Shown here: positions 1 to 64,000 of the stretch, one piece after another
Numbering within the stretch: position 1 is the first letter of the stretch
Layout of the letters: every line of letters begins with the position of its first letter
From: an uncultured Acidobacteriota bacterium
GTDB lineage: Bacteria > Acidobacteriota > Vicinamibacteria > Fen-336
Reading direction: 5' to 3'
Assembly: GCA_902826455.1 (NCBI GenBank)
Contig: CADEEV010000002.1
Location: 124,001 to 188,000, forward strand
DNA length: 64,000 nt
Made by a program: the position numbers and the translations under genes
The notes under the pieces: generated by a model
Databases searched by the model: none
What the model was told of the DNA's origin: nothing
The model's input: the letters and a program-made list of their open reading frames with translations, nothing else

Positions 1-2
1 GC

Positions 3-1196
3 GCCGGCCTCACGACGCCGCTGTATCCCGAGACGACGCGGCTCGTCTCCGAGATGGACGCCGGCGCCATCTGGTCGCGCTACGTCCGCTACATCGGCGC
101 GGGCGCCGTCGCGACGGCCGGCATCCTCACCGTGCTGCGCGGCCTGCCCACGATGGCCCAGGCCTTCATGGCCGTCGCGAAGGGCGTGCGCAGCGGCGGG
201 GCCGGCACCGGCGGCTCGGACGCGAAGGGCGGCTTCCTGAGCGGCCCGCCCCAGACCGACCGCGACCTGCCGGGCGCCTTCGTGATCGGCGGGATCATCT
301 TCGTGGTGGCCACGGCCGCCCTCGTGCCGGGCGTCTTCGCCGGCGGCATGGGCCCGCTGCAGCGCGCCGTCTGCGCCGCAGGCGTCGGCTTCTTCGGCGT
401 GCTGTTCGTGGCAGTGGCCGCGCGCATCGTCGGCATCGTCGGCGTCTCGTCGCAGCCCACGTCGGGCATCGCGCTGGTCACGCTCCTCGGCGTGGCCTCG
501 ATCTTTGCCGCCGCCGGTTGGACGGAGCCGGGCGCGCGCGCGGCCGTGCTCACGGTCGGCACGATCGTGGCCATCGCGGCGTCCAAGGCCGGCGACATCT
601 CGCAGGATCTCAAGACCGGGTTCCTCGTCGGCGCGACGCCGGCGCGGCAGCAGTTCGGCCAGCTCATCGGCGCCGCGTTCGCCTGCTGGGCCGTGGCCGC
701 CACCGTGATCCTGCTGGGCACCGCCTACGAGTTCGGCTCGAAGGAGATCCCGGCGCCTCAGGCGACATTGATGAAGACGATCATCGAAGGCGTGCTGGCC
801 GGGCAGCTCCCGTGGGGACTCGTCCTGAGCGGCGCCGGCATCTCGATCGGGGCGATGCTGTGCGGCATCTCGGGCCTCGCCTTCGCGATCGGCGTCTACC
901 TGCCGCTCGCGACGATGGCACCGCTGTTCGTCGGGGGCTGCGTGCGTGCCCTGACGCTGCGCGGCACGAAGGAGAGCAGCGATAGCGATCCGGGCGTCCT
1001 GGCCGCTTCGGGCCTCGTGGCGGGAGAGGGTCTGGCCGGAGTGCTCGTGGCCGGGCTGGTGGCCGCGAAGATCGCGCCGAAGTCGATCGATCCCCGGCTC
1101 GGCGGTCTCACGGGCGAGCTCGCCGCGACGGCGATCGTGCTCGCGGTCTGCTACTTCCTGTACGTCGCGGGCCGCGACGGCAAGCGCACCGCCTGA
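3..1196 (+). CDS. OPT-family oligopeptide transporter, C-terminal part (5' end outside window)
   Basis: The reading frame is open from the first bases, so the gene begins before the window; about 398 codons are visible. The protein is almost wholly hydrophobic, with roughly nine predicted membrane segments and short charged loops. It has the look of the C-terminal half of OPT (oligopeptide transporter) proteins, including the stretch after 'YRYIGAGAV'-like residues and a closing hydrophobic helix before a basic tail (GRDGKRTA). OPT proteins import small peptides or metal chelates across the inner membrane by proton symport. The next gene follows after 2 bp. A peptide importer beside cyanophycin-peptide enzymes is suggestive, but substrate specificity cannot be read from sequence. 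The family call is by general resemblance. Confidence 0.8.
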   Translation, partial: AGLTTPLYPETTRLVSEMDAGAIWSRYVRYIGAGAVATAGILTVLRGLPTMAQAFMAVAKGVRSGGAGTGGSDAKGGFLSGPPQTDRDLPGAFVIGGIIFVVATAALVPGVFAGGMGPLQRAVCAAGVGFFGVLFVAVAARIVGIVGVSSQPTSGIALVTLLGVASIFAAAGWTEPGARAAVLTVGTIVAIAASKAGDISQDLKTGFLVGATPARQQFGQLIGAAFACWAVAATVILLGTAYEFGSKEIPAPQATLMKTIIEGVLAGQLPWGLVLSGAGISIGAMLCGISGLAFAIGVYLPLATMAPLFVGGCVRALTLRGTKESSDSDPGVLAASGLVAGEGLAGVLVAGLVAAKIAPKSIDPRLGGLTGELAATAIVLAVCYFLYVAGRDGKRTA

Positions 1197-1198
1197 CC

Positions 1199-1522
1199 GT
1201 GGCCCGAACTCCCCAGGCTCCGACCCACAAGCTCACGATCGACGGCATCGACTATTTCTGGAGCCAGCGCCACGAGTGGGCGGTCTGGGGCAAGGGCGTC
1301 CAGGCTGTCTCGTTCTCCGTGGCGCTCGTGCCGGGAAAGTCGCGCGAGCTGATCCTGGACCTGAGCTTCCGGGTCGAGGTCACGGACCGCAAGCCGACGG
1401 ACGCGAAGGTCGCGATCGCGGTCGAGGACGCGACGCGCGCTGCGCTCTCGGATGGCTGGAAACCCGACACGCGCGGCCGCGCGTTCCGCTACGAGATCAC
1501 CGAGCCGTACGAGGTGAACTAG
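1199..1522 (+). CDS. Small hypothetical protein, 107 aa
   Basis: A 107-residue soluble protein starting at GTG 2 bp after the OPT stop, so probably co-transcribed and translationally coupled. No signal peptide or membrane segment. It is rich in beta-strand-like alternation (KLTIDGIDYFWS, ELILDLSFRVEV) and Trp, suggesting a small beta-sheet fold. I do not recognise a family. Its stop codon overlaps the stop of the convergent asparaginase gene in the 4-bp sequence CTAG. Coding potential is supported by the close fit to its neighbours and by GC-rich third positions. Confidence 0.75.
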   Translation: MARTPQAPTHKLTIDGIDYFWSQRHEWAVWGKGVQAVSFSVALVPGKSRELILDLSFRVEVTDRKPTDAKVAIAVEDATRAALSDGWKPDTRGRAFRYEITEPYEVN

Positions 1523-2397
1523 ATTCGTCGGGCGCTGGCCATGAACGGCGTGTTGCGGTGCGCGACGAAGGCACCGTCCGCCGTCAAAGCGATGAGCCCC
1601 GCGGCGCCGTTCACGCGATCGAGGTCGGCGATGACCGTGGCCGCAGCCTGCTCGCCGGTGCGGCCATCCGCGACGAGGTCGGCCAGGCGCTTCGCGCTGA
1701 GCAGCACCATCACGCGCTCCCCGACACCGGTCATCGACACGCCCACGCGCGGCGTGCAGTAGGTCCCGGCGCCGATCACCGGCGTGTCTCCGACGCGGCC
1801 CGGGTAGCACTGGCCGGTGCCACCGGTCGACGTGGCGGCGGCCAGCCGGCCCTGGCCGTCGAGGGCGACGCAGCCGACGGTGCCGAGTCGCCGCGGGTTC
1901 TCGGCCTTCCAGTCGGCGCCCATCGCCGCGTAGTCGAGGGCGACGTACTGGGCCTTCAGGTTCTCCTGCCAGTACGCGATCTTCGACGGCGTCGCAACTA
2001 CGGCGGGCGGATGGCCGAGGCGGAGCGCAAGCTGCAACGCCTCCTGGCCCGAGAGCATCACGTGGGCGTCCTGCTCCAGCAGATAGCGCGCGAGGCGTAC
2101 CGGGTTCTTGAGGTTCGGCACCTGCGCGACCGCGCCGGCGCGCGCGTCGCTCGCCATGATCGAGGCGTCGAGGCGAGCGACGCCGTCGGCCTGCAGGTAG
2201 GCACCGGTGCCGGCGTTCAGGATCGGCTCGTCCTCGAGGGCACGGACGGCGGCTTCCGCCGCGTCCACCGCGCTGCCTCCGGCGCGCAGCACGTCCCAGC
2301 CCGCGTCGGCCGCGCGCTCGCAGGCCGCGTTGCGTGCCGCTTCTTCTCCCGCGGGTGGCGTACCGCAGCCGCCGTGGACGATCAGGGCCGGTTTCAT
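1519..2397 (-). CDS. iaaA: Isoaspartyl peptidase / plant-type L-asparaginase (Ntn-hydrolase)
   Basis: A 292-aa protein with the full signature of the T2 threonine peptidase family. It has the N-terminal HGGCG motif (residues 8-12), the autocleavage site with nucleophile Thr173 in RLGTVGCVALD, a TSTGGT substrate loop just after, and GAGTYC further on. Family members self-cleave before the Thr and hydrolyse beta-aspartyl dipeptides or L-asparagine in the cytoplasm. Length is normal (about 290-320). No signal peptide is seen. It is divergent from a cyanophycinase with only 18 bp between start codons; cyanophycinase products are beta-Asp-Arg dipeptides, the natural substrate of this family. Start chosen at ATG 2397, which gives the canonical KPALIVHGG N-terminus; no Shine-Dalgarno precedes it. 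Confidence 0.93.
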   Translation of the reverse strand: MKPALIVHGGCGTPPAGEEAARNAACERAADAGWDVLRAGGSAVDAAEAAVRALEDEPILNAGTGAYLQADGVARLDASIMASDARAGAVAQVPNLKNPVRLARYLLEQDAHVMLSGQEALQLALRLGHPPAVVATPSKIAYWQENLKAQYVALDYAAMGADWKAENPRRLGTVGCVALDGQGRLAAATSTGGTGQCYPGRVGDTPVIGAGTYCTPRVGVSMTGVGERVMVLLSAKRLADLVADGRTGEQAAATVIADLDRVNGAAGLIALTADGAFVAHRNTPFMASARRI

Positions 2398-2404
2398 GGC
2401 GTGG

Positions 2405-2411
2405 TAAGTTA
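2405..2411. promoter_or_regulatory. Shared symmetric -10-like core (TAAGTTA) between divergent start codons
   Basis: The whole intergenic gap between the two start codons is 18 bp, and this AT-rich heptamer is the only non-GC-rich part. Read on the plus strand it gives TAAGTT ending at 2410, placing +1 near 2417, essentially at ATG 2416. Read on the minus strand it gives TAACTT ending at 2406, placing +1 near 2399, 2 nt before ATG 2397. Both transcripts would be leaderless or nearly so. No convincing -35 is visible on either strand. Inference from spacing only. Confidence 0.4.
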
Positions 2412-2415
2412 GCAC

Positions 2416-3216
2416 ATGCCCTTCAAGCTTCTGGCGCGAGCCGTGGCGGCGTTCAGCGCGATGGTCTTCGCGGGGTCCGCCGTCGCGAGCGAGCGGCTCG
2501 TGCTCGTCGGCGGCGGCGACAAGCCGGTCGTCGCGATGCAGCGCTTCGCGGAGTGGGCCGGCGGACCGAAGGCGCGCCTGCTGATGATCCTGTGGGCGAC
2601 CGGCTATCCGACGGAGAGCTACGACGGCCTCAAGAGCGACTTCGCGAAGTTCGGCCCCGCTTCGATCGAGCCGGCGCCGATCCAGCCCCTCACTCCCGAG
2701 ACGCGCGCGGCGTTCCTGAAGCAGCTCGAGTCGGCGACGGGCGTCTTCTTCTGCGGCGGCGACCAGGTGAAGGTGATGGACGTGCTGAAGGATCAGCCGC
2801 TGCTCGACGCCTTGCGCGCGAAGTACAAGACGGGCGCCGTGTTCGGCGGCACGAGCGCGGGCACCGCGATCATGTCGAAGATCATGATCACGGGCGAAGG
2901 CGATTTCGCCGTGCTCGACGGCACCAAGGTCGAGACGCGCGAGGGCCTCGGGCTCCTGGAAGGCACCATCGTCGACCAGCACTTCCTCAAGCGCCAGCGT
3001 CAGAACCGGCTGTTCGGCCTCGTGCTGATGCACCCGGCGGAGCTGGGCGTCGGGGTCAACGAGGACGCCGCGCTCCTCGTCACCGATGGCCGCCACGGCG
3101 AGGCCGTGGACGGCAACGTGATGATCGTCGACGGCAAGGGCGGCAAGGACGAGCTGAAGGTCACCGTCCTCAGGCCGGGGGAGAAGTTCGACCTCGTCCG
3201 TCGCCGGCGCGAGTAG
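2416..3216 (+). CDS. Exported cyanophycinase (peptidase S51 family)
   Basis: A 266-aa protein with an N-terminal signal peptide (hydrophobic residues 5-24 ending ASAVAS-like) followed by the cyanophycinase fold. It has VLVGGGDK at 29-36, FFCGGDQVKV around 111-120, the nucleophile Ser147 in GGTSAGT, and the VDQHF motif near 186-190 that carries family active-site residues. Cyanophycinases are serine exopeptidases that cut multi-L-arginyl-poly-L-aspartate into beta-Asp-Arg dipeptides; a signal peptide suggests the extracellular (CphE-like) type acting on external polymer. The gene pairs divergently with an isoaspartyl peptidase that could finish the dipeptides. The 3' end overlaps the convergent phosphatase gene by 47 bp. 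A related S51 exopeptidase with other specificity is the main alternative. Confidence 0.88.
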   Translation: MPFKLLARAVAAFSAMVFAGSAVASERLVLVGGGDKPVVAMQRFAEWAGGPKARLLMILWATGYPTESYDGLKSDFAKFGPASIEPAPIQPLTPETRAAFLKQLESATGVFFCGGDQVKVMDVLKDQPLLDALRAKYKTGAVFGGTSAGTAIMSKIMITGEGDFAVLDGTKVETREGLGLLEGTIVDQHFLKRQRQNRLFGLVLMHPAELGVGVNEDAALLVTDGRHGEAVDGNVMIVDGKGGKDELKVTVLRPGEKFDLVRRRRE

Positions 3217-3685
3217 CGAAGTCCTTCACGGCCTGGATCTGGGTCCTCCGGTCCATGCCGTAGTCGGCGGCCTCGGCCAGGGCGCGCTCGAGGCTCCAGC
3301 CGCGGTCGATCCGGAAGCACGCGACCATCACGCCCGTGCGCCCCTTGCCGGCGCGGCAGTGCACGAGACACGGCTGGTTCTCCGGATCGCCGACCCACTC
3401 GAGGAAGCGATCGATCTGGGCTTGCGTCGGGGCGGTGTAGTCGACGATCCGGATGTGCAACAGGCGCAGCGCTCCGGTCAGTCCGGCCTTCGCCAGGATC
3501 GGCGCGTCGCCGCCGTCGTCCTCGTCGTTCAGCGAGACGACACTGCGCAAGCCTGCGGGCGGCGCGAGGAGAGACGCGCCCTGCTTCGCCTCGAGGCGGG
3601 AGCCGCGCCACAGCGCGCCGGGCTCCACCTCCGCCCGATAGGGCTGGACGGGAAACAGGTGTGCGATCCAGAGGAACAGGCTCAC
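3170..3685 (-). CDS. Dual-specificity / tyrosine protein phosphatase (CX5R type)
   Basis: A 171-aa phosphatase with the P-loop HCRAGKGRTG: Cys110 nucleophile and Arg116, the CX5R signature of PTP/DSP enzymes. A general-acid candidate lies in the DEDDGGD/IVDYTAP loop upstream. A short hydrophobic N-terminus (SLFLWIAHLF) may act as a membrane anchor. GTG 3685 was chosen because GTG and the upstream gene's TGA overlap as GTGA, implying translational coupling. A longer reading frame upstream lacks phosphatase-like sequence. Third gene of a minus-strand trio. Substrates may be phosphoproteins (three Ser/Thr kinases lie in this window) or phospholipid/phosphosugar; sequence does not say. Confidence 0.85.
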   Translation of the reverse strand: MSLFLWIAHLFPVQPYRAEVEPGALWRGSRLEAKQGASLLAPPAGLRSVVSLNDEDDGGDAPILAKAGLTGALRLLHIRIVDYTAPTQAQIDRFLEWVGDPENQPCLVHCRAGKGRTGVMVACFRIDRGWSLERALAEAADYGMDRRTQIQAVKDFATRAGDGRGRTSPPA

Positions 3686-4227
3686 GAGCGCGGCCTGTGG
3701 TTCGCCTGTCGCCACTCCCACGGCTGCACCGGGTGCGGGTCGCGCCAGAGGCCGCGTCGTTCCGCGCGCGCCTTTTCCTCGGCGGCCCCCAGCTCCGGGT
3801 CGCGCGAGTACTTGTAGCGCCACGCCATCCCTTGCACGACGAGCTCGCGGTTGAGCTCGAAGCCGCCCACCTCCACGCGGCCGAGGGTCCGGCCGAAGTC
3901 GTCGAGGCCGCTCACGCGGACCCGGACCTGCTTGCCGAACGCGAGTCGCGACGTGGCGTCGCGGGCGGCGTCTCCGAAGGGCTGGCCCTTCTCGGGGGAG
4001 TCGACGCCCTCGAGCCGGACGCGAAACTCGTGCTTCTGCGCGTCGAGCACGCGGATCGTGTCGCCGTCTGCGACGCCCACGACCGTGCCCTCGAGGACGC
4101 GCTCAGCGGACGGCCTCTGATGAGCGGCGCGTCGGGGCGGAGACTCCGGCGGTGGGACGCCGGGTACTTCTGTCTCGCAACCGGCGAGGCCGACGACCAG
4201 GAGAAGGCCGAGGCCGAGGCGACTCAG
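3682..4227 (-). CDS. SNase-like (thermonuclease-family) lipoprotein; probable CTG start
   Basis: Residues from about 49 onward match the staphylococcal-nuclease fold: GTVVGVADGDTIRV, then VRLEGVDSPEKGQPFGDAA with the catalytic Arg/Asp pair, a central FGRTLGRV, and ERRGLWRDP at the end. These enzymes are Ca2+-dependent nucleases acting outside the cytoplasm. The first ATG/GTG/TTG in frame is GTG 4080, which would delete the first beta strand of the domain. Upstream the frame stays open and encodes a lipoprotein signal, LVVGLAGC (lipobox LAGC), beginning at CTG 4227. That CTG overlaps the upstream gene's TGA as CTGA, mirroring the GTGA overlap at the other end. I therefore extend to 4227; no other start codon is available. 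Domain call firm, start inferred. Confidence 0.8.
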   Translation of the reverse strand: MSRLGLGLLLVVGLAGCETEVPGVPPPESPPRRAAHQRPSAERVLEGTVVGVADGDTIRVLDAQKHEFRVRLEGVDSPEKGQPFGDAARDATSRLAFGKQVRVRVSGLDDFGRTLGRVEVGGFELNRELVVQGMAWRYKYSRDPELGAAEEKARAERRGLWRDPHPVQPWEWRQANHRPRS

Positions 4228-4646
4228 AAGACGACGCGTGTGGCGCGTGTCCGGGTCGCGTGCACGCCCGGTTCGCAGAAGACTTCCTGGGACCAGTCCA
4301 CACGCTCCCCGGGTCGCGTCGAGAGTGCCGTGTGCGCCGTGGAGCCGACCGTCCTGCCGCCTTCGTCCACGAGGTCGAGCTCCACGGTGAAGGCCCGCAG
4401 GCTCCGGCCGCAGCCGTTCGTCGAGACGCCGGTCACGTGACAGCTCGACCTACCCTCGTGCACGGACGACGCCGCGGTCCGAATCCGCTCCGCGCAGCGC
4501 GCCTCCTCTGCGACGCGGTCGAGGCGAGGCGCTTCGAGGGCACTGGGCGTCAACCAGAGCGCCCCGCCCAGGAACAGGGCGAGGGCGGCGGCGAGACAGA
4601 GAACCGATGCCGTCAGGATCCTGAGGAACAAGGTCGCGCTCTGCAC
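4224..4646 (-). CDS. Hypothetical membrane-anchored protein, 140 aa
   Basis: One strong N-terminal membrane segment (residues about 5-32, LFLRILTASVLCLAAALALFLGG) followed by a roughly 105-residue extracytoplasmic domain with four Cys (CAERI, CHVTG, NGCGRS, VFCEPG) that could make two disulfides. The C-terminal part reads like a beta-sandwich (FTVELDLVDEGG, GSTAHTALSTRPGERVDW). No family recognised. Start GTG 4646 lies just after an extended-minus-10-like TGCTATGCT on the minus strand, so the message may be near leaderless. It is the first gene of the minus-strand trio and overlaps the nuclease lipoprotein gene by 4 nt. Confidence 0.65.
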   Translation of the reverse strand: MQSATLFLRILTASVLCLAAALALFLGGALWLTPSALEAPRLDRVAEEARCAERIRTAASSVHEGRSSCHVTGVSTNGCGRSLRAFTVELDLVDEGGRTVGSTAHTALSTRPGERVDWSQEVFCEPGVHATRTRATRVVF

Positions 4647-4759
4647 CCGAGCATAGCAAGTTCGGGCAAAACGAGGGTGTCGGGTGACAATGTGCCCCGA
4701 GGCGGTGTCCGATCTATCTTCTCTATAGCGCGTGCCTGAGCGTCGCCTTCGTCCTGGCC

Positions 4760-5983
4760 GTGCCCTTCTATCTCTGGAAGGGACGGGGAACGGGCAAGTA
4801 CCTCAGTAACTTCCGGGAACGGCTGGGGAGCCTGCCGGGCGTCGTCGACGCCCACGGCCGGGCCTCGATCTGGATCCACGCCGTCTCCGTGGGCGAGGTG
4901 CTGGCGGCGCGTACCCTGGTGGGTCCGCTCAAGCAGCGCTTTCCCGCGATGAACGTCTTCGTCTCGACGACGACCCTCACCGGCCAGGCGATCGCACGGA
5001 GCAGCGTCAAGGACGCCGACGGGTTGTTCTACGCGCCGTTCGACTTCCGGTCGTCGGTGCGCCGCGTGCTCGACGTCGTCCGCCCGCGCCTGCTGGTGCT
5101 GGTCGAGACCGAGATCTGGCCGAACCTCATCCACGAGGCCCGCTTGCGCGGCACGCGGGTCGCGATCGTGAACGGGCGGGTCTCGCCGCGCTCGTACGGC
5201 CGCTACCACTGGATCCGCACGTTCCTGAAGCCGGTGCTCGAGCAGATCGACGTCTTCGCGATGCAGGCCGAGCCCCATGCGGAGCGGATCCGGCAGCTCG
5301 GCGCTCCGGCCGGGCGCGTGCGAGCCCTGGGCAACCTGAAGTTCGACGCCCTCGAGGCCCCGGCGCCGTCGGCGGCGCTGCAGCAGCTCTTCGCGGCGAT
5401 CGGGAGCCGGCCCGTCTGGATCGTGGGCAGCACCGTGGACAGTGAAGAGCCGCAGGTGCTCGCCGCATTCCTCCGTCTCCGCGAGAGCCTGCCCGATGCG
5501 GCGCTCGTCATCGCGCCCCGCCATCCCGAGCGCTTCGGCCTCGTGCCGGCGCTCGTCGAGGCGGCCGGCCTCACGGCGGTGCGGCGGTCGGCGCTGGGGG
5601 CTTCGGCCTGGGACGGCCGGAGCGTCCTGGTTCTCGACACCCTGGGCGAGCTCGCGCAGGTCTACTCGTTCGCGACCGCGGTGTTCGTCGGCGGCAGCCT
5701 GGCGCCGGCCGGGGGTCACAACGTGCTGGAGCCCGCCGTTGCCGGCAAGGCCGTGGTGGTCGGGCCCCACATGGAGAACTTCCAGGAGATCGCCGACCAG
5801 TTCCTCGGCGAGCAGGCGCTGGTCCAGGTGGATTCCGCCGAGGCGCTGACGCGCGAGACGCTCGCGCTCTTCCAGGACGTCGATCGCCGCAGCGCGGTGG
5901 GGCAGCGGGCCCGGGCCCTCGTCGCGCGCAACCGCGGCGCCCTCGAGCGCACGGTCGAGGCGCTCGCCGAGCTCGTGGCATGA
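4760..5983 (+). CDS. waaA: 3-deoxy-D-manno-octulosonic acid (Kdo) transferase WaaA/KdtA
   Basis: Inner-membrane glycosyltransferase that adds Kdo from CMP-Kdo to lipid IVA. Family marks: GKYLSNFRERLG near the N-terminus, WIHAVSVGEV (catalytic Glu region), LVETEIWPNL, NGRVSPRSY, GNLKFD, the GS.VDSEE loop, APRHPERF, and FVGGSLAPAGGHNVLEPA in the C-terminal nucleotide-binding half. Start is a problem. GTG 4760 gives 407 aa but removes the usual membrane anchor. In frame upstream the sequence continues as IYLLYSACLSVAFVLAVPF, which looks like the normal WaaA N-terminus, yet no ATG/GTG/TTG occurs after the in-frame TGA at 4685. ATC 4712 or CTG 4736 would be needed. First gene of the ten-gene LPS operon. 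Confidence 0.95.
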   Translation: MPFYLWKGRGTGKYLSNFRERLGSLPGVVDAHGRASIWIHAVSVGEVLAARTLVGPLKQRFPAMNVFVSTTTLTGQAIARSSVKDADGLFYAPFDFRSSVRRVLDVVRPRLLVLVETEIWPNLIHEARLRGTRVAIVNGRVSPRSYGRYHWIRTFLKPVLEQIDVFAMQAEPHAERIRQLGAPAGRVRALGNLKFDALEAPAPSAALQQLFAAIGSRPVWIVGSTVDSEEPQVLAAFLRLRESLPDAALVIAPRHPERFGLVPALVEAAGLTAVRRSALGASAWDGRSVLVLDTLGELAQVYSFATAVFVGGSLAPAGGHNVLEPAVAGKAVVVGPHMENFQEIADQFLGEQALVQVDSAEALTRETLALFQDVDRRSAVGQRARALVARNRGALERTVEALAELVA

Positions 5984-6945
5984 GCTGGCTCGCGCCACTG
6001 GGCGCCGTGTACGGAGCGATCGGCGCGTTGCGGGTGGAGGCGTATCGCAGCGGCGTCTTCGGGGTGTCGCGCCTGCAGGGGCCCGTGATCAGCGTCGGGA
6101 ACCTGAGCGTCGGAGGCTCGGGCAAGACGCCGGTCGTGGCGTTCCTGGCTCGCCTCCTCGTGGAGGCCGGCTTGCCGGTCGCGATCCTCAGCCGCGGCTA
6201 TCGAGGCGCCTATCGGGGCGAGTGCCTCATCGTCTCGGACGGAGAGCGCGTGCTGGCGGAAGCGGCGGAGGCCGGCGACGAGCCCGTGATGCTCGCGCAC
6301 GGGATCCCGGCGGCGATCGTGGCGGTCGGGCCGAAGCGCGACGTCGTGGGCCGCGCGGTCGAGGCCCGCTTCGGCCGCCGCGTGCACATCCTCGACGACG
6401 GCTTCCAGCACTTGCGGCTGCACCGCGATCTCGACGTCCTGTGCGTCGAGCCCGGCGATCTCGAGGACCGGCCGCTCCCTGCGGGTCGGCTGCGCGAGTG
6501 GCCGTCGGCGCGCCGGCGTGCCGACCTCATCCTCGTGAACGGCGGCCCGGCCGGCACGGGCCCGGAGTTCGGCGTGAGCCGGACCGCGCTCGGCTTCTTC
6601 GGGCTGGACGGGCGGGAACAGGCAGCGCCGCGGCGGCCCTGGCTGGTCTCCGCCATCGCGCGCCCCGAGCGCTTCGAGGCCGACGTGCGCCGCAGCGTGC
6701 CGCAGCTCGCCGGGCTCACCCAGTTCCCCGATCACCATGCTTCGGACGCGTCCGAGTGGGCCGCGGTCGTGGCACGAGCCCAGGCCGCGGGAGCCGATGC
6801 CCTGGTCGTCACCGCCAAGGACGCCGTGCGCCTGCCGCCGGAACGCGGCACGTTGCCGGTGCTCGTCTTCCGCATCGCCGTGGCGATCGACGACGCCGCG
6901 GCGTTCCGCGAGCGCATCCTGGCGGTCGCGCGGAGAGCGGCTTGA
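5980..6945 (+). CDS. lpxK: Tetraacyldisaccharide 4'-kinase
   Basis: A 321-aa lipid A kinase that phosphorylates the 4' position of the disaccharide precursor at the inner membrane. The Walker A motif GNLSVGGSGKTP sits at residues 40-51, preceded by a short hydrophobic N-terminus. ILSRGYRG, GDEP, ILDDGFQH and DHH (FPDHHA) are all LpxK hallmarks. Length is typical. ATG overlaps the waaA stop as ATGA, implying coupled translation. In standard Raetz-pathway order LpxK acts directly before WaaA, so the two genes catalyse consecutive steps. Confidence 0.95.
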   Translation: MSWLAPLGAVYGAIGALRVEAYRSGVFGVSRLQGPVISVGNLSVGGSGKTPVVAFLARLLVEAGLPVAILSRGYRGAYRGECLIVSDGERVLAEAAEAGDEPVMLAHGIPAAIVAVGPKRDVVGRAVEARFGRRVHILDDGFQHLRLHRDLDVLCVEPGDLEDRPLPAGRLREWPSARRRADLILVNGGPAGTGPEFGVSRTALGFFGLDGREQAAPRRPWLVSAIARPERFEADVRRSVPQLAGLTQFPDHHASDASEWAAVVARAQAAGADALVVTAKDAVRLPPERGTLPVLVFRIAVAIDDAAAFRERILAVARRAA

Positions 6946-7838
6946 AGACGCGGCATCGCTTCGAGGCCGCGGCCGCGAGCCTGGTGGGCGGGCTCGTCGG
7001 ATGGCTGCCGCGGGCCGTCGCGCTCGGCGTCGGCCGCGCCCTCGGCTCCGTGTGGGGCGCGCTCGACGCGCGCCATCGCGCCATCGCGGTCGCCAACCTG
7101 CGCGCGGCGTTCCCCGACTGGGACGAGGCCCGGCTCGACCGCACGGCCCGGGGCGTCTACCGCCACTTCGGCACGATGGTCGTCGACATCCTCTGGCTGG
7201 CCCGACGCTCGCGCGAACAGCTCACGGCCCTGGTCGAGTTCGAGGGCCGCGAGAACGTGACGGCGGCGATGGCCCGGGGCAAGGGCGTCATCAACTGCAC
7301 AGCGCACATCGGCAACTGGGAGATGCACGGCGTCGGCCACGGGCTGCTCGTCGAGCCGCTCGGCGTCGTGGCGCGTCCCCTCGACAACCCGGCCCTCGAC
7401 GCGCGCCTGTGCGCCTTGCGGACCGCCTTCGGCAACACGGTGATCTACAAGCGCAAGGCCCTGGCCCAGGTGATGCGGCTGTTGCGCGACGGCAAGGGAG
7501 TCGCGCTGCTGCTCGACCAGAACGTCCAGGCGAGCGACGGCATCTTCATCCGGTTCTTCGGGCGGCCGGCCGCGACCACGACCGTGGCGGCGGCGCTGGC
7601 TCTCAAGACCGGCTGCGCGCTCGTGCCGTGCCGCACGACACTGCTCGCGGACGGCCGCTATCGCTTCAGCTACGAGCCCGCGGTCGAGGTCGACCTTGAG
7701 GCGCCGGATCGCGAGGCCGAGATCGCGCGGGTCACGCAGCTGCTGGCCGCGCGGACGGAGGCCTGGATCCGCGACACGCCGGAGCAGTGGCTGTGGATCC
7801 ACAAGCGCTGGAAAACCCAGCCGAAGGCGCCGGCATGA
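6942..7838 (+). CDS. lpxL: Lipid A late acyltransferase (LpxL/HtrB family)
   Basis: A 298-aa membrane-associated acyltransferase of the LpxL/LpxM family that transfers a fatty acyl chain to Kdo2-lipid A. The catalytic HX4E motif is H122-IGNW-E127. LLLDQNV..., GIFIRFFGRPAATTT and the closing PEQWLWIHKRWK are family-typical. N-terminal hydrophobic segment at about 12-38. TTG start chosen because it overlaps the lpxK stop as TTGA, consistent with the 4-nt overlaps of every other junction in this operon. Whether it is primary (LpxL) or secondary (LpxM) acyl transfer cannot be told, and some family members are phosphatidylinositol mannoside acyltransferases; the LPS context favours LpxL. Confidence 0.9.
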   Translation: MKTRHRFEAAAASLVGGLVGWLPRAVALGVGRALGSVWGALDARHRAIAVANLRAAFPDWDEARLDRTARGVYRHFGTMVVDILWLARRSREQLTALVEFEGRENVTAAMARGKGVINCTAHIGNWEMHGVGHGLLVEPLGVVARPLDNPALDARLCALRTAFGNTVIYKRKALAQVMRLLRDGKGVALLLDQNVQASDGIFIRFFGRPAATTTVAAALALKTGCALVPCRTTLLADGRYRFSYEPAVEVDLEAPDREAEIARVTQLLAARTEAWIRDTPEQWLWIHKRWKTQPKAPA

Positions 7839-8815
7839 AGGGGCCCGAGCGCGTCGTGGTGCGGGTGCCGAACTGGCTCGGGGACGTCGTCCTGTCCTTG
7901 GCCGCGCTTCGGGACGTGCGCGCGCACTTCCCGGCCGCGCGACTCGAGGTGCTGGCGCGGCCGGCGTTCGCGGACCTCTACGCGGCGATCTCCGGCGTCG
8001 ACGCCGTCGTCGCGGCCAGGGGCGTCCGGGCCGAGGCCGACGCCGTGCGCGGACGCTACGACGCCGGCCTGCTCTTCACGAACTCGTTCGGGACCGCCCT
8101 GTCCCTCGCGCTCGCCCGGGTTCCCGAGCGCTGGGGATACGCGACGGACCTGCGCGGGCCGCTCCTGACGCGCCGCGCGCGGGTGCCGCTCGAGGTCCGT
8201 CACCGCAGCCAGGTGTACTACTATCGGGCCGTGCTGAGCGGCGTCGGACTCCAGGTGAGCGCGTCTCCCGACACCTCCCTGTCTCCGCTGCCGGCCTGGG
8301 TCGAGCGCGGAGCGGCCTTGCTCGGACCCGGCGACTGGATCGGCCTCAACCCGGGCGCCGCCTACGGCTCGGCCAAGCAGTGGCTGCCGGCCCGCTTCGC
8401 CGCCGCCGGGGACCGGCTGGCCCGGCAGACGGGAGCCCGCGTCGCGATCGTCGGCAGCGCCTCCGAGCGGCCCCTGGCCGAAGCGATCGCCGGCGCGATG
8501 CGCGAGACGCCGCGGGTGCTCGCCGGCGAGACGAGCCTCACGGATCTCGTGGGCGTCCTCGGGCGCCTGCGCCTGTTCGTCACGAACGACTCCGGCCCGA
8601 TGCACGTGGCCGCCGCCCTCGGCGTGCCGGTCGTCGCGGTGTTCGGGTCCACGGACTGGCGCGAGACCGCGCCGCAGTCGGAGCGCCACGCTCTCGTGCG
8701 CCACGAGGTGGAGTGCGCGCCCTGCCTCCTGCGCGAATGCCCGATCGACCACCGTTGCATGCGGCGGATCGAGACCGAGGACGTCGTAGCGGCCGCGAGC
8801 GCGCTCTGGCAATGA
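7835..8815 (+). CDS. waaF: ADP-heptose:LPS heptosyltransferase II (GT9)
   Basis: A 326-aa GT-B glycosyltransferase of family 9. The N-terminal RVPNWLGDVVLS (residues 10-21) is the WaaF variant of the glycine-rich loop. The ADP-heptose-binding half carries GLNPGAAYGSAKQWL and TNDSGPMHVAAALG..VAVFGSTD. The C-terminal CAPCLLRECPIDHRCM is typical of WaaF. It adds the second heptose to inner core on the cytoplasmic face of the inner membrane. ATG overlaps the lpxL stop (ATGA). Confidence 0.93.
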   Translation: MKGPERVVVRVPNWLGDVVLSLAALRDVRAHFPAARLEVLARPAFADLYAAISGVDAVVAARGVRAEADAVRGRYDAGLLFTNSFGTALSLALARVPERWGYATDLRGPLLTRRARVPLEVRHRSQVYYYRAVLSGVGLQVSASPDTSLSPLPAWVERGAALLGPGDWIGLNPGAAYGSAKQWLPARFAAAGDRLARQTGARVAIVGSASERPLAEAIAGAMRETPRVLAGETSLTDLVGVLGRLRLFVTNDSGPMHVAAALGVPVVAVFGSTDWRETAPQSERHALVRHEVECAPCLLRECPIDHRCMRRIETEDVVAAASALWQ

Positions 8816-9396
8816 AGCGCCCGGCCATCTTCATGGATCGCGACGGCACGCTGTCCCACGAGGTGGGCTACGTCAATCACCTGTCGCGCTTCCGTCTCTT
8901 CTCCTGGACCGTGGACGCGGTGCGTCTCATCAACCGCAGCGGCTTCCTCGCGGTCGTCGTCACGAACCAGGCCGGCGTCGCGCGCGGCTATTTTCCGGAG
9001 AGCCTGATCCACGACGTCCACGCGTCGCTGCGGGCCCGCATGGACGAAGGCGACGCGCGGCTCGACGCTATCTATTTCTGCCCGCATCACCCGAGCGTCG
9101 GCGAGGCCCCCTATCGCCTCGACTGCGACTGCCGCAAGCCGCGCCCGGGCCTGCTGAGGCGCGCGGAGCGGGAGCTGGGCGCCGACCTCGAGCGCTCCTG
9201 GGTGATCGGCGACCGCCGCGGCGACCTGCAGCTCGCGTGGTCGGTGGGCGCTCGCGGGGCCCTCGTGAAGAGCGGCTACGGCCTCGGCGAATGGGAGCGC
9301 GACGTGCCGGCCTGGGATCGCAAGCCCGACCTGGTGGCGGAGCACCTGCTCGAGGCCGTCGAGCGCATCGTGCACCAGGCGGGGGCCGTGGCATGA
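8812..9396 (+). CDS. gmhB: D-glycero-beta-D-manno-heptose 1,7-bisphosphate 7-phosphatase
   Basis: A 194-aa HAD-superfamily phosphatase. The FMDRDGT motif holds nucleophile Asp9 and general acid Asp11. [11 protein letters not shown] is the GmhB signature, and [12 protein letters not shown] supplies the Mg2+-binding aspartates. A structural zinc site is complete: Cys90, His92, Cys105, Cys107 in CPHHP...DCDC, separating it from histidinol-phosphate phosphatase homologues. It removes the 7-phosphate between the kinase and adenylyltransferase steps encoded by the next two genes. ATGA overlap with waaF. Confidence 0.93.
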
Positions 9397-10385
9397 AGGA
9401 GCGGCTGCTCTCCGTCATCGACGGCTTCCGCGGCCGGCGCCTGCTCGTGCTGGCCGACCTCGTGGCCGACGAGTTCGTGGCGGGCCGCATCCAGCGCGTG
9501 AGCCGCGAGGCGCCGGTGCTGATCCTCCAGTACGACGGGGCCGACGTGAGGCTGGGCGGCGGGGCCAACGCCGTCCACAACATCCGCACGCTCGGCGGCG
9601 CGCCGCTGCCCTTCGGGATCGTGGGCGACGACGGGCACGGCCGCAAGCTCCGCGAGCTCATGCAGTCCCTGAAGATCCAGACGGGCAGCGTGCTGACGGA
9701 GCGCGGCTACGTGACGCCCGTGAAGACGCGCATCCTGGCCGGGGCCGCCCACTCGACGAAGCAGCAGGTCGTGCGCATCGACAAGGCGACGCACCTCGCG
9801 AAGCGCAGCGGCAGCCGCGCGCTCCTGCTGCAGAAGCTGCGGGCGTTCCGCGGCCGCGTCGACGGGGTGCTGGTGAGCGACTACGGCTTCGGCCTGCTGA
9901 CGCCCGGCCTCGTGCAGGCCGCCATCGCGTTCGCGCGCCGCCGCAAGGTCCCGGTGACGGTGGATTCCCGTTTCGGCCTGCTCGCGTTCCGCGGCATGAC
10001 GGCCGTCACGCCGAACGAGCCCGAGGTCGAGGAGGCGCTCGGCGTCACGATCGGCCACGACCGCCGCGCTCTCGAGGCCGCGGGCAAGACGCTGCTGCGC
10101 AAGCTCCAGGTCCAGGCGGCGCTCATCACCCGCGGCAGCCACGGGATGGCCCTGTTCGAGCCCGGCCGGCCGCCGCTCCACATCCCGATCCACGGCACCG
10201 ACCAGGTGGCGGACGTGACCGGTGCGGGCGACACGGTGATCGCGACCTTCACCCTGGCCCTCGCCGCGGGCGCGACGCCCGCCGAGGCGAGCCTGCTCTC
10301 GAACTATGCCGGCGGCATCGTGGTGATGAAGAACGGCACGGCTACGGCCTCGGCCGACGAGCTGCGCGCCGCCGTCCGCGGATGA
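9393..10385 (+). CDS. rfaE1: D-glycero-beta-D-manno-heptose-7-phosphate kinase (RfaE domain I)
   Basis: A 330-aa PfkB-family sugar kinase equal to the N-terminal half of bifunctional HldE/RfaE. It has [16 protein letters not shown] at 54-69, [10 protein letters not shown] (161-170), [12 protein letters not shown], and the catalytic VTGAGDT with Asp280. It phosphorylates heptose 7-phosphate at C1. In many proteobacteria this domain is fused to the adenylyltransferase; here the two are separate genes with ATG and stop overlapping by 4 nt, so the fusion is split but coupled. Confidence 0.93.
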
Positions 10386-10861
10386 CCCCCGCGCGCGCGA
10401 AGATCGGCTCGCTCGAGGAGGTTGGCGCCCGCATCGCCGACGCACGGGCCGAGGGTCGCCGCGTGTCCTTCGCGAACGGGTGCTTCGACGTCCTGCACGT
10501 CGGTCACGTGCGTTATCTCGCCGGGGCCCGGGCCGAAGGCGACCTTCTCGTGGTCGGCATCAACGGCGACGCCTCGGTCCGGAAGCTCAAGGGCCCGGGG
10601 CGCCCCGTGATGTCCGAGGAGGACCGCGCCCTGCTCGTGGCCGGTCTCCGCAGCGTGGACCACGTCGTGGTCTTCCAGGAGGACGACGTCACGCGGCTCC
10701 TCCTGGCGCTGCGTCCCGACGTCCACTGCAAGGGCACCGACTACACGGTCGAGACGGTGCCCGAGCGCGACGTGGTGCGCTCGTACGGCGGTCGCGTGGC
10801 GATCGTGGGCGATCCCAAGAACCACGACACGCGCGCCCTGATCGCGCGGCTCAAGCGATGA
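10382..10861 (+). CDS. rfaE2: D-glycero-beta-D-manno-heptose 1-phosphate adenylyltransferase (RfaE domain II)
   Basis: A 159-aa nucleotidyltransferase of the cytidylyltransferase-like fold. The HxGH motif is H39-VGH42 in [17 protein letters not shown]. The [14 protein letters not shown] loop and [14 protein letters not shown](R)D near the C-terminus are RfaE2-typical. It converts heptose 1-phosphate plus ATP to ADP-heptose, the donor for WaaC and WaaF encoded on either side. The epimerase HldD and isomerase GmhA are not in this window. Confidence 0.94.
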
Positions 10862-11880
10862 AGGCCCTCGTCGTCCGGCTCTCCTCGATCGGGGACGTGG
10901 TGCACACGCTGCCGGCGCTGTCGGCCCTGAAGCGCAACAACTGGGACGTGGGCTGGGTGGTCGAGCCTCCCGGCGGAGCGCTCCTGCAGGGGCACCCGCT
11001 GCTCTCGTCCCTGGTCGTGGCGCCGCCCCGCAAGGCCTTCGGCCTCGGCCGCGCGCAGGGCGCGGTCGCGGAGCTGCGCGGCCAGGCCTTCGACGTGGCC
11101 CTCGACTTCCAGGGGCTCTGGAAGTCCGTGGTGTGGGCGCGCTCCAGCCGCGCTCCGCGCGTGCTCGGGTTCGCCCGGCCGTGGCGCCGCGAAGGGCTGT
11201 CGTCGATGCTGCTCCGCGAGAGCGTCGCGCTCCCTCCGGAGCTGCGCCACGTCATCGACAAGAACCTGGCCCTGCTGCGGCCCCTCGGCATCGACGCCGT
11301 GGGCTCGCGCAACTTCCCGATCCCGCCCACGGAAGCCCAGTCGGAGACGGTGCGCGCCCGGCTCGCGGAGCTCGGCCTCGGCCCCTTCGCGCTGCTCAAC
11401 CCGGGCGGCGGCTGGACGAGCAAGCTGTGGCCGGCCGAGCGCTACGGGCTCCTGGCCCGGGGCCTGCGCGATCGCGGCATCGCGTCCATCGTCACCTGGG
11501 GCCCGGGCGAGGAGGCGCTGGCCGATCGCGTGACCGCGGCGTCCGACGGGGCCGCCGTCCGCTCGTTCCCGACGACGCTGCTCGAGTTCGCGGAGCTGTC
11601 GCGCTTCGCCCGGCTGCTGGTCGCGGCCGATACGGGGCCGCTCCACCTCGCGTGCGCGGTGGGCACGCCGGTCGTCGGCATCTACGGGCCGACGGACCCG
11701 GCCCGCAACGGCCCCTTCGATCCGGCCGACCGCGTGGTGCGCCGCGTGCCGCTGTGCTCGCCGTGCCATCGCCGGCGCTGCAGGATCCACGACGGCGTCA
11801 TGTCGGCGATCGCCGTCAACGAGGTCCAGCGCGCGATCGACGCGCGCCTCGCGATCACCAGCCTCGAGCCCGTGTCGTGA
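10858..11880 (+). CDS. waaC: ADP-heptose:LPS heptosyltransferase I (GT9)
   Basis: A 340-aa GT9 enzyme beginning [17 protein letters not shown], the WaaC form of the N-terminal loop. [40 protein letters not shown] and [26 protein letters not shown] complete both GT-B lobes. It adds the first heptose to Kdo. It is distinct from the WaaF copy 3 kb upstream, so both inner-core heptosyltransferases are encoded in one operon. ATGA overlap with rfaE2. Confidence 0.92.
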
Positions 11881-12422
11881 GGTCGTCGCGCCTGCGCGTG
11901 CCCCTGGGTTACGTCTTCGGCCTGGTCGCGCTCTACCTGGCGCGGCCGACGCCGGTGTCGGTCGCGATCGGCCTGCCGTTCGTGATCCTGGGCGAGCTGG
12001 TGCGGCTCTGGGCCTCGGGCCACATCGAGAAGACCCGGGCCCTCGCCACCGGCGGCCCCTACGCCCACACCCGCAACCCGCTCTACTTCGGAAGCCTGCT
12101 GCTCGGCCTGGGCGTGGGCGTCGCGGCCGCGAGCCCGGCGGTGCTCGTCGCCCTGGTCGTGTACTTCGCGGCCTTCTACCCGGCCGTGATCGCGGAGGAG
12201 GCGGCGTTCCTGCGCCAGAAGTTCGGCGCCGAGTACGCGGCCTGGGCCGCGGCGGTGCCGGTGTTCCTGGCCCGCCCGTGGCCCGCGGGGCCCCGCGCCT
12301 CGCGCTTCGCGTGGGAGCGCGTGCGGATGAACAAGGAATGGCGCACGGCCCTCGCGGTGCCCGTCGTGCTGCTGCTCTTCGCCGGGCGGGCGTGGCTGCG
12401 CGAGACGGGGCGGCTGCCGTGA
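11877..12422 (+). CDS. Isoprenylcysteine/phospholipid methyltransferase-like membrane protein
   Basis: A 181-aa integral membrane protein with four to five hydrophobic helices and the ICMT/PEMT core: GHIEKTRALATGGPYAHTRNPLYFGSLLLGLG, then EEAAFLRQKFGAEYAAW. The GPY..TRNP..... and EE motifs bind S-adenosylmethionine and the lipid substrate in this family. Substrate unknown; in bacteria these proteins methylate various lipids. Start GTG overlaps the waaC stop (GTGA). Its tight place in the LPS operon suggests a lipid or envelope substrate, which is inference. Confidence 0.85.
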   Translation: MRSSRLRVPLGYVFGLVALYLARPTPVSVAIGLPFVILGELVRLWASGHIEKTRALATGGPYAHTRNPLYFGSLLLGLGVGVAAASPAVLVALVVYFAAFYPAVIAEEAAFLRQKFGAEYAAWAAAVPVFLARPWPAGPRASRFAWERVRMNKEWRTALAVPVVLLLFAGRAWLRETGRLP

Positions 12423-13402
12423 GCGCCGGGATCAGCCTGGACGCGATCCGCGCCACGCGCGCGGTGCTGGGCGACCGGGTCCTCACGACGCCGGTGCGCG
12501 AGTGGCAGGACCGGGCGCTCTCGTCGATCGTGGGCCACCACACGCGCGTGGTGCTGAAGGAGGAGCTGTTCCAGCGCACCGGCAGCTTCAAGGCCCGCGG
12601 CGCCCTCGCGGTCATGCTCGACCTCGAGCCGGCGACGCTCGCGCGCGGCGTCACGGCGGTCAGCGCCGGCAACCATGCCATGGCCGTGGCGTACGCGGCG
12701 TCGGTCCTCGGAACCACCGCCCACGTCGTGATGCCGAAGACGGCGAGCCCCTTCCGGATCGCCGGCAGCCGCGAGCTCGGCGCCGAGGTGGAGCTCGTCG
12801 ACGACGTCCACATCGCCTTCGACCGCGTGCGGGAGATCGAGCGGGCCGAGGGCCGGCACTTCGTCCATCCCTTCGAGGGGCCGCGTACCGCCCTGGGCAC
12901 CGCGACGCTGGGCCTCGAGCTCGTGGAGCAGGCGCCCGACCTCGACGCCGTGATCGTCCCGATCGGCGGGGGAGGCCTCGCGGCCGGCGTCGCGGCCGCG
13001 GTGAAGCTCGCGAGCCCGCGCACCCGCGTCTACGGCGTCGAGCCCGCGGGCGCCGACTCGATGCACCGCAGCTTCGCCGCGGGCTCGCCCCAGAAGAGCG
13101 AGGCCGTGCGCACGATCGCCGACAGCCTGGGCGCGCCCTACGCGCTGCCGTACAGCTTCGACCTGTGCCGGCGCTACGTCGACGAGCTCGTGATGGTCGA
13201 CGACGACGCGCTGCGCGCGGCCATGCTCCTGTTGTTCCGCTCCGCCAAGCTCGCGGTCGAGCCCGCCGGGGCCTCCGCCACCGCTGCGCTGTGCGGGCCG
13301 CTGCGCGAGACCCTGCGCGGGCGCAGCGTCGGCGTCATCGTCTGCGGCGCCAACATCGACGCCGAGACCTTCGCGCGCCACCTCGCCGCCGCGCCGCGTT
13401 AG
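12419..13402 (+). CDS. PLP-dependent threonine/serine ammonia-lyase or serine racemase
   Basis: A 327-aa fold-type II PLP enzyme. Schiff-base Lys58 lies in QRTGSFKARGA, followed by SAGNHAMAVAYAA (substrate loop) and the phosphate-binding IGGGGLAAGVA near 180. Length fits a catabolic threonine dehydratase or serine racemase that lacks the C-terminal ACT regulatory domain of IlvA. It releases ammonia from Thr/Ser or interconverts L/D-serine; sequence cannot choose. GTGA overlap with the methyltransferase-like gene places it last in the LPS operon, an unexpected partner. It could supply an amino acid modification of LPS or simply ride in the operon. Confidence 0.88.
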   Translation: MSAGISLDAIRATRAVLGDRVLTTPVREWQDRALSSIVGHHTRVVLKEELFQRTGSFKARGALAVMLDLEPATLARGVTAVSAGNHAMAVAYAASVLGTTAHVVMPKTASPFRIAGSRELGAEVELVDDVHIAFDRVREIERAEGRHFVHPFEGPRTALGTATLGLELVEQAPDLDAVIVPIGGGGLAAGVAAAVKLASPRTRVYGVEPAGADSMHRSFAAGSPQKSEAVRTIADSLGAPYALPYSFDLCRRYVDELVMVDDDALRAAMLLLFRSAKLAVEPAGASATAALCGPLRETLRGRSVGVIVCGANIDAETFARHLAAAPR

Positions 13403-13405
13403 ACT
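13400..13405 (+). promoter_or_regulatory. -10-like hexamer TAGACT placing +1 at the next start codon
   Basis: TAGACT straddles the stop codon of the PLP enzyme gene. Seven nt downstream of its last base is 13412, next to ATG 13413, and no Shine-Dalgarno is present. The same hexamer occurs before corA at 48616-48621. No convincing -35 box is visible. This suggests a leaderless transcript for the following gene; inference. Confidence 0.35.
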
Positions 13406-13412
13406 GCGCGCC

Positions 13413-15227
13413 ATGCGCAACGCCCTGCTCCTGGCGTTTCTCGCCCTGGCCGTCTCCGCGTCGGCACAGCAGGGCGAGGACGTGGTGTGGACGATGCTCG
13501 ACGTGGCGCCGCGCCTCGACGCCGAAGGACGCCTCACCGTCGTCGAGACCCACGAGATCTCGCTACAGGGCGACTTCGGCACGCTCGGCAGCGATTTCGG
13601 CCTGGGCAGCGGCCAGAGCGTCGCCGTCAAGTCGTTCACCGAGCTGGGCGCGGACGGCGCAGAGCAGGCCTACAGCCCCGGCGACACGAAGACCGCCGGC
13701 CACTACGCCGCCTACACGACCTGGATCGAGTGGCACGTGAAAGCCCCGGGGACGCCGCCCCTCGAGCGGACGACGCGCCGCTACCGCCTCGAGTACGAGC
13801 TCGTCCACGCCATGGCCCCCGCCTGGGACCTGCCGAACGGCTCGCATCCCCTGGACGGCCTCCACCCCTCCTACTGGTCGCCCCTGGAACGGCTGCGCGA
13901 CGCCTGGAGCGTCTGGCGCGAGGCCGGCGCGGACCTGGGCCGCGCGTACCGCCTCGACCACGACGTGCTCTACCCCAGCCGCGAGAAGGTCTACGCGTCG
14001 CTCCAGAATCTCGGCTACCAGCTCACCTGGGATCCGAAGGTCTGGGAGCTCGTCGGTCCCGAGGTGCCGATGGGAACGGCGACGAAGTCGGTCGACTTTC
14101 GGGTCCGGCGCACTTTCCGGCGCCTCGTGGAGGCACCGCCCGCGGCGGTGGATTTCGAGTCCGCGCAGCGCCGGCTCGCCGCGATCCTGCTCCTGCCCAT
14201 CGGCGTCGCGCTGCTGGCCCTCGTGTCGATGCTGCTCGAGGCGCTGAGCGGCGCCGACCAGAAGCCGTTGGGCGCCGAGCTCTTCGAGAGCGCGGTGCTG
14301 TCCGAGCCCGCGGAGCTGGTCCAGGCCCGGATCGCGGGACGCCGCGCGAGCCGCGTCGGGTTCATCGAGCTCCTGACCCGCCTCGCCTCCGAGCGCAAGC
14401 TGCAGGTCGAGGTCGTGAAGGCCGCCACCGAAGAGGAGCCGCCGGTCGTGACGCTGCGGCTGCTCGTCGCCCGCGACCGCCTGCATCCCTACGAGCAGGA
14501 GGTCGTGGACGCGCTCTTCGCGGGCCAGGCCGAGATCAGCACCACGCAGATCCAGGCGCGCAAGGCGTTCGACCCCGAGGCCGTGACCTCCGCGGCGTTC
14601 GCCCGGGTCGCGCCGCCCCGACCGAAAGGCAGCCGGATCGCGGTCGCGATCCTGTCGGCCCTGACGGCGACGGGCTTCGCGTTGACCGTGACCGACCTCC
14701 AGCGGCCTGGCGCCGATCCATATGCGCCGGCGGCTGCCGCGCTCGCCATGCTGTTCGCGCGCCTCGGCTTGCCTCCGGCGGCCTTCTGGCTCACCGTCGC
14801 GACCGCCCTGGTTCAGCTCGTGCCCAACGCGCCGCTCGCGGGACTCGCCGCCGTCGGGGTCAGCGTCGCGATCCTCGGCGGCCACTACGGGCGGCGCGCG
14901 GGCCGACCCTCGACGGCCCGCCCCGAGGGCCGGCGCCTCCTCGAGCTCCAACGCATCCGCGACTGGGCGGCGAAGGAGCTCGGCAAGCCGCGGCCCGCCC
15001 TCCGTGACGCCTGGATCCTGCACCTTCACGCGCTCGGGCTCGCCCCGGCCGTCGCGAAGTGGCGTGACCGCCACGGCGCCGCCGGGGCCTCCGCCGTCCC
15101 CGACCTTGCGGACCTCGGTTCGAGCGACGCGCACGCGGCCTCGCCCTTCACCGGCGTGGTGCCGCCGCCGTCCGGCGTTCCGGTGGACGACGACGAGTGG
15201 GCGGCCGGCTTCTACGTGGACGAGTAG
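13413..15227 (+). CDS. DUF2207-like predicted membrane protein, 604 aa
   Basis: Signal peptide (residues 1-19, ending ASAQ) followed by a roughly 240-residue extracytoplasmic beta-rich domain that begins VVWTMLDVAPRLDAEGRLTVVETHEI. A membrane helix follows at about 252-272 (LAAILLLPIGVALLALVSML), then a cytoplasmic segment with a winged-helix-like LTRLASERKLQVEV..., and two to three helices at about 405-505. The layout (secreted beta domain, helix, cytosolic domain, paired C-terminal helices) is that of DUF2207 membrane proteins of unknown function. The C-terminal 100 residues are soluble. It probably starts a new unit after the LPS operon (see the -10 element at 13400). Confidence 0.75.
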   Translation: MRNALLLAFLALAVSASAQQGEDVVWTMLDVAPRLDAEGRLTVVETHEISLQGDFGTLGSDFGLGSGQSVAVKSFTELGADGAEQAYSPGDTKTAGHYAAYTTWIEWHVKAPGTPPLERTTRRYRLEYELVHAMAPAWDLPNGSHPLDGLHPSYWSPLERLRDAWSVWREAGADLGRAYRLDHDVLYPSREKVYASLQNLGYQLTWDPKVWELVGPEVPMGTATKSVDFRVRRTFRRLVEAPPAAVDFESAQRRLAAILLLPIGVALLALVSMLLEALSGADQKPLGAELFESAVLSEPAELVQARIAGRRASRVGFIELLTRLASERKLQVEVVKAATEEEPPVVTLRLLVARDRLHPYEQEVVDALFAGQAEISTTQIQARKAFDPEAVTSAAFARVAPPRPKGSRIAVAILSALTATGFALTVTDLQRPGADPYAPAAAALAMLFARLGLPPAAFWLTVATALVQLVPNAPLAGLAAVGVSVAILGGHYGRRAGRPSTARPEGRRLLELQRIRDWAAKELGKPRPALRDAWILHLHALGLAPAVAKWRDRHGAAGASAVPDLADLGSSDAHAASPFTGVVPPPSGVPVDDDEWAAGFYVDE

Positions 15228-15281
15228 AAAAGCGAACTTCTCCGGCGCCGTTCCCGTTTGCCTCAAGCAACGGAGGACTGC

Positions 15282-17804
15282 GTGCAGAGCTTTCTACAGG
15301 ACCTGGGGTTCGGTGTACGCCTGCTGCGCAAGACGCCCGGCTTCACGGCCATCGCGATCCTGGTGCTGGCCCTGGGCATCGGCGCCAACGCCTCCATCTT
15401 CGGGCTCGTCAACGCCTGTCTGCTGCGGCCGCTGTCCGGGGCCCAGTCGGGCACGCTCTACGGCCTGTTCGCCCGCGGCGCCCATGCCGACGACTGGCGC
15501 GAGTTCTCCTACCCCGGCTATCGCGAGATCCGCGAGCGCGCCCCCGTGTTCGCGTCGCTGGCCGCGCATGCCCTGACGCTGGTCGGCGTGCGGCAGGGGG
15601 ACGAGACCCGCAAGGTCATGGGCTCCCTGGTCTCGTCCAATTATTTCGACGCCCTCGGCGCGCCCGTGCTGCGCGGCCGCGGCTTCTCGCCGGGCGAGGA
15701 GCGTGATCCCGCGGCCGAGGTGGCGGTGGTGAGCGACGCGTGGGCCGAGGCGCACGGCGGGGTGGCCGAGCAGCTCGGCGCCTCGATCGTGGTGAACTCG
15801 CGGACGCTCACGATCGTGGGCGTCACGGCGCCCGGCTTCACCGGCACGACTGCCCTCGTGTCGCCCGACGTCTGGATGCCCCTCGGCCTCTACGACGCGA
15901 TGATCGGCGACATGGAGCGGCGCGGGGTGCCCCGGCGCCTCGAGGACCGCGCGAACCAGGCGCTGATGCTGTTCGGCCGGCTCGGGCCCGGGATCAGCCG
16001 AGCCTCGGCCACGGCGCGCCTCGACGTCCTCGCGGCCGACCTGCGCCGCGCGTCGCCGTCCGACAGCCCGGACGAGGCGCTCGTCCTCCACGAGCTGCCG
16101 CGCCTCGTGATGAGCAGCGCCCCGCAGACCGACGGGGTCCTGGCTGCGCCCTTCGCGATGCTCCTCGCGATGGCCGGCATCGTGCTGCTCGTGGCGTGCC
16201 TCAACCTCGCGAACATGCTGCTGGCGCGCGGCGAGGCGCGGCGCAAGGAGATCGCGGTACGCCTCGCGATCGGCGGCGGGCGCGGCCGCATCCTGCGCCA
16301 GCTCCTGACCGAGGCGCTGCTGCTGGCCCTCGCGGGCGGGGCCGCCGGGGTCGCCCTGGCGTGGGGCGCCCAGCGCGCCCTCGTGAGCTCGATCGCCCCC
16401 TTGCTCCCGTTCACGATGGCGTACGACGCGCGGCCCGACACGCGGGTGCTGCTCGCGACCCTCGCCGTCTGCGTGCTCAGCACGGTGCTGGCGGCCCTCG
16501 GGCCGGCGCTGCGCGTCACGGGCGGCGACGTGCTGCCCGACCTCCAGCAGACCGCAGGCGTGCCGCGCTCCCGCGGCCGGCGCGGCGCGTGGTCGCCCCG
16601 TCACCTGCTGGTCGTGGGCCAGATCGCGCTCTCCCTCGTGCTCGTGAGCAGCGCCCTGCTCTTCATCCAGGGCGCGCGCCAGGCGGCCGCCACGGAGCCC
16701 GGCTTCGCCCTCGCGGGCGGCGTCGTCGCGGAGCTCGACGCGAGCCTCGCCGGCTACGACGAGGACCGTGGCCGCGCGGCGTTCGGGGCGGTGCTGGAGC
16801 GCGTGCGCGCGCTTCCGGGTGTCGCCGCCGCCAGCCCGGCCTCGATCGTGCCGTTCGGGATGGTCACCAACTCCCGCCACGTGGAGACGCCCGAGAGCCG
16901 TGCGACGTCCAAGGGCGGACCCGACCCCGCGTCCCGACGCGCCGTCTTCGTGCTCGTGGGCGCCGACTACTTCCGTACCCTCGGCCTGTCCCTGCTGCGA
17001 GGCCGGGAGTTCGACGCGTCCGAGGAGACGCGCGACGCCCACCGCAGCGTCGCCATCGTCGACGAGCCGCTGGCGCGCCGCCTGTGGCCTGGCCAGGACC
17101 CGATCGGCCGCACGGTGCTCGACGTCGCGGACGACGGGAAGACGGCCGCGACCTACGAGGTCGTCGGCGTCGCACCCGGGGTCCGCCACAACCTCTTCAA
17201 CGCCGAGCCCGTGGCCCACCTCTACGTGCCGACGGGGGCGCGCTACCAGGCGAACCTGACGCTGCACGTGAAGGCGGCCGCGGGAGGGCCGGGGGAGGCC
17301 GCCCTGCTCGACAGCCTGCGCCGCGAGATCCGCGCCGTCGACGGGGCGCTTCCGATCGTCCAGCTCCGCAGCCTGCGGGCCCATCGCGACGCGAGCATCC
17401 TGCTGTGGGCGGTGCGCGCGGTGGCGCGCCTCTTCACCAGCCTCGGCGTGCTGGCACTGTTCCTGTCGGTCGTCGGCGTCTACGGCCTGCGGGCCTTCCT
17501 GGTCGCGCAGCGCACGCGGGAGATCGGCATCCGCATGGCCCTGGGCGCCACGCCGGGCGACGTGCGCCGGCTGGTCCTGGGCGAAGGCCTGACGCTGCTC
17601 GGTTGGGGGCTCGGGATCGGCCTGCTGCTGTCGGCTCTCGCGGCGCGGCTGCTCTCGAGCCTGCTGTTCCAGGCCAGCGCCGCCGATCCCCTCGTGTTCA
17701 CCGCGGCGCCGCTGCTGCTGGGAGCCGCGACCCTGCTCGCCTGCGATCTGCCCGCGCGCCGGGCGACGCGCATCGCCCCGACCGTGGCCCTGCGCCACGA
17801 CTGA
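15282..17804 (+). CDS. ABC-type FtsX/MacB permease of the ADOP kind (1)
   Basis: An 840-aa permease with two MacB-type periplasmic core domains and two FtsX helical bundles. Helix 1 is at about 20-45 (FTAIAILVLALGIGANASIFGLVNACLL), a triple-helix block at about 290-430, and a C-terminal block at about 710-840. The N-terminal 'LLRKTPGFTAIAILVLALGIGANASIF' type sequence and C-terminal 'REIGIRMALGA' are standard for the permeases expanded in Acidobacteriota. There is no ATPase gene beside it. Start: a TTG at 15258 is in frame, but GGAGG at 15272-15276 sits 5 nt before GTG 15282, so GTG is preferred. This copy lacks the PadR partner and N-terminal prefix domain of copy 2 at 33.6 kb. Confidence 0.9.
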   Translation: MQSFLQDLGFGVRLLRKTPGFTAIAILVLALGIGANASIFGLVNACLLRPLSGAQSGTLYGLFARGAHADDWREFSYPGYREIRERAPVFASLAAHALTLVGVRQGDETRKVMGSLVSSNYFDALGAPVLRGRGFSPGEERDPAAEVAVVSDAWAEAHGGVAEQLGASIVVNSRTLTIVGVTAPGFTGTTALVSPDVWMPLGLYDAMIGDMERRGVPRRLEDRANQALMLFGRLGPGISRASATARLDVLAADLRRASPSDSPDEALVLHELPRLVMSSAPQTDGVLAAPFAMLLAMAGIVLLVACLNLANMLLARGEARRKEIAVRLAIGGGRGRILRQLLTEALLLALAGGAAGVALAWGAQRALVSSIAPLLPFTMAYDARPDTRVLLATLAVCVLSTVLAALGPALRVTGGDVLPDLQQTAGVPRSRGRRGAWSPRHLLVVGQIALSLVLVSSALLFIQGARQAAATEPGFALAGGVVAELDASLAGYDEDRGRAAFGAVLERVRALPGVAAASPASIVPFGMVTNSRHVETPESRATSKGGPDPASRRAVFVLVGADYFRTLGLSLLRGREFDASEETRDAHRSVAIVDEPLARRLWPGQDPIGRTVLDVADDGKTAATYEVVGVAPGVRHNLFNAEPVAHLYVPTGARYQANLTLHVKAAAGGPGEAALLDSLRREIRAVDGALPIVQLRSLRAHRDASILLWAVRAVARLFTSLGVLALFLSVVGVYGLRAFLVAQRTREIGIRMALGATPGDVRRLVLGEGLTLLGWGLGIGLLLSALAARLLSSLLFQASAADPLVFTAAPLLLGAATLLACDLPARRATRIAPTVALRHD

Positions 17805-17840
17805 GCCGGCGCAGCCGGGTACAATCGCCATCCGATTGGC

Positions 17841-19490
17841 ATGCTGAAGCCCTGGTGCCGCACGATCCTGCTGCTCGCCGGGCTCTGGGCGGCGGCGCCG
17901 CCCGCGGCCGCCGAGGAATGGCACGAGGCCTATCGTGCCGGCGTCCAGGCCTTGGGCCGCGGCAACGCCCAGGCCGCGGTGACGGCCCTGAAGCGCGCGA
18001 TCGCCATGCGGCCCGAGCCCGGCCGCAACGTCCTCACGTACGGCACGAACTTCGAGCCGCGCTACTTCCCGTACCTGCGCCTCGCCGAGGCCCATCTCGC
18101 CCTGGGGCAGATCGCGGAGGCGCGCGCGGCCCTCGAGGCCTCGGCCGCGCGCGATGTCGAACCGGCCGCCGAGCGCCAGGGGCTCCTCGCCCGTGTCGAG
18201 AGCGCCGCCGAGGCTCGCCGGCCCCCGCCGCCGACGGTCGCGGCCGCTCCGCCCCCGCCGCCCGCGACCGTACCGCCCGTCACCGAACCGCCGGCGCCGC
18301 CCACGACGACGACGCTGGCCGCGGCTCCGACGCTTCCACCCACGACGCTCGCTCGCGCCGCGGCTCCCAGCCGGCCGCCGTCCACGACCGTTCCCGCGAC
18401 GACGCTGCCGGCGCCTCCCACGACCCTCGCGAGGGTCGAGCCGGCACCGGTCGCGACGCCGGCCCCCGCCCCGGCCGTGCCCGCGCCCGGGCCCGGAGCG
18501 AGCTGGCTCGTGTTCGGCGCCGTCGCGCTGGCGCTCGTCGCGGCCGTGGCGTGGACCGTCCTGCGCAAGCCGTCGCCCGTGGGGTCCGAGCCGGCGTCGC
18601 TTCCGAGCCTGGCCCTCGACGGTCCCCGAACCGGGTCCGGCTCCCACGTCAGTCCCGGCGCGAGCCGCGACGCCCAGGGCCAGGAGTGGTTCGGCGATTT
18701 CCGGCTGCTCGGCCTGCTGGGACGCGGCGGGATGGCCTCGGTCTACAAGGCCGAGCGCCTGGGGGAGCTCCTGGCGCTCAAGCGGCCCCTCGGGAGCTTC
18801 CTCGAGGACCGCGAGTTCCTCGCGCGCTTCCTGCGCGAGGCCGACATCGGCCGCACCCTCAACCACCCGAACATCGTGCGCATCCTCGCCCGGGGCCACG
18901 TGGCCGAGGTGCCGTACTTCACGATGGAGCTGCTCGCCGGCGAGACGCTGCAGGCGCTCGTCGCGAAGCGCGGCGCGCTGCCCCCGCGCGAGGCCGCGTC
19001 GCTCGTCGCGCAGGTCGCCGAGGCCCTCGACTTCGCCCACAGCAAGGGCGTCGTGCACCGCGACCTCAAGCCGTCGAACATCATGGTGCTGGCCGACGGC
19101 ACCGCGAAGGTGATGGACTTCGGGATCGCCCGCGCGGCGCGCTTCGACGGCCTCACGGCCACGGGCGCGTTCATGGGCACGCCCGACTACGTGGCTCCCG
19201 AGGTGATCGAGGGCCGCGGGGCCGAAGCCCGGAGCGACCTCTACTCGCTCGGCGCCCTCTTCTACGAGCTGCTGGCCGGCGTGCGGCCCTTCACCGGCGA
19301 CACGGCCTTCGCGATCCTGCGCAAGCACTGCGGCGATCCGCCGCGGCCGCCGTCGCAGCTCGCGCCCGCGATCCCGGCGGAGATCGAGGCGATCGTCCTG
19401 CGCCTGCTCGCCAAGGCGCCCGCCGATCGCCTCGCGAGCGCCGAAGAGCTCGTCGTGAGCCTGCGCGACTGGCTCAATCGCGCCGCCTGA
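17841..19490 (+). CDS. Membrane Ser/Thr kinase with periplasmic TPR sensor at the N-terminus
   Basis: A 549-aa protein. Signal peptide (1-24, PAAAEE), then two TPR-like repeats (about 27-115, including YLRLAEAHLALGQIAEARAAL), a Pro/Thr-rich linker (about 128-205), a single membrane helix (about 215-237) and a cytosolic Hanks-type kinase (about 283-545). Kinase marks: GRGGMASVY, VVHRDLKPSN, MDFGIA, YVAPE, and SDLYSLG. Most bacterial PknB-type kinases have the kinase first and the sensor last; here the order is reversed. The sensor half resembles the separate TPR protein at 45-46 kb that is paired with its own kinase. A -10-like TACAAT at 17820 precedes it. Its 3' end overlaps the convergent transporter gene by 17 bp. 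Confidence 0.9.
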   Translation: MLKPWCRTILLLAGLWAAAPPAAAEEWHEAYRAGVQALGRGNAQAAVTALKRAIAMRPEPGRNVLTYGTNFEPRYFPYLRLAEAHLALGQIAEARAALEASAARDVEPAAERQGLLARVESAAEARRPPPPTVAAAPPPPPATVPPVTEPPAPPTTTTLAAAPTLPPTTLARAAAPSRPPSTTVPATTLPAPPTTLARVEPAPVATPAPAPAVPAPGPGASWLVFGAVALALVAAVAWTVLRKPSPVGSEPASLPSLALDGPRTGSGSHVSPGASRDAQGQEWFGDFRLLGLLGRGGMASVYKAERLGELLALKRPLGSFLEDREFLARFLREADIGRTLNHPNIVRILARGHVAEVPYFTMELLAGETLQALVAKRGALPPREAASLVAQVAEALDFAHSKGVVHRDLKPSNIMVLADGTAKVMDFGIARAARFDGLTATGAFMGTPDYVAPEVIEGRGAEARSDLYSLGALFYELLAGVRPFTGDTAFAILRKHCGDPPRPPSQLAPAIPAEIEAIVLRLLAKAPADRLASAEELVVSLRDWLNRAA

Positions 19491-21552
19491 GCGAGCGGCG
19501 GCGCTCGGCCATCCGCTTCAAGGCCTCGATGGCCTGGGCCCCGCCCCCGCCGCCCGCGGAGCCGCTCGCGCCGGCGAGGCGCAGCACGCCGGTCGCGAGC
19601 TCGCGGGGCAGCGCCGTCTCGAGGTACTCGAGGGCCGTGCCGCGCAACGCGGCGTCGGACCCCGCGAGGGCGCGCTCCGCGACCTGGACGGCCTCGCGAT
19701 CGAGGGCGATCGACAGCAGCGTGAGCACGTAGGCGAGGCGCGCCTCGCGCGAGGCGCCGCTGCGCGCCTCCTCGAGCTCCCGGGCCACGGCGGAGAACAC
19801 GCGAGGGGCGGCCGGCCGCAGCTCCGGATGACGCGCCGCCTGGCTCGCGAGGGCGGCGCCGCACGCGTCCCGTACCGCGAACGCCGCGTCGTCGAGCCCG
19901 TGGAGCAGCGCCTCGCTCGCGCGCGGATCCGCCACGGCCTTCAGGAGCCGGGGCAGGCGGCGCCGCACCACGGGATCGCGGCGCTCGTCGAGGATCGCGT
20001 CGGCGATCTGCCCCACGGCTCCCGGCGCCAGCTTCTGGAGCGCGCGGAACGCGTCCAGGGCGACGTCGTTGCGGCCGAGCAGGGGGACGAGGTGACCCAC
20101 GAGGCCGGGGTCGAGAGGCGTCGCGCCCTCGCGCAACGCGGCCCGGATGCGGAAGGGATCCCGCGAGCGCAGCTCGGCGATCCGGCGCACGAGGGAGTCG
20201 TCGGCTGGCGCCACCGGCGTCGGCGCCGCGAGCGGCGTCTCGAAGCCCGAGCCGAAGGACGACGCCCCCGCGAGAGCCGGCATCGCCATCGTGAGGCGCG
20301 TGGTCTGGTCCACGACGTCGCCGGGATCGAGCCTCACGCGGCCCGCGCGCAGCCCGTCCTCGAGGGTCGAGACGTAGCCGCGATGGAGCAGCTGGGTGAG
20401 TCCGGCCGCGATCACCGATACGCCGCAGGCGAGGAACAGGAGCGCCCGGTCGGGGGCGTCGAGGACGCGCACGGCGAGCAGGGTCAGGGCGCCGCCGACC
20501 AGGGCGCCGACCTTGTCGAAGGCGACGTCCACGACCTGCTTCGTCGAGCGCTTCTGACCCTCGGGCAGCGGCGTGAACAGGAGCTCGTAGGCCGAGCGGA
20601 ACAGCGAGTTCGAGAGCACGTCCTGGCCGGCCCGGGCGAGCGCCGCGGTCATGAGGCGCAGGTCGAGCAGCCCCAGGCCCGCGGCGAGCGCGACGTAGAG
20701 CGGGCGCAGGGCGGCCGTGCGCGCGAGACCGAGGCCCGAGAGGGCGGGGCGCGTCAGGAAGCGCTGCACCAGGACGCCGGCGAGCCCGACCGCGGCCTGG
20801 TACGCCGCGAAGAAGCCGACGAGGGCCTGGGGGGTGAGGCTCGCCGCGGCGTGGGCCTTCAGCACGTAGTCGAGCAGCACCTCGACCCCCGATCCCAGGG
20901 CGACGAGGAGCGCGAGCAGGCGCAGGTACGGCATCTGGCCGAGAGGCCGCGAAGGCGTCGTGGCCTCGGGCGGCTTCGCCACCGTCACGTCGCCCGCGAA
21001 GCGCACGAGGCAGACGAGCGCCAGGACGTTGAGGCCGGCGGTCATGGGCAGCAGCATGAGCAACGGCACGTAACGGGAGGCGGCGAGGGCGAGGCCGCCG
21101 CCCAGGATCCCGCCGAGCGCCGCCCCGAAGCCGAGGCGCCCCATGACGCCCTTCAGCACCCACGGGTCGAAGCGCTCGCTCGTCACCGACCAGAAGCCCG
21201 AGACGAGCGTTCCGCCCGTGGCGGCGATCTGCAGGTAGAGCAGGACCCCGGCGAGCCGGGGCGCCGACGACGCGAGCACGAACTGTCCGAGGAGCAGGGC
21301 CGCGTTGGCGCCGACGAGGGCGGGCATCACCTGGCGCGGCGCCCGGTTCGCGAGCAGGCGGCCGGCCAGGATCGCCGCGGCGATGGCCACCACGGACGCG
21401 CCGATCATCACTCCGGGCAGCGACGCCGGAGCGTGATGGGAGAGGAAGAGGGCGTCGCGCGTCGCCTTGCCCGTCACCTGCTGCGCGACGAGGAGGGCCA
21501 CGGCCCACGCGCCCCAGGCCGCGTCGCGGGTGGCTTCGGCCGGCGCTTTCAA
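19474..21552 (-). CDS. Nucleotide-transporter-like (ATP/ADP carrier, Npt) membrane protein with C-terminal HEAT repeats
   Basis: A 692-aa protein: about 11-12 membrane helices in residues 15-400, then a soluble alpha-helical region (about 440-670) of HEAT-like repeats such as DPVVRRRLPRLLKAVADPRASEALLHGLDD. The opening 'TGKATRDALFLSHHAPASLPGVMIG' and the mid-protein 'KRSTKQVVDVAFDKVGALVGG' resemble the bacterial ATP/ADP translocase-related (MFS-like) family, some of which carry HEAT tails. Whether it moves nucleotides is unknown. Start TTG 21552 is the only one that keeps the first helix; it lies 21 bp from the divergent FadL-like gene and appears nearly leaderless. Family call by pattern, moderate. 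Confidence 0.7.
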   Translation of the reverse strand: MKAPAEATRDAAWGAWAVALLVAQQVTGKATRDALFLSHHAPASLPGVMIGASVVAIAAAILAGRLLANRAPRQVMPALVGANAALLLGQFVLASSAPRLAGVLLYLQIAATGGTLVSGFWSVTSERFDPWVLKGVMGRLGFGAALGGILGGGLALAASRYVPLLMLLPMTAGLNVLALVCLVRFAGDVTVAKPPEATTPSRPLGQMPYLRLLALLVALGSGVEVLLDYVLKAHAAASLTPQALVGFFAAYQAAVGLAGVLVQRFLTRPALSGLGLARTAALRPLYVALAAGLGLLDLRLMTAALARAGQDVLSNSLFRSAYELLFTPLPEGQKRSTKQVVDVAFDKVGALVGGALTLLAVRVLDAPDRALLFLACGVSVIAAGLTQLLHRGYVSTLEDGLRAGRVRLDPGDVVDQTTRLTMAMPALAGASSFGSGFETPLAAPTPVAPADDSLVRRIAELRSRDPFRIRAALREGATPLDPGLVGHLVPLLGRNDVALDAFRALQKLAPGAVGQIADAILDERRDPVVRRRLPRLLKAVADPRASEALLHGLDDAAFAVRDACGAALASQAARHPELRPAAPRVFSAVARELEEARSGASREARLAYVLTLLSIALDREAVQVAERALAGSDAALRGTALEYLETALPRELATGVLRLAGASGSAGGGGGAQAIEALKRMAERRRSLRRRD

Positions 21553-21560
21553 AGTGCCCC

Positions 21561-21567
21561 TATACTA
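21561..21567. promoter_or_regulatory. Shared symmetric -10-like core (TATACTA) between divergent start codons
   Basis: The gap between TTG 21552 (minus) and ATG 21574 (plus) is 21 bp. TATACT on the plus strand ends at 21566, so +1 is near 21573, 1 nt from the ATG. On the minus strand TAGTAT ends at 21562, so +1 is near 21555, 3 nt from the TTG. The same seven bases serve both directions. No -35 box stands out and no Shine-Dalgarno exists on either side. Second such arrangement in the window. Confidence 0.45.
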
Positions 21568-21573
21568 CCCGCC

Positions 21574-22941
21574 ATGCGCGCGGCTGCAGGGGCTCTCGTC
21601 GTGGCGGCGCTCTGCGCGCCGGCGGCCGCGGTTCTCGCGCAGAGCGGGGCCGTGTTCAATCGCACGGGCTCGGGAGCGCGCGCCGCGGGCATGGCGAACG
21701 CGTTCATCGCCGTGTCCGACGACGGCACCGCCGCCTCCTGGAACCCGGCCGGCCTCGCCCAGCTGCGCAAGCCCGAGTTCTCCATCGTGAGCGCGACCGT
21801 CGCCCAGAGCATGAGTGGCCGCGGCTTCCGAGCCTTCGACGACTCGCGGGTGTTCTCGCCCTTCAGCACCTCGCACCGCACCAACAACGTGGAGTTCGCG
21901 AGCCTCGCGGTGCCGGTCACGCTGTTCAAGAAACCCGTGACGTTCCAGACGGCGTGGCAGCGCCTCTACACCCTGGACCTGCGCGAGAGCCTGCGCACCG
22001 TGGGGACGTCCCTCGCCGATCCCGCCGAGCCGGCCCTCGACCTCGTGAGCGACATCGACACCACGGGCGGCATCGACCTGCTCTCGTTCTCGACCGCGGT
22101 GAAGCTCACGCCGCGCCTGGCCCTGGGCGCCGGCGTCAACTTCTGGCGCGGCGACTGGTTCGAGGTCGACCACCGCAGCCTGAGCCTGCTCGACGGAACG
22201 ACCCCGACGGAGTTCGGCGAGCTCGAGCAGAAGAACCGGCTCCGCGGCCACAGCGTGAACCTGGGCCTGCTCCTCACGTACCCGCGCTGGAGCGTCGGCT
22301 TGCAGTACCAGGGCGAGCTCTCGGGCGATTTCCACGTGGACAACGTGCTGCGCACCTCGGCCGTGCCCGGCGTCATGCACGAGTCGGCCGACGCCCGCGC
22401 CGACTTTCCCCAGGCGTTCGCGATCGGCACCGCCTTCCGGCCCGGGCGCTTCACGATCGCCTTCGACCTCACGTGGGACGACTGGACCGAGACGACCGTG
22501 ACCCTCCAGGACCGGGAGCCGAGGAGCATCTTCGACGGCCTCCCGAAGGCGCTCTCGGGCACGCGCGACACGCTCTCGGCCCACGCCGGAGCCGAGTACC
22601 TGGTCCACGGCGAGGGCTACGTCGTGCCGTTGCGCCTGGGCGTCGCCTGGGAGCCCCAGGGCCCGCGCAACGCCTACACCCGCGAGGGCGCCAAGTACGT
22701 GATGCTCGCCGCCGGCACGGGCTACAACACGAACACGCTCAAGTTCGACGCGGCGGTCCAGTATCGCCGTTCGAACTTCCTCGACGGCGACGAAGTCGGC
22801 GTCTTGCCCCGGGACGAGTACTTTCCGGCCGTGATCGGGGAGCGCGACGTCAGCGAGTGGCGCGTCAAGTTCTCCGTGATCCTGCGCCTCGCCGACACCG
22901 ACGGCTTGCGGGGCCGCCTGAAGAGGATGTTCGGCGGCTAG
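21574..22941 (+). CDS. FadL/OmpP1-family outer-membrane protein
   Basis: A 455-aa protein with a signal peptide (1-23, AVLAQ) followed by the FadL-type opening GSGARAAGMANAFIAVSDDGTAASWNPAGLAQL, the hatch/N-terminal signature of this beta-barrel family. The rest alternates in beta-strand fashion and ends in a strand (WRVKFSVILRLAD) plus a short basic tail, not the classic terminal Phe. FadL proteins pass hydrophobic molecules through the outer membrane. A PorV-like protein is the chief alternative. ATG 21574 selected; it has no Shine-Dalgarno and lies next to the shared -10 element. Confidence 0.82.
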   Translation: MRAAAGALVVAALCAPAAAVLAQSGAVFNRTGSGARAAGMANAFIAVSDDGTAASWNPAGLAQLRKPEFSIVSATVAQSMSGRGFRAFDDSRVFSPFSTSHRTNNVEFASLAVPVTLFKKPVTFQTAWQRLYTLDLRESLRTVGTSLADPAEPALDLVSDIDTTGGIDLLSFSTAVKLTPRLALGAGVNFWRGDWFEVDHRSLSLLDGTTPTEFGELEQKNRLRGHSVNLGLLLTYPRWSVGLQYQGELSGDFHVDNVLRTSAVPGVMHESADARADFPQAFAIGTAFRPGRFTIAFDLTWDDWTETTVTLQDREPRSIFDGLPKALSGTRDTLSAHAGAEYLVHGEGYVVPLRLGVAWEPQGPRNAYTREGAKYVMLAAGTGYNTNTLKFDAAVQYRRSNFLDGDEVGVLPRDEYFPAVIGERDVSEWRVKFSVILRLADTDGLRGRLKRMFGG

Positions 22942-22944
22942 TCG

Positions 22945-24348
22945 TCAGCGCGGGCGGATCACGCCCACGCCGTCCTCGATCGCGATCTCGGTGCCGAAGG
23001 GCCTGGAGATGCGCTGCAGCCGCTCGAGGATCGCGCGGCCCATCGCCGGCGACGCGAGGCGCGGCACGCCGCTGCGGGTGAGCGGCTCGCCGTAACCCAG
23101 GTCGACAGGATGGAGCCGCACCTCGCTCGCGCGCCCGCCGGCGTAGCGGGTCACGGCGATCACGGTCTGGAACACCTTCTCGTCGTCGAAGCTCGTCGCG
23201 TTGAGCACCGCCGAGAGGTCCGCGTCGGTGGGTCTGGCGTCCTTGCCGAAGGCCTGCTCGAGCACGGCGCGGTTGTTCTCGTAGAGCTCGCCCGGCAGGG
23301 GCTCCTGGATGTCGCTCCAGAAGAAGTTCGCGAGGCTGTAGAAGATCGGGCGGCCCTTGTAGATCTCGATCGGCATGAGCGTGTGCTCGCCGTGACCGAC
23401 GAAGGCGCCGGCCCCTGCGTCGATCGCGTCGTGGGCGAGCGTGCGGAGGAAGTCCGCGGGCTCCGCCGGCGCCAGGCCCTTCTCGTGGGCGTGGATCGTG
23501 GCGACGAGCAGGTCCGAGTGCTGCTTGCCCAGCCGGATCGCCTGCAGGATCTCGGCCTCGTCGAGGGGGTTCATCGCATAGGAGGTGCCGGGCTTCTCCC
23601 CCACGCGGAAGCGCTGCTCGAAGAACACCCCCTCGGCCGGGGGATCCTCGTCCTCGGCGACCCTGCGCCGCTCGGCTTCCGCGGCGCGCAGGGCCTCGTA
23701 GCGCTCGGCCGTGACGACGTGGGTGCGCGTGGTGTGCAGCGCGTTCAGGCCCGGCCGTCCGTTGGCGCGGCCGTAGGGCGCCATCGCCTCGGAGTACTCG
23801 CGGAACGTCGAGGCCATGGAGACGAGCCCGATCCGGCCGCGAGGCGTCTCGAGATAGCGTGCCGCCCGGGCGTCGGCCCGCGACTCGCCGACCCCCGCGT
23901 GGACGAGGCCCGCCGCGTCGAGCAGGCGCGTCGACTCGCGCATGCCCTCGAGGCCCCAGTCGAGGCCGTGGTTGTTGGCGCGCGATACCAGGTCGAAGCC
24001 GAGGCTCTTGAGGTCCCCCGGGACGCCCGGGGGCGCCACCAGCGCCCAGTCGTCGCGTCCCGGGTAGGGAGAGCCGGAGAAGCCCGAAGGCTCGAAGGCC
24101 GTGTTCTCGAAGTTGCCGAACGTGGCGTCGGCGCCCTGCAGGATCCTCACGACCGCCGCGAAACCGGGATCGCTCGTGACGAGCGGCGCGAGCGTCCGGG
24201 ACGTGATGAGGTCTCCGACCGCCGCGAGCGTGAAGCCGTCGGCGACCCGCGTCTCGAGCTCGCGCTGCGGCGGCCTCTTCGGATCGATGAGCTCGGGCGG
24301 CGTGACGTGCTGGGCGGCGAGGAGCAGGCAGGCGGCGTGGAGAAGCAC
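22945..24348 (-). CDS. CapA-family metallophosphoesterase-like protein
   Basis: A 467-aa protein with an N-terminal hydrophobic stretch (LLHAACLLLAA), probably a signal peptide. The CapA fold is marked by AAVGDLI (metal-binding Asp), ATFGNFENTA, VSRANNHGLDWG (Asn-His pair), AGVGESRADARAA, LLVATIHAHEKG and GHGEHTLMPIEIY with paired His, then IFYSLANFFWS. CapA/PgsA proteins are linked to poly-gamma-glutamate or capsule synthesis, though many homologues have unknown roles. GTG 24348 lies 3 bp after the stop of the radical SAM gene, so the two are coupled. No CapB/CapC partner is in view. Confidence 0.88.
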   Translation of the reverse strand: MLLHAACLLLAAQHVTPPELIDPKRPPQRELETRVADGFTLAAVGDLITSRTLAPLVTSDPGFAAVVRILQGADATFGNFENTAFEPSGFSGSPYPGRDDWALVAPPGVPGDLKSLGFDLVSRANNHGLDWGLEGMRESTRLLDAAGLVHAGVGESRADARAARYLETPRGRIGLVSMASTFREYSEAMAPYGRANGRPGLNALHTTRTHVVTAERYEALRAAEAERRRVAEDEDPPAEGVFFEQRFRVGEKPGTSYAMNPLDEAEILQAIRLGKQHSDLLVATIHAHEKGLAPAEPADFLRTLAHDAIDAGAGAFVGHGEHTLMPIEIYKGRPIFYSLANFFWSDIQEPLPGELYENNRAVLEQAFGKDARPTDADLSAVLNATSFDDEKVFQTVIAVTRYAGGRASEVRLHPVDLGYGEPLTRSGVPRLASPAMGRAILERLQRISRPFGTEIAIEDGVGVIRPR

Positions 24349-24351
24349 GGG

Positions 24352-26070
24352 CTACGGTCGCCTCCCGAGGGCCCTCAGCCAGTGGCGCTTGAGCGTGCGG
24401 TAGACCGTGCCCACCCAGCCGTAGCGGGCGCGCGCCCACCGGTCGTGAGCTCGCCGGCCCCAGAGCTGCACGGCCTGCAGCGGCGAGAGGACCCGGGCCT
24501 GCTCGGCCTTCTTCACGATCGGGCAGTCGGGAGACGCGAAGCAGTAGTCGTGGAAGCGCCCGTGGAGCAGCTCGCGCCGGATCTCCTGGATCAACGGTCC
24601 GTTCCACGCTTCCTTGAAATCGCCCATGGGCGCGATCGGCCGCCCGCCGTAGCAGCACGGCATCGTGCCGCGACGCAGGATGTAGAGGCTCGACCACGGC
24701 TCGCTGCACGCCGGCAGCTTCTCGCCGCCGAGCGACGGCTTCGGGGCGTCGGCCATGGGGAGCGGGATCGGGACCGGCGGCGGGAGCTCGGCAACGGCGG
24801 GCGCCGGCGCGGGCCGGTCCTGCGCGAGCCGGGCCGCGGCCTCGGCGCGGCCCTCGTCGAAGGCCTTCTGGAACTGGGCCTCGAGAGAACCGCCGAAGTT
24901 CATCTGGTCCGAGAGCTCGATGTCGAGGAGCCGGCACAGCTCGGCGACGCGCCCGCTCACGTGGACGAGCTGCTCGAAGGGCAGGAGCTCCGCCTGGTAG
25001 TCGTAGTGATAGCCGGCGCGATCGAAGACGAGGTCGACGCCCTCGGAGTCGTTGAGAGGGCGCAGGACCAGCCGGTCGGCGCCGAGCTCGGCCACGAGCC
25101 TCACGAACGCGTCGACCTCGTGGACGTTCGCCTTCATCGGCATGAAGACGAGGTACACGAGCGGCAGCTTGCCGCGGCCGCCCTTGGCCTTCACCAGGCG
25201 TCGCACGTTGTCGAGGAGGCGGTCGAAGGTGGGATTGCGCAGCTTCGCGTAGGTCTCGGGCGTCGCGGCGTCGAGGGAGATGTAGAGGTGGGCGTTGCGG
25301 CCGAGCAGCTTCTTGATGTTGGTGTCCGTGAGGATCTGCCCGTTCGTCGTGACCTCGAGGATCTTGTTGCGATCGCCGAAGGCGTCGAGCAGCTCGTCGA
25401 CGTTGCGCATCATGAACGGCTCGCCGATCGAGCAGTTCACGAGCTCGAGGGAGTTGTCGAAGAACGCCCCGTAGTGGTCGAGGGTGTCGAGGCCGAAGGG
25501 CACGTCGACGTTCGCGCCCTCGAGGTTCTTGTTGAAGTCCCACGCGCAGTAGACGCAAGGCGGCTTGACGTTGCAGACGCCGGTCATGTCGATGCCGAGC
25601 TTCGGCGGCGTCGACGAAAGCGCCGTCTTCTTCTCGAGGAGCTCGCGGACGTTGTGGACGTGGTTCCGGTGCTGTCGAGCGACGTGGCCGTGACGCGCCG
25701 CGTCGGCGTGGACGACCGCCGAGCGGACCTGCACGGCGAGGTCGCGGGTGTCGCCGGGGTAGTAGGCGCGCGGGTAGAGCTTGTTGCACCGCAAGGTCGC
25801 GCTCGAGGCGCCGGCCGGCACCTCGATCGAGAGCGGGTTCCAGCCATGGACGAGCTCGTGCTCCCCGCCTGGCGCGTCGTCGACGCCGATCGCGACGGTC
25901 TGGCTCAGGTCGTGGAAGTTCGAGCGCACCCACAGCTCGAGATGGCGCGGGACCGGCTGCGGGTCGAACTCGAGGCGGCCCGAGAGAGACATCCAGCGGA
26001 ACGGCAGGCCCTCGGCGTGCTCGCCGCCGTGGAAGCCCGCGCCGAAGCGCACCTCGGCGGCCGTTTCCAT
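24352..26070 (-). CDS. Radical SAM/SPASM-type protein with N-terminal beta-sandwich and CX5CX2C cluster motif
   Basis: A 572-aa cytosolic protein. Residues 1-120 are beta-rich (FRWMSLSGRLEFDPQ, LELWVRSNF), like carbohydrate- or lipid-associated appendages. Residues about 160-380 are a radical SAM barrel. The 4Fe-4S motif is C-NVKPP-C-VY-C, that is CX5CX2C instead of the usual CX3CX2C. EVTTNG and LYISLDAATPETYAKLRNP are standard radical SAM/SPASM motifs. A Pro-rich linker (about 425-450) leads to a C-terminal region with Cys at ACSEPWSSLYI, MPCCYGG, YCFASPDC, which looks like a SPASM auxiliary-cluster domain. Substrate unknown. It is directly upstream of the CapA-like gene (3 bp). Start ATG 26070; the open frame extends a little further without ATG/GTG/TTG. 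Confidence 0.85.
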   Translation of the reverse strand: METAAEVRFGAGFHGGEHAEGLPFRWMSLSGRLEFDPQPVPRHLELWVRSNFHDLSQTVAIGVDDAPGGEHELVHGWNPLSIEVPAGASSATLRCNKLYPRAYYPGDTRDLAVQVRSAVVHADAARHGHVARQHRNHVHNVRELLEKKTALSSTPPKLGIDMTGVCNVKPPCVYCAWDFNKNLEGANVDVPFGLDTLDHYGAFFDNSLELVNCSIGEPFMMRNVDELLDAFGDRNKILEVTTNGQILTDTNIKKLLGRNAHLYISLDAATPETYAKLRNPTFDRLLDNVRRLVKAKGGRGKLPLVYLVFMPMKANVHEVDAFVRLVAELGADRLVLRPLNDSEGVDLVFDRAGYHYDYQAELLPFEQLVHVSGRVAELCRLLDIELSDQMNFGGSLEAQFQKAFDEGRAEAAARLAQDRPAPAPAVAELPPPVPIPLPMADAPKPSLGGEKLPACSEPWSSLYILRRGTMPCCYGGRPIAPMGDFKEAWNGPLIQEIRRELLHGRFHDYCFASPDCPIVKKAEQARVLSPLQAVQLWGRRAHDRWARARYGWVGTVYRTLKRHWLRALGRRP

Positions 26071-26127
26071 GAATGGGAGCGGGGCGCGCTCGACGGGAGT
26101 GGAGCCAGTCTGCAGGACCCGATGAGT

Positions 26128-28212
26128 CTAGCGATCCACCCCGATCGAGTGCAACAGGAACGCATACTCCTCGGCGGTCTGGTGGATCTTCTCGAAGCGG
26201 CCCGAGCGGCCGCCGTGGCCGCCCATCATGTTGATCTTGAAGAGCAGCGGGTTCTGGTCGGTCTTCGTGGCCCGCAGGCGCGCCACCCACTTGGCCGGCT
26301 CGAAGTACTGCACCTGCGAGTCGTGGAGGCTCGTGGTGACGAGCAGCGACGGGTAGGCCTTCGCCGCCACGTTGTCGTAGGGCGAGTAGGAAAGCAGGTA
26401 GTCGTAGCAGGCCTTCTCCTTCGGATCGCACCACTCGTCGTACTCGTTGGTCACGAGGGGGATCGAGGGATCGAGGGAGGTCGTGACGGCGTCCACGAAG
26501 GGCACGTGGACGAGCAGCGCCCGGTAGCTCTCGGGCGCCAGGTTCGCGATCGCGCCCATCAGCAGGCCGCCGGCCGAGGCGCCTTCGGCGAAGCACTTGT
26601 CCTTCGCGACGTACTTCTGCGCGACGAGGAAGTGCGTCACGTCCACGAAGTCGGTGAACGTGTTCTTCTTGTGGAGGAGCCGGCCCGCGTCGTACCAGGC
26701 GCGGCCCATCTCCTGTCCGCCGCGCACGTGGGCGACCGCGTAGACGAAGCCGCGATCCAGCAAGGACACGACGGAGTTGTCGAACTCGGGATCGCTCGAG
26801 GAGCCGTAGGACCCGTAGGCGTACTGGAACAGCGGCGCGGTGCCGTTCTTCTCGAAGCCCTTGCGATAGACGAGGGACACGGGAACCTTCGTGCCGTCGC
26901 GTGCCGTGGCCCAGACACGCTCGGTCGCGTATCGGGCGGGCTCGTAGCCCGGCACCGGCTGGCGCTTGAGGAGCGTCCGCTGCTGGGTGCGCATGTCCAC
27001 CTCGTAGACGCTGTCGGGCGTCACGAGCGACGTGTAGGTGTAGCGCAGCAGCGGCGTGTCCTGCTCCGCGTTCACCGAGAAATCCTGGGCATAGGCCGGC
27101 TCGTCGGAAGGGATGAAGAAGGTCTTCGCGGTGTCGTTCCAGGGCAGGACCCGAATGCGCCGGAGGCCCTCGCTTCGCTCGTTGATCGCGAGGAACTCGC
27201 GGAAGGCCACGAAGCCCTCGATGAAGACCTTCCCGTCGTAGGGCAGGAGCTCCTTCCAGCGCGCCTTGTCGCCGATCTCGCCGTCGGCGACGCTCATCAG
27301 CCGGTAGTTCGGGGCCTGCCAGTCGGTCTGGACGACGAAACGGCCGTTCACGTGATCGACGTCGTAGTGCAGGCCGCGCTCGCGCGGTGCGACCACGCGC
27401 GGCGCCGCGGCGGGGGTCTCGGCGTCGATGACCAGGGTCTCGTTGGACTCGGTGCTCCCCAGGGTGATGAGCACGTAGCGGTCGTCGCCGCTCTTCGACA
27501 CGCCCAGGTAGAAGCTCGTGTCCTTCTCGTCGTGGACCACGACGTCGGTCTTGGGGTCGGTGCCGAGGACGTGGCGCTTGACGCGGCTCGAGAGCAGCGT
27601 GACGGGATCGTTCTCGACGTAGAACAGCGTCTTGTTGTCGTTCGCCCACACGACGCCGGGGCGCAGGCCGGGGATGCGGTCGGAGAGCTCGCGCCCGGTG
27701 GCGATCTCCCGCACGCGCAGCGTGTACTGGCGCCGCCCGGTGAGGTCCTCGCCGAAGGCGACGAGGTCCTGCTTCGGGCTGATCGCCCGGCCGCCCACGG
27801 CGTAGAACTCGTGGCCGGTGGCCTCCTTGTCCACGTCCACGATCACCTGGTCGGGGCCGCCCGCCACCGCCTTGCGCAGGTACACCGGGTACTGCTTGCC
27901 GTTGTCGTAGCGGGACCAGTAGACGTAGCCGCGGTCCTTCCAGGGCACCGTCGTGTCGTCCTGCTGGATGCGGCCCGTGATCTCCTTCTCGAGGGTCGCC
28001 GTCAGGGTCGCGAACGGCGCGGTCATCTCTGCGTAGTACGCGTTCTCGGCCTTCAGGTAGTCGAGCACCTCGGGCTTCGCGCGCGTGTCGTCCCGGAGCC
28101 AGTAGTAGGGATCGTTGCGCGTGCCCCACTTCGAGACGACGTCGTGGTCGTGGCGCGCCGCCACCGGCGGCGTCGCGGCGAGCAGCAGGGAGACGATCAG
28201 GAGGGGCGCCAT
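26128..28212 (-). CDS. Prolyl oligopeptidase family serine peptidase (oligopeptidase B-like), exported
   Basis: A 694-aa S9A peptidase. Signal peptide (about 1-19, LLIVSLLLAATPPVAA) followed by DPYYWLRDDT, the N-terminal linker typical of oligopeptidase B, a seven-bladed propeller, and the alpha/beta-hydrolase domain. Catalytic triad: Ser in EGASAGGLLMGA, Asp in LHDSQVQYFEP, His in GGHGGRSGR. YGSYG and SLLDRGFVYAVAHVRGG are strongly conserved. Cuts oligopeptides after basic residues (OpdB) or Pro; substrate choice not certain. ATG 28212 has a strong AGGAGG just upstream. It lies 11 bp after the GH3 gene in a minus-strand run. Confidence 0.93.
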   Translation of the reverse strand: MAPLLIVSLLLAATPPVAARHDHDVVSKWGTRNDPYYWLRDDTRAKPEVLDYLKAENAYYAEMTAPFATLTATLEKEITGRIQQDDTTVPWKDRGYVYWSRYDNGKQYPVYLRKAVAGGPDQVIVDVDKEATGHEFYAVGGRAISPKQDLVAFGEDLTGRRQYTLRVREIATGRELSDRIPGLRPGVVWANDNKTLFYVENDPVTLLSSRVKRHVLGTDPKTDVVVHDEKDTSFYLGVSKSGDDRYVLITLGSTESNETLVIDAETPAAAPRVVAPRERGLHYDVDHVNGRFVVQTDWQAPNYRLMSVADGEIGDKARWKELLPYDGKVFIEGFVAFREFLAINERSEGLRRIRVLPWNDTAKTFFIPSDEPAYAQDFSVNAEQDTPLLRYTYTSLVTPDSVYEVDMRTQQRTLLKRQPVPGYEPARYATERVWATARDGTKVPVSLVYRKGFEKNGTAPLFQYAYGSYGSSSDPEFDNSVVSLLDRGFVYAVAHVRGGQEMGRAWYDAGRLLHKKNTFTDFVDVTHFLVAQKYVAKDKCFAEGASAGGLLMGAIANLAPESYRALLVHVPFVDAVTTSLDPSIPLVTNEYDEWCDPKEKACYDYLLSYSPYDNVAAKAYPSLLVTTSLHDSQVQYFEPAKWVARLRATKTDQNPLLFKINMMGGHGGRSGRFEKIHQTAEEYAFLLHSIGVDR

Positions 28213-28223
28213 GGGCCTTCCTC

Positions 28224-30497
28224 CTACTTCGTGAGCGTGAACGACGACGCGAGGCTGGCGGCCGAGCTGTTGCCGACCCACACGTCGAAGGCCTCGGCCT
28301 CCAGCACCCACTTCCGCTCGGAGCCGCTCCAGTAGCGCAGCTCGTCCTGGCCCAGGGCGAAGCGCACGGTCTTCTTCTCCCTGGGCGCGAGGCTCACGCG
28401 CTCGAAGCCCTTGAGCTCGCGGATCGGTCGCGAGGCGGAGCCGGCGCGCTGGTGGACGTAGAGCTGCACGACCTCGTCCCCGGTCACGGCGCTCGTGTTC
28501 TCCACGTCGGCCGTGACCGTGATCGGCTGACCCGCCTGCAATGAGCCGACGGAGGCGCTCGCCTTGTCGACCTTGAGGTTCGAGATCGCGAACGTGGAGT
28601 AGCTCAGGCCGTATCCGAAGGGATAGAGCGGCGCGTGGGGCTCGTTCCAGTAGCGCTTCGCGTGCTCCTCGGTCTTCTGCGTGAGGTTGCGCGCGTAGTA
28701 GATCGGCACCTGGCCCACGTTCAGCGGCCAGGTGAGCGGCAGCTTGCCGCCGGGGTTCGCGTCGCCGAACAGCAGGTTCGCGACGGCCTCGCCGCCGAGC
28801 GACCCCGGGTACCAGACCTCGAGGATCGCCGGCACGCGTTGCGCGGCCCAGGAGATGTCGAGGGGTCGGCCGTTCAGGAGCACCAGCACCACGGGCTTGC
28901 CGGTCGCGACCACCTTCTCGAGCAGCTCCTGCTGTCCCGGCGGCAGCGCCAGCGTCGAACGCGACGCGTACTCGCCGCTCATGTCCTGGGCCTCGCCCAG
29001 CACCAGCACGGCGACGTCGGATCCGGCCGCGAGAGCCACGGCCTTGGCCAGCTCGTCCTTCGCCTGGGCTTCGCTCCAGGCCGCGGCCCGCGGCTCCTTG
29101 CGCAGCAGGTCGAAGATCGACGGCGACGAGCGCAGCACCTGCACGCCCGGCGCGTAGTCGACGGCGACACCGGCGCCAGCCTTCTGGCGCAGTCCGGCGA
29201 GCACGGTGACGGTGTCGGCCGGCTGCCAGTCGAAGACCCACGAGCCGACCGTATCGATCTTCGAGTCGGCGAGCGTGCCCAGCACCGCGATCTTCTTCGC
29301 GGCGCCCCTGGCGAGCGGCAGCAGGCTTCCCTCGTTGCGGAGCAGCACGGCGCTGCGCTCGGCCGCGCGGCGCGCCGCGGCGCGGTGCTCGGCGGCGCCG
29401 AGCACGGAAGCCACCTTCGCCTCGTAAGCGTACGGGTTCTCGAACAGCCCGAGCCGGTACTTGGCCTCGAGTATGGGACGCACCGCGGCGTCGATCTGGG
29501 CCTCGGTGACGCGGCCGGCCTTGACGGACGCCGCGAGCGTCGCGCCGAAGGCGGTGCCGCCGAAGCCCATCTCCATGTTGACGCCCGCGTGGAGCGCGCG
29601 CACCGCCGCGTCCGCGGCGTCGCGGGCGTAGCCGTGGGACTCGAGACTCTTGACCGAGTCGGCGTCGCTCACGACGAAGCCCTTGAAGCCCCAGGCCCCG
29701 CGCAGCACGTCGTGGAGCAGCCAGCGGTTGCCAGTGGCCGGCACGTCGTTCAGGTCCATGTAGGCGGCCATCACGGCCGTCGAGCCCGCCTTCACCGCGG
29801 CCTCGAAGGGCGGCAGGTAGACGTTCCACATCTGCGTGTCGGGGATCTGGACCGCGTCGTAGTCGCGCCCGCCCTCCGCGGCGCCGTAGCCCGCGAAGTG
29901 CTTCACCGACGTGATCACGCGCTCCGGGCCGAGGTCCTTGCCCTGGAAGCCGCGTACCTGCGCGCGGGCCATGGCGGCGCCGAGGTATGGATCCTCGCCC
30001 GCGCCTTCGACGATGCGGCCCCAGCGCGGATCGCGCGCGATGTCGACCATCGGCGCGAAACTCCAGCGGATGCCGACGGCCGCCGCCTCGCGTGCCGCGA
30101 TCTCCTGGCCCTTCTCGGCGAGCGCCGGGTCCCACGACGCCGCGGTCGCGAGGGGCGCCGGGAAGATCGTGCGGAAGCCGTGGATGACGTCGAAGCCAAA
30201 CAGCAGAGGAATCTTGAGCCGGGTCTTCTCCATGGCGAGGCGCTGGAAGCGGTTGGCCTCGGCCGGGTTCATCACGAACAGCAGCGACCCGAGCTGGCCC
30301 TTCGCGACCGGCTCGTCCACCTGCATGCCGGGAAAGACGAACGACTGGCAGAGCTGGCCGATCTTCTCCTCGAGGGTCATCTGCGCGAGCAGGGCGCTTG
30401 CCCGCGTCGCGGGATCGCCCTTGGCGGCTTGTGCGCTCGCGAGGGGCGCGGCGGTCAGCAGCACGGCGAGGGCCAGGGCCGGCGTTTCGAGGTTCAT
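28224..30497 (-). CDS. bglX: Periplasmic GH3 beta-glucosidase (1)
   Basis: A 757-aa exported glycoside hydrolase: signal peptide (1-22, LASAQA), GH3 N-domain (KIPLLFGFDVIHGFRTIFP, ITSVKHFAGYGAAEGGRDY), C-domain and a C-terminal fibronectin III-like domain (VTADVENTSAVTGDEVVQLYV). The nucleophile Asp sits in FVVSDADSVKSL. Other GH3 beta-glucosidases, including the paralogue at 39.8 kb, have SDWGS here, so the residue after Asp differs. Family role: hydrolysis of terminal beta-D-glucosyl residues from oligosaccharides. ATG 30497 follows GGAGG; the gene lies 13 bp after the malic enzyme gene. Confidence 0.93.
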   Translation of the reverse strand: MNLETPALALAVLLTAAPLASAQAAKGDPATRASALLAQMTLEEKIGQLCQSFVFPGMQVDEPVAKGQLGSLLFVMNPAEANRFQRLAMEKTRLKIPLLFGFDVIHGFRTIFPAPLATAASWDPALAEKGQEIAAREAAAVGIRWSFAPMVDIARDPRWGRIVEGAGEDPYLGAAMARAQVRGFQGKDLGPERVITSVKHFAGYGAAEGGRDYDAVQIPDTQMWNVYLPPFEAAVKAGSTAVMAAYMDLNDVPATGNRWLLHDVLRGAWGFKGFVVSDADSVKSLESHGYARDAADAAVRALHAGVNMEMGFGGTAFGATLAASVKAGRVTEAQIDAAVRPILEAKYRLGLFENPYAYEAKVASVLGAAEHRAAARRAAERSAVLLRNEGSLLPLARGAAKKIAVLGTLADSKIDTVGSWVFDWQPADTVTVLAGLRQKAGAGVAVDYAPGVQVLRSSPSIFDLLRKEPRAAAWSEAQAKDELAKAVALAAGSDVAVLVLGEAQDMSGEYASRSTLALPPGQQELLEKVVATGKPVVLVLLNGRPLDISWAAQRVPAILEVWYPGSLGGEAVANLLFGDANPGGKLPLTWPLNVGQVPIYYARNLTQKTEEHAKRYWNEPHAPLYPFGYGLSYSTFAISNLKVDKASASVGSLQAGQPITVTADVENTSAVTGDEVVQLYVHQRAGSASRPIRELKGFERVSLAPREKKTVRFALGQDELRYWSGSERKWVLEAEAFDVWVGNSSAASLASSFTLTK

Positions 30498-30510
30498 CGA
30501 GAGTCCTCCG

Positions 30511-32217
30511 TCAGACGGGGTTGAGCGGCACGTAGTCCGGCTCCCACATCGCGTCGCGCACGGCGGCGGGCACGGCGGCCGCGTCGATCGCGCGGCCCGC
30601 GACGCCCGAGGCCGTGGCCTCGCGCACCACGGCCTCGGCGATCACCGCCGTCACGCGCCGCAGCTCGCTCACGCGCGGGAACAGGCTGCCGGCGGCGAGA
30701 TCGCTCTCCTGCACCTCGAGTGCGAGACGATCGGCGGCGGCCTGGAACATGCCGTCGGTCACCGCGCGCGCCTCGCACACGATGGCGCCCAGGCCGACGC
30801 CGGGGAACACGAACGCGTTGTTGCCCTGGCCGATCACGAAGCGCCGGCCCTCGAAGGTCACCGGCTCGAAGGGGCTGCCAGTCGCGATGAGCCCGCGCCC
30901 GCGCGTCCAGCGGATCAGGTCCTCGGGCGTCGCCTCCGACTGGCTGGTGGGGTTCGACATGGGCAGGATCACGGGCCGCTCGCGGTGCGCGGCCATCTCG
31001 CGCACGACGGCCTCGGTGAAGGTGCCGGGCTGCCCGGAGGTGCCGACCAGCACCGTCGGCTTCACCGCGCGCACGACCGACAGCAGGTCGCGCTGGCCCG
31101 TGCCGAGGCCCAGGCGCTCGGCCAGCGCCGCGGGCCAGGCGAAGTCGCGCTTGTGGGCGCTCGCGGGCGGCGCGTCGTCCACCAGCAGGCCCTCGATGTC
31201 GACGCAGGCGACCGCCTGCCGCAGCGCGTCGCCGCTGACGCCCGCGCGCTCCAGGGTCGCGCGCAGCAGCCGCGCGATGCCGACGCCGGCAGCGCCGGCG
31301 CCCAGCAGCACCATGCGCTGCTCCGCCAGCGGGATCCCCGAGACCCGCGTGCCGGCCACGATGCCGGCCACCGCCATGGCGGCGGTGCCCTGGATGTCGT
31401 CGTTGAAGCTGCAGACGCGGCCGCGGTAGCGCTCGAGCAGGTCGAAGGCGTTGTCCTTGAAGTCCTCCCACTGCAGGAGCGCCCTTGGAAACAGCGCCTT
31501 CAGCGCCTCCACGAACTCCTCGACGAGCGCGTCGTAGGCGGGTCCGCGCAGCCGCCGCTCCCTGTAGCCGAGATAGAACTCGTCCGCGAGCAGCGACTCG
31601 TTGTCGGTGCCGACGTCGAGGGAGATGGGCAGCGTCTGCCAGGGCGGGATGCCGGCGGCGGCCGTGTAGAGCGAGAGCTTCCCGATGGGAATGCCCATGC
31701 CGCCGGCGCCCTGGTCGCCGAGGCCGAGGATGCGCGCGTTGTCGGTCACGACCACGAGACGCACGTCCTCGAACGGCGCGTAGCTCAGCACCTCGGCCAC
31801 GCGTCCGCGGTGCTCCGGCGTGATCCAGATCCCGCGCGCGCGCCGGAAGATGCGGCTGAACTCCCTGCAGGCCTGGCCCACGGTCGGCGTATAGACGATC
31901 GGCAGGAACTCCTCGATGTGGTCGAGCAGCACCCGGAAGTAGAGCGTCTCGTTGCGCTCCTGGAGCGCCGCGAGGCCGATGAACTTCTCGAGGGGCTCGG
32001 GCTTGCGCACGATGCTCGCGTACATGCGCCGGGCCTGCTCGTCGAGGGTCGCGACCTTCGAGGGCAGCAGGCCCTCGAGGCCGAACGCCACGCGCTCTTC
32101 CTTGGGGAACGCCGTGCCCTTCGCGTAGACGGGATGGCGCAGGAGCTCCGAGCCGCGCACCGGGCAGTCGACGCTCGGCCGCCCGGCCGCGTCCCGCTTG
32201 AGGCGGTAGCGATCCAT
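30511..32217 (-). CDS. maeA: NAD-dependent malic enzyme (oxaloacetate-decarboxylating)
   Basis: A 568-aa malic enzyme of the long (SfcA/MaeA, eukaryote-like) class. FLPIVYTPTVGQACREFS, RGIWIT, VVTDNARILGLGDQGAGGMGIPIGKLSLYTA, the metal-binding EDFKDNAFDLL and FNDDIQGTAAMAVAG, the GAGAAGVGIA Rossmann loop, and GTSGQPGTFTEAVV/MSNPTSQSEATPED are all present. It decarboxylates malate to pyruvate with NAD+ reduction in the cytosol. ATG 32217 preferred over an in-frame TTG at 32244; a GAGGGTCCTC stretch precedes the ATG. It is the first gene of a run that continues with GH3 and oligopeptidase genes, so a central-carbon enzyme is co-oriented with exported hydrolases. Confidence 0.94.
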   Translation of the reverse strand: MDRYRLKRDAAGRPSVDCPVRGSELLRHPVYAKGTAFPKEERVAFGLEGLLPSKVATLDEQARRMYASIVRKPEPLEKFIGLAALQERNETLYFRVLLDHIEEFLPIVYTPTVGQACREFSRIFRRARGIWITPEHRGRVAEVLSYAPFEDVRLVVVTDNARILGLGDQGAGGMGIPIGKLSLYTAAAGIPPWQTLPISLDVGTDNESLLADEFYLGYRERRLRGPAYDALVEEFVEALKALFPRALLQWEDFKDNAFDLLERYRGRVCSFNDDIQGTAAMAVAGIVAGTRVSGIPLAEQRMVLLGAGAAGVGIARLLRATLERAGVSGDALRQAVACVDIEGLLVDDAPPASAHKRDFAWPAALAERLGLGTGQRDLLSVVRAVKPTVLVGTSGQPGTFTEAVVREMAAHRERPVILPMSNPTSQSEATPEDLIRWTRGRGLIATGSPFEPVTFEGRRFVIGQGNNAFVFPGVGLGAIVCEARAVTDGMFQAAADRLALEVQESDLAAGSLFPRVSELRRVTAVIAEAVVREATASGVAGRAIDAAAVPAAVRDAMWEPDYVPLNPV

Positions 32218-32277
32218 GAGGACCCTCTGTTTATCACACCGCAATGGGGTGCGGCGGGGCTGTGGGAGAATCGCGGC

Positions 32278-32562
32278 ATGTGCCGCAATATCAAGACACT
32301 GTTCAATTTCGAGCCGCCGGCGACCGAAGACGAGGTGCGCGCCGCCTCGCTCCAGTTCGTGCGCAAGCTGAGCGGTTTCAGTGCTCCGTCGAAGGCCAAC
32401 GAGGACGCGTTCAACCGCGCGATCGAGGAGGTCACGGCCGCGGCGGGGAAGCTCGTGTCGGGTCTCGTGACGACGGCGCCGCCGCGGGATCGCGAGACGG
32501 TCGCGGCCGAAGCCCGGGCGCGGAACGAGAAGCGCTTCGGCCCGCGGCCTACGCGCGCGTGA
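32278..32562 (+). CDS. DUF2277 family protein
   Basis: A 94-aa protein starting MCRNIKTLFNFEPPATEDEV, the invariant opening of DUF2277, followed by a helical AASLQFVRKLSGFSAPSKANE and a basic tail. Function unknown for the family. There is no Shine-Dalgarno; a -10-like GAGAAT ends at 32271, placing +1 exactly at ATG 32278, so the message may be leaderless. It diverges from the malic enzyme gene and its 3' end overlaps the convergent OsmC gene by 14 bp. Confidence 0.9.
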   Translation: MCRNIKTLFNFEPPATEDEVRAASLQFVRKLSGFSAPSKANEDAFNRAIEEVTAAAGKLVSGLVTTAPPRDRETVAAEARARNEKRFGPRPTRA

Positions 32563-33052
32563 GCGAGAGCTGCGCCGGCCGCCGCAGCGTCTGGTACACG
32601 ACGCAGTAGCGCTCGGTCAGCTCGAGCAGCTTCGCGACCTGCTCCGCCGGCGCGTCGGTCTGCAGGTCGAACGCGAGGCGGATCTCGCGGAAGCCCACCG
32701 GCGCCTCCCGGTCGACGCCCAGCGTCCCGCGGAAGTCGAGGTCGCCCTCGGCCCGCACGGTCCCGCCCTGGATCCCGATCCCCATGGACGTCGCCACGGC
32801 GGTGAGCGTGACGCCGGCGCAGGCCACGAGCGCCTCGAGGAGCATGTCGCCCGAGCACGCCGCGAGGCCGCTGCCGCCCGTCGCGGGATGCAGGCCGGCC
32901 TCGACCAGCGCACGGCCGGTGTCGACCTTGCACGTCAGGCTCTCCTGGCCGATGCGGCCCGAGGCGCGCAGCGTGACGACGGCCGCCTGCGCGTTCTCGC
33001 GGTACTTCGCCTTGAGCGGCGCCTGCAGCGCCCGGATCTCGTCGGGCTTCAC
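32549..33052 (-). CDS. OsmC-like protein
   Basis: A 167-aa OsmC/Ohr-superfamily protein with GLHPATGGSGLAACSGDMLLEALVACAGVTLTAVA containing the two family cysteines (GLAACSGD and LVACAGV). Together they form the redox-active thiol pair that reduces organic hydroperoxides in Ohr/OsmC proteins. The C-terminal half gives beta strands and the closing helix LELTERYCVVYQTL. GTG 33052 was chosen: GTGA overlap with the HIT-like gene, with GAGGAAGG upstream. Confidence 0.85.
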   Translation of the reverse strand: MKPDEIRALQAPLKAKYRENAQAAVVTLRASGRIGQESLTCKVDTGRALVEAGLHPATGGSGLAACSGDMLLEALVACAGVTLTAVATSMGIGIQGGTVRAEGDLDFRGTLGVDREAPVGFREIRLAFDLQTDAPAEQVAKLLELTERYCVVYQTLRRPAQLSLTRA

Positions 33053-33543
33053 CCTTCCTCCTCGACGCCGTAGCGTTCCTTCAGCAGCACCCGCGCCCGG
33101 GCCACGACCGCCGCGCACTCGGCGTCGCTCAGCGGCGCGCGGTCCTTCGCCCACGTCAGGCGGTCGGCGAAGTCGGGAAACGGCGGCGACTCGCCCCAGC
33201 GCGGCGCCGTCCGGCTGCGCCCCAAGAGGTGAAGATGCATGCGGCGGTGCTCGCGCGGGGTCTTGGGCCCGCGCGGCTCGGCCGCGTCGTTCAAGGCCCA
33301 GTTGCCGGCTTCCCAGTAGTTGATGCAACCGTCCTTCAGCTGAGGCAGCGCGTCGAGCATCGCGCTCCCGGTTGCCGCTACCAGGAAGGTCCACTGCACG
33401 AGCTCGTCGGACGAGAGCTCACGGCGCTCCCACACGACGCGCGGCGGGTTCACGATCAGGTTGCCGCCCTCGGAGGCGGCGACCATCGGCATGTCGGGCA
33501 GGACGATCGTGCCGCCGGGACCACGGTACAGGGGCTCGCTCAC
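33049..33543 (-). CDS. HIT-like fold protein
   Basis: A 164-aa protein carrying HRRMHLHLLGRS (about residues 99-110), resembling the histidine-triad HxHxH region of HIT nucleotide hydrolases/transferases but with an altered triad (H-RRM-HLH). Preceding CINYWEAGNWALN fits the strand-loop before the triad. It may bind nucleotides, but the changed spacing means activity cannot be assumed. GTG start, and 4-nt overlap with the downstream OsmC-like gene. Confidence 0.7.
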   Translation of the reverse strand: MSEPLYRGPGGTIVLPDMPMVAASEGGNLIVNPPRVVWERRELSSDELVQWTFLVAATGSAMLDALPQLKDGCINYWEAGNWALNDAAEPRGPKTPREHRRMHLHLLGRSRTAPRWGESPPFPDFADRLTWAKDRAPLSDAECAAVVARARVLLKERYGVEEEG

Positions 33544-33574
33544 GGCCCCAGCTTAGAACAAACGCGGTCCCGGG

Positions 33575-36316
33575 CTACTCCGAACGGAGCGCGACGAGAG
33601 GATCGACCGAGGCGGCGCGCCGCGCCGGCAGGAGCGCCGCCAGGAGGCCGACGCCGAGCATCGTCGCAATGGCGAGAGCCAGGATCCGGTGGTCGCTGGC
33701 GGCGAGCCCGAACAGCATCGATTCGACCACGCGTCGGCCGGCGAGCGCCGCGGGCGCGCCGATCACGATGCCCACGGCGACCAGGATCAGGGACTGCCGG
33801 ACGACCATGGCCGCGAGCCTGCCGCGGCGGGCTCCCAGCGCCATGCGGACGCCGATCTCGCGCGTGCGCCGGGCCACGTTGTAGCCGAGCAGGCCGAACA
33901 GCCCCGTCGCGCACAGCACCAGGGTGGCGGCGCCGAGCAGGCTCGCGAGCCGCGCGAACATGCGCTCCTGCTGGAGCGAGTCGCGGGCCTGCTGCGCCTG
34001 GCTGCCGAAGGCCGACACGGCCAGCGTCGGGTGGTCGCGCCGCAATGCCGCCCGCAGCGACGCCACGACGTCGAGCGGATCGCCAGAGGTCTTCACGGCC
34101 AGCACCGCGCGGGTCGGCGGCTGTTGTCGAGCGCTCACGTACAAGGTGGCCGGCGCGTCGTCGCGCAGCGTGCGGTAGTGTGCGTCGGGCACGACGCCGA
34201 CCACTTCGTAGGGGTGCGCCTCGTCCTCGGGATCGAAGAGCCGTCGCCCCAGCACGTCCTCGGTGCCGAAGGTCTGGCGCGCGAGCCGGCGGTTGACGAC
34301 GGCGACTCGCGCCCGGTCCGTCCGGTCGGCGCCGGAGAAGCCGCGGCCGCGCAGGAACGGGATGCGGTAGGCGGCGAAGAACGCGTCTCCGACGGCGAGC
34401 ACGTGGGTCTGGTGCGCGCCCTCGAACGCCGACGCCCCGGGTCCGTCGCGGGGAGGCAGCGGCGCGCCCACGGCGAGCGTGACGCCGATCGCGCCCGACT
34501 GCGAGAGCAGCCGCTGGCTCGTGAGGGTCGCCGTGTCGACGCCCGGCACCGCGCCGGCGGTCTCGAGCACCCCGGCGTACAGGGCTCCGCGATCGGGGCC
34601 GCCGGCCTGGTCCGAGGGATCGAGGTCCACGAGCAGCAGCCGCGACATGTCGAAGCCGGGATCCACGGCTTCCAGGTTGCGCGCCGAGGCCACGAGCCAG
34701 CCGGCGCTCGCGACGAGGACGAGGGTGAGGGCCACCTGGGCCACGACCAGGGCGCTGCCTAGCGGACGCCGACCCGTCGCGCGCGCGGCGCGGCTGTCGA
34801 GACTCGCCGCCGTGCCCGGGCGCGTGAGGCGCAGCGCGGGCGCCAGCGCGAACGAGAGCGCGCACAGACCCGCCACTGCGGCGGCGAAGGCAAAGGTGCC
34901 CGCCCGCAGCGGCAGGTCCACGATGAATTCTTCGCTGTCCGCCACGGCCGGGAGCAGCGCCGCCGCCGCGACGCGCGCGAGGATCAGCCCGAAGCCGGCG
35001 GCCGCGGCCGCGAGCAGCAGGCCCTCGGTCAGCAGTTGACGGACGATGCGGCGCCGCGAGGCCCCGATGGCGAGCCGCGTCGCGACCTCGTGGCCCCGCG
35101 CCTCGCCGCGGGCGAGCTGCAGGCTCGCCACGTTCGCGCAGGCCGTGAGCAGCAGCAGGCCCACGATCACGGCCATCGTGGCCAGCGACGCGCGCGTGTG
35201 GTCGCGGCGCTCGAGCTGGCCGCGGCTGCCTGGGAGCAGCTCGAGGCGCGGCAGGTCGGCGGCGCCGAGCTCGGGCTTGGAGGCGGCCGTGGTCCGTGAC
35301 AGCACCGTTTGCAGCCGCGGCAGCAGCACCGCGTCGCTCCCGCCCGGGCGCAGCCGCGCCATCATCAGCACGTGCCAGTAGCTGGGGCTCGCGGCTTCGT
35401 CGTTGTGCGAGAGCGTGCGGAAGTGGACGAGTGGAAACGTGAACTGGGGACGATCGTGCACCTGGAGGGTGCCGTGGAAGCCGCGCGGCGCCACCCCGAC
35501 GATGGAGAACGCGACGCCGTTCACCACGATCAGCCGGCCCAGGGCCGAGGCGTCGCCTCCGAAGCGTTCCTGCCAGTAGGCATGGCTCAAGACCACGACC
35601 GGCGGGGCTTCGGGGCGGTCGTCGCCGGGGCCGAGCAGGCGGCCCGCGGCCGGAGCGAGCCCGAGTGTCGCGTAGTAGCTCCCCGAGACCACCTGGCCGC
35701 CGGTGCGTTCGGCGAGGCCGTCGACGAGCGCGTTCACGCGATAGAGGTCCGCGAAGCCGAAGATCTCGGCCTCGCCAGCCGCGGCCGCGCGCATCTCCCG
35801 CCACGCGACCTCGGAGAACGACGTGCTGCGCATGCCGTCCTCGTCGCGCGATCCGGTCCCCTCGAGGGCCCCGAAGGGCGACCGCGGGCCCGACGTCCAG
35901 CGCAGCACGCGCAGGGACTCGGGGTCGCCCACGGGCAGGCGACGCAGCAGCAGGGCGTCCGAGAGCGTGAACACGGTGGTGCCGGCGCCGATCGCGATCG
36001 CGAGGGACGCGACGGCGGCGGCGGTGAAGAGCGGCGAGCGGCGCAGCACCCGCGCGCCGTAGGCCAGGTCCTGGATGAACGACTCGAGAGTGGGGAAGCT
36101 CCACAAGGCGCGGGCGTCCTCGCGGGCGAGGCTCGCGCTGCCGAAGCGCAGCCGTGCCTGCCGCTCCGCTTCCTCCGGTGCCATGCCTTCCTCGACGAGG
36201 GCGTCGCGGCGCAGGGCGATGTGGCCCTCGATCTCCTCGCGCAGCTCGGCGTCCAGGAGATCGCGGCGCAGGAAAGCGCGGGCGCGCTCCCCTAGGCGAG
36301 ACAGGGGGCCGCTCAC
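33575..36316 (-). CDS. ABC-type FtsX/MacB permease of the ADOP kind (2), with prefix domain
   Basis: A 913-aa permease. The first ~75 residues form the cytosolic 'permease prefix' (DLLDAELREEIEGHIALRRDALVEEGMAPEEAERQARLRFG), absent from copy 1. Then come FtsX helix 1 (about 95-125), a MacB-type core domain, a triple-helix block (about 380-520), a second core domain and C-terminal helices with REIGVRMALGA. These permeases usually sit after a padR gene, as here: GTG 36316 overlaps the padR stop as GTGA. Exported substrate unknown. No ATPase gene is adjacent. Confidence 0.92.
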   Translation of the reverse strand: MSGPLSRLGERARAFLRRDLLDAELREEIEGHIALRRDALVEEGMAPEEAERQARLRFGSASLAREDARALWSFPTLESFIQDLAYGARVLRRSPLFTAAAVASLAIAIGAGTTVFTLSDALLLRRLPVGDPESLRVLRWTSGPRSPFGALEGTGSRDEDGMRSTSFSEVAWREMRAAAAGEAEIFGFADLYRVNALVDGLAERTGGQVVSGSYYATLGLAPAAGRLLGPGDDRPEAPPVVVLSHAYWQERFGGDASALGRLIVVNGVAFSIVGVAPRGFHGTLQVHDRPQFTFPLVHFRTLSHNDEAASPSYWHVLMMARLRPGGSDAVLLPRLQTVLSRTTAASKPELGAADLPRLELLPGSRGQLERRDHTRASLATMAVIVGLLLLTACANVASLQLARGEARGHEVATRLAIGASRRRIVRQLLTEGLLLAAAAAGFGLILARVAAAALLPAVADSEEFIVDLPLRAGTFAFAAAVAGLCALSFALAPALRLTRPGTAASLDSRAARATGRRPLGSALVVAQVALTLVLVASAGWLVASARNLEAVDPGFDMSRLLLVDLDPSDQAGGPDRGALYAGVLETAGAVPGVDTATLTSQRLLSQSGAIGVTLAVGAPLPPRDGPGASAFEGAHQTHVLAVGDAFFAAYRIPFLRGRGFSGADRTDRARVAVVNRRLARQTFGTEDVLGRRLFDPEDEAHPYEVVGVVPDAHYRTLRDDAPATLYVSARQQPPTRAVLAVKTSGDPLDVVASLRAALRRDHPTLAVSAFGSQAQQARDSLQQERMFARLASLLGAATLVLCATGLFGLLGYNVARRTREIGVRMALGARRGRLAAMVVRQSLILVAVGIVIGAPAALAGRRVVESMLFGLAASDHRILALAIATMLGVGLLAALLPARRAASVDPLVALRSE

Positions 36317-36660
36317 GCCTTCACCGGCTTCATGACCCGGCCGATGGCCGTGAGCAGCCGCGAGAAGCTCGACTCGCTGGTCTCGAGCTGCTTGCGGCCG
36401 GCGCGCGTCAGCCGGTAGAAGCGGGCGCGCCGGTTGTTGAGCGAGTGGCCCCAGTCCGAGGCGATCAGGCCCTGGAGCTGGAGCCTCTGCAGAGCGGGGT
36501 AGAGCGTGCCCTCCTCCACCTTGAGCACGTCCTCGGAGAGCTGCTGGATGTGCTCGGCGATGCCATAGCCGTGCATCACGCCGCGAGTCAGGCTCTTGAG
36601 GATCAGCATGTCGAGGGTGCCGGGTAGCAGGACCTCGCGGGACGGCTTCTTCGTTCCCAT
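36313..36660 (-). CDS. PadR-family transcriptional regulator
   Basis: A 115-aa winged-helix repressor: LLPGTLDMLILKSLTRGVMHGYGIAEHIQQLSEDVLKVEEGTLYPALQRLQLQGLI is the PadR DNA-binding domain, followed by a short dimerising helix. It likely controls the permease gene that overlaps it by 4 nt. ATG 36660 lies only 4 nt after the predicted +1 of a good promoter (TTGACA-N17-TATCCC) and lacks a Shine-Dalgarno, so it is probably leaderless. In frame upstream, ATG 36825 has GGAGG 4 nt before it and would add 55 residues starting with a hydrophobic segment. I treat the shorter form as the main product. Confidence 0.9.
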   Translation of the reverse strand: MGTKKPSREVLLPGTLDMLILKSLTRGVMHGYGIAEHIQQLSEDVLKVEEGTLYPALQRLQLQGLIASDWGHSLNNRRARFYRLTRAGRKQLETSESSFSRLLTAIGRVMKPVKA

Positions 36661-36670
36661 AGATGCGCTA

Positions 36671-36699
36671 GGGATACACCCGAGACGCCCGGCTGTCAA
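36671..36699 (-). promoter_or_regulatory. Sigma-70-type promoter for padR
   Basis: On the minus strand: TTGACA (36699-36694), 17-nt spacer, TATCCC (36676-36671). The perfect -35 and ideal spacing in a GC-rich background make this the best promoter seen in the window. +1 is predicted near 36664, 4 nt before the padR ATG. Confidence 0.65.
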
Positions 36700-36883
36700 G
36701 GAAGAGCTGGACGTTGAGCCGCGCCTGGAGCTCGACGCGGCGGCGCGCATCGACTCCCGCGCGGCTACGGCAATGGCGCCCGACCCGACGAGGGCCAGGG
36801 CGGGAATGACGGCGGCAGATCGCATGATTCCTCCAGACTCGAAGGGCATTCGCCAGGCCCGGTCCGAGTTCCGAAAAACTCCC

Positions 36884-36913
36884 TTGACCCGCGAAACGAA
36901 CGAGGCGCAGAAT
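36884..36913 (+). promoter_or_regulatory. Candidate promoter for the Calx-beta protein gene
   Basis: TTGACC (36884-36889), 18-nt spacer, CAGAAT (36908-36913), followed by a short leader with a TAAGGGG Shine-Dalgarno at 36932-36938 before ATG 36945. It shares the 284-bp divergent region with the padR promoter. The rest of that region shows no other convincing element. Confidence 0.5.
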
Positions 36914-36944
36914 CGTTCACTTTCCCATCAGTAAGGGGTGCTTC

Positions 36945-39098
36945 ATGCTCCCAAGATTCGTGGCGGTCACGGTCGCCTGCGCGACGTGGGCAGAACTCGT
37001 GTGCGCGCAGGAGTTCCAGGTCAACACGTACACGGCCGGCGACCAGCGCGCGCCCAGCGTGGCGAGCGATGCCAACGATGCGTTCGTCGTCGCCTGGCAG
37101 TCCGGCAGCGCCGTGCGCGTCCAGCGCTTCAGTTCGGACGCCACGCCCTTGGGTAACGAGCTCTCGTTGCTCCTTGGCGATCAACCGACGATCGGGGCGG
37201 ATGCCGGTGGCGGCTTCGTCATCGCCCGGCGAACCGGGGACTACGTCAGTGCACGACGGTTCGACTCGAACGCAACGCCAGTGGGGGGCGACTTCGTGGT
37301 CAATACGAGCTCGACCTGCGGCGCCTTCTACTACTACAACTGTAGTCTGCCTCTCTTGAAGTCGAGTCCGGCGCTGGCCCGGAACGGAGCGGGACGCTTC
37401 GTGGTCGCCTGGCAGAGCGGAAGCCTCCCGTCGGGTGTCCAGCAGGTCTTCGGGCGTGCGTTCCAAGCCGACGGCTCACCGCTCGGGAACGAGTTTCCAA
37501 TCAGCGAAGGCCCGGCTCCGAGCCAGACCCCCGCGACGGCGATCGACCCGGCCGGCAACTTCATCGTCGCCTGGCAGCAGTCAGGCGGGAATCCGGGTGT
37601 GTTCGGCCGGCGGTTCGCCGCGAACGCATCTCCACAGGGCGGCGCCTTCGCCGTCAGCAGCGCCGGAGTTCGGGGGCATCCTTCGGTGGCCACGGTGGCC
37701 AGCGGTTCGTTCCTGGTGGTCTGGCACGCGTCGGATCCCGGCTCGCCGTCCGACCCCGATGGCGTCTACGCACGGCTCTACGATGGCTCCGGTGATCCGC
37801 AGACGGACGAGTTCCTGGTGAACATGCAGACGACGGGCGCCCAGATCAACCCGGTCGTCGCGGCCACGGGGGATGGGTTCACGGTCGTCTGGCAGAGTGC
37901 CGACCAGGACGGCTCCGGCCAGGGCGTGTTTCGGAGAGAGCTCGACGCCGCCGGCGGCTTCGTGGGCGCCGAGTTCCAGGTCAACGCATTCACCACCGGT
38001 GACCAGGACGAGCCCGCAGTTGCGGCGAACGGAGCCGTGATCTGGACGAGTGGGGCACAGGACGGATCGGGCCGTGGCGTGTTCGGGAGAGTCGATCGCG
38101 GCCTGGTCGCCCAAGACGTCTCCGTCATCGAAGGCCACTCGGGCACGTCGACGGCCATCGTTCCCGTGACCCTCGACGTGCCACGCGACGAGGCCTTGAC
38201 CGTTCACTACCTGACGACGTTTGGATCCGCCGTCGCGGCGGACTTCAAGACGAAGGCCGGCCAGATCGTCATCGGGCCGGGCCAGACCTCCGGGGGCATC
38301 GAGGTGTCGGTCAAGGGCGACACCAAGAGCGAATCCGACGAGAGCTTCTTCGTCGATGTGGAGGCATCCGGCGGTGGTTCAACTCTCACTTCGCGGGCGG
38401 AAGTGACCATCCTGGATGACGATCCGCTTCCGGTGCTCTCCATCGACGACGCGACCCTGCTGGAGGGGGGCGTCGGGGAAAAGCGCAAGCTGTCCTTCCG
38501 CGTGCGCCTCTCGCCGGCGAGCGGCCAGCCCGCGGCGGTGAGCTGGGCTACGGAGGATGGATCGGCGAGCGCCCCAGATTCGTATCTGGCGGCCTCCGGC
38601 AGCCTGCTCTTCGGAGCGGGGGCCACCTCCAAGAACGTGACGGTCACCCTCAAGGGCAACACCATCGACGAAGGCGACAAGACCTTCACCGTGCAGTTGA
38701 CCCACCCGTTCGGGTCCGGGCTGGCTGACGCCGAGGCCCTCGGCACGATCCTGAACGACGATGCGCCCCCGTTGCCCGTGGTCTCCGTACTGAACGCCGC
38801 CCCCGTGCTCGAGGGCGAGCCCGCGAGCTTCGTGGTCACGATGGCGCCGACTCCGACACAGAGCGTGAGCGTGAAGTACGCCACTGCGGCCGGCAGCGCG
38901 ACGCAGGGGCCGGACTTCACCCGGAAGACCGGCACGCTCACGTTCCAGGCCGGGCAGGGGGCGAAGACCGTGGTGGTGCCAACCCGCAGTGACGCGTTGT
39001 TGGAGGGCCCGGAGTCGTTCCAGCTCAACCTGAGTGCGCCCAACGGCTGTGCGGTCGGCGTGGGCACTGGCCAAGCGATCATCACGAATCAGCCGTGA
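36945..39098 (+). CDS. Secreted Calx-beta repeat surface protein, 717 aa
   Basis: Signal peptide (about 1-21, VCAQ) followed by about 360 residues of repeats built on 'FVVAWQSG...GRxF...G..xGxEFxVN', a propeller-like pattern common in secreted proteins of this type. Three Calx-beta domains follow (about 387-495, 496-608, 612-715), each with a conserved core (YLTTFGSAVAADFKTKAG, WATEDGSASAPDSYLAASG, YATAAGSATQGPDFTRKTG) and ending in acidic LDDD/LNDD turns that bind Ca2+ in the family. Probably cell-surface or extracellular. GC and codon use are slightly lower than neighbours. It overlaps the next gene by 4 nt. Confidence 0.85.
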   Translation: MLPRFVAVTVACATWAELVCAQEFQVNTYTAGDQRAPSVASDANDAFVVAWQSGSAVRVQRFSSDATPLGNELSLLLGDQPTIGADAGGGFVIARRTGDYVSARRFDSNATPVGGDFVVNTSSTCGAFYYYNCSLPLLKSSPALARNGAGRFVVAWQSGSLPSGVQQVFGRAFQADGSPLGNEFPISEGPAPSQTPATAIDPAGNFIVAWQQSGGNPGVFGRRFAANASPQGGAFAVSSAGVRGHPSVATVASGSFLVVWHASDPGSPSDPDGVYARLYDGSGDPQTDEFLVNMQTTGAQINPVVAATGDGFTVVWQSADQDGSGQGVFRRELDAAGGFVGAEFQVNAFTTGDQDEPAVAANGAVIWTSGAQDGSGRGVFGRVDRGLVAQDVSVIEGHSGTSTAIVPVTLDVPRDEALTVHYLTTFGSAVAADFKTKAGQIVIGPGQTSGGIEVSVKGDTKSESDESFFVDVEASGGGSTLTSRAEVTILDDDPLPVLSIDDATLLEGGVGEKRKLSFRVRLSPASGQPAAVSWATEDGSASAPDSYLAASGSLLFGAGATSKNVTVTLKGNTIDEGDKTFTVQLTHPFGSGLADAEALGTILNDDAPPLPVVSVLNAAPVLEGEPASFVVTMAPTPTQSVSVKYATAAGSATQGPDFTRKTGTLTFQAGQGAKTVVVPTRSDALLEGPESFQLNLSAPNGCAVGVGTGQAIITNQP

Positions 39099-39727
39099 AG
39101 CGCTGGACTCTACTCGCGCTCATGATGGCGGCCTGGCCGGTCCAGGCAGAGCGTCGCGTCGTCTATTCGCTCCTCGGCGTCGCCAACGAGCGCGTGGAAG
39201 CCGAGCTGCGGCTGGCTCTCGAGTCCACGCCCGGGATCCAGAAGGTGGAGTTCCGCGCACCGGCGGCCGAGCTGTACGTGCGCATGGACGACGCTATCGC
39301 CGACGGGCTCGTGCTCGAGGCCATCGCCGGCGCCGGCTATCGCGCGGTCGTCGGGGCGGGGAAGGGAAGCTACGCGCCCCTGGAGGCGTTCGCACGCGAT
39401 GCGGACGTCTCGACCCTGAGCGCCGATGGGACGGCGGTGGGCCCGCTCGAGCGGCTGCGCGTGAAGGGCCGGTACACGGTGTTCCTCTACTACGCGCTCT
39501 GGTCGACCCCCTGCCGCGACGCGCATCAACAGCTTCGCGAGCTGCTCGAGTTGCGGACCGACGTGGCGGTGCGGCTCCTGAACGTCGTCGACCTCGAAAG
39601 TCCCCTCGCGCGCGAGTTGGGACCGGATTTCGACACGCTCCCGCACCTCGTCGTGTTCCAGCCCACGGGACGGCGCGTGGACCTCTCGGGGTCGAGCCCC
39701 GAGGCGCTGCAGGACGCGCTGCGGTAG
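39095..39727 (+). CDS. Periplasmic fusion: HMA-like N-domain plus degenerate thioredoxin-like C-domain
   Basis: A 210-aa protein with a signal peptide (1-18, WPVQA). Residues about 20-85 (RVVYSLLGVANERVEAELRLALESTPGIQKVEFRAPAAELYVRMDD) have the beta-alpha-beta pattern of heavy-metal-associated domains but lack the CxxC metal site. Residues about 115-210 read as a thioredoxin-like fold (GRYTVFLYYALWSTPCRDAHQQLREL... LPHLVVFQPTGRRVDLSG), with a single Cys where CxxC is expected (STPC). So it is probably structural or peptide-binding, not redox-active. GTG start overlaps the Calx-beta gene stop (GTGA), suggesting a joint role at the envelope. Fold calls by pattern only. Confidence 0.6.
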   Translation: MKRWTLLALMMAAWPVQAERRVVYSLLGVANERVEAELRLALESTPGIQKVEFRAPAAELYVRMDDAIADGLVLEAIAGAGYRAVVGAGKGSYAPLEAFARDADVSTLSADGTAVGPLERLRVKGRYTVFLYYALWSTPCRDAHQQLRELLELRTDVAVRLLNVVDLESPLARELGPDFDTLPHLVVFQPTGRRVDLSGSSPEALQDALR

Positions 39728-39735
39728 GCGCCGGC

Positions 39736-39754
39736 CCGGTGATACAGTCACCGG
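39736..39754. promoter_or_regulatory. Inverted repeat CCGGTGA-N5-TCACCGG upstream of GH3 gene
   Basis: Perfect 7-bp arms (39736-39742 and 39748-39754) around TACAG. A -10-like TACAGT (39743-39748) overlaps the centre, which would make this a repressor operator, or a hairpin in the 5' leader. A related partial repeat, CCGGTGA-AG-TCACGG, lies at 42044-42058 in front of the aminotransferase gene. Confidence 0.45.
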
Positions 39755-39778
39755 CCTGAACGCGAACCGGAGGCCTTG

Positions 39779-42040
39779 ATGAAGACCGCTGTCCTGTTGC
39801 TGACCGCCGCCCTCGCCGCCCCGTCCGCCACGGCCCAGGCCCTCGATCCCGTGATCGAGAAGAAGGTGGACGCGCTTCTCCAGCAGATGACGCTCGAGGA
39901 GAAGGTCGGCCAGCTCAACCAGTACAGCTCGGCCTTCGACCCGACGGGTCCGGCGCCCACCGAGGGCGGCGCCGCGGACGTCTACAAGCAGATCAAGGCC
40001 GGCCAGGTCGGCTCGCTGCTGAACGTGCTCGGCGCCGATGCCACCCGCAAGGCGCAGCAGCTCGCGGTCGAGAACAGCCGCCTCAAGATCCCGCTCTTCT
40101 TCGGCTACGACGTGATCCACGGCTACCGCACCATCTTCCCGGTGCCGCTGGGCGAGTCCGCGAGCTGGAACATGGAGGCGATCGAGCGCTCGGCGCGGAT
40201 CGCCGCCACCGAGGCCGCGGCCGCGGGCCAGCACTGGACCTTCGCGCCCATGGTCGACGTGAGCCGCGATCCGCGCTGGGGTCGCATCATGGAAGGCGCC
40301 GGCGAGGACACCTACCTCGGCGCCCGCATCGCGGCGGCCCGCGTCAAGGGCTTCCAGGGCAAGGACCTCGCGGCCGTCGACAGCCTCGCGGCCTGTGCCA
40401 AGCATTTCGCGGCCTACGGTTTCGGCGAGGCCGGACGCGACTACAACACGGCCGACATCTCGGAGCAGACGCTGCGCAACGTGGTGCTGCCGCCGTTCAA
40501 GGCCGCCCTCGACGCCGGCGCCGCCACGTTCATGAACTCGTTCAACGAGATCGGCGGCATCCCGGCCACGGGCAGCGTGCACCTGCAGCGCGACATCCTG
40601 AAGGGCGAATGGGGCTTCTCGGGCATGGTGGTCTCGGACTGGGGCTCGATCGGCGAGATGATCGACCACGGCTACGCCGCCAACCTCAAGGACGCCGCGC
40701 ACATCGCGCTCAACGCCGGCAGCGACATGGACATGGAGTCGCGCGCCTACCTGCCGCACCTCCCTGGCCTCGTGAAGAGCGGTGCCGTCGACGTGAAGCT
40801 CGTGGACGACGCCGCGCGGCGCGTGCTGCGGCTCAAGTTCCGGCTGGGCCTGTTCGACGATCCCTACCGCCACTCCGACGTCGCGCGCGAGAAGGCGACG
40901 CTGGGCAAGGCCGAGTTCGTGACGGCGGCCCGCGAGATCGCCCGCGACTCGATGGTGTTGCTCAAGAACGATGGCCTGCTGCCCCTCGCGAAGAACGTCG
41001 GCACGATCGCCGTGATCGGCCCGCTCGCGAACGACAAGGACTCGCCCCTCGGGAACTGGCGCGGCACCGGCGTCGCCAACTCGGCGGTGTCGCTGCTCGA
41101 GGGCATCGAGGCCGCGGTCTCGCCCCAGACGAAGGTCGTCCACGCGGTCGGGGCGGCGCTCGCCACCGGCCAGCGCGGCTTTCCGATCGAGGTCGTCTAC
41201 AACACCAGCGACCGCAGCGGCTTCCCGGCCGCGGTCGAGGCCGCGAAGTCGGCCGACGTCGTGGTACTGGCGCTGGGCGAAGACGCGTTCCAGTCGGGCG
41301 AGGGCCGCAGCCAGGCCGACATCCGCCTGAAGGGCCTGCAGAACGAGCTGCTCGAGGCCGTGCTCGCGGTGAATACGAAGGTCGTGGTGGTGCTGATGAA
41401 CGGACGGCCCCTCGCGATCCCCGAGGTCGACAAGAGCGCGCCCGCGATCCTCGAGGCTTGGTTCGCGGGCTCCCAGGCGGGCCACGCGATCGCCGACGTG
41501 CTGTTCGGCGACGCGAACCCGTCCGGCAAGCTGCCCTCGGGCTTCCCGCGCGCGGTCGGCCAGCTTCCTTACTCCTACAGCCACAAGAACACGGGCCGGC
41601 CGGGACCGAAGACCGAGGTCTTCTGGGCCCACCACACGGACCTCACGAACGACCCGCTGTATCCCTTCGGCTTCGGGCTCAGCTACACGACGTTCGCCTA
41701 CGGCAACGTCAAGGCGAGCGCCCCGGCCTTCGACAAGACCGGCTCGGTCACGATCAGCGCGACGCTCACGAACACGGGCAAGCGCGCGGGCACCGAGGTC
41801 GTGCAGCTCTACGTGCGGGACCTCGTCGGTAGCACCACGCGTCCCGTCAAGGAGCTCAAGGGCTTCGAGCGCGTGACGCTGCAGGCGGGTGCCTCGAAGG
41901 ACGTGACGTTCACGCTGAAGGCCGCGGACCTCGCGTTCTACACGGCCGCGGGCCGCTGGGAGGCCGAGCCCGGCGCATTCAAGGCGATGATCGGCGGCAA
42001 TTCGCGCGACGTGCAGGAGGTCGCCTTCAGCCTGCGCTAG
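39779..42040 (+). CDS. bglX: Periplasmic GH3 beta-glucosidase (2)
   Basis: A 753-aa exported GH3 enzyme: signal peptide (about 1-20, ATAQA), N-domain (KIPLFFGYDVIHGYRTIFPVPLG, CAKHFAAYGFGEAGRDY), nucleophile Asp in MVVSDWGSIGEM, C-domain (VVLALGEDAFQSGEGRSQADI), and fibronectin III-like tail. It is a paralogue of the gene at 28.2-30.5 kb but with the standard SDW nucleophile context. ATG 39779 has GGAGG at 39769-39773; a TTG three nt earlier is ignored. Confidence 0.94.
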   Translation: MKTAVLLLTAALAAPSATAQALDPVIEKKVDALLQQMTLEEKVGQLNQYSSAFDPTGPAPTEGGAADVYKQIKAGQVGSLLNVLGADATRKAQQLAVENSRLKIPLFFGYDVIHGYRTIFPVPLGESASWNMEAIERSARIAATEAAAAGQHWTFAPMVDVSRDPRWGRIMEGAGEDTYLGARIAAARVKGFQGKDLAAVDSLAACAKHFAAYGFGEAGRDYNTADISEQTLRNVVLPPFKAALDAGAATFMNSFNEIGGIPATGSVHLQRDILKGEWGFSGMVVSDWGSIGEMIDHGYAANLKDAAHIALNAGSDMDMESRAYLPHLPGLVKSGAVDVKLVDDAARRVLRLKFRLGLFDDPYRHSDVAREKATLGKAEFVTAAREIARDSMVLLKNDGLLPLAKNVGTIAVIGPLANDKDSPLGNWRGTGVANSAVSLLEGIEAAVSPQTKVVHAVGAALATGQRGFPIEVVYNTSDRSGFPAAVEAAKSADVVVLALGEDAFQSGEGRSQADIRLKGLQNELLEAVLAVNTKVVVVLMNGRPLAIPEVDKSAPAILEAWFAGSQAGHAIADVLFGDANPSGKLPSGFPRAVGQLPYSYSHKNTGRPGPKTEVFWAHHTDLTNDPLYPFGFGLSYTTFAYGNVKASAPAFDKTGSVTISATLTNTGKRAGTEVVQLYVRDLVGSTTRPVKELKGFERVTLQAGASKDVTFTLKAADLAFYTAAGRWEAEPGAFKAMIGGNSRDVQEVAFSLR

Positions 42041-42107
42041 GGGCCGGTGAAGTCACGGTAAGATGGCGGCACCCCTGCCACCCGCGGGGGATCCCCGGGA
42101 GACTCGA

Positions 42108-43331
42108 ATGGCCGCCACCACCACCTCCACCGCCAGCCGGACGTTCATCGACCAGGAAGAGCGCTTCGGCGCCCACAACTACCACCCGCTCGACGTGGTG
42201 GCGACGCGCGGCGAGGGCGTGTTCCTGGAGGACGTCGAGGGCAAGCGTTTCATGGACTTCCTGGCCGCGTACTCCGCGGTGAACCAGGGCCACAACCACC
42301 CGCGCATCGTGAAGGCGATGGTCGACCAGTGCGCGCGACTGGCCCTCACGTCGCGCGCCTTCCGCAACGACCGCTTCCCGCCCCTGCTCGAGAAGCTGTG
42401 CAAGGTCACCGGCTTCGAGCGCGCGCTTCTGATGAACAGCGGCGCCGAGGCCGTCGAGACGGCGCTGAAGGCCGCGCGCAAGTGGGCCTACGACGTGAAG
42501 AAGGTGGCGTATCCCGAGGCCGAGATCGTGGTGTGCGAGGGCAACTTCCACGGCCGCACCACCACGATCGTGGGCTTCTCGACCGACCCCGACAGCACCA
42601 CCGGCTTCGGACCGTTCACGCCCGGCTTCAAGATCGTCCCCTATGGCGACCTCGAGGCGATGAAGGCGGCGCTCACCAAGAACACCGCCGCGATCTTCGT
42701 CGAGCCGATCCAGGGCGAGGGCGGCGTCGTGATCCCGCCCGCCGGCTACCTGAAGGGGCTGCGGACGCTGGCCGACGAGAACGGCTGCCTCCTGATCCTC
42801 GACGAGATCCAGTCGGGCCTGGGCCGCACCGGCAAGTGGTTCGCCTTCGAGCACGAAGGCATCCGGCCCGACGGCACCACCATCGGCAAGGCCCTCTCCG
42901 GCGGTCTGTATCCGGTGAGCGCGTTCCTCGCGTCGAACAAGGTCATGGACGTCTTCACGCCGGGCATCCACGGCTCGACCTACGGCGGCAACCCGCTCGC
43001 CTGCGCGGTCGCCACCGCGGCCCTCGACGTGCTGATCGACGAGAAGCTGATCGAGAAGGCCGCGAGCCTGGGCGACCACCTGCGCACGCGGCTGCTGGGC
43101 ATGAAGACCGACAAGCTCGCCGAGGTGCGCGTGATCGGCCTGTGGGCCGGCGTCCAGCTCAAGCCGTCGGCGGGCGGCGCGCGGAAGTACTGCTACAAGC
43201 TCAAGGACCGCGGCATGCTCTGCAAGGACACCCACGTCGACACGATCCGCCTGGCCCCGCCCCTCGTGATCACGCGCGAGCAGATCGACTGGGCCGTGGA
43301 TCAGCTGGAAGCCGCGCTGGCCGAGGCCTAG
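42108..43331 (+). CDS. rocD: Ornithine aminotransferase
   Basis: A 407-aa class III aminotransferase. It opens with FGAHNYHPLDVVATRGEGVFLEDVEGKRFMDFLAAYSAVNQGH-type sequence that is specific to ornithine aminotransferases. It has NSGAEAVETALK, GNFHGRTTTIVGFS, LDEIQSGLGRTGKWF and the PLP Lys in TTIGKALSGG. It transfers the delta-amino group of ornithine to 2-oxoglutarate, giving glutamate semialdehyde/P5C. ATG 42108 was chosen over a 15-residue-longer start because the core alignment begins after it; GGGAGA lies upstream. proC follows 3 bp later, so ornithine to proline is encoded in two adjacent genes. Confidence 0.94.
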   Translation: MAATTTSTASRTFIDQEERFGAHNYHPLDVVATRGEGVFLEDVEGKRFMDFLAAYSAVNQGHNHPRIVKAMVDQCARLALTSRAFRNDRFPPLLEKLCKVTGFERALLMNSGAEAVETALKAARKWAYDVKKVAYPEAEIVVCEGNFHGRTTTIVGFSTDPDSTTGFGPFTPGFKIVPYGDLEAMKAALTKNTAAIFVEPIQGEGGVVIPPAGYLKGLRTLADENGCLLILDEIQSGLGRTGKWFAFEHEGIRPDGTTIGKALSGGLYPVSAFLASNKVMDVFTPGIHGSTYGGNPLACAVATAALDVLIDEKLIEKAASLGDHLRTRLLGMKTDKLAEVRVIGLWAGVQLKPSAGGARKYCYKLKDRGMLCKDTHVDTIRLAPPLVITREQIDWAVDQLEAALAEA

Positions 43332-43334
43332 GCG

Positions 43335-44153
43335 ATGCTCAAGGGCAAGAAGATCGCGATCCTCGGCGGCGGCACCATGGGCCGCGCCATCGCCGGCGGC
43401 CTGGTCCGTTCGGGCAAGGTGAAGCCGGCGCAGATCGTGGCCACGACACGCACCCGGGCCTCGGCCGAGCGCTTCGCCGCCGAGTTCCGGATCGCGACGG
43501 GCCTCGACAACGCCAAGGCCGCGAAGGGCGCCGACATCCTGCTGCTGTGCGTGAAGCCCAAGGACGTCGCGAAGACCCTCGCCGAGCTGCGGAAGAAGGG
43601 CGCCCTCAAGGGCAAGCCGCTGCTCATCTCGATCGCAGCCGGCACGAGCACGAAGTACCTGGAGGGCGAGGCGGGCTCGAACGTGCCCGTGCTGCGGGCG
43701 ATGCCCAACACGCCGTGCCTCATCAATCGGGGCATGACGGTCGTCGCGAAGGGCTCCAAGGGCACCGACGCCCACGTCGACGTGGCGCGCGAGATCTTCA
43801 CGCCTCTCGGACGCTTCATGGAACTCGAGGAGAAGCACATGGACACGGTGACCGGGCTCTCGGCCTCGGGTCCGGCGTTCATGTACGTGATCCTCGAGGC
43901 CCTCGCCGACGGCGGCGTGATGCGCGGCCTGCCGCGCGGCGTCGCGACCGAGCTCGTGGCCCAGATGACCCTGGGCGCCGCCAGCATGGTACTCGAGACC
44001 GGGCGCCATCCCGCGGCTCTCAAGGACGACGTGACGACCCCGGCCGGCTGCACGATCGCCGGCATCCTGGCCCTCGAGGACGGCCGCATCCGCTCGGTGC
44101 TCGCGCGCGGCGTCGAGATCACGGCGCGCGTCGCTGGAGAGCTCGGCAAGTAG
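43335..44153 (+). CDS. proC: Pyrroline-5-carboxylate reductase
   Basis: A 272-aa NAD(P)H-dependent reductase. It begins KIAILGGGTMGRAIAGGLVRSG (Rossmann loop). LLLCVKPKD, RAMPNTPCLINRGMTV and VTGLSASGPAFMYVILEALADGGV are ProC signatures. It reduces the P5C made by the upstream aminotransferase to L-proline in the cytosol. Length typical. The next gene begins 8 nt after its stop, with AGGAG overlapping the stop region. Confidence 0.95.
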   Translation: MLKGKKIAILGGGTMGRAIAGGLVRSGKVKPAQIVATTRTRASAERFAAEFRIATGLDNAKAAKGADILLLCVKPKDVAKTLAELRKKGALKGKPLLISIAAGTSTKYLEGEAGSNVPVLRAMPNTPCLINRGMTVVAKGSKGTDAHVDVAREIFTPLGRFMELEEKHMDTVTGLSASGPAFMYVILEALADGGVMRGLPRGVATELVAQMTLGAASMVLETGRHPAALKDDVTTPAGCTIAGILALEDGRIRSVLARGVEITARVAGELGK

Positions 44154-44161
44154 GAGCGCCC

Positions 44162-44959
44162 CTGATCCCAGCGCTGGTCCTCGCGGGTCTCGCGGCGGCG
44201 GCGGCGGCCGGGGAGCCGGCGGCGTTGCGCGTCGGTCTCGACCCGCGTGCGGCGCCCTGGGTGTTCGTGCCCGGCCACGACTACACCCGCGAGTCCTACG
44301 ACCAGGAGCCGAGTCTCTCGAAGCGTCAGCTGGCCCGGGTCGTGGGCCTGGACATCGACATCCTGCGCGAGCTGGAACGCCGCCTCGGCACGCGCTTCGA
44401 GCTCGTGCAGACACGCTGGATCGACCTCGAGCCCGGCCTGCTCGCCTCGCGCTACGACCTGATCCTCAATGCCTGGACCCCCAGCGCCACGACGCCCGAG
44501 ACGATCGCCGCCACCGACGCGTACTACAGCTGGGGCCTGCTGATGGCCACGCGCAGCAACGACCCGTCGATCCGCGGGCCCGGCGACCTGACGGGCAAGC
44601 GCCTCGGCCACGTCTCGGATCCCAGCGTGCTCCTGGCGCTGCATGCCATGAGCCACAGCCTGGGCGCCCAGCGCGTCGTCGTGGACCAGGGCGGCGACGA
44701 GCTGTTCCGGCGCCTCGGCCGCGGCGAGCTCGACGCGGTCGTCTTCGACTCGGCCTTCGTGCGCTGGCGCGTGGCCCGCGACCCGGCGTTCCGCGTGGTC
44801 GGCGAGCCGCTCAATCAGCTCGGCTACCGCATCGGCGTCCGCGCGGCCGATCGCCCCCTGCTGGAAAGGCTGCAATCCGCGGTGGGTGCCTTCGTGGACT
44901 CGCCCGAGGCCTGGCAGATCCGCCGCAAGTGGGAAGGCGCGGGGACCCCGGCGCCCTAG
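44162..44959 (+). CDS. Periplasmic solute-binding protein (family 3 type); probable CTG start
   Basis: A 265-aa protein with a hydrophobic signal-like N-terminus (IPALVLAGLAAAAAAG) followed by a type-3 binding-protein fold: RVGLDPRAAPWVF, GLDIDILRELERRLGTRFELVQ, LLASRYDLILNAWTPS, GKRLGHVSDPSVLLAL, ELDAVVFDSAFVRW. Such proteins bind amino acids for ABC import or serve as sensor domains. No ATG/GTG/TTG lies near the start of the signal sequence. CTG 44162 is preceded by AGGAG at 44152-44156 with a 5-nt spacer, so CTG is the likely initiator. The context (ornithine/proline genes) suggests an amino acid ligand. Its stop overlaps the convergent gene in CTAG. Confidence 0.8.
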   Translation: MIPALVLAGLAAAAAAGEPAALRVGLDPRAAPWVFVPGHDYTRESYDQEPSLSKRQLARVVGLDIDILRELERRLGTRFELVQTRWIDLEPGLLASRYDLILNAWTPSATTPETIAATDAYYSWGLLMATRSNDPSIRGPGDLTGKRLGHVSDPSVLLALHAMSHSLGAQRVVVDQGGDELFRRLGRGELDAVVFDSAFVRWRVARDPAFRVVGEPLNQLGYRIGVRAADRPLLERLQSAVGAFVDSPEAWQIRRKWEGAGTPAP

Positions 44960-46308
44960 TTCTCGGTCGGCTTCCGGCCCTTGCCCTGGAATGCCAGCAC
45001 GAAGCGCTGGCCGGGCTGGCCCGTCACGCGGAACACGACGGTGCCCGCGCCGCTGACCGTGGCTTCGCCGGCGAGCACGACGAGGCTCCCGGCCTCGTAG
45101 CCCGACGCGAGCTCGAAGCGCCACGTGCCCGGCTTGCCGTCGGCCGAGACCACGGTCGCCTCGATGCGGTTGTTGCCGTCACGGGCCCGGCCGCTGTGGC
45201 TCAGGAACGCCTGCTCCTGGAACAGCGCGGTCTGGCCGTTGAGGACGATCTGGGCGCGGGCACCCTTCGCGTCCAGACGGCTCTCGAAGGCGAACGGCGA
45301 AGGACCGGGCTCATTCAAGAGGAGCGATTGGCTGATCACACACGCCTTACCGGGATCCTGCTGCAGCTGCAGTCGCGCGGTCCGAGCCGTCAGCGTCAAG
45401 CCGAAGCTATAGCTGACGGAACCATTCCCGGATCCACTTGCCGGTGGCGGCGGATCGACAACCAGCCAGCTCGGGTTCGAAGGGTTATTCCCAATTCTCT
45501 GGATCGTCCACGGGCAACCCGGGGACGTCTGAATGTTGCAGACGCCGCCGTTGGGTAGTGCGAGCTGAAAGTTTCGATCAGGACCAACAGTGTAGGTGCA
45601 GGCCGGGGGCTGTGTCGTGGTGGTGGTCGTGGACGTTGTCGTTGTCGTAGTTATCGTTGTGGTGGTGGTCGTCGTTGTCGGCGTTCCTGGCAACGTCGTC
45701 GTGGTTGTCGGCGTCGTGGTCGTGGTCGGGCCGCTGGGCCGCGTGGTCGTGGTCGTCGATCCTGGACTCCCTCCGCCCAGCGTGGTCGTCGTCGTGTTGC
45801 CGACGGGCCGCGTCGTGGTGGTCGCTGCGGCCGAATCGCCGACGACGACCGTGCCCAGGGCCGTGCCCGCGGCCGCGGAGCCGGCGCCGATCACCCAGCC
45901 GACGGGCAGGAAGCGCTTCTTGGTCGGTGGATTGGACGCGAGCAGCTCGTCCAGGAAGACGCGCCGCACCTGGGCCGAGAAGTCGGTGGGCGCCAGCTTC
46001 GTCTTCGGCATGTTGCGCAGCGTCTCGCGGAACTTGCCGCGCGCCTCGAGCTCCTGTCCGAGCTCGAGATACGCGACGCCGAGGTACAGGTAGGCCTTGG
46101 CCAGCTCCTCGCGCCGGCGCAGGTCGGGGCTGAGCTTCACGATCACCGCCGCGAGCGGCGTGATCGCGGCCTCGAAGTCGCCGCTCCGGACGAGCCGCAC
46201 GCCTTGAACGAGCCCAGGTTCCTCGGGGGGAGGTGTCGACGTCGCTGCGGGCGCCGAGAGCGCCAGCGCCAGGGACACGGCCGCCGCGCCAATGTAACCG
46301 AAGGTCAT
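44956..46308 (-). CDS. TPR / poly-Thr linker / BACON-like envelope protein
   Basis: A 450-aa protein. Hydrophobic N-terminus (GYIGAAAVSLALALSAPAAT), TPR-like repeats (about 30-115, including AYLYLGVAYLELGQELEARGKF), a membrane-like segment (about 135-160), then a Thr-rich tract of about 75 residues with Pro, Gly and Val breaks. After that comes a roughly 75-residue domain with two Cys (VCNIQTSPGCPW) and a WLVVDPPPPASGSG-type sequence resembling BACON/beta-sandwich repeats, and a C-terminal beta-domain. The N-terminal part resembles the sensor half of the kinase at 17.8 kb. It follows the kinase gene at 46.3-47.9 kb by 40 bp. ATG 46308 was chosen over TTG 46344. Confidence 0.7.
   Translation of the reverse strand: MTFGYIGAAAVSLALALSAPAATSTPPPEEPGLVQGVRLVRSGDFEAAITPLAAVIVKLSPDLRRREELAKAYLYLGVAYLELGQELEARGKFRETLRNMPKTKLAPTDFSAQVRRVFLDELLASNPPTKKRFLPVGWVIGAGSAAAGTALGTVVVGDSAAATTTTRPVGNTTTTTLGGGSPGSTTTTTRPSGPTTTTTPTTTTTLPGTPTTTTTTTTITTTTTTSTTTTTTQPPACTYTVGPDRNFQLALPNGGVCNIQTSPGCPWTIQRIGNNPSNPSWLVVDPPPPASGSGNGSVSYSFGLTLTARTARLQLQQDPGKACVISQSLLLNEPGPSPFAFESRLDAKGARAQIVLNGQTALFQEQAFLSHSGRARDGNNRIEATVVSADGKPGTWRFELASGYEAGSLVVLAGEATVSGAGTVVFRVTGQPGQRFVLAFQGKGRKPTEN
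45605..45832. repeat. Low-complexity Thr-codon (ACN) tract
   Basis: On the minus strand this stretch codes runs of Thr broken by Pro, Gly, Arg and Ile. On the plus strand it is a GTNGTN-type tract with strong strand asymmetry. Codons for Thr are mixed (ACG, ACC, ACA), arguing for protein-level selection of a flexible, possibly glycosylated linker, not simple DNA slippage. Length is likely variable between strains. Confidence 0.7.
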
Positions 46309-46348
46309 TCCGACAAAGGTAGCCGGGCCGCGCGTGCCTGACAAGTGT

Positions 46349-47935
46349 TCACTTCTTGCGCGGAACCTTCGGAATGCCCTTCTCCTGGAGATCGATCAGG
46401 AGCGTCAGGGTCTCGGCGGCGCGGATCGTCACGCGTCGGGGCAGCGGCAGGTAGTCCGGATGGCGGACCTCCAGGCTATGGCTCCCGGCCTCGAGGGTCA
46501 GGTCGCGCCGTCCCACGCTGCCGATCGAGGCGCCATCGAGGATCACCTCGGCGTCGGGCACGAGGATCAGCGCGAGCGTGCCGGTCGTGACCGGAGCCGG
46601 AGCCGTGGTGGGCGGCGGTGTCGCGGCCGCGACGGGGGCCGTCGTGTGGACGGCCGGTGTCGGGGTCGGCCGTGGCTCGGGCGTCGCGAGGAGGGCGGCC
46701 GCCAGCGTCGCGGGCGGGGGAGTGGGCTGGGCCCGCGCGGTGCGCGCCGGCACCGGCGTCGGTACGGCCGCCGTCTGCTGCGGCAGCGTCGTGGTCACCG
46801 GTGCCGCGAGCGTCGAGACGGGAACCGTCGCCACCGTTGCGACGGGGGGCGGAGACGCCGGCCGCGTGAACAGGTACCCACCGATGCCGAGCGCGATGGC
46901 GACGGCCACAGCGACCGCCAGCCGCGGCCCGCGCGACGGACCTTTCGGCGCGGCGATCTCCTCCTTCGCCCGCACGATCGTGTGGGTGCCGGGCCCCAGC
47001 ACCACGCGTGTCTTGCCGTCGAGCGCCGGCTTGGGCGAGGGCCCGGTGACGGGCGCCTGGCGCCGAGCCTCGCGCAGGGCGTCGAGGAACGAGCCGACGT
47101 TCTGGTAGCGGTCGAGGGGTGCCTTCGCCAGCGCCTTCGCGAGCACCTGCCCCAGGGGCCCCGGCAGGTCCTCGAAGGGCGGCGGGTCCTTGAGGTGCTT
47201 GAGCAGCGTCGCGTACGGGCTCTCGCCGAGGAACGGCGGCCGGCCCGTGAAGATCTCCCACGTCACGCAGCCGAGGGCGTACACATCGCTGCGGCCGTCG
47301 ACCGAAGCCCCCTCGACCTGCTCGGGGCTCATGTACTCGGGGGTGCCGAAGACCTTGTCGCCCGCGGTGAGGCCGGCCGCGCCGATCACCTTCGCGATGC
47401 CGAAGTCGACGATCTTCGCGACGCCCGCCTGGTCCACCATGATGTTGCCGCTCTTGAGGTCGCGGTGGACGATGCCGTGCTCGTGGATCGCGGCGACGCC
47501 CTGGCCGATCTGGACCACGAGGTCGTAGGCCTGCTCCAGGCTGGGCCAGCTCTTCGCCAGGTGGTCCTTGAGGCTGGTGCCGGCGATGTACTCCATCGAG
47601 ATGAAGGTGATGCCGCCCTCTTCTCCGTACTCGTGGATGCGGCAGACGTTGCGGTGGGTGACCTTGCGGGCGAGCTTGATCTCGGAGAGGAAGCGCCGCG
47701 AGGCCTCGGGATCCCAGGACAGCTCGGCGCGCAGCACCTTGATCGCGACCGGCTCGTCGAGGGTCCTGTCGAAAGCCTCGTACACGCGGCCCATGCCGCC
47801 CTTGCCCAGCGGCCGGCGGATCTCGTAGCGGCCCGCGAGCACGTGGCCCTGGACGAGAGCGTCCATGGAGCGGCCGCACGTGAAGCAGGACTCCGCGTCG
47901 TCGGCGTTCGGGGCGTCGCAGGCCGGGCATTGCAT
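46349..47935 (-). CDS. Ser/Thr protein kinase with N-terminal zinc ribbon and C-terminal PEGA domain
   Basis: A 528-aa protein: zinc ribbon CPAC...CFTC (residues 3-20), Hanks-type kinase (about 36-300) with GKGGMGRVYEA, IVHRDLKSGNIM, VDFGIAK, YMSPEQ and SDVYALGC. A membrane helix lies at about 345-363 (LAVAVAVAIALGIGGYLF), then a Pro/Thr/Ala-rich linker and a C-terminal PEGA domain (VILDGASIGSVGRRDLTLEAGSHSLEV). So kinase inside and PEGA outside, the standard order. It lies immediately upstream of the TPR/poly-Thr gene, a candidate partner. ATG 47935. Confidence 0.93.
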   Translation of the reverse strand: MQCPACDAPNADDAESCFTCGRSMDALVQGHVLAGRYEIRRPLGKGGMGRVYEAFDRTLDEPVAIKVLRAELSWDPEASRRFLSEIKLARKVTHRNVCRIHEYGEEGGITFISMEYIAGTSLKDHLAKSWPSLEQAYDLVVQIGQGVAAIHEHGIVHRDLKSGNIMVDQAGVAKIVDFGIAKVIGAAGLTAGDKVFGTPEYMSPEQVEGASVDGRSDVYALGCVTWEIFTGRPPFLGESPYATLLKHLKDPPPFEDLPGPLGQVLAKALAKAPLDRYQNVGSFLDALREARRQAPVTGPSPKPALDGKTRVVLGPGTHTIVRAKEEIAAPKGPSRGPRLAVAVAVAIALGIGGYLFTRPASPPPVATVATVPVSTLAAPVTTTLPQQTAAVPTPVPARTARAQPTPPPATLAAALLATPEPRPTPTPAVHTTAPVAAATPPPTTAPAPVTTGTLALILVPDAEVILDGASIGSVGRRDLTLEAGSHSLEVRHPDYLPLPRRVTIRAAETLTLLIDLQEKGIPKVPRKK

Positions 47936-47960
47936 CAGCGGGCCTGCCTATCGAGGAGGA

Positions 47961-48152
47961 TCACGCGCGCTTGGCGGGTCTCCGCGTGGAGCGAGGCATC
48001 CGGCAGATCCAGTGCTCAGCGGGAACGGCAGGGCTGACGATGTCGCCAGTGTCCCACCCTTGACCTCGAAGGGCCCCGAGCAGTGTTGGCACCTTGCTCC
48101 GGTTGGCTCCTCGGCTCCTGCGCGACGAGACCTTTGCCGGGCTCTTGGCCAT
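47961..48152 (-). CDS. Possible small basic protein downstream of hicB, 63 aa
   Basis: An open frame of 63 codons starting at ATG 48152, 4 bp after the hicB stop, in the same direction. It is very basic (N-terminal KSPAKVSSRRSRGANRSK) with no recognised domain. Apart from this ORF, the 221-bp stretch between hicB and the kinase start (47936-48156) holds nothing I recognise. It may be non-coding. Confidence 0.3.
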   Translation of the reverse strand: MAKSPAKVSSRRSRGANRSKVPTLLGALRGQGWDTGDIVSPAVPAEHWICRMPRSTRRPAKRA

Positions 48153-48156
48153 GACC

Positions 48157-48372
48157 CTAGGACGCGACCTCGACATACTCGGCGATCGCCGAAGGTTCGG
48201 GGATCGGCAGCCGATCCTCGCGCAGGCCTCGGAGGTGCAGATCGATGGCGGATTGCATGCGGGCCTTCGTCTCTTCAGGCGTGGAACCAGTGGCTGCACA
48301 TCCCGGCAAGTCGGGGGAGTAGGCGGAGAAGTTCGTTCCGGCCTTCTCCACGACGATCAGAAACCGATGCAT
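48157..48372 (-). CDS. hicB: HicB-family antitoxin
   Basis: A 71-aa HicB: RFLIVVEKAGTNFSAYSPDLPGCAATGSTPEETKARMQSAIDLHLRGL is the partial-RNase-H-like fold that masks HicA. There is no C-terminal DNA-binding domain, so it is a short variant. ATG 48372 was chosen because AAGGAG lies 5 nt upstream and the start overlaps the hicA stop (TGATG). Confidence 0.88.
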   Translation of the reverse strand: MHRFLIVVEKAGTNFSAYSPDLPGCAATGSTPEETKARMQSAIDLHLRGLREDRLPIPEPSAIAEYVEVAS

Positions 48373-48563
48373 CACTGCTCCTTCAGCTTCGCCTGCCCAA
48401 GGATACTCTTCAACGTTCCGGGCGCAATCTCATCGCTGGGGTGTCCGGCAAGTGTGACGCGGCCAGGCTTCAAGGGGTGCTTGAACTGCCGATGGCTTCC
48501 CTCGATGCTCACGAGCTGCCACCCGTCACGGCGCAAACGCTTCAGGAGATCTCGAACCTTCAT
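48372..48563 (-). CDS. hicA: HicA-family mRNA interferase toxin
   Basis: A 63-aa protein with the HicA double-stranded-RNA-binding-like fold: VRDLLKRLRRDGWQLVSIEGSHRQFKHPLKPGRVTLAGHPSDEIAPGTLKSILGQA. The catalytic His is in GSHRQF. It cleaves mRNA when free of HicB. Order hicA-hicB with overlapping stop/start is standard. It diverges from corA over about 70 bp that contain the corA -10-like element. Lower GC than its neighbours, which suggests acquisition. Confidence 0.9.
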   Translation of the reverse strand: MKVRDLLKRLRRDGWQLVSIEGSHRQFKHPLKPGRVTLAGHPSDEIAPGTLKSILGQAKLKEQ

Positions 48564-48615
48564 CAGCCGACCAACGCTAGCCTCGGCGGCGGACAGGAGA
48601 GGTCCGCTGCCGCGG

Positions 48616-48621
48616 TAGACT
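48616..48621 (+). promoter_or_regulatory. -10-like TAGACT before corA
   Basis: TAGACT ends at 48621, placing +1 near 48628, 6 nt before ATG 48634. No Shine-Dalgarno is present. The same hexamer and spacing occur at 13400-13405. No clear -35. Confidence 0.3.
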
Positions 48622-48633
48622 AGGCCCAACCTC

Positions 48634-49551
48634 ATGAAACAGGTCGTCCTCGAATCGTCCGGCTTCAAGTGGATCGACATCGTCGGCCCCACCCCCGAGG
48701 AGCTGCAGGCGCTGGCCACGGAGTACGGCATCCATCCGCTCGCCGTCCAGGACTGCCTCGAGCCCGAGCATCTGCCGAAGTTCGAGCGCATCGGGCCGAT
48801 CACGTTCGTGCTGCTGCGGGCCTACGACGAGACGGCGCCGCCCGACGCCGACACGGTCCACAAGGTCACTCGCAAGATCGCCCTGTTCTTCAACGAGCAG
48901 CTGCTGATCACTGTCCATCGCGCCGAGCAGCGCTTCCTGGAGGAGTTGAAGCCGGGCATCGTGGCCGCGGCGCAGAAGGCGAAGCCGCGCAGCGAGTTGG
49001 TCGTGGTGGCGATCGCCAACGGCGTCATCGACACCTTCTGGAAGCCCCTCGACGAGGCCGAGGCGCGCATCAACGCCATGGACGACCACGCCGACGAGCC
49101 GCGCCGGCAGCGCAAGAACTTCGTTCACACCTGCTTCCACGTGAAGCGGCGCATCAACGCGATCCGCTCCACGAGCCGCCACATCCTCGAGACCGTGAAG
49201 AAGCTCACGGCCGCGACCAGCAGCGAGACGGCGCCCGGGCCGCGCCTCAACGACCTGCGCGAGAACGCCGAGAGCCTCTACTTCGCGACCGACGAGATCC
49301 TCGAGGACGCGAACAGCCTGCTGAGCCTGACCCTGGCGGCCGCCGACCACGAGACGAACCAGGTCGTGAAGGTGCTCACCATCTTCTCGGCCTTCTTCCT
49401 GCCGCTCACCTTCATCGTCGGCGTCTACGGCATGAACTTCGAGTTCATGCCCGAGCTGCACTCGCGCCTCGGCTACCCGCTGGTGCTCGCCACGATGGCC
49501 GGGATCTCGATCGGCATCTACGTCTGGTTCCGCCGCAAGGGCTGGATGTAG
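48634..49551 (+). CDS. corA: CorA-family magnesium/divalent cation channel
   Basis: A 305-aa CorA: cytosolic N-domain with long helices (about 1-245), then two membrane helices at about 248-268 and 282-300. The YGMNF ion-selectivity motif follows the first helix (FIVGVYGMNFEFMP), and the protein ends in basic FRRKGWM. It forms a pentameric Mg2+ (or Co2+) channel in the inner membrane. ATG 48634. The 70 bp downstream hold only a 21-codon ORF I do not trust. Confidence 0.94.
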   Translation: MKQVVLESSGFKWIDIVGPTPEELQALATEYGIHPLAVQDCLEPEHLPKFERIGPITFVLLRAYDETAPPDADTVHKVTRKIALFFNEQLLITVHRAEQRFLEELKPGIVAAAQKAKPRSELVVVAIANGVIDTFWKPLDEAEARINAMDDHADEPRRQRKNFVHTCFHVKRRINAIRSTSRHILETVKKLTAATSSETAPGPRLNDLRENAESLYFATDEILEDANSLLSLTLAAADHETNQVVKVLTIFSAFFLPLTFIVGVYGMNFEFMPELHSRLGYPLVLATMAGISIGIYVWFRRKGWM

Positions 49552-49621
49552 CGGATGACGCGCGACGGCGTGGAGGTGCTGGCGCCCTATCCCTGGTGCG
49601 ACGCGCTCCTGCTCCTCTAGA

Positions 49622-50014
49622 TCAGCGGCACCAGAAGCCCATGAGCTGCGCCTGTGTCAGGGCGCGCGGGCCCCCGGCCAGGCGCTGCGCCAGCGCCGGG
49701 CAGTCGTTCTTCTCGGAGGCCTCCCGGGCGTCCGCCTCGAGGATCTCGCGGTGGCCGTGCTTCTTCGCGATGCGGGCCGCCACCTTCCCGAGGCGCTCGG
49801 CCGCCTTCAGCACCTGGTGCCCGTCGTACTCCCAGGTGCGGCCGTCGCACATCGCCAGCGTGAACTTCCTCGTGTACCGATCCATCCAGAACGCTCGCCC
49901 CTGCGCCGACAGCTTCGTCGGCGCCGCGGCACGCTCGGCCGTGGGGATCGTCCACAGCACGAGGATGTCGTGGATGCGCGCGCTGACGCTGTCGGTCGTC
50001 GGCATGGTCGCCAT
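49622..50014 (-). CDS. Hypothetical protein, 130 aa
   Basis: A soluble, largely helical 130-aa protein with basic middle (RLGKVAARIAKKHGHREILEADA). No signal peptide or recognised family. ATG 50014 is supported by AGGAGG 8 nt upstream. It lies downstream of the kinase gene on the same strand (51 bp gap) and could be the last gene of the sigma factor/kinase unit. Confidence 0.7.
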   Translation of the reverse strand: MATMPTTDSVSARIHDILVLWTIPTAERAAAPTKLSAQGRAFWMDRYTRKFTLAMCDGRTWEYDGHQVLKAAERLGKVAARIAKKHGHREILEADAREASEKNDCPALAQRLAGGPRALTQAQLMGFWCR

Positions 50015-50065
50015 TCGAATCGCCTCCTGAGGGCGGCGGCCCTCAGCACCGAAACGACGGGGCGC

Positions 50066-52738
50066 TCAGGAGCGAACAGCGAGAGCGGCGAGATCGCGGC
50101 GGAAGTCGGCGGCCGAGGCGGGCCGGCGGCGCGGGTTCGGGTGGAGCGCCGCGACGAGGAGCGTCGAGAGGCGCGCGTCGGCACCGGGAGCGACATCGGC
50201 CAGCGGCAGGATCACGGGGCCGCCGCGCAGCGGATGGACGCCGGCGATCGACTCGTACAGCACCACGGCCAGGCTCCACAGGTCCCAGGCCGGGCCCGGC
50301 GGGTCGCCGGCGAACGCCTCGGCCGGCATGTAGAGCGGCGTGCCGACCCAGTGGCCCCCCGAGCTCATGCCGCTCGACGTGGCGTCGTCCGCGTGCCCGC
50401 CCTCGTCACGCGCCGGCGGGTCGGTCTCCTCGATCAGACGCGCGAGGCCGAAGTCGAGGAGCTTCGGCACGCCCTCCGCGGTGAAGCCGAGGTTGCTGGG
50501 CTTGATGTCGCGATGCAGGATGCCGCGGGCGTGCAGGCGCTCCAGCACCTCGAGCATCCGCACGCCCAGAGCGACGGCCTCGTCGACGGGCAGCGGCCCG
50601 GCCTTCAAGCGATCGCGCAGCGTGCCGCCCTGGAGGAACTCCACCACGAGGAACGGAACGCCGCGCCAGCTCTCGGCGCCGTAGATGAGCGCGAGGTTGG
50701 GATGGCTCACCGAGGCCATCGTGCGGGCCTCGCGCCGCAGGCGCGCCGCGAACTCGGCCGAGGCCCGGGGCAGCGTCTTCAACGCCACGGGGCGGTCGAG
50801 TGTCAGGTCGCGGGCCCGGTAGACGACGCCCATGCCGCCGGCCCCGACCCGCTTCTCGAGGGCGAACTTCCGGGCCACGAGCCCCGGCAGCAGGCTGGGC
50901 TGCAGGGCGACGCCGCACGCGCAGGGCGGCGCGTCGGCCGCGGCGACCCGCCCGCAGGCGGTGCACTCGTAGGCCGCGAACTCCGCCGGCGCGTCGGGGT
51001 TCGTCTCGGGAGGGGTCTCGCTCTCGCGCTCGAGGGCGTTCGCCGCGGCCGTCGTGATCGCCGCGATCACGGCCACGTCGGCCTCGGAGTACGGCAGCTC
51101 GCTGCGGCGCGCGCCCAGCGCCACGAGACCCCGCAGGGCGCCGCGCGCGTCGAGGATCGGCGCCACCAGCCGCACCGCGCCGTCGGCGATCCACTGCCGA
51201 TCGCTCTCGGGCAGGAGCCGGGTGAAGTGGCCGCGGCGTTCGAGGTCGAGGGCGAGCGCCGTGGGCTCGTCGGCGAGGACGTGGGCCAGGGCGCTTGCGG
51301 CCTCGAGGGAGCGCAGCGGCCCGGCGAGGGTCGCGAAGCGCTGCGCCCGGGCGTCGAGCAACAGCACCGCCGCCGTCTCGGGCTGGAACGCGCGCGTCGC
51401 CTCGGCGTAGAGCGACTGCGCCACGGCCAGCGACCCGCGGCCCTGCTGCAGCGCCCGCTCGAAGCGCGCGAGGATCACGGCCGGGGCGTCCTGGGAGCGC
51501 GAGAACAGCCGCTCGAGGCGCTCGAGGGCCACGTCGCGAACGCGCCAGAGCAGACCTGAAAGCAGCGTGAGGCCGAGAAGCCCGGCGGCGAGCGGGCTCG
51601 AGAGCGCCGCGGCGACGGTGTCCGCCCGGTGCTTGTAGAGGTGCAGCGCCAGCAGGGGCACGGGAGCGATCGCGAGGAACGCCAGGCTGTGGCGCGCGAA
51701 GGCGTAGCGCAGCGCCCTGCGGGCCAGCAGCCGCACGTCGAGGACGCCGTGGACGCGCACCGCCCACGCCGTGGTCAGCGGGACCGTGAGGAGGAACGCG
51801 AACAGGAGCCACGCGACGTCGCTGCGGTGAGCGAGCAGCCACTCCCGCACGCCGAACGCCGGCAGCGTGAGCACCGTCGCGACCATCATCGGCGCGACGC
51901 CGATGCCGAAGGCCACCAGGAACAGGGTGACGCGCCGGCGCTCGTCGTCCTCCGCCAGGCGCGCCTTCCACAGTCCCACCGGCACGGCGAGGAGCGACAA
52001 CGCCATCTGCGTGACGGTGAACAAGCCGTTCAGGTTGTCGCGATCGAAGGTGTCCGGGACGAGGGCGAGCGCCCTGGGCCACCCCGGCACGTTCGCGAGG
52101 ACCAGGAACACCCCGAGCGCCGCCGACACCCCGACGAAGCCGCGCGCGACGCGCTGGGCCGTCGCATAGGCAGGTGCTTCCGGAAAGCGCAGCACGAACA
52201 TCCAGAACAACAACGCCATGAACGCGTCGGTGGGCACCGCGCGCAGGGCCAGCGCGAGCCCGTGGAGCCCGGGGCCCGCGAGAGCCGCCAGCTCCGCCAG
52301 GGGCCGGAGCGTGAACGACGAGGCCACGACGAGGTAGAAGCCCGCGAGGTCGAGGGCTCGAGGGTCGCGAGCGCCGCCATAGGCGAGGAACAGGCCGGCC
52401 GCGACGAAGGCGAGGGCTGCGGCGAGCTGGAATTCGAGGGGCACCGGGTCCGTGTGCTGCGAGCCGACGGCGAGATAGCCGAGCAGGCTCAGGCCGACGC
52501 GCAGCGCGGCGATCCAGAACACCGGCGTGAGCCAGGCCCGTAAACGATCGGAAAGCGTCCGGCCCGCCGCGCGCTCGGGGACGAGGCGCGCCCGGCCGAG
52601 GCTGTCGAGGGTCCGGAACTGACGCAGCAGCTTGCGAGCGCACTCGCCCGAGCTCTCCTCGAGCCGGTCCCAGTCGACCGACTGGCCGTCGGCGACGAGG
52701 GCCGCCAGGGCTCCGGCGTCGACGGGCGGCGCGCTCAC
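50066..52738 (-). CDS. Multi-helix membrane / GAF / zinc-ribbon Ser/Thr kinase
   Basis: An 890-aa protein. A short cytosolic N-terminus contains DGQSVDWDRLEE. About ten to twelve membrane helices cover about 70-455, followed by a GAF-like domain (about 465-600, ending GLVALGARRSELPYSEADVAVIAAITTAAANAL). Then come a zinc ribbon (CTACG...CACG, about 603-620) and a Hanks-type kinase (about 624-890) with GAGGMGVVYRARD, LHRDIKPSN, LDFGLARL. The activation segment ends LYMPAEAF where APE is usual. GTG 52738 overlaps the ECF sigma stop (GTGA). This is probably a membrane sensor whose kinase acts on the coupled sigma factor; inference from coupling. Confidence 0.9.
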   Translation of the reverse strand: MSAPPVDAGALAALVADGQSVDWDRLEESSGECARKLLRQFRTLDSLGRARLVPERAAGRTLSDRLRAWLTPVFWIAALRVGLSLLGYLAVGSQHTDPVPLEFQLAAALAFVAAGLFLAYGGARDPRALDLAGFYLVVASSFTLRPLAELAALAGPGLHGLALALRAVPTDAFMALLFWMFVLRFPEAPAYATAQRVARGFVGVSAALGVFLVLANVPGWPRALALVPDTFDRDNLNGLFTVTQMALSLLAVPVGLWKARLAEDDERRRVTLFLVAFGIGVAPMMVATVLTLPAFGVREWLLAHRSDVAWLLFAFLLTVPLTTAWAVRVHGVLDVRLLARRALRYAFARHSLAFLAIAPVPLLALHLYKHRADTVAAALSSPLAAGLLGLTLLSGLLWRVRDVALERLERLFSRSQDAPAVILARFERALQQGRGSLAVAQSLYAEATRAFQPETAAVLLLDARAQRFATLAGPLRSLEAASALAHVLADEPTALALDLERRGHFTRLLPESDRQWIADGAVRLVAPILDARGALRGLVALGARRSELPYSEADVAVIAAITTAAANALERESETPPETNPDAPAEFAAYECTACGRVAAADAPPCACGVALQPSLLPGLVARKFALEKRVGAGGMGVVYRARDLTLDRPVALKTLPRASAEFAARLRREARTMASVSHPNLALIYGAESWRGVPFLVVEFLQGGTLRDRLKAGPLPVDEAVALGVRMLEVLERLHARGILHRDIKPSNLGFTAEGVPKLLDFGLARLIEETDPPARDEGGHADDATSSGMSSGGHWVGTPLYMPAEAFAGDPPGPAWDLWSLAVVLYESIAGVHPLRGGPVILPLADVAPGADARLSTLLVAALHPNPRRRPASAADFRRDLAALAVRS

Positions 52739-53322
52739 CCGGCCATTTCCTGGGCGAGCCGCGCGAGGCCGCGGGTGACGAGCATGCGCGCGGCGTCTGG
52801 CGAGGGGCTGTCGATCGTGAGCGCCACCTGCTCGTAGCTGTAGCCGAGCTCGAGGCGCGCCACGATCGCCTGCTGCTCGCGCGGCTTGAGGCGCGTCAGG
52901 GCGGCGGCGTAGCGCGCGGCGGCCTCCTTCCCGAGCAGCGCGTCGAGCGGCGAGGCCTCGGGATCGATCGCGACCGCGTCCTCGGGCATCGACACGACGG
53001 GCCGCCGGCCGACGCGCCGCACCTCGTCGCGGATGCGGTTCATGACCGCGCGCCTCAGGTACGCCTGCAGGGCCCCCTGGTGGCGCGGCGTGAAGTGCTC
53101 GAGGTTGCGCAGGGCGTTGACGACGCTCTCCTGCACGACGTCGGCGGTGTCGGCCAGGTCGCGGGCCCAGCGGGGGAGCCGCCCGCGCGCCCACGCGAGC
53201 AGCGGCGGCACGTTGCGGCCCAGCAGCGCGTCGAGCGCCCGCGCATCCCCGCCGCGTGCCTGCCGCAACAGGCGCACGGACGTTTCGGTGCCGTTCGAGA
53301 AGTCCGCCGGTCGGTTGTCCAC
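52735..53322 (-). CDS. ECF-type RNA polymerase sigma factor
   Basis: A 195-aa sigma factor. Region 2 has DLADTADVVQESVVNALRNLEHFTPRHQGALQAYLRRAVMNRIRDE, and region 4 has LKPREQQAIVARLELGYSYEQVALTIDSPSPDAARMLVTRGLARLA. The 'HQGALQAYLRRAVMNRIRDE' form is typical of ECF groups linked to Ser/Thr kinases. GTG 53322; the gene is coupled to the kinase downstream. A promoter and a 16-bp palindrome lie just upstream. Confidence 0.92.
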   Translation of the reverse strand: MDNRPADFSNGTETSVRLLRQARGGDARALDALLGRNVPPLLAWARGRLPRWARDLADTADVVQESVVNALRNLEHFTPRHQGALQAYLRRAVMNRIRDEVRRVGRRPVVSMPEDAVAIDPEASPLDALLGKEAAARYAAALTRLKPREQQAIVARLELGYSYEQVALTIDSPSPDAARMLVTRGLARLAQEMAG

Positions 53323-53343
53323 GACAGAAGCCGGGAAAGCCGG

Positions 53344-53371
53344 ATCGTACGCCGACGGTTTGCAAAGTCAA
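53344..53371 (-). promoter_or_regulatory. Promoter for the ECF sigma/kinase operon
   Basis: On the minus strand: TTGACT (53371-53366), 16-nt spacer, TACGAT (53349-53344). +1 is expected near 53337, giving a leader of about 15 nt to GTG 53322. The palindrome at 53373-53388 abuts the -35 box, a position suited to an activator or autoregulator. Confidence 0.55.
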
Positions 53372-53372
53372 C

Positions 53373-53388
53373 GAATCGGCGCCGATTC
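53373..53388. promoter_or_regulatory. Perfect 16-bp palindrome GAATCGGCGCCGATTC
   Basis: Dyad symmetry is complete over 16 bp, in a divergent region that separates the sigma factor and protease genes. A second inverted repeat, GTGACG-CGAT-CGTCAC, is at 53409-53424. Together they give two dyads within 52 bp. Likely protein-binding sites; no known consensus recognised. Confidence 0.5.
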
Positions 53389-53545
53389 AACGACATATGC
53401 GACCCGAAGTGACGCGATCGTCACGAAAAAGGTGTATTAAGGATCACAAAGCGGCCATGTCGGTTGGCAAATGTCGCTCTGAGGCCCAGGAGCGCGTGGG
53501 GGTCGATGGTCTCCCGGCGGCTTGGACGATTCCAGGAGGAGCAGG

Positions 53546-54961
53546 ATGGCAAAAGGCGTATGGTTCTTGGGCGCCCTGACAATAGCGCTCCTATCCAACC
53601 GAACTTCGATGCTCGCTGCTGCGGAGCGAGCCCCCCTCGAGCCGTTCACGGTTGCCAGGCTGTCCAACGTTTCTGTGACGGCGACAGCAGATGGTGTCCC
53701 GTCGGCCTCGACCAGCGCAGCCGAAAAGGCGGAACGTTCGGTGACCGGCACGGAAGACCTCCATGGATGTCATGGGCGGAAGAGCTCGGCAATGTCGTCG
53801 GGAGAAGTACGAACCGTCGACTCTGAGCCCTTGGACCAGAGGAGCCTGATCGTCCTCAGTGCCTCGGCCGCAGGAGGGCACTACTTGGAAGGCGAATGCT
53901 TCTGGAACAAGGGGCACGACACGACCGCCAGCGCTCGCGCGAGGGGTTGGATCGAATACACGCTTTCGTTCCCGGCCTCGGTTCGCCCGGTACAGTATGT
54001 GGCGAACTGGATGGTTTCTTCGGATGGCAACCCAGGGTTGGCGATCGCCACCGAGGCCCGCCTCAACGATGAACCGCCCGTCGTCAACGCGAATGAGCCC
54101 GTGGCCTTCATATCGAAAGGCGGAGGGCGCTACACCTTCCGGATCAGCGCTGCCCTGGACGCCAGCAACACGGGCGCCTGCTGCTCAGACACCCGGAGCG
54201 GAACAGCCAGCGCAACCTTGAGAATCAGACGGGTTCCGCTTCTTGCATCGGCACTCCGCAGGGGAAGACTTCTCGATGACAAAGGCACCTTCACCAGCTA
54301 CCTGATCGGTGGGGCGCCGACCAGCGCCTATCTGGCCGTGGGGGCGCTCCTGCTCAACGGGGAACTGCAGTGCACGGGCACACTGGTGGGCCCAGCGACT
54401 GTATTGACAGCCGCTCATTGCGTTGCTCACGCCTTCGAAAAAGATGTGGCGGACGGTCACATGTCATTTCGATTGGGCCAGTACGCGACGGATGACTCAA
54501 AAGTCCCGTTCAAGGTGGTGGGCAAGCCTCGCTATCCCGAAACCTACCGAGAGTCCTCGGATGCCTATGTCGACGACATAGGTCTGGTGGATCTCGAGAC
54601 CGCTCCGCCCGTAACTCCGTATCGCATCAGCATCGGGACACCGCCGCTCCTCAAGGATCGGGCGCTTGATTTCGTCGGATTCGGCTACACGAAGATTGGC
54701 TCTGATCCGGCGGCGGCGGGCGTCAAGCGACACGCTTCGATGAAGATTCGAACCCTCGCGGACAAGACTTTCCTCTACGGCAACCGTAACGCCCATACGT
54801 GTTCGGGCGATTCGGGGGGGCCGGCATTCCTGGCTACCGATACTCATCTCCTCGTAGCCGGCGTGACCTCAGGTGGCGACCCGGGCTGTGCCCTTGGCGC
54901 AGTTGATACTAGGGTGGACGCCTACACGGCATGGCTCACCGCACAAGGAGCCGTCCAATGA
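53546..54961 (+). CDS. Secreted trypsin-like serine protease (S1), 471 aa
   Basis: Signal peptide (about 1-27), an N-terminal beta-rich region of about 215 residues (including SLIVLSASAAGGHYLEGECFWN and a Cys pair ACCSD), then a chymotrypsin-fold protease at about 235-470. Catalytic triad: His in LTAAHCVA, Asp in DDIGLVDLE, Ser in CSGDSGGPAF. The chain ends VDTRVDAYTAWL like S1 proteases. ATG 53546 has AGGAGGA at 53534-53540. GC and codon use are clearly lower than in the 0-53 kb region, suggesting transfer. It is coupled by a 4-nt overlap to the LpxR-type gene. Confidence 0.88.
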   Translation: MAKGVWFLGALTIALLSNRTSMLAAAERAPLEPFTVARLSNVSVTATADGVPSASTSAAEKAERSVTGTEDLHGCHGRKSSAMSSGEVRTVDSEPLDQRSLIVLSASAAGGHYLEGECFWNKGHDTTASARARGWIEYTLSFPASVRPVQYVANWMVSSDGNPGLAIATEARLNDEPPVVNANEPVAFISKGGGRYTFRISAALDASNTGACCSDTRSGTASATLRIRRVPLLASALRRGRLLDDKGTFTSYLIGGAPTSAYLAVGALLLNGELQCTGTLVGPATVLTAAHCVAHAFEKDVADGHMSFRLGQYATDDSKVPFKVVGKPRYPETYRESSDAYVDDIGLVDLETAPPVTPYRISIGTPPLLKDRALDFVGFGYTKIGSDPAAAGVKRHASMKIRTLADKTFLYGNRNAHTCSGDSGGPAFLATDTHLLVAGVTSGGDPGCALGAVDTRVDAYTAWLTAQGAVQ

Positions 54962-56289
54962 GGCGCGCGATCGTGCTGGTCGCTCTCGCTCTTGGCGGAC
55001 CCGCAGTCGCCGAGGGCAACACGTCGGTTGAACGCGCATGTTACGCGTCCTGGAAACCTGCGGATGTGGAGCTCGCGCTGGGAGTCTTCAGTGCTGAACG
55101 CCTGTGGGTTCGGCATGAAGACGCTCACGCAGCGGGCATTCCATGGGGTTTCGAGGTGTACGGCACTACCCTGGAGCCAGGGCAGCAGTTCGACGAGCTA
55201 CGCCGAACGAAATGGATCGCGGCCTTCAAGGCGACGATCGATCGCGATGGATACGACATCCCTTGTGTAGCCACCTTCGGAACGGAGGTGATCGCGCGAG
55301 GGGCCCTGCTGGTTCTGACTCCAGACACGCCACGCACCTCCTTCGCACTCAATGTCGAGCAAGATTCTGTGATCCCCCCTGCGAGCGACAAGGACTACAC
55401 GATGGGCGTTGCATTTCAATGGAGTGGGGGATGGGTGAACAGGTCCTGGATCTCCCGAGGCTTTCGGCACATCGATCCGGGCGGGCGCCTGCACGAGGGG
55501 TTCGGGGAATCGTTCCGATTCGAGTTTGGCGATAGCGCCTTCGCCCCTCTGAAGGTGAATCTCGGCCGTACAGATCCGATTGCCGACGATCGCCCGTATG
55601 CAAACCTGCTGTACGCGAGCGTCCGGCGAGAATCTGCTGACAAGCTGGGAGTGTTAGCAGATCGAGCGACGGTCACCGAACTCGTGGTCGGTGTTCTTGG
55701 CCTCGGGATTGGCAAGTCAGTGCAGACCGCTATTCACAAGGCAGCGGACGACACTATTCCTGGAGGCTGGGACAATCAGATCTCCAACGGAGGCGAACCA
55801 ACCGCCAGGTATCGAATCGCCAAGCGGTGGAGACTTCCGGTACTCAAGAAGCGGCAAGGTTGGGGTGTAGACGCCAACGGTGGGATCGAGGGAAACGCGG
55901 GCTTCTACACGAACGCCAGCGCAGGGGGGCGTCTCCGCTTTGGCAAGATCCACTCGCAATGGTATTCGTATGATCGCGTCAGTGCCGCTACATATAGAGC
56001 CGACGCAAAGCGAAAGACGCCGTTCGAGCTCTTCGCCTTCGGTTCAGGCGGCTACACGCTTTGGTTCTACAACGAGCTGCTCCAAGGGGGCTTCCGCGAC
56101 TCTGCAGTGACGCTCGCACACGGCTCAGGACAAGCGCCGCTGCGCCGAGGTATGTGGGACTGGCAGGTTGGTGGGACGCTTCGCTGGAGGTTTCTCAACC
56201 TAAGCCTCACGGAATCCCATCACACGGCATTGTTCGATGGCCCGAACTCGCGAGACCACAGATGGCGAACTCTCGCGGTGGCCTTCTAA
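54958..56289 (+). CDS. lpxR: Lipid A 3'-O-deacylase LpxR-family outer-membrane protein with N-terminal extension
   Basis: A 443-aa protein: signal peptide (1-18), a roughly 105-residue unassigned region, then the LpxR beta-barrel (about 128-443). LpxR marks: LNVEQDS...DKDYTMGVAFQW, DRPYANLLYASV, and the active-site region VGVLGLGIGKSVQTAIHKAAD...GGWDNQIS with His260 in the position of the catalytic His. It removes the 3'-acyloxyacyl group of lipid A from the outer leaflet using Ca2+. Homologues are about 300 aa, so the N-terminal extension is unusual. Codon use matches the protease gene, not the older neighbours. ATGA overlap with the protease. Confidence 0.85.
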   Translation: MRRAIVLVALALGGPAVAEGNTSVERACYASWKPADVELALGVFSAERLWVRHEDAHAAGIPWGFEVYGTTLEPGQQFDELRRTKWIAAFKATIDRDGYDIPCVATFGTEVIARGALLVLTPDTPRTSFALNVEQDSVIPPASDKDYTMGVAFQWSGGWVNRSWISRGFRHIDPGGRLHEGFGESFRFEFGDSAFAPLKVNLGRTDPIADDRPYANLLYASVRRESADKLGVLADRATVTELVVGVLGLGIGKSVQTAIHKAADDTIPGGWDNQISNGGEPTARYRIAKRWRLPVLKKRQGWGVDANGGIEGNAGFYTNASAGGRLRFGKIHSQWYSYDRVSAATYRADAKRKTPFELFAFGSGGYTLWFYNELLQGGFRDSAVTLAHGSGQAPLRRGMWDWQVGGTLRWRFLNLSLTESHHTALFDGPNSRDHRWRTLAVAF

Positions 56290-56765
56290 GGATTAGGCCT
56301 GAAGAGCCCCCTGATCTTCGTGCCGAGGACCGACAGCCCGATCAGCACGAACAGCGCCGCGAACAGGTGAGCCACGAAGGCCATGCCGCCCGCTTGTCGT
56401 CCGAGCCGGATGCCTTCGGGTAGCGGCTCCTTCGCGTACGCATCGAGCCGCGACACGACGCCGAACAGGTCGGCGCCCTTGCCGTAGAACAGGAACGGCT
56501 CGCGGCCGGCCGGCGTCAGCAGCATGGGCACGCGGCTCCGCAGCGCTCGGCCGTCGTGGATCATGCTGCGTTCGTCGTACTCGGCGCCGGTCACCTCCGG
56601 CAGCTCGCGCAACGGGATGTCGAGGAGGCCCAGCACGCGGCGGCCCTCAATGCAGGCCGCGTGTCCACCGGGGCTCGGCGTGCAACGCAGCGTGACGCCG
56701 CTCGTGACGTAGAGGGCCAGACCGCCCATCACGAGCGCCGCCAGGGCGATGAGGACGGCCTTCAG
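56286..56765 (-). CDS. Hypothetical two-helix membrane protein; probable CTG start
   Basis: A 159-aa protein with a membrane helix at each end: N-terminal LKAVLIALAALVMGGLALYV and C-terminal GMAFVAHLFAALFVLIGLSVLG. Between them is a roughly 95-residue extracytoplasmic domain (two Cys, CTPSPGGHAAC) with DGRALRSRVPMLLTPAGREPFLFYGKGADL. No family recognised. The only standard starts (GTG/ATG near 56732) cut into the first helix. CTG 56765 restores it and lies 4 bp after the lipoprotein gene stop with GGGAG upstream. Confidence 0.6.
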   Translation of the reverse strand: MKAVLIALAALVMGGLALYVTSGVTLRCTPSPGGHAACIEGRRVLGLLDIPLRELPEVTGAEYDERSMIHDGRALRSRVPMLLTPAGREPFLFYGKGADLFGVVSRLDAYAKEPLPEGIRLGRQAGGMAFVAHLFAALFVLIGLSVLGTKIRGLFRPNP

Positions 56766-56769
56766 GGGA

Positions 56770-57126
56770 TCAGCTCCCGAACTGCCACTTGTTGAGGGTC
56801 GTCGTGTAGACGTAGTCGAACTTCTTCTCGAACACCTGCGGCGCCTGGCCGCTCAGGCCCTGCGCCGACGACTCGATCTTGAACTTCACGACGCCCTTGA
56901 AGGGCTTCGTGTCGTTGCCGGGCTGCTCGGTCACGTCGACCGAGACGATCGTCCACGTGGCCCTGACGCCCACGACGTCGGGCATCTTCTCGCCGTCGGC
57001 TTTCAGCTTCGTGGCTTCCTGCTGCAGGGCGGGCTTCACGTCGGCGGCGCTGAGCTTCGGCTCCGCCTTCGTACACGCCCCCAGCGCGAGGGCCACTCCA
57101 CACACGACCAAGAGGGATTGACGCAT
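56770..57126 (-). CDS. Small lipoprotein, 118 aa
   Basis: Lipoprotein signal MRQSLLVVCGVALALGAC with lipobox ALGAC, then a roughly 95-residue domain. It contains TWTIVSVDVTEQPGNDTKPFKGVVKFKIESS and ends FDYVYTTTLNKWQFGS, a small alpha/beta fold like NTF2-type or DUF lipoproteins. Function unknown. First gene of a minus-strand pair with the two-helix membrane protein. Confidence 0.75.
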   Translation of the reverse strand: MRQSLLVVCGVALALGACTKAEPKLSAADVKPALQQEATKLKADGEKMPDVVGVRATWTIVSVDVTEQPGNDTKPFKGVVKFKIESSAQGLSGQAPQVFEKKFDYVYTTTLNKWQFGS

Positions 57127-57226
57127 GGCGGAACCCTACACCGCCTGACAGTGGATGTCCTCCGCCGATGCCTTTCCCATGGCAATCGGACCTCGCCCCG
57201 CCGTGTCCGCTGCTATAAGCGAAGAT

Positions 57227-57748
57227 ATGGCGAAAGGAGAGTTGATCCCGCTGCGGCGCGTCGAGAGCGCCATCCTGCACCTGCGCGGCCACCGGGTGAT
57301 GCTCGACTCCGACCTTTCCGATCTCTATGGCGTCCCCGTGAAGCGCCTCAACGAGCAGACCTCCCGCAACCGCGAGCGCTTTCCCGAGGACTTCATGTTC
57401 CAGCTCTCGGTGGAGGAGACCGCTTCTTTAAGGTCGCAAATTGTGACCTTAAAGACCGGCGGCCGCGGCCAGCACCGCAAGTACCGGCCCTACGCCTTCA
57501 CGGAGCAGGGCGTCGCCATGCTGTCGAGTGTTCTGCGCGGCCCGCGCGCGGTGCAGGTGAACATCGAGATCATGCGGGCCTTCGTGCGGCTGCGGGCGTT
57601 GCTGCAGACGAACGCCGAGCTCGCCGAGAAGCTCACGGCCCTGGAGGACAAGTACGACCTGCAGTTCAAGGCCGTCTTCGAGGTGATCAGCGAGCTGATG
57701 CGACCGGCCGAAGTGCCGCAGCGGCGGATCGGGTTCGCGACGGGGTGA
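57227..57748 (+). CDS. ORF6N-domain (KilA-N-associated) protein
   Basis: A 173-aa protein with the ORF6N domain at about 5-110: ILHLRGHRVMLDSDLSDLYGVPVKRLNEQTSRNRERFPEDFMFQL, then SLRSQIVTLKTGGRGQHRKYRPYAFTEQGVAMLSSVL. A C-terminal coiled coil follows (MRAFVRLRALLQTNAELAEKLTALEDKYD). ORF6N proteins are common in phages and bacterial genomes and are thought to bind DNA. ATG 57227 was chosen; an in-frame ATG at 57155 adds residues unlike the family. A striking AT-rich palindrome lies inside the gene. Confidence 0.88.
   Translation: MAKGELIPLRRVESAILHLRGHRVMLDSDLSDLYGVPVKRLNEQTSRNRERFPEDFMFQLSVEETASLRSQIVTLKTGGRGQHRKYRPYAFTEQGVAMLSSVLRGPRAVQVNIEIMRAFVRLRALLQTNAELAEKLTALEDKYDLQFKAVFEVISELMRPAEVPQRRIGFATG
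57426..57454. repeat. AT-rich inverted repeat inside the ORF6N gene
   Basis: Perfect 10-bp arms CTTTAAGGTC (57426-57435) and GACCTTAAAG (57445-57454) around GCAAATTGT. It codes the conserved SLRSQIVTLK segment but is far more AT-rich than the rest of the gene. It may be a protein-binding site, for example for the ORF6N product itself. Confidence 0.55.
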
Positions 57749-57867
57749 GCAGTACCCGCCGTCGCGACATGGACCTCTCCTGACCAGGCAGGTGGCTACG
57801 CTTCGCTTGCGATCGGGAGTTTCCCTTGCGTCGAGGGGTCGCCCGGGACGTAGACTGGGGCAGCGCG

Positions 57868-58227
57868 ATGGCAAGCAAGAGACGTCGGCCGGATCCTCGC
57901 TGGGTGATCATCCTCGAAGATGTCCGGTCCCAGAACCGAGCCACGATCGAGGCTGTCGAGGCCTCACGTGAGGCGCTGGAACGTCGGCTCGATCGAGTCG
58001 ACGCCGAGAGCAGGTCCCGGGACGCTTCACTGGAGCTATTGATTCGCGACCTGAGGATGGACGTGCGCGAGTTGAAGGGAACGGTGCAGCAGAACGGTGT
58101 GGAGATTCGCGAGTTGAAGGTGCACGTTCAGCAGAACAGCATCGAGGTTCACGATCTGGCCGGGAAGGTGACTGCGCTGGCGCGGCTCGAAGATCGAGTC
58201 GCCGCACTTGAACGGCACGGGGCTTAG
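57868..58227 (+). CDS. Coiled-coil protein with 14-residue repeats, 119 aa
   Basis: A basic N-terminus (ASKRRRPDPRW) followed by a continuous coiled coil. Three consecutive 14-residue units start at RELKGTVQQNGVEI, RELKVHVQQNSIEV and HDLAGKVTALARLE; the first two are also similar at DNA level (about 58072-58155). Function unknown; a structural or partner-bridging role is likely. ATG 57868. Confidence 0.65.
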   Translation: MASKRRRPDPRWVIILEDVRSQNRATIEAVEASREALERRLDRVDAESRSRDASLELLIRDLRMDVRELKGTVQQNGVEIRELKVHVQQNSIEVHDLAGKVTALARLEDRVAALERHGA

Positions 58228-58292
58228 ACTTGCAGCCGTAGACGTCGTAGCAGTTACGTTACCCTGACGCCAACACAAGGAGCTGGGGCAAG

Positions 58293-58730
58293 ATGCGAGG
58301 TCACCTACCGCTCATCCTTCTGGCGTTGATGTTCGGTGGCTGCCCCCACTCGAAGCCGCAAACCACGCCGAAGCCCGAGCCGCCTGGGCCGAATGAGGCC
58401 GTCATCCTCTCGAGCCAGCCGAAAGAGCATGCGGTGATCGGTCGTGGCCAAACGGTCGACCTGAGCGTCGATGTGGGCTACAACGTCGCTACTGCTGACG
58501 AGGGAGTCCTAGGCGTTTCTGTCCGCGACCATCTCAAGAACAAGATGGTCGCGTCTGGCAACCTGCTAGCAGTTGTCGGTCGAGGCCAGGGCCATCGTGT
58601 GTTCAACGTGCGGGTCGATGTACCCAGTACCGCTCAGAACTACCTGTACGTGCAGGTCATTCTCGATGTCGTGGACGCCTCGGAAAGGCACCTGGACGTC
58701 AAGAGCGCCAGCTATCGCGTAACGCCGTAG
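58293..58730 (+). CDS. Small lipoprotein, 145 aa
   Basis: Lipoprotein signal RGHLPLILLALMFGGC (lipobox FGGC), a short Pro/Lys linker (PHSKPQTTPKPEPPGP), and a beta-sandwich-like domain (VDLSVDVGYNVATADEGVLGVSV... YLYVQVILDVVDASERHLDVKSASYRV). Resembles Ig-like or cupredoxin-type lipoproteins of unknown role. AAGGAG occurs about 10 nt before ATG 58293. Confidence 0.7.
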   Translation: MRGHLPLILLALMFGGCPHSKPQTTPKPEPPGPNEAVILSSQPKEHAVIGRGQTVDLSVDVGYNVATADEGVLGVSVRDHLKNKMVASGNLLAVVGRGQGHRVFNVRVDVPSTAQNYLYVQVILDVVDASERHLDVKSASYRVTP

Positions 58731-58775
58731 GCACCGAAGCCTGCGGGGCGGCCGTGATCGTCGAGGGTCCCCTCT

Positions 58776-59684
58776 TCAGGCCAGTTCGCGCGTCACCCAC
58801 ATGAAGGCTTGCACGTCGAAGTAGTTCTTCGCCCCGAGCGGGGCCAGTTCCTTGAGGAGTGCAGCCCCCATCCGCTGGAGCGCTTCGTAGCACTGCCAGC
58901 TCGGTGACGGAGTGTAGAACAGGTCGAAGCCCATCCGTGCCGCCATCAGCCGCGAGTTCTCAGGCTTGAGGACCATGAAGCGATCGGGCGCAGCGAGGAA
59001 CGGAAGCAGCGTGACGTTCGGCCATGTCAGTACCCGCGAGCCCTTCGCAGGAGCAGGCAGGCTCACCACCGCGTCCACGAGCTTCTGGAACAGCTCGGCG
59101 CTGGGTGCGTCGATGAAGTTGAGCGTGGCCTCGAGCAGGCGCCCCGCGGCCGCCGGGTCCTTGAGGCCCTCGGTGACGGCCATCATCTCGAACTGCGAGG
59201 GGATCGTCGTGGCGTGGTAGATGTCGTGAAGACCCTTGGATACAGCTTCCAGGTCTCCCGACTCCAGTAGCGTCCGGCCGCGGCCCTCGCCGAACAGCTC
59301 GGCGAACTTGGCATGGCCAGCGCGTTTGGGGGCCAGCTCATCCTTCAGCAGAACCGGGTCGGCCAGCAAACCGCCGTAGGCCTTGCGAAAGCCGGCGATC
59401 GCATCCTCCAACGTCCCTACGGCCTTCTTCGGGCGCGGTGTTGCGGGCTTGCCGGTTCGCGTGGTCGGCGGGCCCACGCGGATCTTTTCGAGGTCGGGGG
59501 CCTCCTGGACTTCCGCGAGCGTCAACTGGGATGCACTGGACTGCACCTTGCGCCTGGGGCCAGCTTCGGTGGTGCCCAGCGACGGGAAGTAGACGACCAC
59601 GAGAGCCGCGCGGTTCTCCAGGACCTTCCCACGACCCCACACGGAATGCTCCACGATCGCGCCGGGAGCGTATCCAACCGCCAT
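58776..59684 (-). CDS. Hypothetical protein with DUF3553-like N-terminal domain, 302 aa
   Basis: Residues about 8-45 (GAIVEHSVWGRGKVLENRAALVVVYFPSLG) look like the small Tudor-like DUF3553/CarD-type fold seen at the ends of helicases and transcription factors. The remaining 250 residues are mostly helical with no recognised motif. ATG 59684 has AAGGAG upstream. The 266-bp gap to the next gene is AT-rich and holds the candidate promoter of the Ig-repeat gene. Confidence 0.65.
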   Translation of the reverse strand: MAVGYAPGAIVEHSVWGRGKVLENRAALVVVYFPSLGTTEAGPRRKVQSSASQLTLAEVQEAPDLEKIRVGPPTTRTGKPATPRPKKAVGTLEDAIAGFRKAYGGLLADPVLLKDELAPKRAGHAKFAELFGEGRGRTLLESGDLEAVSKGLHDIYHATTIPSQFEMMAVTEGLKDPAAAGRLLEATLNFIDAPSAELFQKLVDAVVSLPAPAKGSRVLTWPNVTLLPFLAAPDRFMVLKPENSRLMAARMGFDLFYTPSPSWQCYEALQRMGAALLKELAPLGAKNYFDVQAFMWVTRELA

Positions 59685-59855
59685 TGAGTTCTCCTTATTG
59701 TTGGTCGCAGTGTGTCACGGACTGAGCGGTAGTGGGGATCACCGGGCGGGATCCGCAGCTGCGTCTAGGCGGAGCACAACGTATTGATGGTCGCGGACTG
59801 CTTCCCACGACATATACACCATTGCAGATAGCGTAGTAGCAATATACGAAAAGGA

Positions 59856-59884
59856 TTGACTCAGACACGGAACCGCCCTTAAAC
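59856..59884 (+). promoter_or_regulatory. Candidate promoter for the Ig-repeat protein gene
   Basis: TTGACT (59856-59861), 17-nt spacer, TTAAAC (59879-59884). The 5' leader would be about 60 nt, ending in GGAGAGG (59938-59944) before ATG 59951. The -10 match is weak. Confidence 0.4.
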
Positions 59885-59950
59885 TCGCCGTCCTTGTAGC
59901 CGCCGAAGCCATTTCGCAGACCGTCGTCAGGCGCTCCGGAGAGGCTGGAC

Positions 59951-62900
59951 ATGACGGCACGCGCACAGTGGACTCTGCCGGTCCTGATGGTGGCTTGCTG
60001 CGCCATCAGCACGCGAGCCGAGGGATCGCCTCTTCTCCATGGCGGTCACCACGACGAACCTCTCCGCCCCATCCTCGAGTGCGTTGCCGAAGAGGCTCCC
60101 GGGCACCTGGTCGCTCACTTTGGCTACCGGAACGACGATGACGACCCGGTGATGGTCCCGATCGGCTCGCGGAATCGACTCACGCCCGGTGCCCAGGATC
60201 GTGGGCAGCCGACGCGCTTTGAGGCGGGGCGAAGTCCCTACTACCCTCACGCTGCCTTCAGCGCTTCCTTCTCCGGCGCTCTCACCTGGACCCTCAAGGG
60301 TCCTGACGGAGAGACACGCTCCGCTACGGCATCGACGAACTCGAACCGGTGTGCAGCGCCACCCTCTCCGCCAGCGGCGTGTGCGCTGACCGTATTCGGC
60401 CCAGAGCGCTTCAACCGGACCTGTGGCCCGCCCGATTCGTACAGCAGGGCGTTCACTCTGCCTGCAGGCGCTGGGCCGCCGTTCACGATGACGATCCAGA
60501 ATGGCGAGAGCCAGGGCTCGCATCGGGTCTCGTCGGCAACCGTTCGACTCAATGGCACGACGATAGCGTCACCGTCGGACTTCAACCCCAACGTGGGCCG
60601 GCTCGATCGAGCCGTCACGCTCGCCGCCACCAACACCCTGACGGCGCAGCTCCAGAGCGCTCCCGACTCCTATCTGACGCTCTCGGTTTGCGCATCGAGC
60701 AATGACACTGTCCCACCATCCCTGACGTTCACCGCGCCCCCAGCCGTGACTCGGGACTCGACGCCCGATGCGATCGTTCGTTACTCCGACGCTGGCACGG
60801 GTCCCAACACGAACTCGCTGCGCATCCTCGTCGACGGGCAGGATCGGACGAGCCTGTTCGCGAAGCGCTCGGACGAGGCCAGTGGCGAAGTCGTGCCGGT
60901 CTTGCCGGAAGGCGTGCACCAGATCCGCGCCGAAATCCGCGATGGCGCTGGCAACTTGGCTGTGACCGAGCGGCAGTTCACCGTCGACACGACGCCGCCC
61001 GCGCTTGCCTTCAGCGAACCGATCGCAGGGAGCTATGTGGCCCAGAGCCCAGTACCGATCCGGCTCACATATTCGGACTCGTGGGGTCTTGATGCCGCAT
61101 CCTTGAGACTGCGCCTGAACGGCGCCGATATCAGTTCGAGCCTCGAGCGTCAGGCGGGTGAAGCCGTCGGCCTGATCGCGCTTGCCCCGGGCGCCTCCAC
61201 GCTGGTCGCGAGCGTGCGCGACCTCGCCGGCAATGAGGCTTTGGCCACCATGGCGATCGCCCTCGATCTCCAGCCGCCGACGGTCAACATCCTCCAACCC
61301 GGAGATGGTTCCCGCCTCGGCGTCGCGTCGCCTGAAGTCTTGATCCAGTACGGAGATGATCAACCGCTCGACGCCACCGGGCTTGTGGTCAGGCTGGACG
61401 GCACGGTCCTGACTGGTGTCATCACGGGCACCGGCCTCGCCACAGCTCTGCTCGGCCCGCTCTCGGACGGCACGCATGTGCTCAACGCTCGCCTGGCGGA
61501 CCGTGCAGGGCACCTCACCAGTGCGAGTGCCTCGTTCTCGGTCGACACGACTCTGCCGGATCTCGAGGTTCTGTATCCCTTGCCCGGCCTCCTGATTGCG
61601 GATCCTTCACCCCGGCTCCACGCAACGGTCGGGGACGCTCAGGGCGTCGATCCCGCTTCCCTACGCGTGCGAGTGAACGGTGTGGACCGAACCGGCCAGT
61701 TCACCCTGAGCAACGGCGTGATCACAGGTGACCTGCTTGGACTCGTCGACGGCGAGAACGTAGTGGAATGCCAGGTCGCCGACGCGGCCGGAAACCGCGC
61801 CGTGACTCGCGTCGCTTTCCGGCGCGACACGACGTCGCCGCACGTCGCCTTCCTCGAGCCGTTGCCGAACGCTCCTCTGGCGACGGCGAGGCCCCGCGTG
61901 GCTGTCGAGTTCGGCGATGAAGGTTCGGGCGTAGACCCGGGGTTGACGACCGTCCTCCTGGACGATGTGGACGTCAGTACGGGTCTCGTTCTCGGCCCGA
62001 CGGGCGCCGAGCTCAGTCTCCAAGCCGACCTCTTGGAGGGAGCGCATCGAATCCGATTCATCGTGCAGGATCGTGCGGGGAATCGTGGGGAGGCGAGCCG
62101 TTCCTTCCTGGTCGATACCGTGCCACCCCGACTGGCGTTCCTGCAGCCGTTTGCAGGCCAGTTCGTCAATGACGACACGCCCGTCGTCCGAGTCTCGTAT
62201 CAGGACGACGGCAGCGGCGTCGATCCTGGCGCCTTCGCCCTGTACCGGATCGACGCGGATGGGCGTGCGACGGAGGTGTCTGGCTTCACGGTAGGACCAA
62301 ACGGCGCTACGGGCGAGCTCATGACGGTGGGTCCCGGCACCCAAAGGCTGCGCGCCCGGATCCGCGACCTGGCGGGCAACGAGGCCGGCGCTGAGGTCGG
62401 CTTCGAGCTGGATTCCGCGCCGCCTGTCGCGAGCGTCCTGATGCCGGGAGCCGGCGACTACGCGGGCACGCCGACACCGCCCATCATGGTTGGCTTTTGG
62501 GACGACCGCTCCGGAGTCGATCTGGGCCTACTCCAGATCACGATCGACGGTGACGATCGGACCGGCTGGTTCCAACTCGACGAGGGCGGGGCGAGCCTGC
62601 TCTGGCCAGCCCTGGAGGGGCTGGCGGATGGGGAACACGCGATTGGCGTGATCGCTACCGACCGAGCGGGCAACGCGACGCAGATGGCGCCTCATCGCTT
62701 CTTCATCGACACCACCCCGCCGCTCCTCGCGATTCTGGCGCCGGGCCCGGGCGCGCGGCTCGGCGACCGGTTAGTCGATATCGTCCTCAGCGCGTCCGAT
62801 TCGAGTGCTGCTGGGGTGTTCGCCGTGCACGTGGCCATCGACGATGTCGACCGCACCCCGGAGTTCACGGTCGATGGCCCTCAGTGGCGTGGCCGCGTGG

Positions 62901-64000
62901 CGGTCGACGATGGCGCTCACGAACTGCGCATCACGGCCGAGGACTGGGCCGGGAACGTGGTGGAACGCGTTCAGTCGTTCAGGCTGGATGCCACGCCACC
63001 TCAGGTGTCCTGGCCCATACCCCAGGCCTGGACCGTGTTCGGCGCCACGCCCATCGAGGTGCGAGGCACGATCCTGGACGGCGATCCCGACGCCGTGGTC
63101 GTGGTCCGGAGCGAAGCCGGGGACGCGATCTGCGAGGGCCAGTTCGCTTGCCTTCTCCCTCTGCAGGAAGGTCTGAACCACGTCACGCTCTCGGTACGAG
63201 ACGCCATCGGCCATGTCACGACGATGCAGCGGGCGGTGACCCTCGACACCCAGCCCCCTCAAGTGACCATCCTGGAGCCACCGCCGGGGTTCTTCGCGAG
63301 AACGCCCACGCTGGTCGTTTCGGGCCTGGTGGTCGATGCGACCGACGCGCAGATCAGCGTCAATGGGGTGGCTGCCAGCGTTGCCGACGGCCACTTCGGT
63401 GCGACTGTCGCCATGGGGAGCGGGCCTGTCTTCACCGTGGAAGTGGTCGCGGTCGACCGCGCAGGGAACACGGCACGAGCCTCGGTCGAAGTCCACCGTG
63501 ACGAGGAAGCGCCCCGGATCCACATCAGCCGGCCTCTGCCGGGCGCGTACGTACGAGGACCCTTCATCGATGTCTCGGGCACCATCTCCGACGGCTCTTG
63601 GACGACGATCGACGTCAATGGGCGGCCCGCTGAGGTCCACGACGGTAGCTTCGAGGCACAGCTCTCGGTCGTCGAGGGCCCGCTGGAGATCGTCGCGACC
63701 GCCCGCGACAGCGCCGGCAATGAGAGCGCCGCGCGCGTCGGCGTGACCGTCGATTCCGTCCCTCCAGCGATCGCGATCCAACGGCCGCTTCCGGGCTCGT
63801 CCACGCAGGCACCCTCTCTCGTCATCGAAGGCTCCGTTGCCGACGCCACGCCGATCGTCCTGCGTATCGATGGCGATCCGGTCGAAGCTGAGGGGAGCTC
63901 CTTCGCGGTCGAGCGTGCTCTGCCTGCCGAAGGCACCCGCACGTTCGTCTTGAGCGCGACGGACGCTGCAGCGAATACGTCGACGGCCTCGGTATCAGTA
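59951..64000 (+). CDS. Giant secreted Ig-like repeat protein (3' end outside window)
   Basis: Open for 1350 codons to the window edge. Signal peptide (about 1-23), then an N-terminal domain (about 30-110) with ECVAEEAPGHLVAHFGY and DRGQPTRFEAGRS, a pattern I associate with bacterial surface proteins. A roughly 120-residue beta domain follows (VSSATVRLNGTTIASPSDFNP), then at least ten Ig-like/Big-type domains of about 85-95 residues. Domain boundaries are marked by FxVDTTPPxLAF-type linkers near 60980, 61265, 61535, 61817, 62105, 62400, 62700, 62980, 63240, 63490 and 63745. Each domain has conserved (R)DRAGN or similar before the next linker. Probably an adhesin or extracellular stalk. ATG 59951 with GGAGAGG upstream. 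Confidence 0.88.
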   Translation, partial: MTARAQWTLPVLMVACCAISTRAEGSPLLHGGHHDEPLRPILECVAEEAPGHLVAHFGYRNDDDDPVMVPIGSRNRLTPGAQDRGQPTRFEAGRSPYYPHAAFSASFSGALTWTLKGPDGETRSATASTNSNRCAAPPSPPAACALTVFGPERFNRTCGPPDSYSRAFTLPAGAGPPFTMTIQNGESQGSHRVSSATVRLNGTTIASPSDFNPNVGRLDRAVTLAATNTLTAQLQSAPDSYLTLSVCASSNDTVPPSLTFTAPPAVTRDSTPDAIVRYSDAGTGPNTNSLRILVDGQDRTSLFAKRSDEASGEVVPVLPEGVHQIRAEIRDGAGNLAVTERQFTVDTTPPALAFSEPIAGSYVAQSPVPIRLTYSDSWGLDAASLRLRLNGADISSSLERQAGEAVGLIALAPGASTLVASVRDLAGNEALATMAIALDLQPPTVNILQPGDGSRLGVASPEVLIQYGDDQPLDATGLVVRLDGTVLTGVITGTGLATALLGPLSDGTHVLNARLADRAGHLTSASASFSVDTTLPDLEVLYPLPGLLIADPSPRLHATVGDAQGVDPASLRVRVNGVDRTGQFTLSNGVITGDLLGLVDGENVVECQVADAAGNRAVTRVAFRRDTTSPHVAFLEPLPNAPLATARPRVAVEFGDEGSGVDPGLTTVLLDDVDVSTGLVLGPTGAELSLQADLLEGAHRIRFIVQDRAGNRGEASRSFLVDTVPPRLAFLQPFAGQFVNDDTPVVRVSYQDDGSGVDPGAFALYRIDADGRATEVSGFTVGPNGATGELMTVGPGTQRLRARIRDLAGNEAGAEVGFELDSAPPVASVLMPGAGDYAGTPTPPIMVGFWDDRSGVDLGLLQITIDGDDRTGWFQLDEGGASLLWPALEGLADGEHAIGVIATDRAGNATQMAPHRFFIDTTPPLLAILAPGPGARLGDRLVDIVLSASDSSAAGVFAVHVAIDDVDRTPEFTVDGPQWRGRVAVDDGAHELRITAEDWAGNVVERVQSFRLDATPPQVSWPIPQAWTVFGATPIEVRGTILDGDPDAVVVVRSEAGDAICEGQFACLLPLQEGLNHVTLSVRDAIGHVTTMQRAVTLDTQPPQVTILEPPPGFFARTPTLVVSGLVVDATDAQISVNGVAASVADGHFGATVAMGSGPVFTVEVVAVDRAGNTARASVEVHRDEEAPRIHISRPLPGAYVRGPFIDVSGTISDGSWTTIDVNGRPAEVHDGSFEAQLSVVEGPLEIVATARDSAGNESAARVGVTVDSVPPAIAIQRPLPGSSTQAPSLVIEGSVADATPIVLRIDGDPVEAEGSSFAVERALPAEGTRTFVLSATDAAANTSTASVSV

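Follow-up and report, generated by a model that had tools for sequence, protein, structure and literature searches.

A divergent LpxR-family barrel gene overlapping an S1-fold protease gene in an uncultured Acidobacteriota bacterium

LpxR deacylases and S1 peptidases as points of comparison

The lipid A deacylase LpxR is known mainly from pathogens, for example Salmonella and Yersinia. Mutagenesis of Yersinia LpxR identified N9, D10, S34, Q118 and H122 as residues that the enzyme needs to act on E. coli lipid A; the N9A exchange kills activity, and the inactive protein still restores regulation (PMC3486919). H122 is the proposed base of the enzyme (PMC6260217). The LpxR-family protein described here resembles those of Salmonella (3fid) and Yersinia enterocolitica (PMC3486919) in its PF09982 domain, its 12-strand barrel and its equivalents of D10, T/S34, Q118 and H122, but differs from them in having Gln135 in place of Asn9, a two-residue GG insert, an N-terminal domain of 105 residues, an operon shared with a protease gene and an Acidobacteriota host. 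The product of the adjoining gene shares with S1 peptidases such as tryptase and Vibrio VesC (6bqm) the S1 fold as recognised by Pfam, the catalytic triad, two cysteine pairs and a zymogen-like start, whereas its N-terminal ~220 residues, which are unassigned, and a histidine at position 189 set it apart. Its identity to plasmid-borne S1 proteases is 27-30% only.

Both genes lie in a 64 kb stretch (the window) of contig C2 (256 kb), from a genome of 5.26 Mb that is listed as 100% complete; publicly recorded members of its class are Acidobacteria MAGs. A preliminary description had recognised a protease gene overlapping by 4 nt an LpxR gene with some 105 extra N-terminal residues, and open reading frames, Pfam matches and the ATGA sequence confirm this arrangement (Table 1). 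The ATGA overlap makes translational coupling of the two genes plausible. Both products look exported, as had been claimed, given the signal-peptide-like stretch that can be read by eye at the start of each open reading frame.

Table 1. Features of the protease-LpxR pair in window coordinates
Feature	Position (strand)	Details	Basis
Exported S1-fold serine protease gene	53546..54961 (+)	471 aa; start ATG at 53546, stop TGA at 54959-54961	Pfam Trypsin, catalytic residues, tryptase alignment
Protease ribosome-binding site, AGGAGG-type	53534..53539 (+)	position approximate	read from sequence
Protease N-terminal region	53636..54280 (+)	residues ~31-245	no Pfam match of note
ATGA overlap	54958..54961 (+)	LpxR start ATG inside protease stop	
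LpxR-family outer-membrane barrel gene	54958..56289 (+)	443 aa; GG-insert subtype, Q135 at Asn9 position	PF09982, AlphaFold2/Foldseek, alignments
LpxR extra N-terminal domain	55012..55329 (+)	residues 19-124, ~105 residues; two cysteines (28, 103)	

The protease gene, its foreign composition and its neighbours

The protease matches the Pfam Trypsin family (E 2.9e-20, residues 255-464) and carries the catalytic triad H291 (TAAHC), D344 and S423 (GDSGG), profile and triad together placing it among the S1 peptidases; Cys 276/292 and 419/448 correspond to two usual S1 pairs. Homology to this family suggests that it is likely a zymogen, with the activating cut in front of LIGG (253-256). At the S1-pocket position, the Asp189 of tryptase that marks trypsin specificity aligns with His417, and because a histidine instead of an aspartate occupies the pocket, Arg/Lys cleavage is not expected. 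The initial label "trypsin-like" therefore stands for the fold, on the strength of the Pfam match and the triad, and falls for the specificity. The N-terminal region (~220 residues) is possibly a propeptide or an accessory domain. A search of 39 kin genomes for relatives of the protease (E 1e-5) found none.

GC3 is 0.695 in the protease gene and 0.671 in the LpxR gene, as against 0.83-0.96 in most neighbouring genes, which bears out the shared low-GC codon use noted previously. GG-type LpxR genes occur in 4 of the 193 genomes searched of the window's class, namely in the window's own and in three of one genus from another family; within the window's own family the one further LpxR match seen is part of an ordinary LpxR cut off by the end of a contig (G006). 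Relatives of the window LpxR are found in Gammaproteobacteria, Verrucomicrobiota and one distant Acidobacteriota family. Because presence is patchy and GC3 deviates in both genes alike, the lateral acquisition put forward in the preliminary description is supported, and the nearest relatives, being in other phyla, point the same way. That the two genes would have arrived as a unit rests on their composition and overlap, since homologues of LpxR and protease were not found together elsewhere.

Around the pair, a search for insertion-marking repeats and tRNAs returned short chance-like repeats only and no tRNA; the Rfam search gave no match, and no LpxR relatives were found in viral contigs and plasmids. 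An ORF6N-domain gene of the phage antirepressor type (57155-57748, + strand, Pfam E 4e-32) lies 0.9 kb downstream and may be a marker of mobile DNA. It is followed by two small open reading frames (57826-58730, + strand) whose GC3 of 0.73 is low, as in the pair; the first contains 42-nt repeats and gives coiled-coil-like matches. Assembly contamination was considered and rejected: the pair lies well inside the 256 kb contig, the composition of which is otherwise native.

The reading that we favour, with moderate confidence, is that of a laterally acquired two-gene envelope operon, which would encode a likely lipid A-trimming LpxR and a probably separate exported, non-tryptic protease sharing its transcript. 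Once exported by Sec and cleaved at the activation site, the protease would most likely act as a separate secreted or periplasmic enzyme that has transcription and translation in common with LpxR, and not as a dedicated LpxR maturase. A plausible competitor, although we lean against it, holds that the two are unrelated foreign genes, arriving jointly or successively, whose overlap is without functional meaning. Short gene overlaps are frequent in bacterial genomes, four other trypsin-family genes are present in the window genome, and at about 32 distinct other LpxR loci no homologous protease was found beside a homologous LpxR, nor any relative of the protease N-terminal region beside any other LpxR examined. 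Such chance proximity is countered by the common composition and the ATGA overlap, which fit joint arrival, and by a second protease-fold gene that adjoins another LpxR with Gln at the Asn9 position, at locus L016.

This second gene emerged from a scan for triad-pattern proteases across 40 sources (533 kb), which matched the window protease, a DegP-like open reading frame in L116, two matches in high-GC window frames that are probably due to chance, and an open reading frame of L016 (6954-7571, + strand) directly downstream of the Gln-type LpxR after a gap of 23 bp. The L016 product, probably a protease of chymotrypsin fold, matches PADLOC LmuA (E 2.2e-4) and a PHROG protease (E 1.6e-3) and nothing in Pfam. 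It lacks a signal peptide, and with 209 aa its open frame leaves hardly any room for a longer start. In sequence it is unrelated to the window protease; homologues were absent from 295 genomes of its family, from phages and from plasmids. Its fold was also modelled by single-sequence AlphaFold, and the model was discarded (pLDDT 39, Foldseek matches meaningless). At best, L016 thus represents an analogous pairing. In a rough and post hoc reckoning over ~80 neighbour positions, which takes protease-fold genes to be 0.25% of all genes by our own assumption, 0.2 protease-fold neighbours would be expected and 2 were seen.

A Gln-for-Asn9 LpxR of the GG-insert subtype

The more informative finding of this analysis is the Gln135 change together with the GG-insert subtype of LpxR. 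The open reading frame matches PF09982 over residues 124-433 (E 3e-38) with 132 bits, against a curated cut-off of 26. AlphaFold2, run on 14 sequences, predicts a 12-strand barrel for the window protein with moderate confidence, including a helix at 251-262, and the best PDB match of this model is Salmonella LpxR (3fid; E 2.1e-12, TM 0.64 by target length). By sequence the window protein is a member of the LpxR family and a putative deacylase.

The residues essential in Yersinia correspond to Q135 (N9), D136 (D10), T148 (T/S34), Q256 (Q118) and H260 (H122), so that all are kept except Asn9. The equivalents of T34, Q118 and H122 are backed by profile alignments to 3fid; these stop short of the N9 and D10 columns, whose assignment consequently relies on the first-strand ND motif seen throughout the family. 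Among 55 LpxRs compared, two of which (L091 and L101) were set to Asn by eye, Asn occupies the column in 52 and Gln in three: the window protein and those of an Alteromonadaceae MAG (L016) and an Opitutaceae MAG (L017). Because Asn9 is essential where tested and Gln stands here, deacylase activity is uncertain.

An unlikely alternative in this context is that the barrel has altered catalysis or none and would bind lipid A or signal instead of deacylating it. The loss of activity in N9A, the regulation that inactive Yersinia LpxR still restores (PMC3486919) and the rarity of Gln in the comparison would suit this alternative, yet the four other essential positions are all kept and Gln is common to proteins of three phyla at ~32% identity, a breadth that makes it look selected and not decayed. 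For a single origin of the three Gln-type LpxRs, p-AU was 0.246. Under the operon reading that we prefer, LpxR would be exported by Sec and assembled in the outer membrane, where its barrel would most probably cleave an ester-linked acyl group (3'-acyloxyacyl) off lipid A, using His260 as the base, with Gln256, Asp136 and Thr148 also in the site; Gln135 may alter the handling of metal or substrate. The window genome contains lpxC, hence the host makes lipid A.

The subtype is defined by two extra residues after GWDNQIS, that is GWDNQIS-x-GGEPT (GGEPT or GGELT), and forms a clade of 21 rows (99/84) in which Acidobacteriota, Pseudomonadota and Verrucomicrobiota are mixed. The L016 and L017 proteins share with the window LpxR the motifs QD..D[RK][DN]YTMG and GWDNQIS-x-GGEPT at 32-33% identity. 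They differ from it in their setting: L016 has another N-extension and the signal-less protease-like gene downstream, whereas L017 has neither N-extension nor protease and adjoins a sulfatase. The order of the L016 bacterium holds 12 further GG-type genes among 395 genomes, all with Asn, and its family three more among 297 genomes, divergent or partial; 273 genomes from the order to which the L017 MAG belongs gave no further GG-type LpxR at the threshold used.

Other neighbours of GG-type genes were also recorded. In three Acidobacteria of one genus (L003 24-2457, L004 99-2454, L018 about 3828-4889), a phospholipase D-like gene, recognised by eye from its HSKVWLIDYEPG motif, directly precedes the GG-type LpxR, possibly as part of a lipid-remodelling cassette. 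In 9 of the 12 GG-type loci from the order of the L016 bacterium (L075, L076, L079-L085), a TetR-like regulator (GYNGTGVKEIV..AGVPKGSFYNHF) is encoded just upstream of LpxR, which suggests regulated lipid A trimming.

The N-terminal domain and a possible proteolytic control

The extra domain of the window LpxR lies in frame between signal and barrel and has the same GC3 as the latter (0.67 in both), which argues that it is coding. No homologue was found beside other LpxRs or in family searches, and with AlphaFold2 confidence below 50, the model of the domain gives no basis for assessing a cleavable linker.

It had been suggested at the start that the protease processes this extension. As a dedicated maturation pair, in which clipping of the N-domain would switch the deacylase on or off, the two genes would explain why they overlap, why both products look exported and why the domain is unique to this LpxR; L016, one of the two other Gln-type LpxRs, likewise combines an N-extension with a protease-like neighbour, and L017 has neither. 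Such a role appears improbable, since the L016 protein is unrelated and signal-less, the homologous pair was not found elsewhere and the low model confidence gives no view of a linker. Several GG-type LpxRs in the order of the L016 bacterium also carry N-terminal extensions with no protease adjacent, so that, as a rule, having an extension does not go with having a protease neighbour. The adjacency that the preliminary description had proposed to look for in other genomes did not reappear in homologous form, and processing of the N-domain by the protease is not supported. Our search of the literature on LpxR and lipid A deacylases found no account of such a protease pairing, in agreement with that description, which knew of none. 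Less probable still is the broader idea that Gln-for-Asn9 LpxRs form a protease-associated branch, in which a co-encoded protease-fold partner controls an N-extended deacylase as a proteolytic outer-membrane switch moving between phyla.

If the link to the protease were true, we would know of no earlier case in which a lipid A deacylase is controlled by proteolysis. Independently of it, LpxRs with an altered essential residue offer a direct test of the role of Asn9, and a divergent, horizontally moving GG-insert LpxR, present in Acidobacteriota, Alteromonadales-type Gammaproteobacteria and Verrucomicrobiota, would broaden the range of organisms that trim lipid A and of the ways in which they do it.
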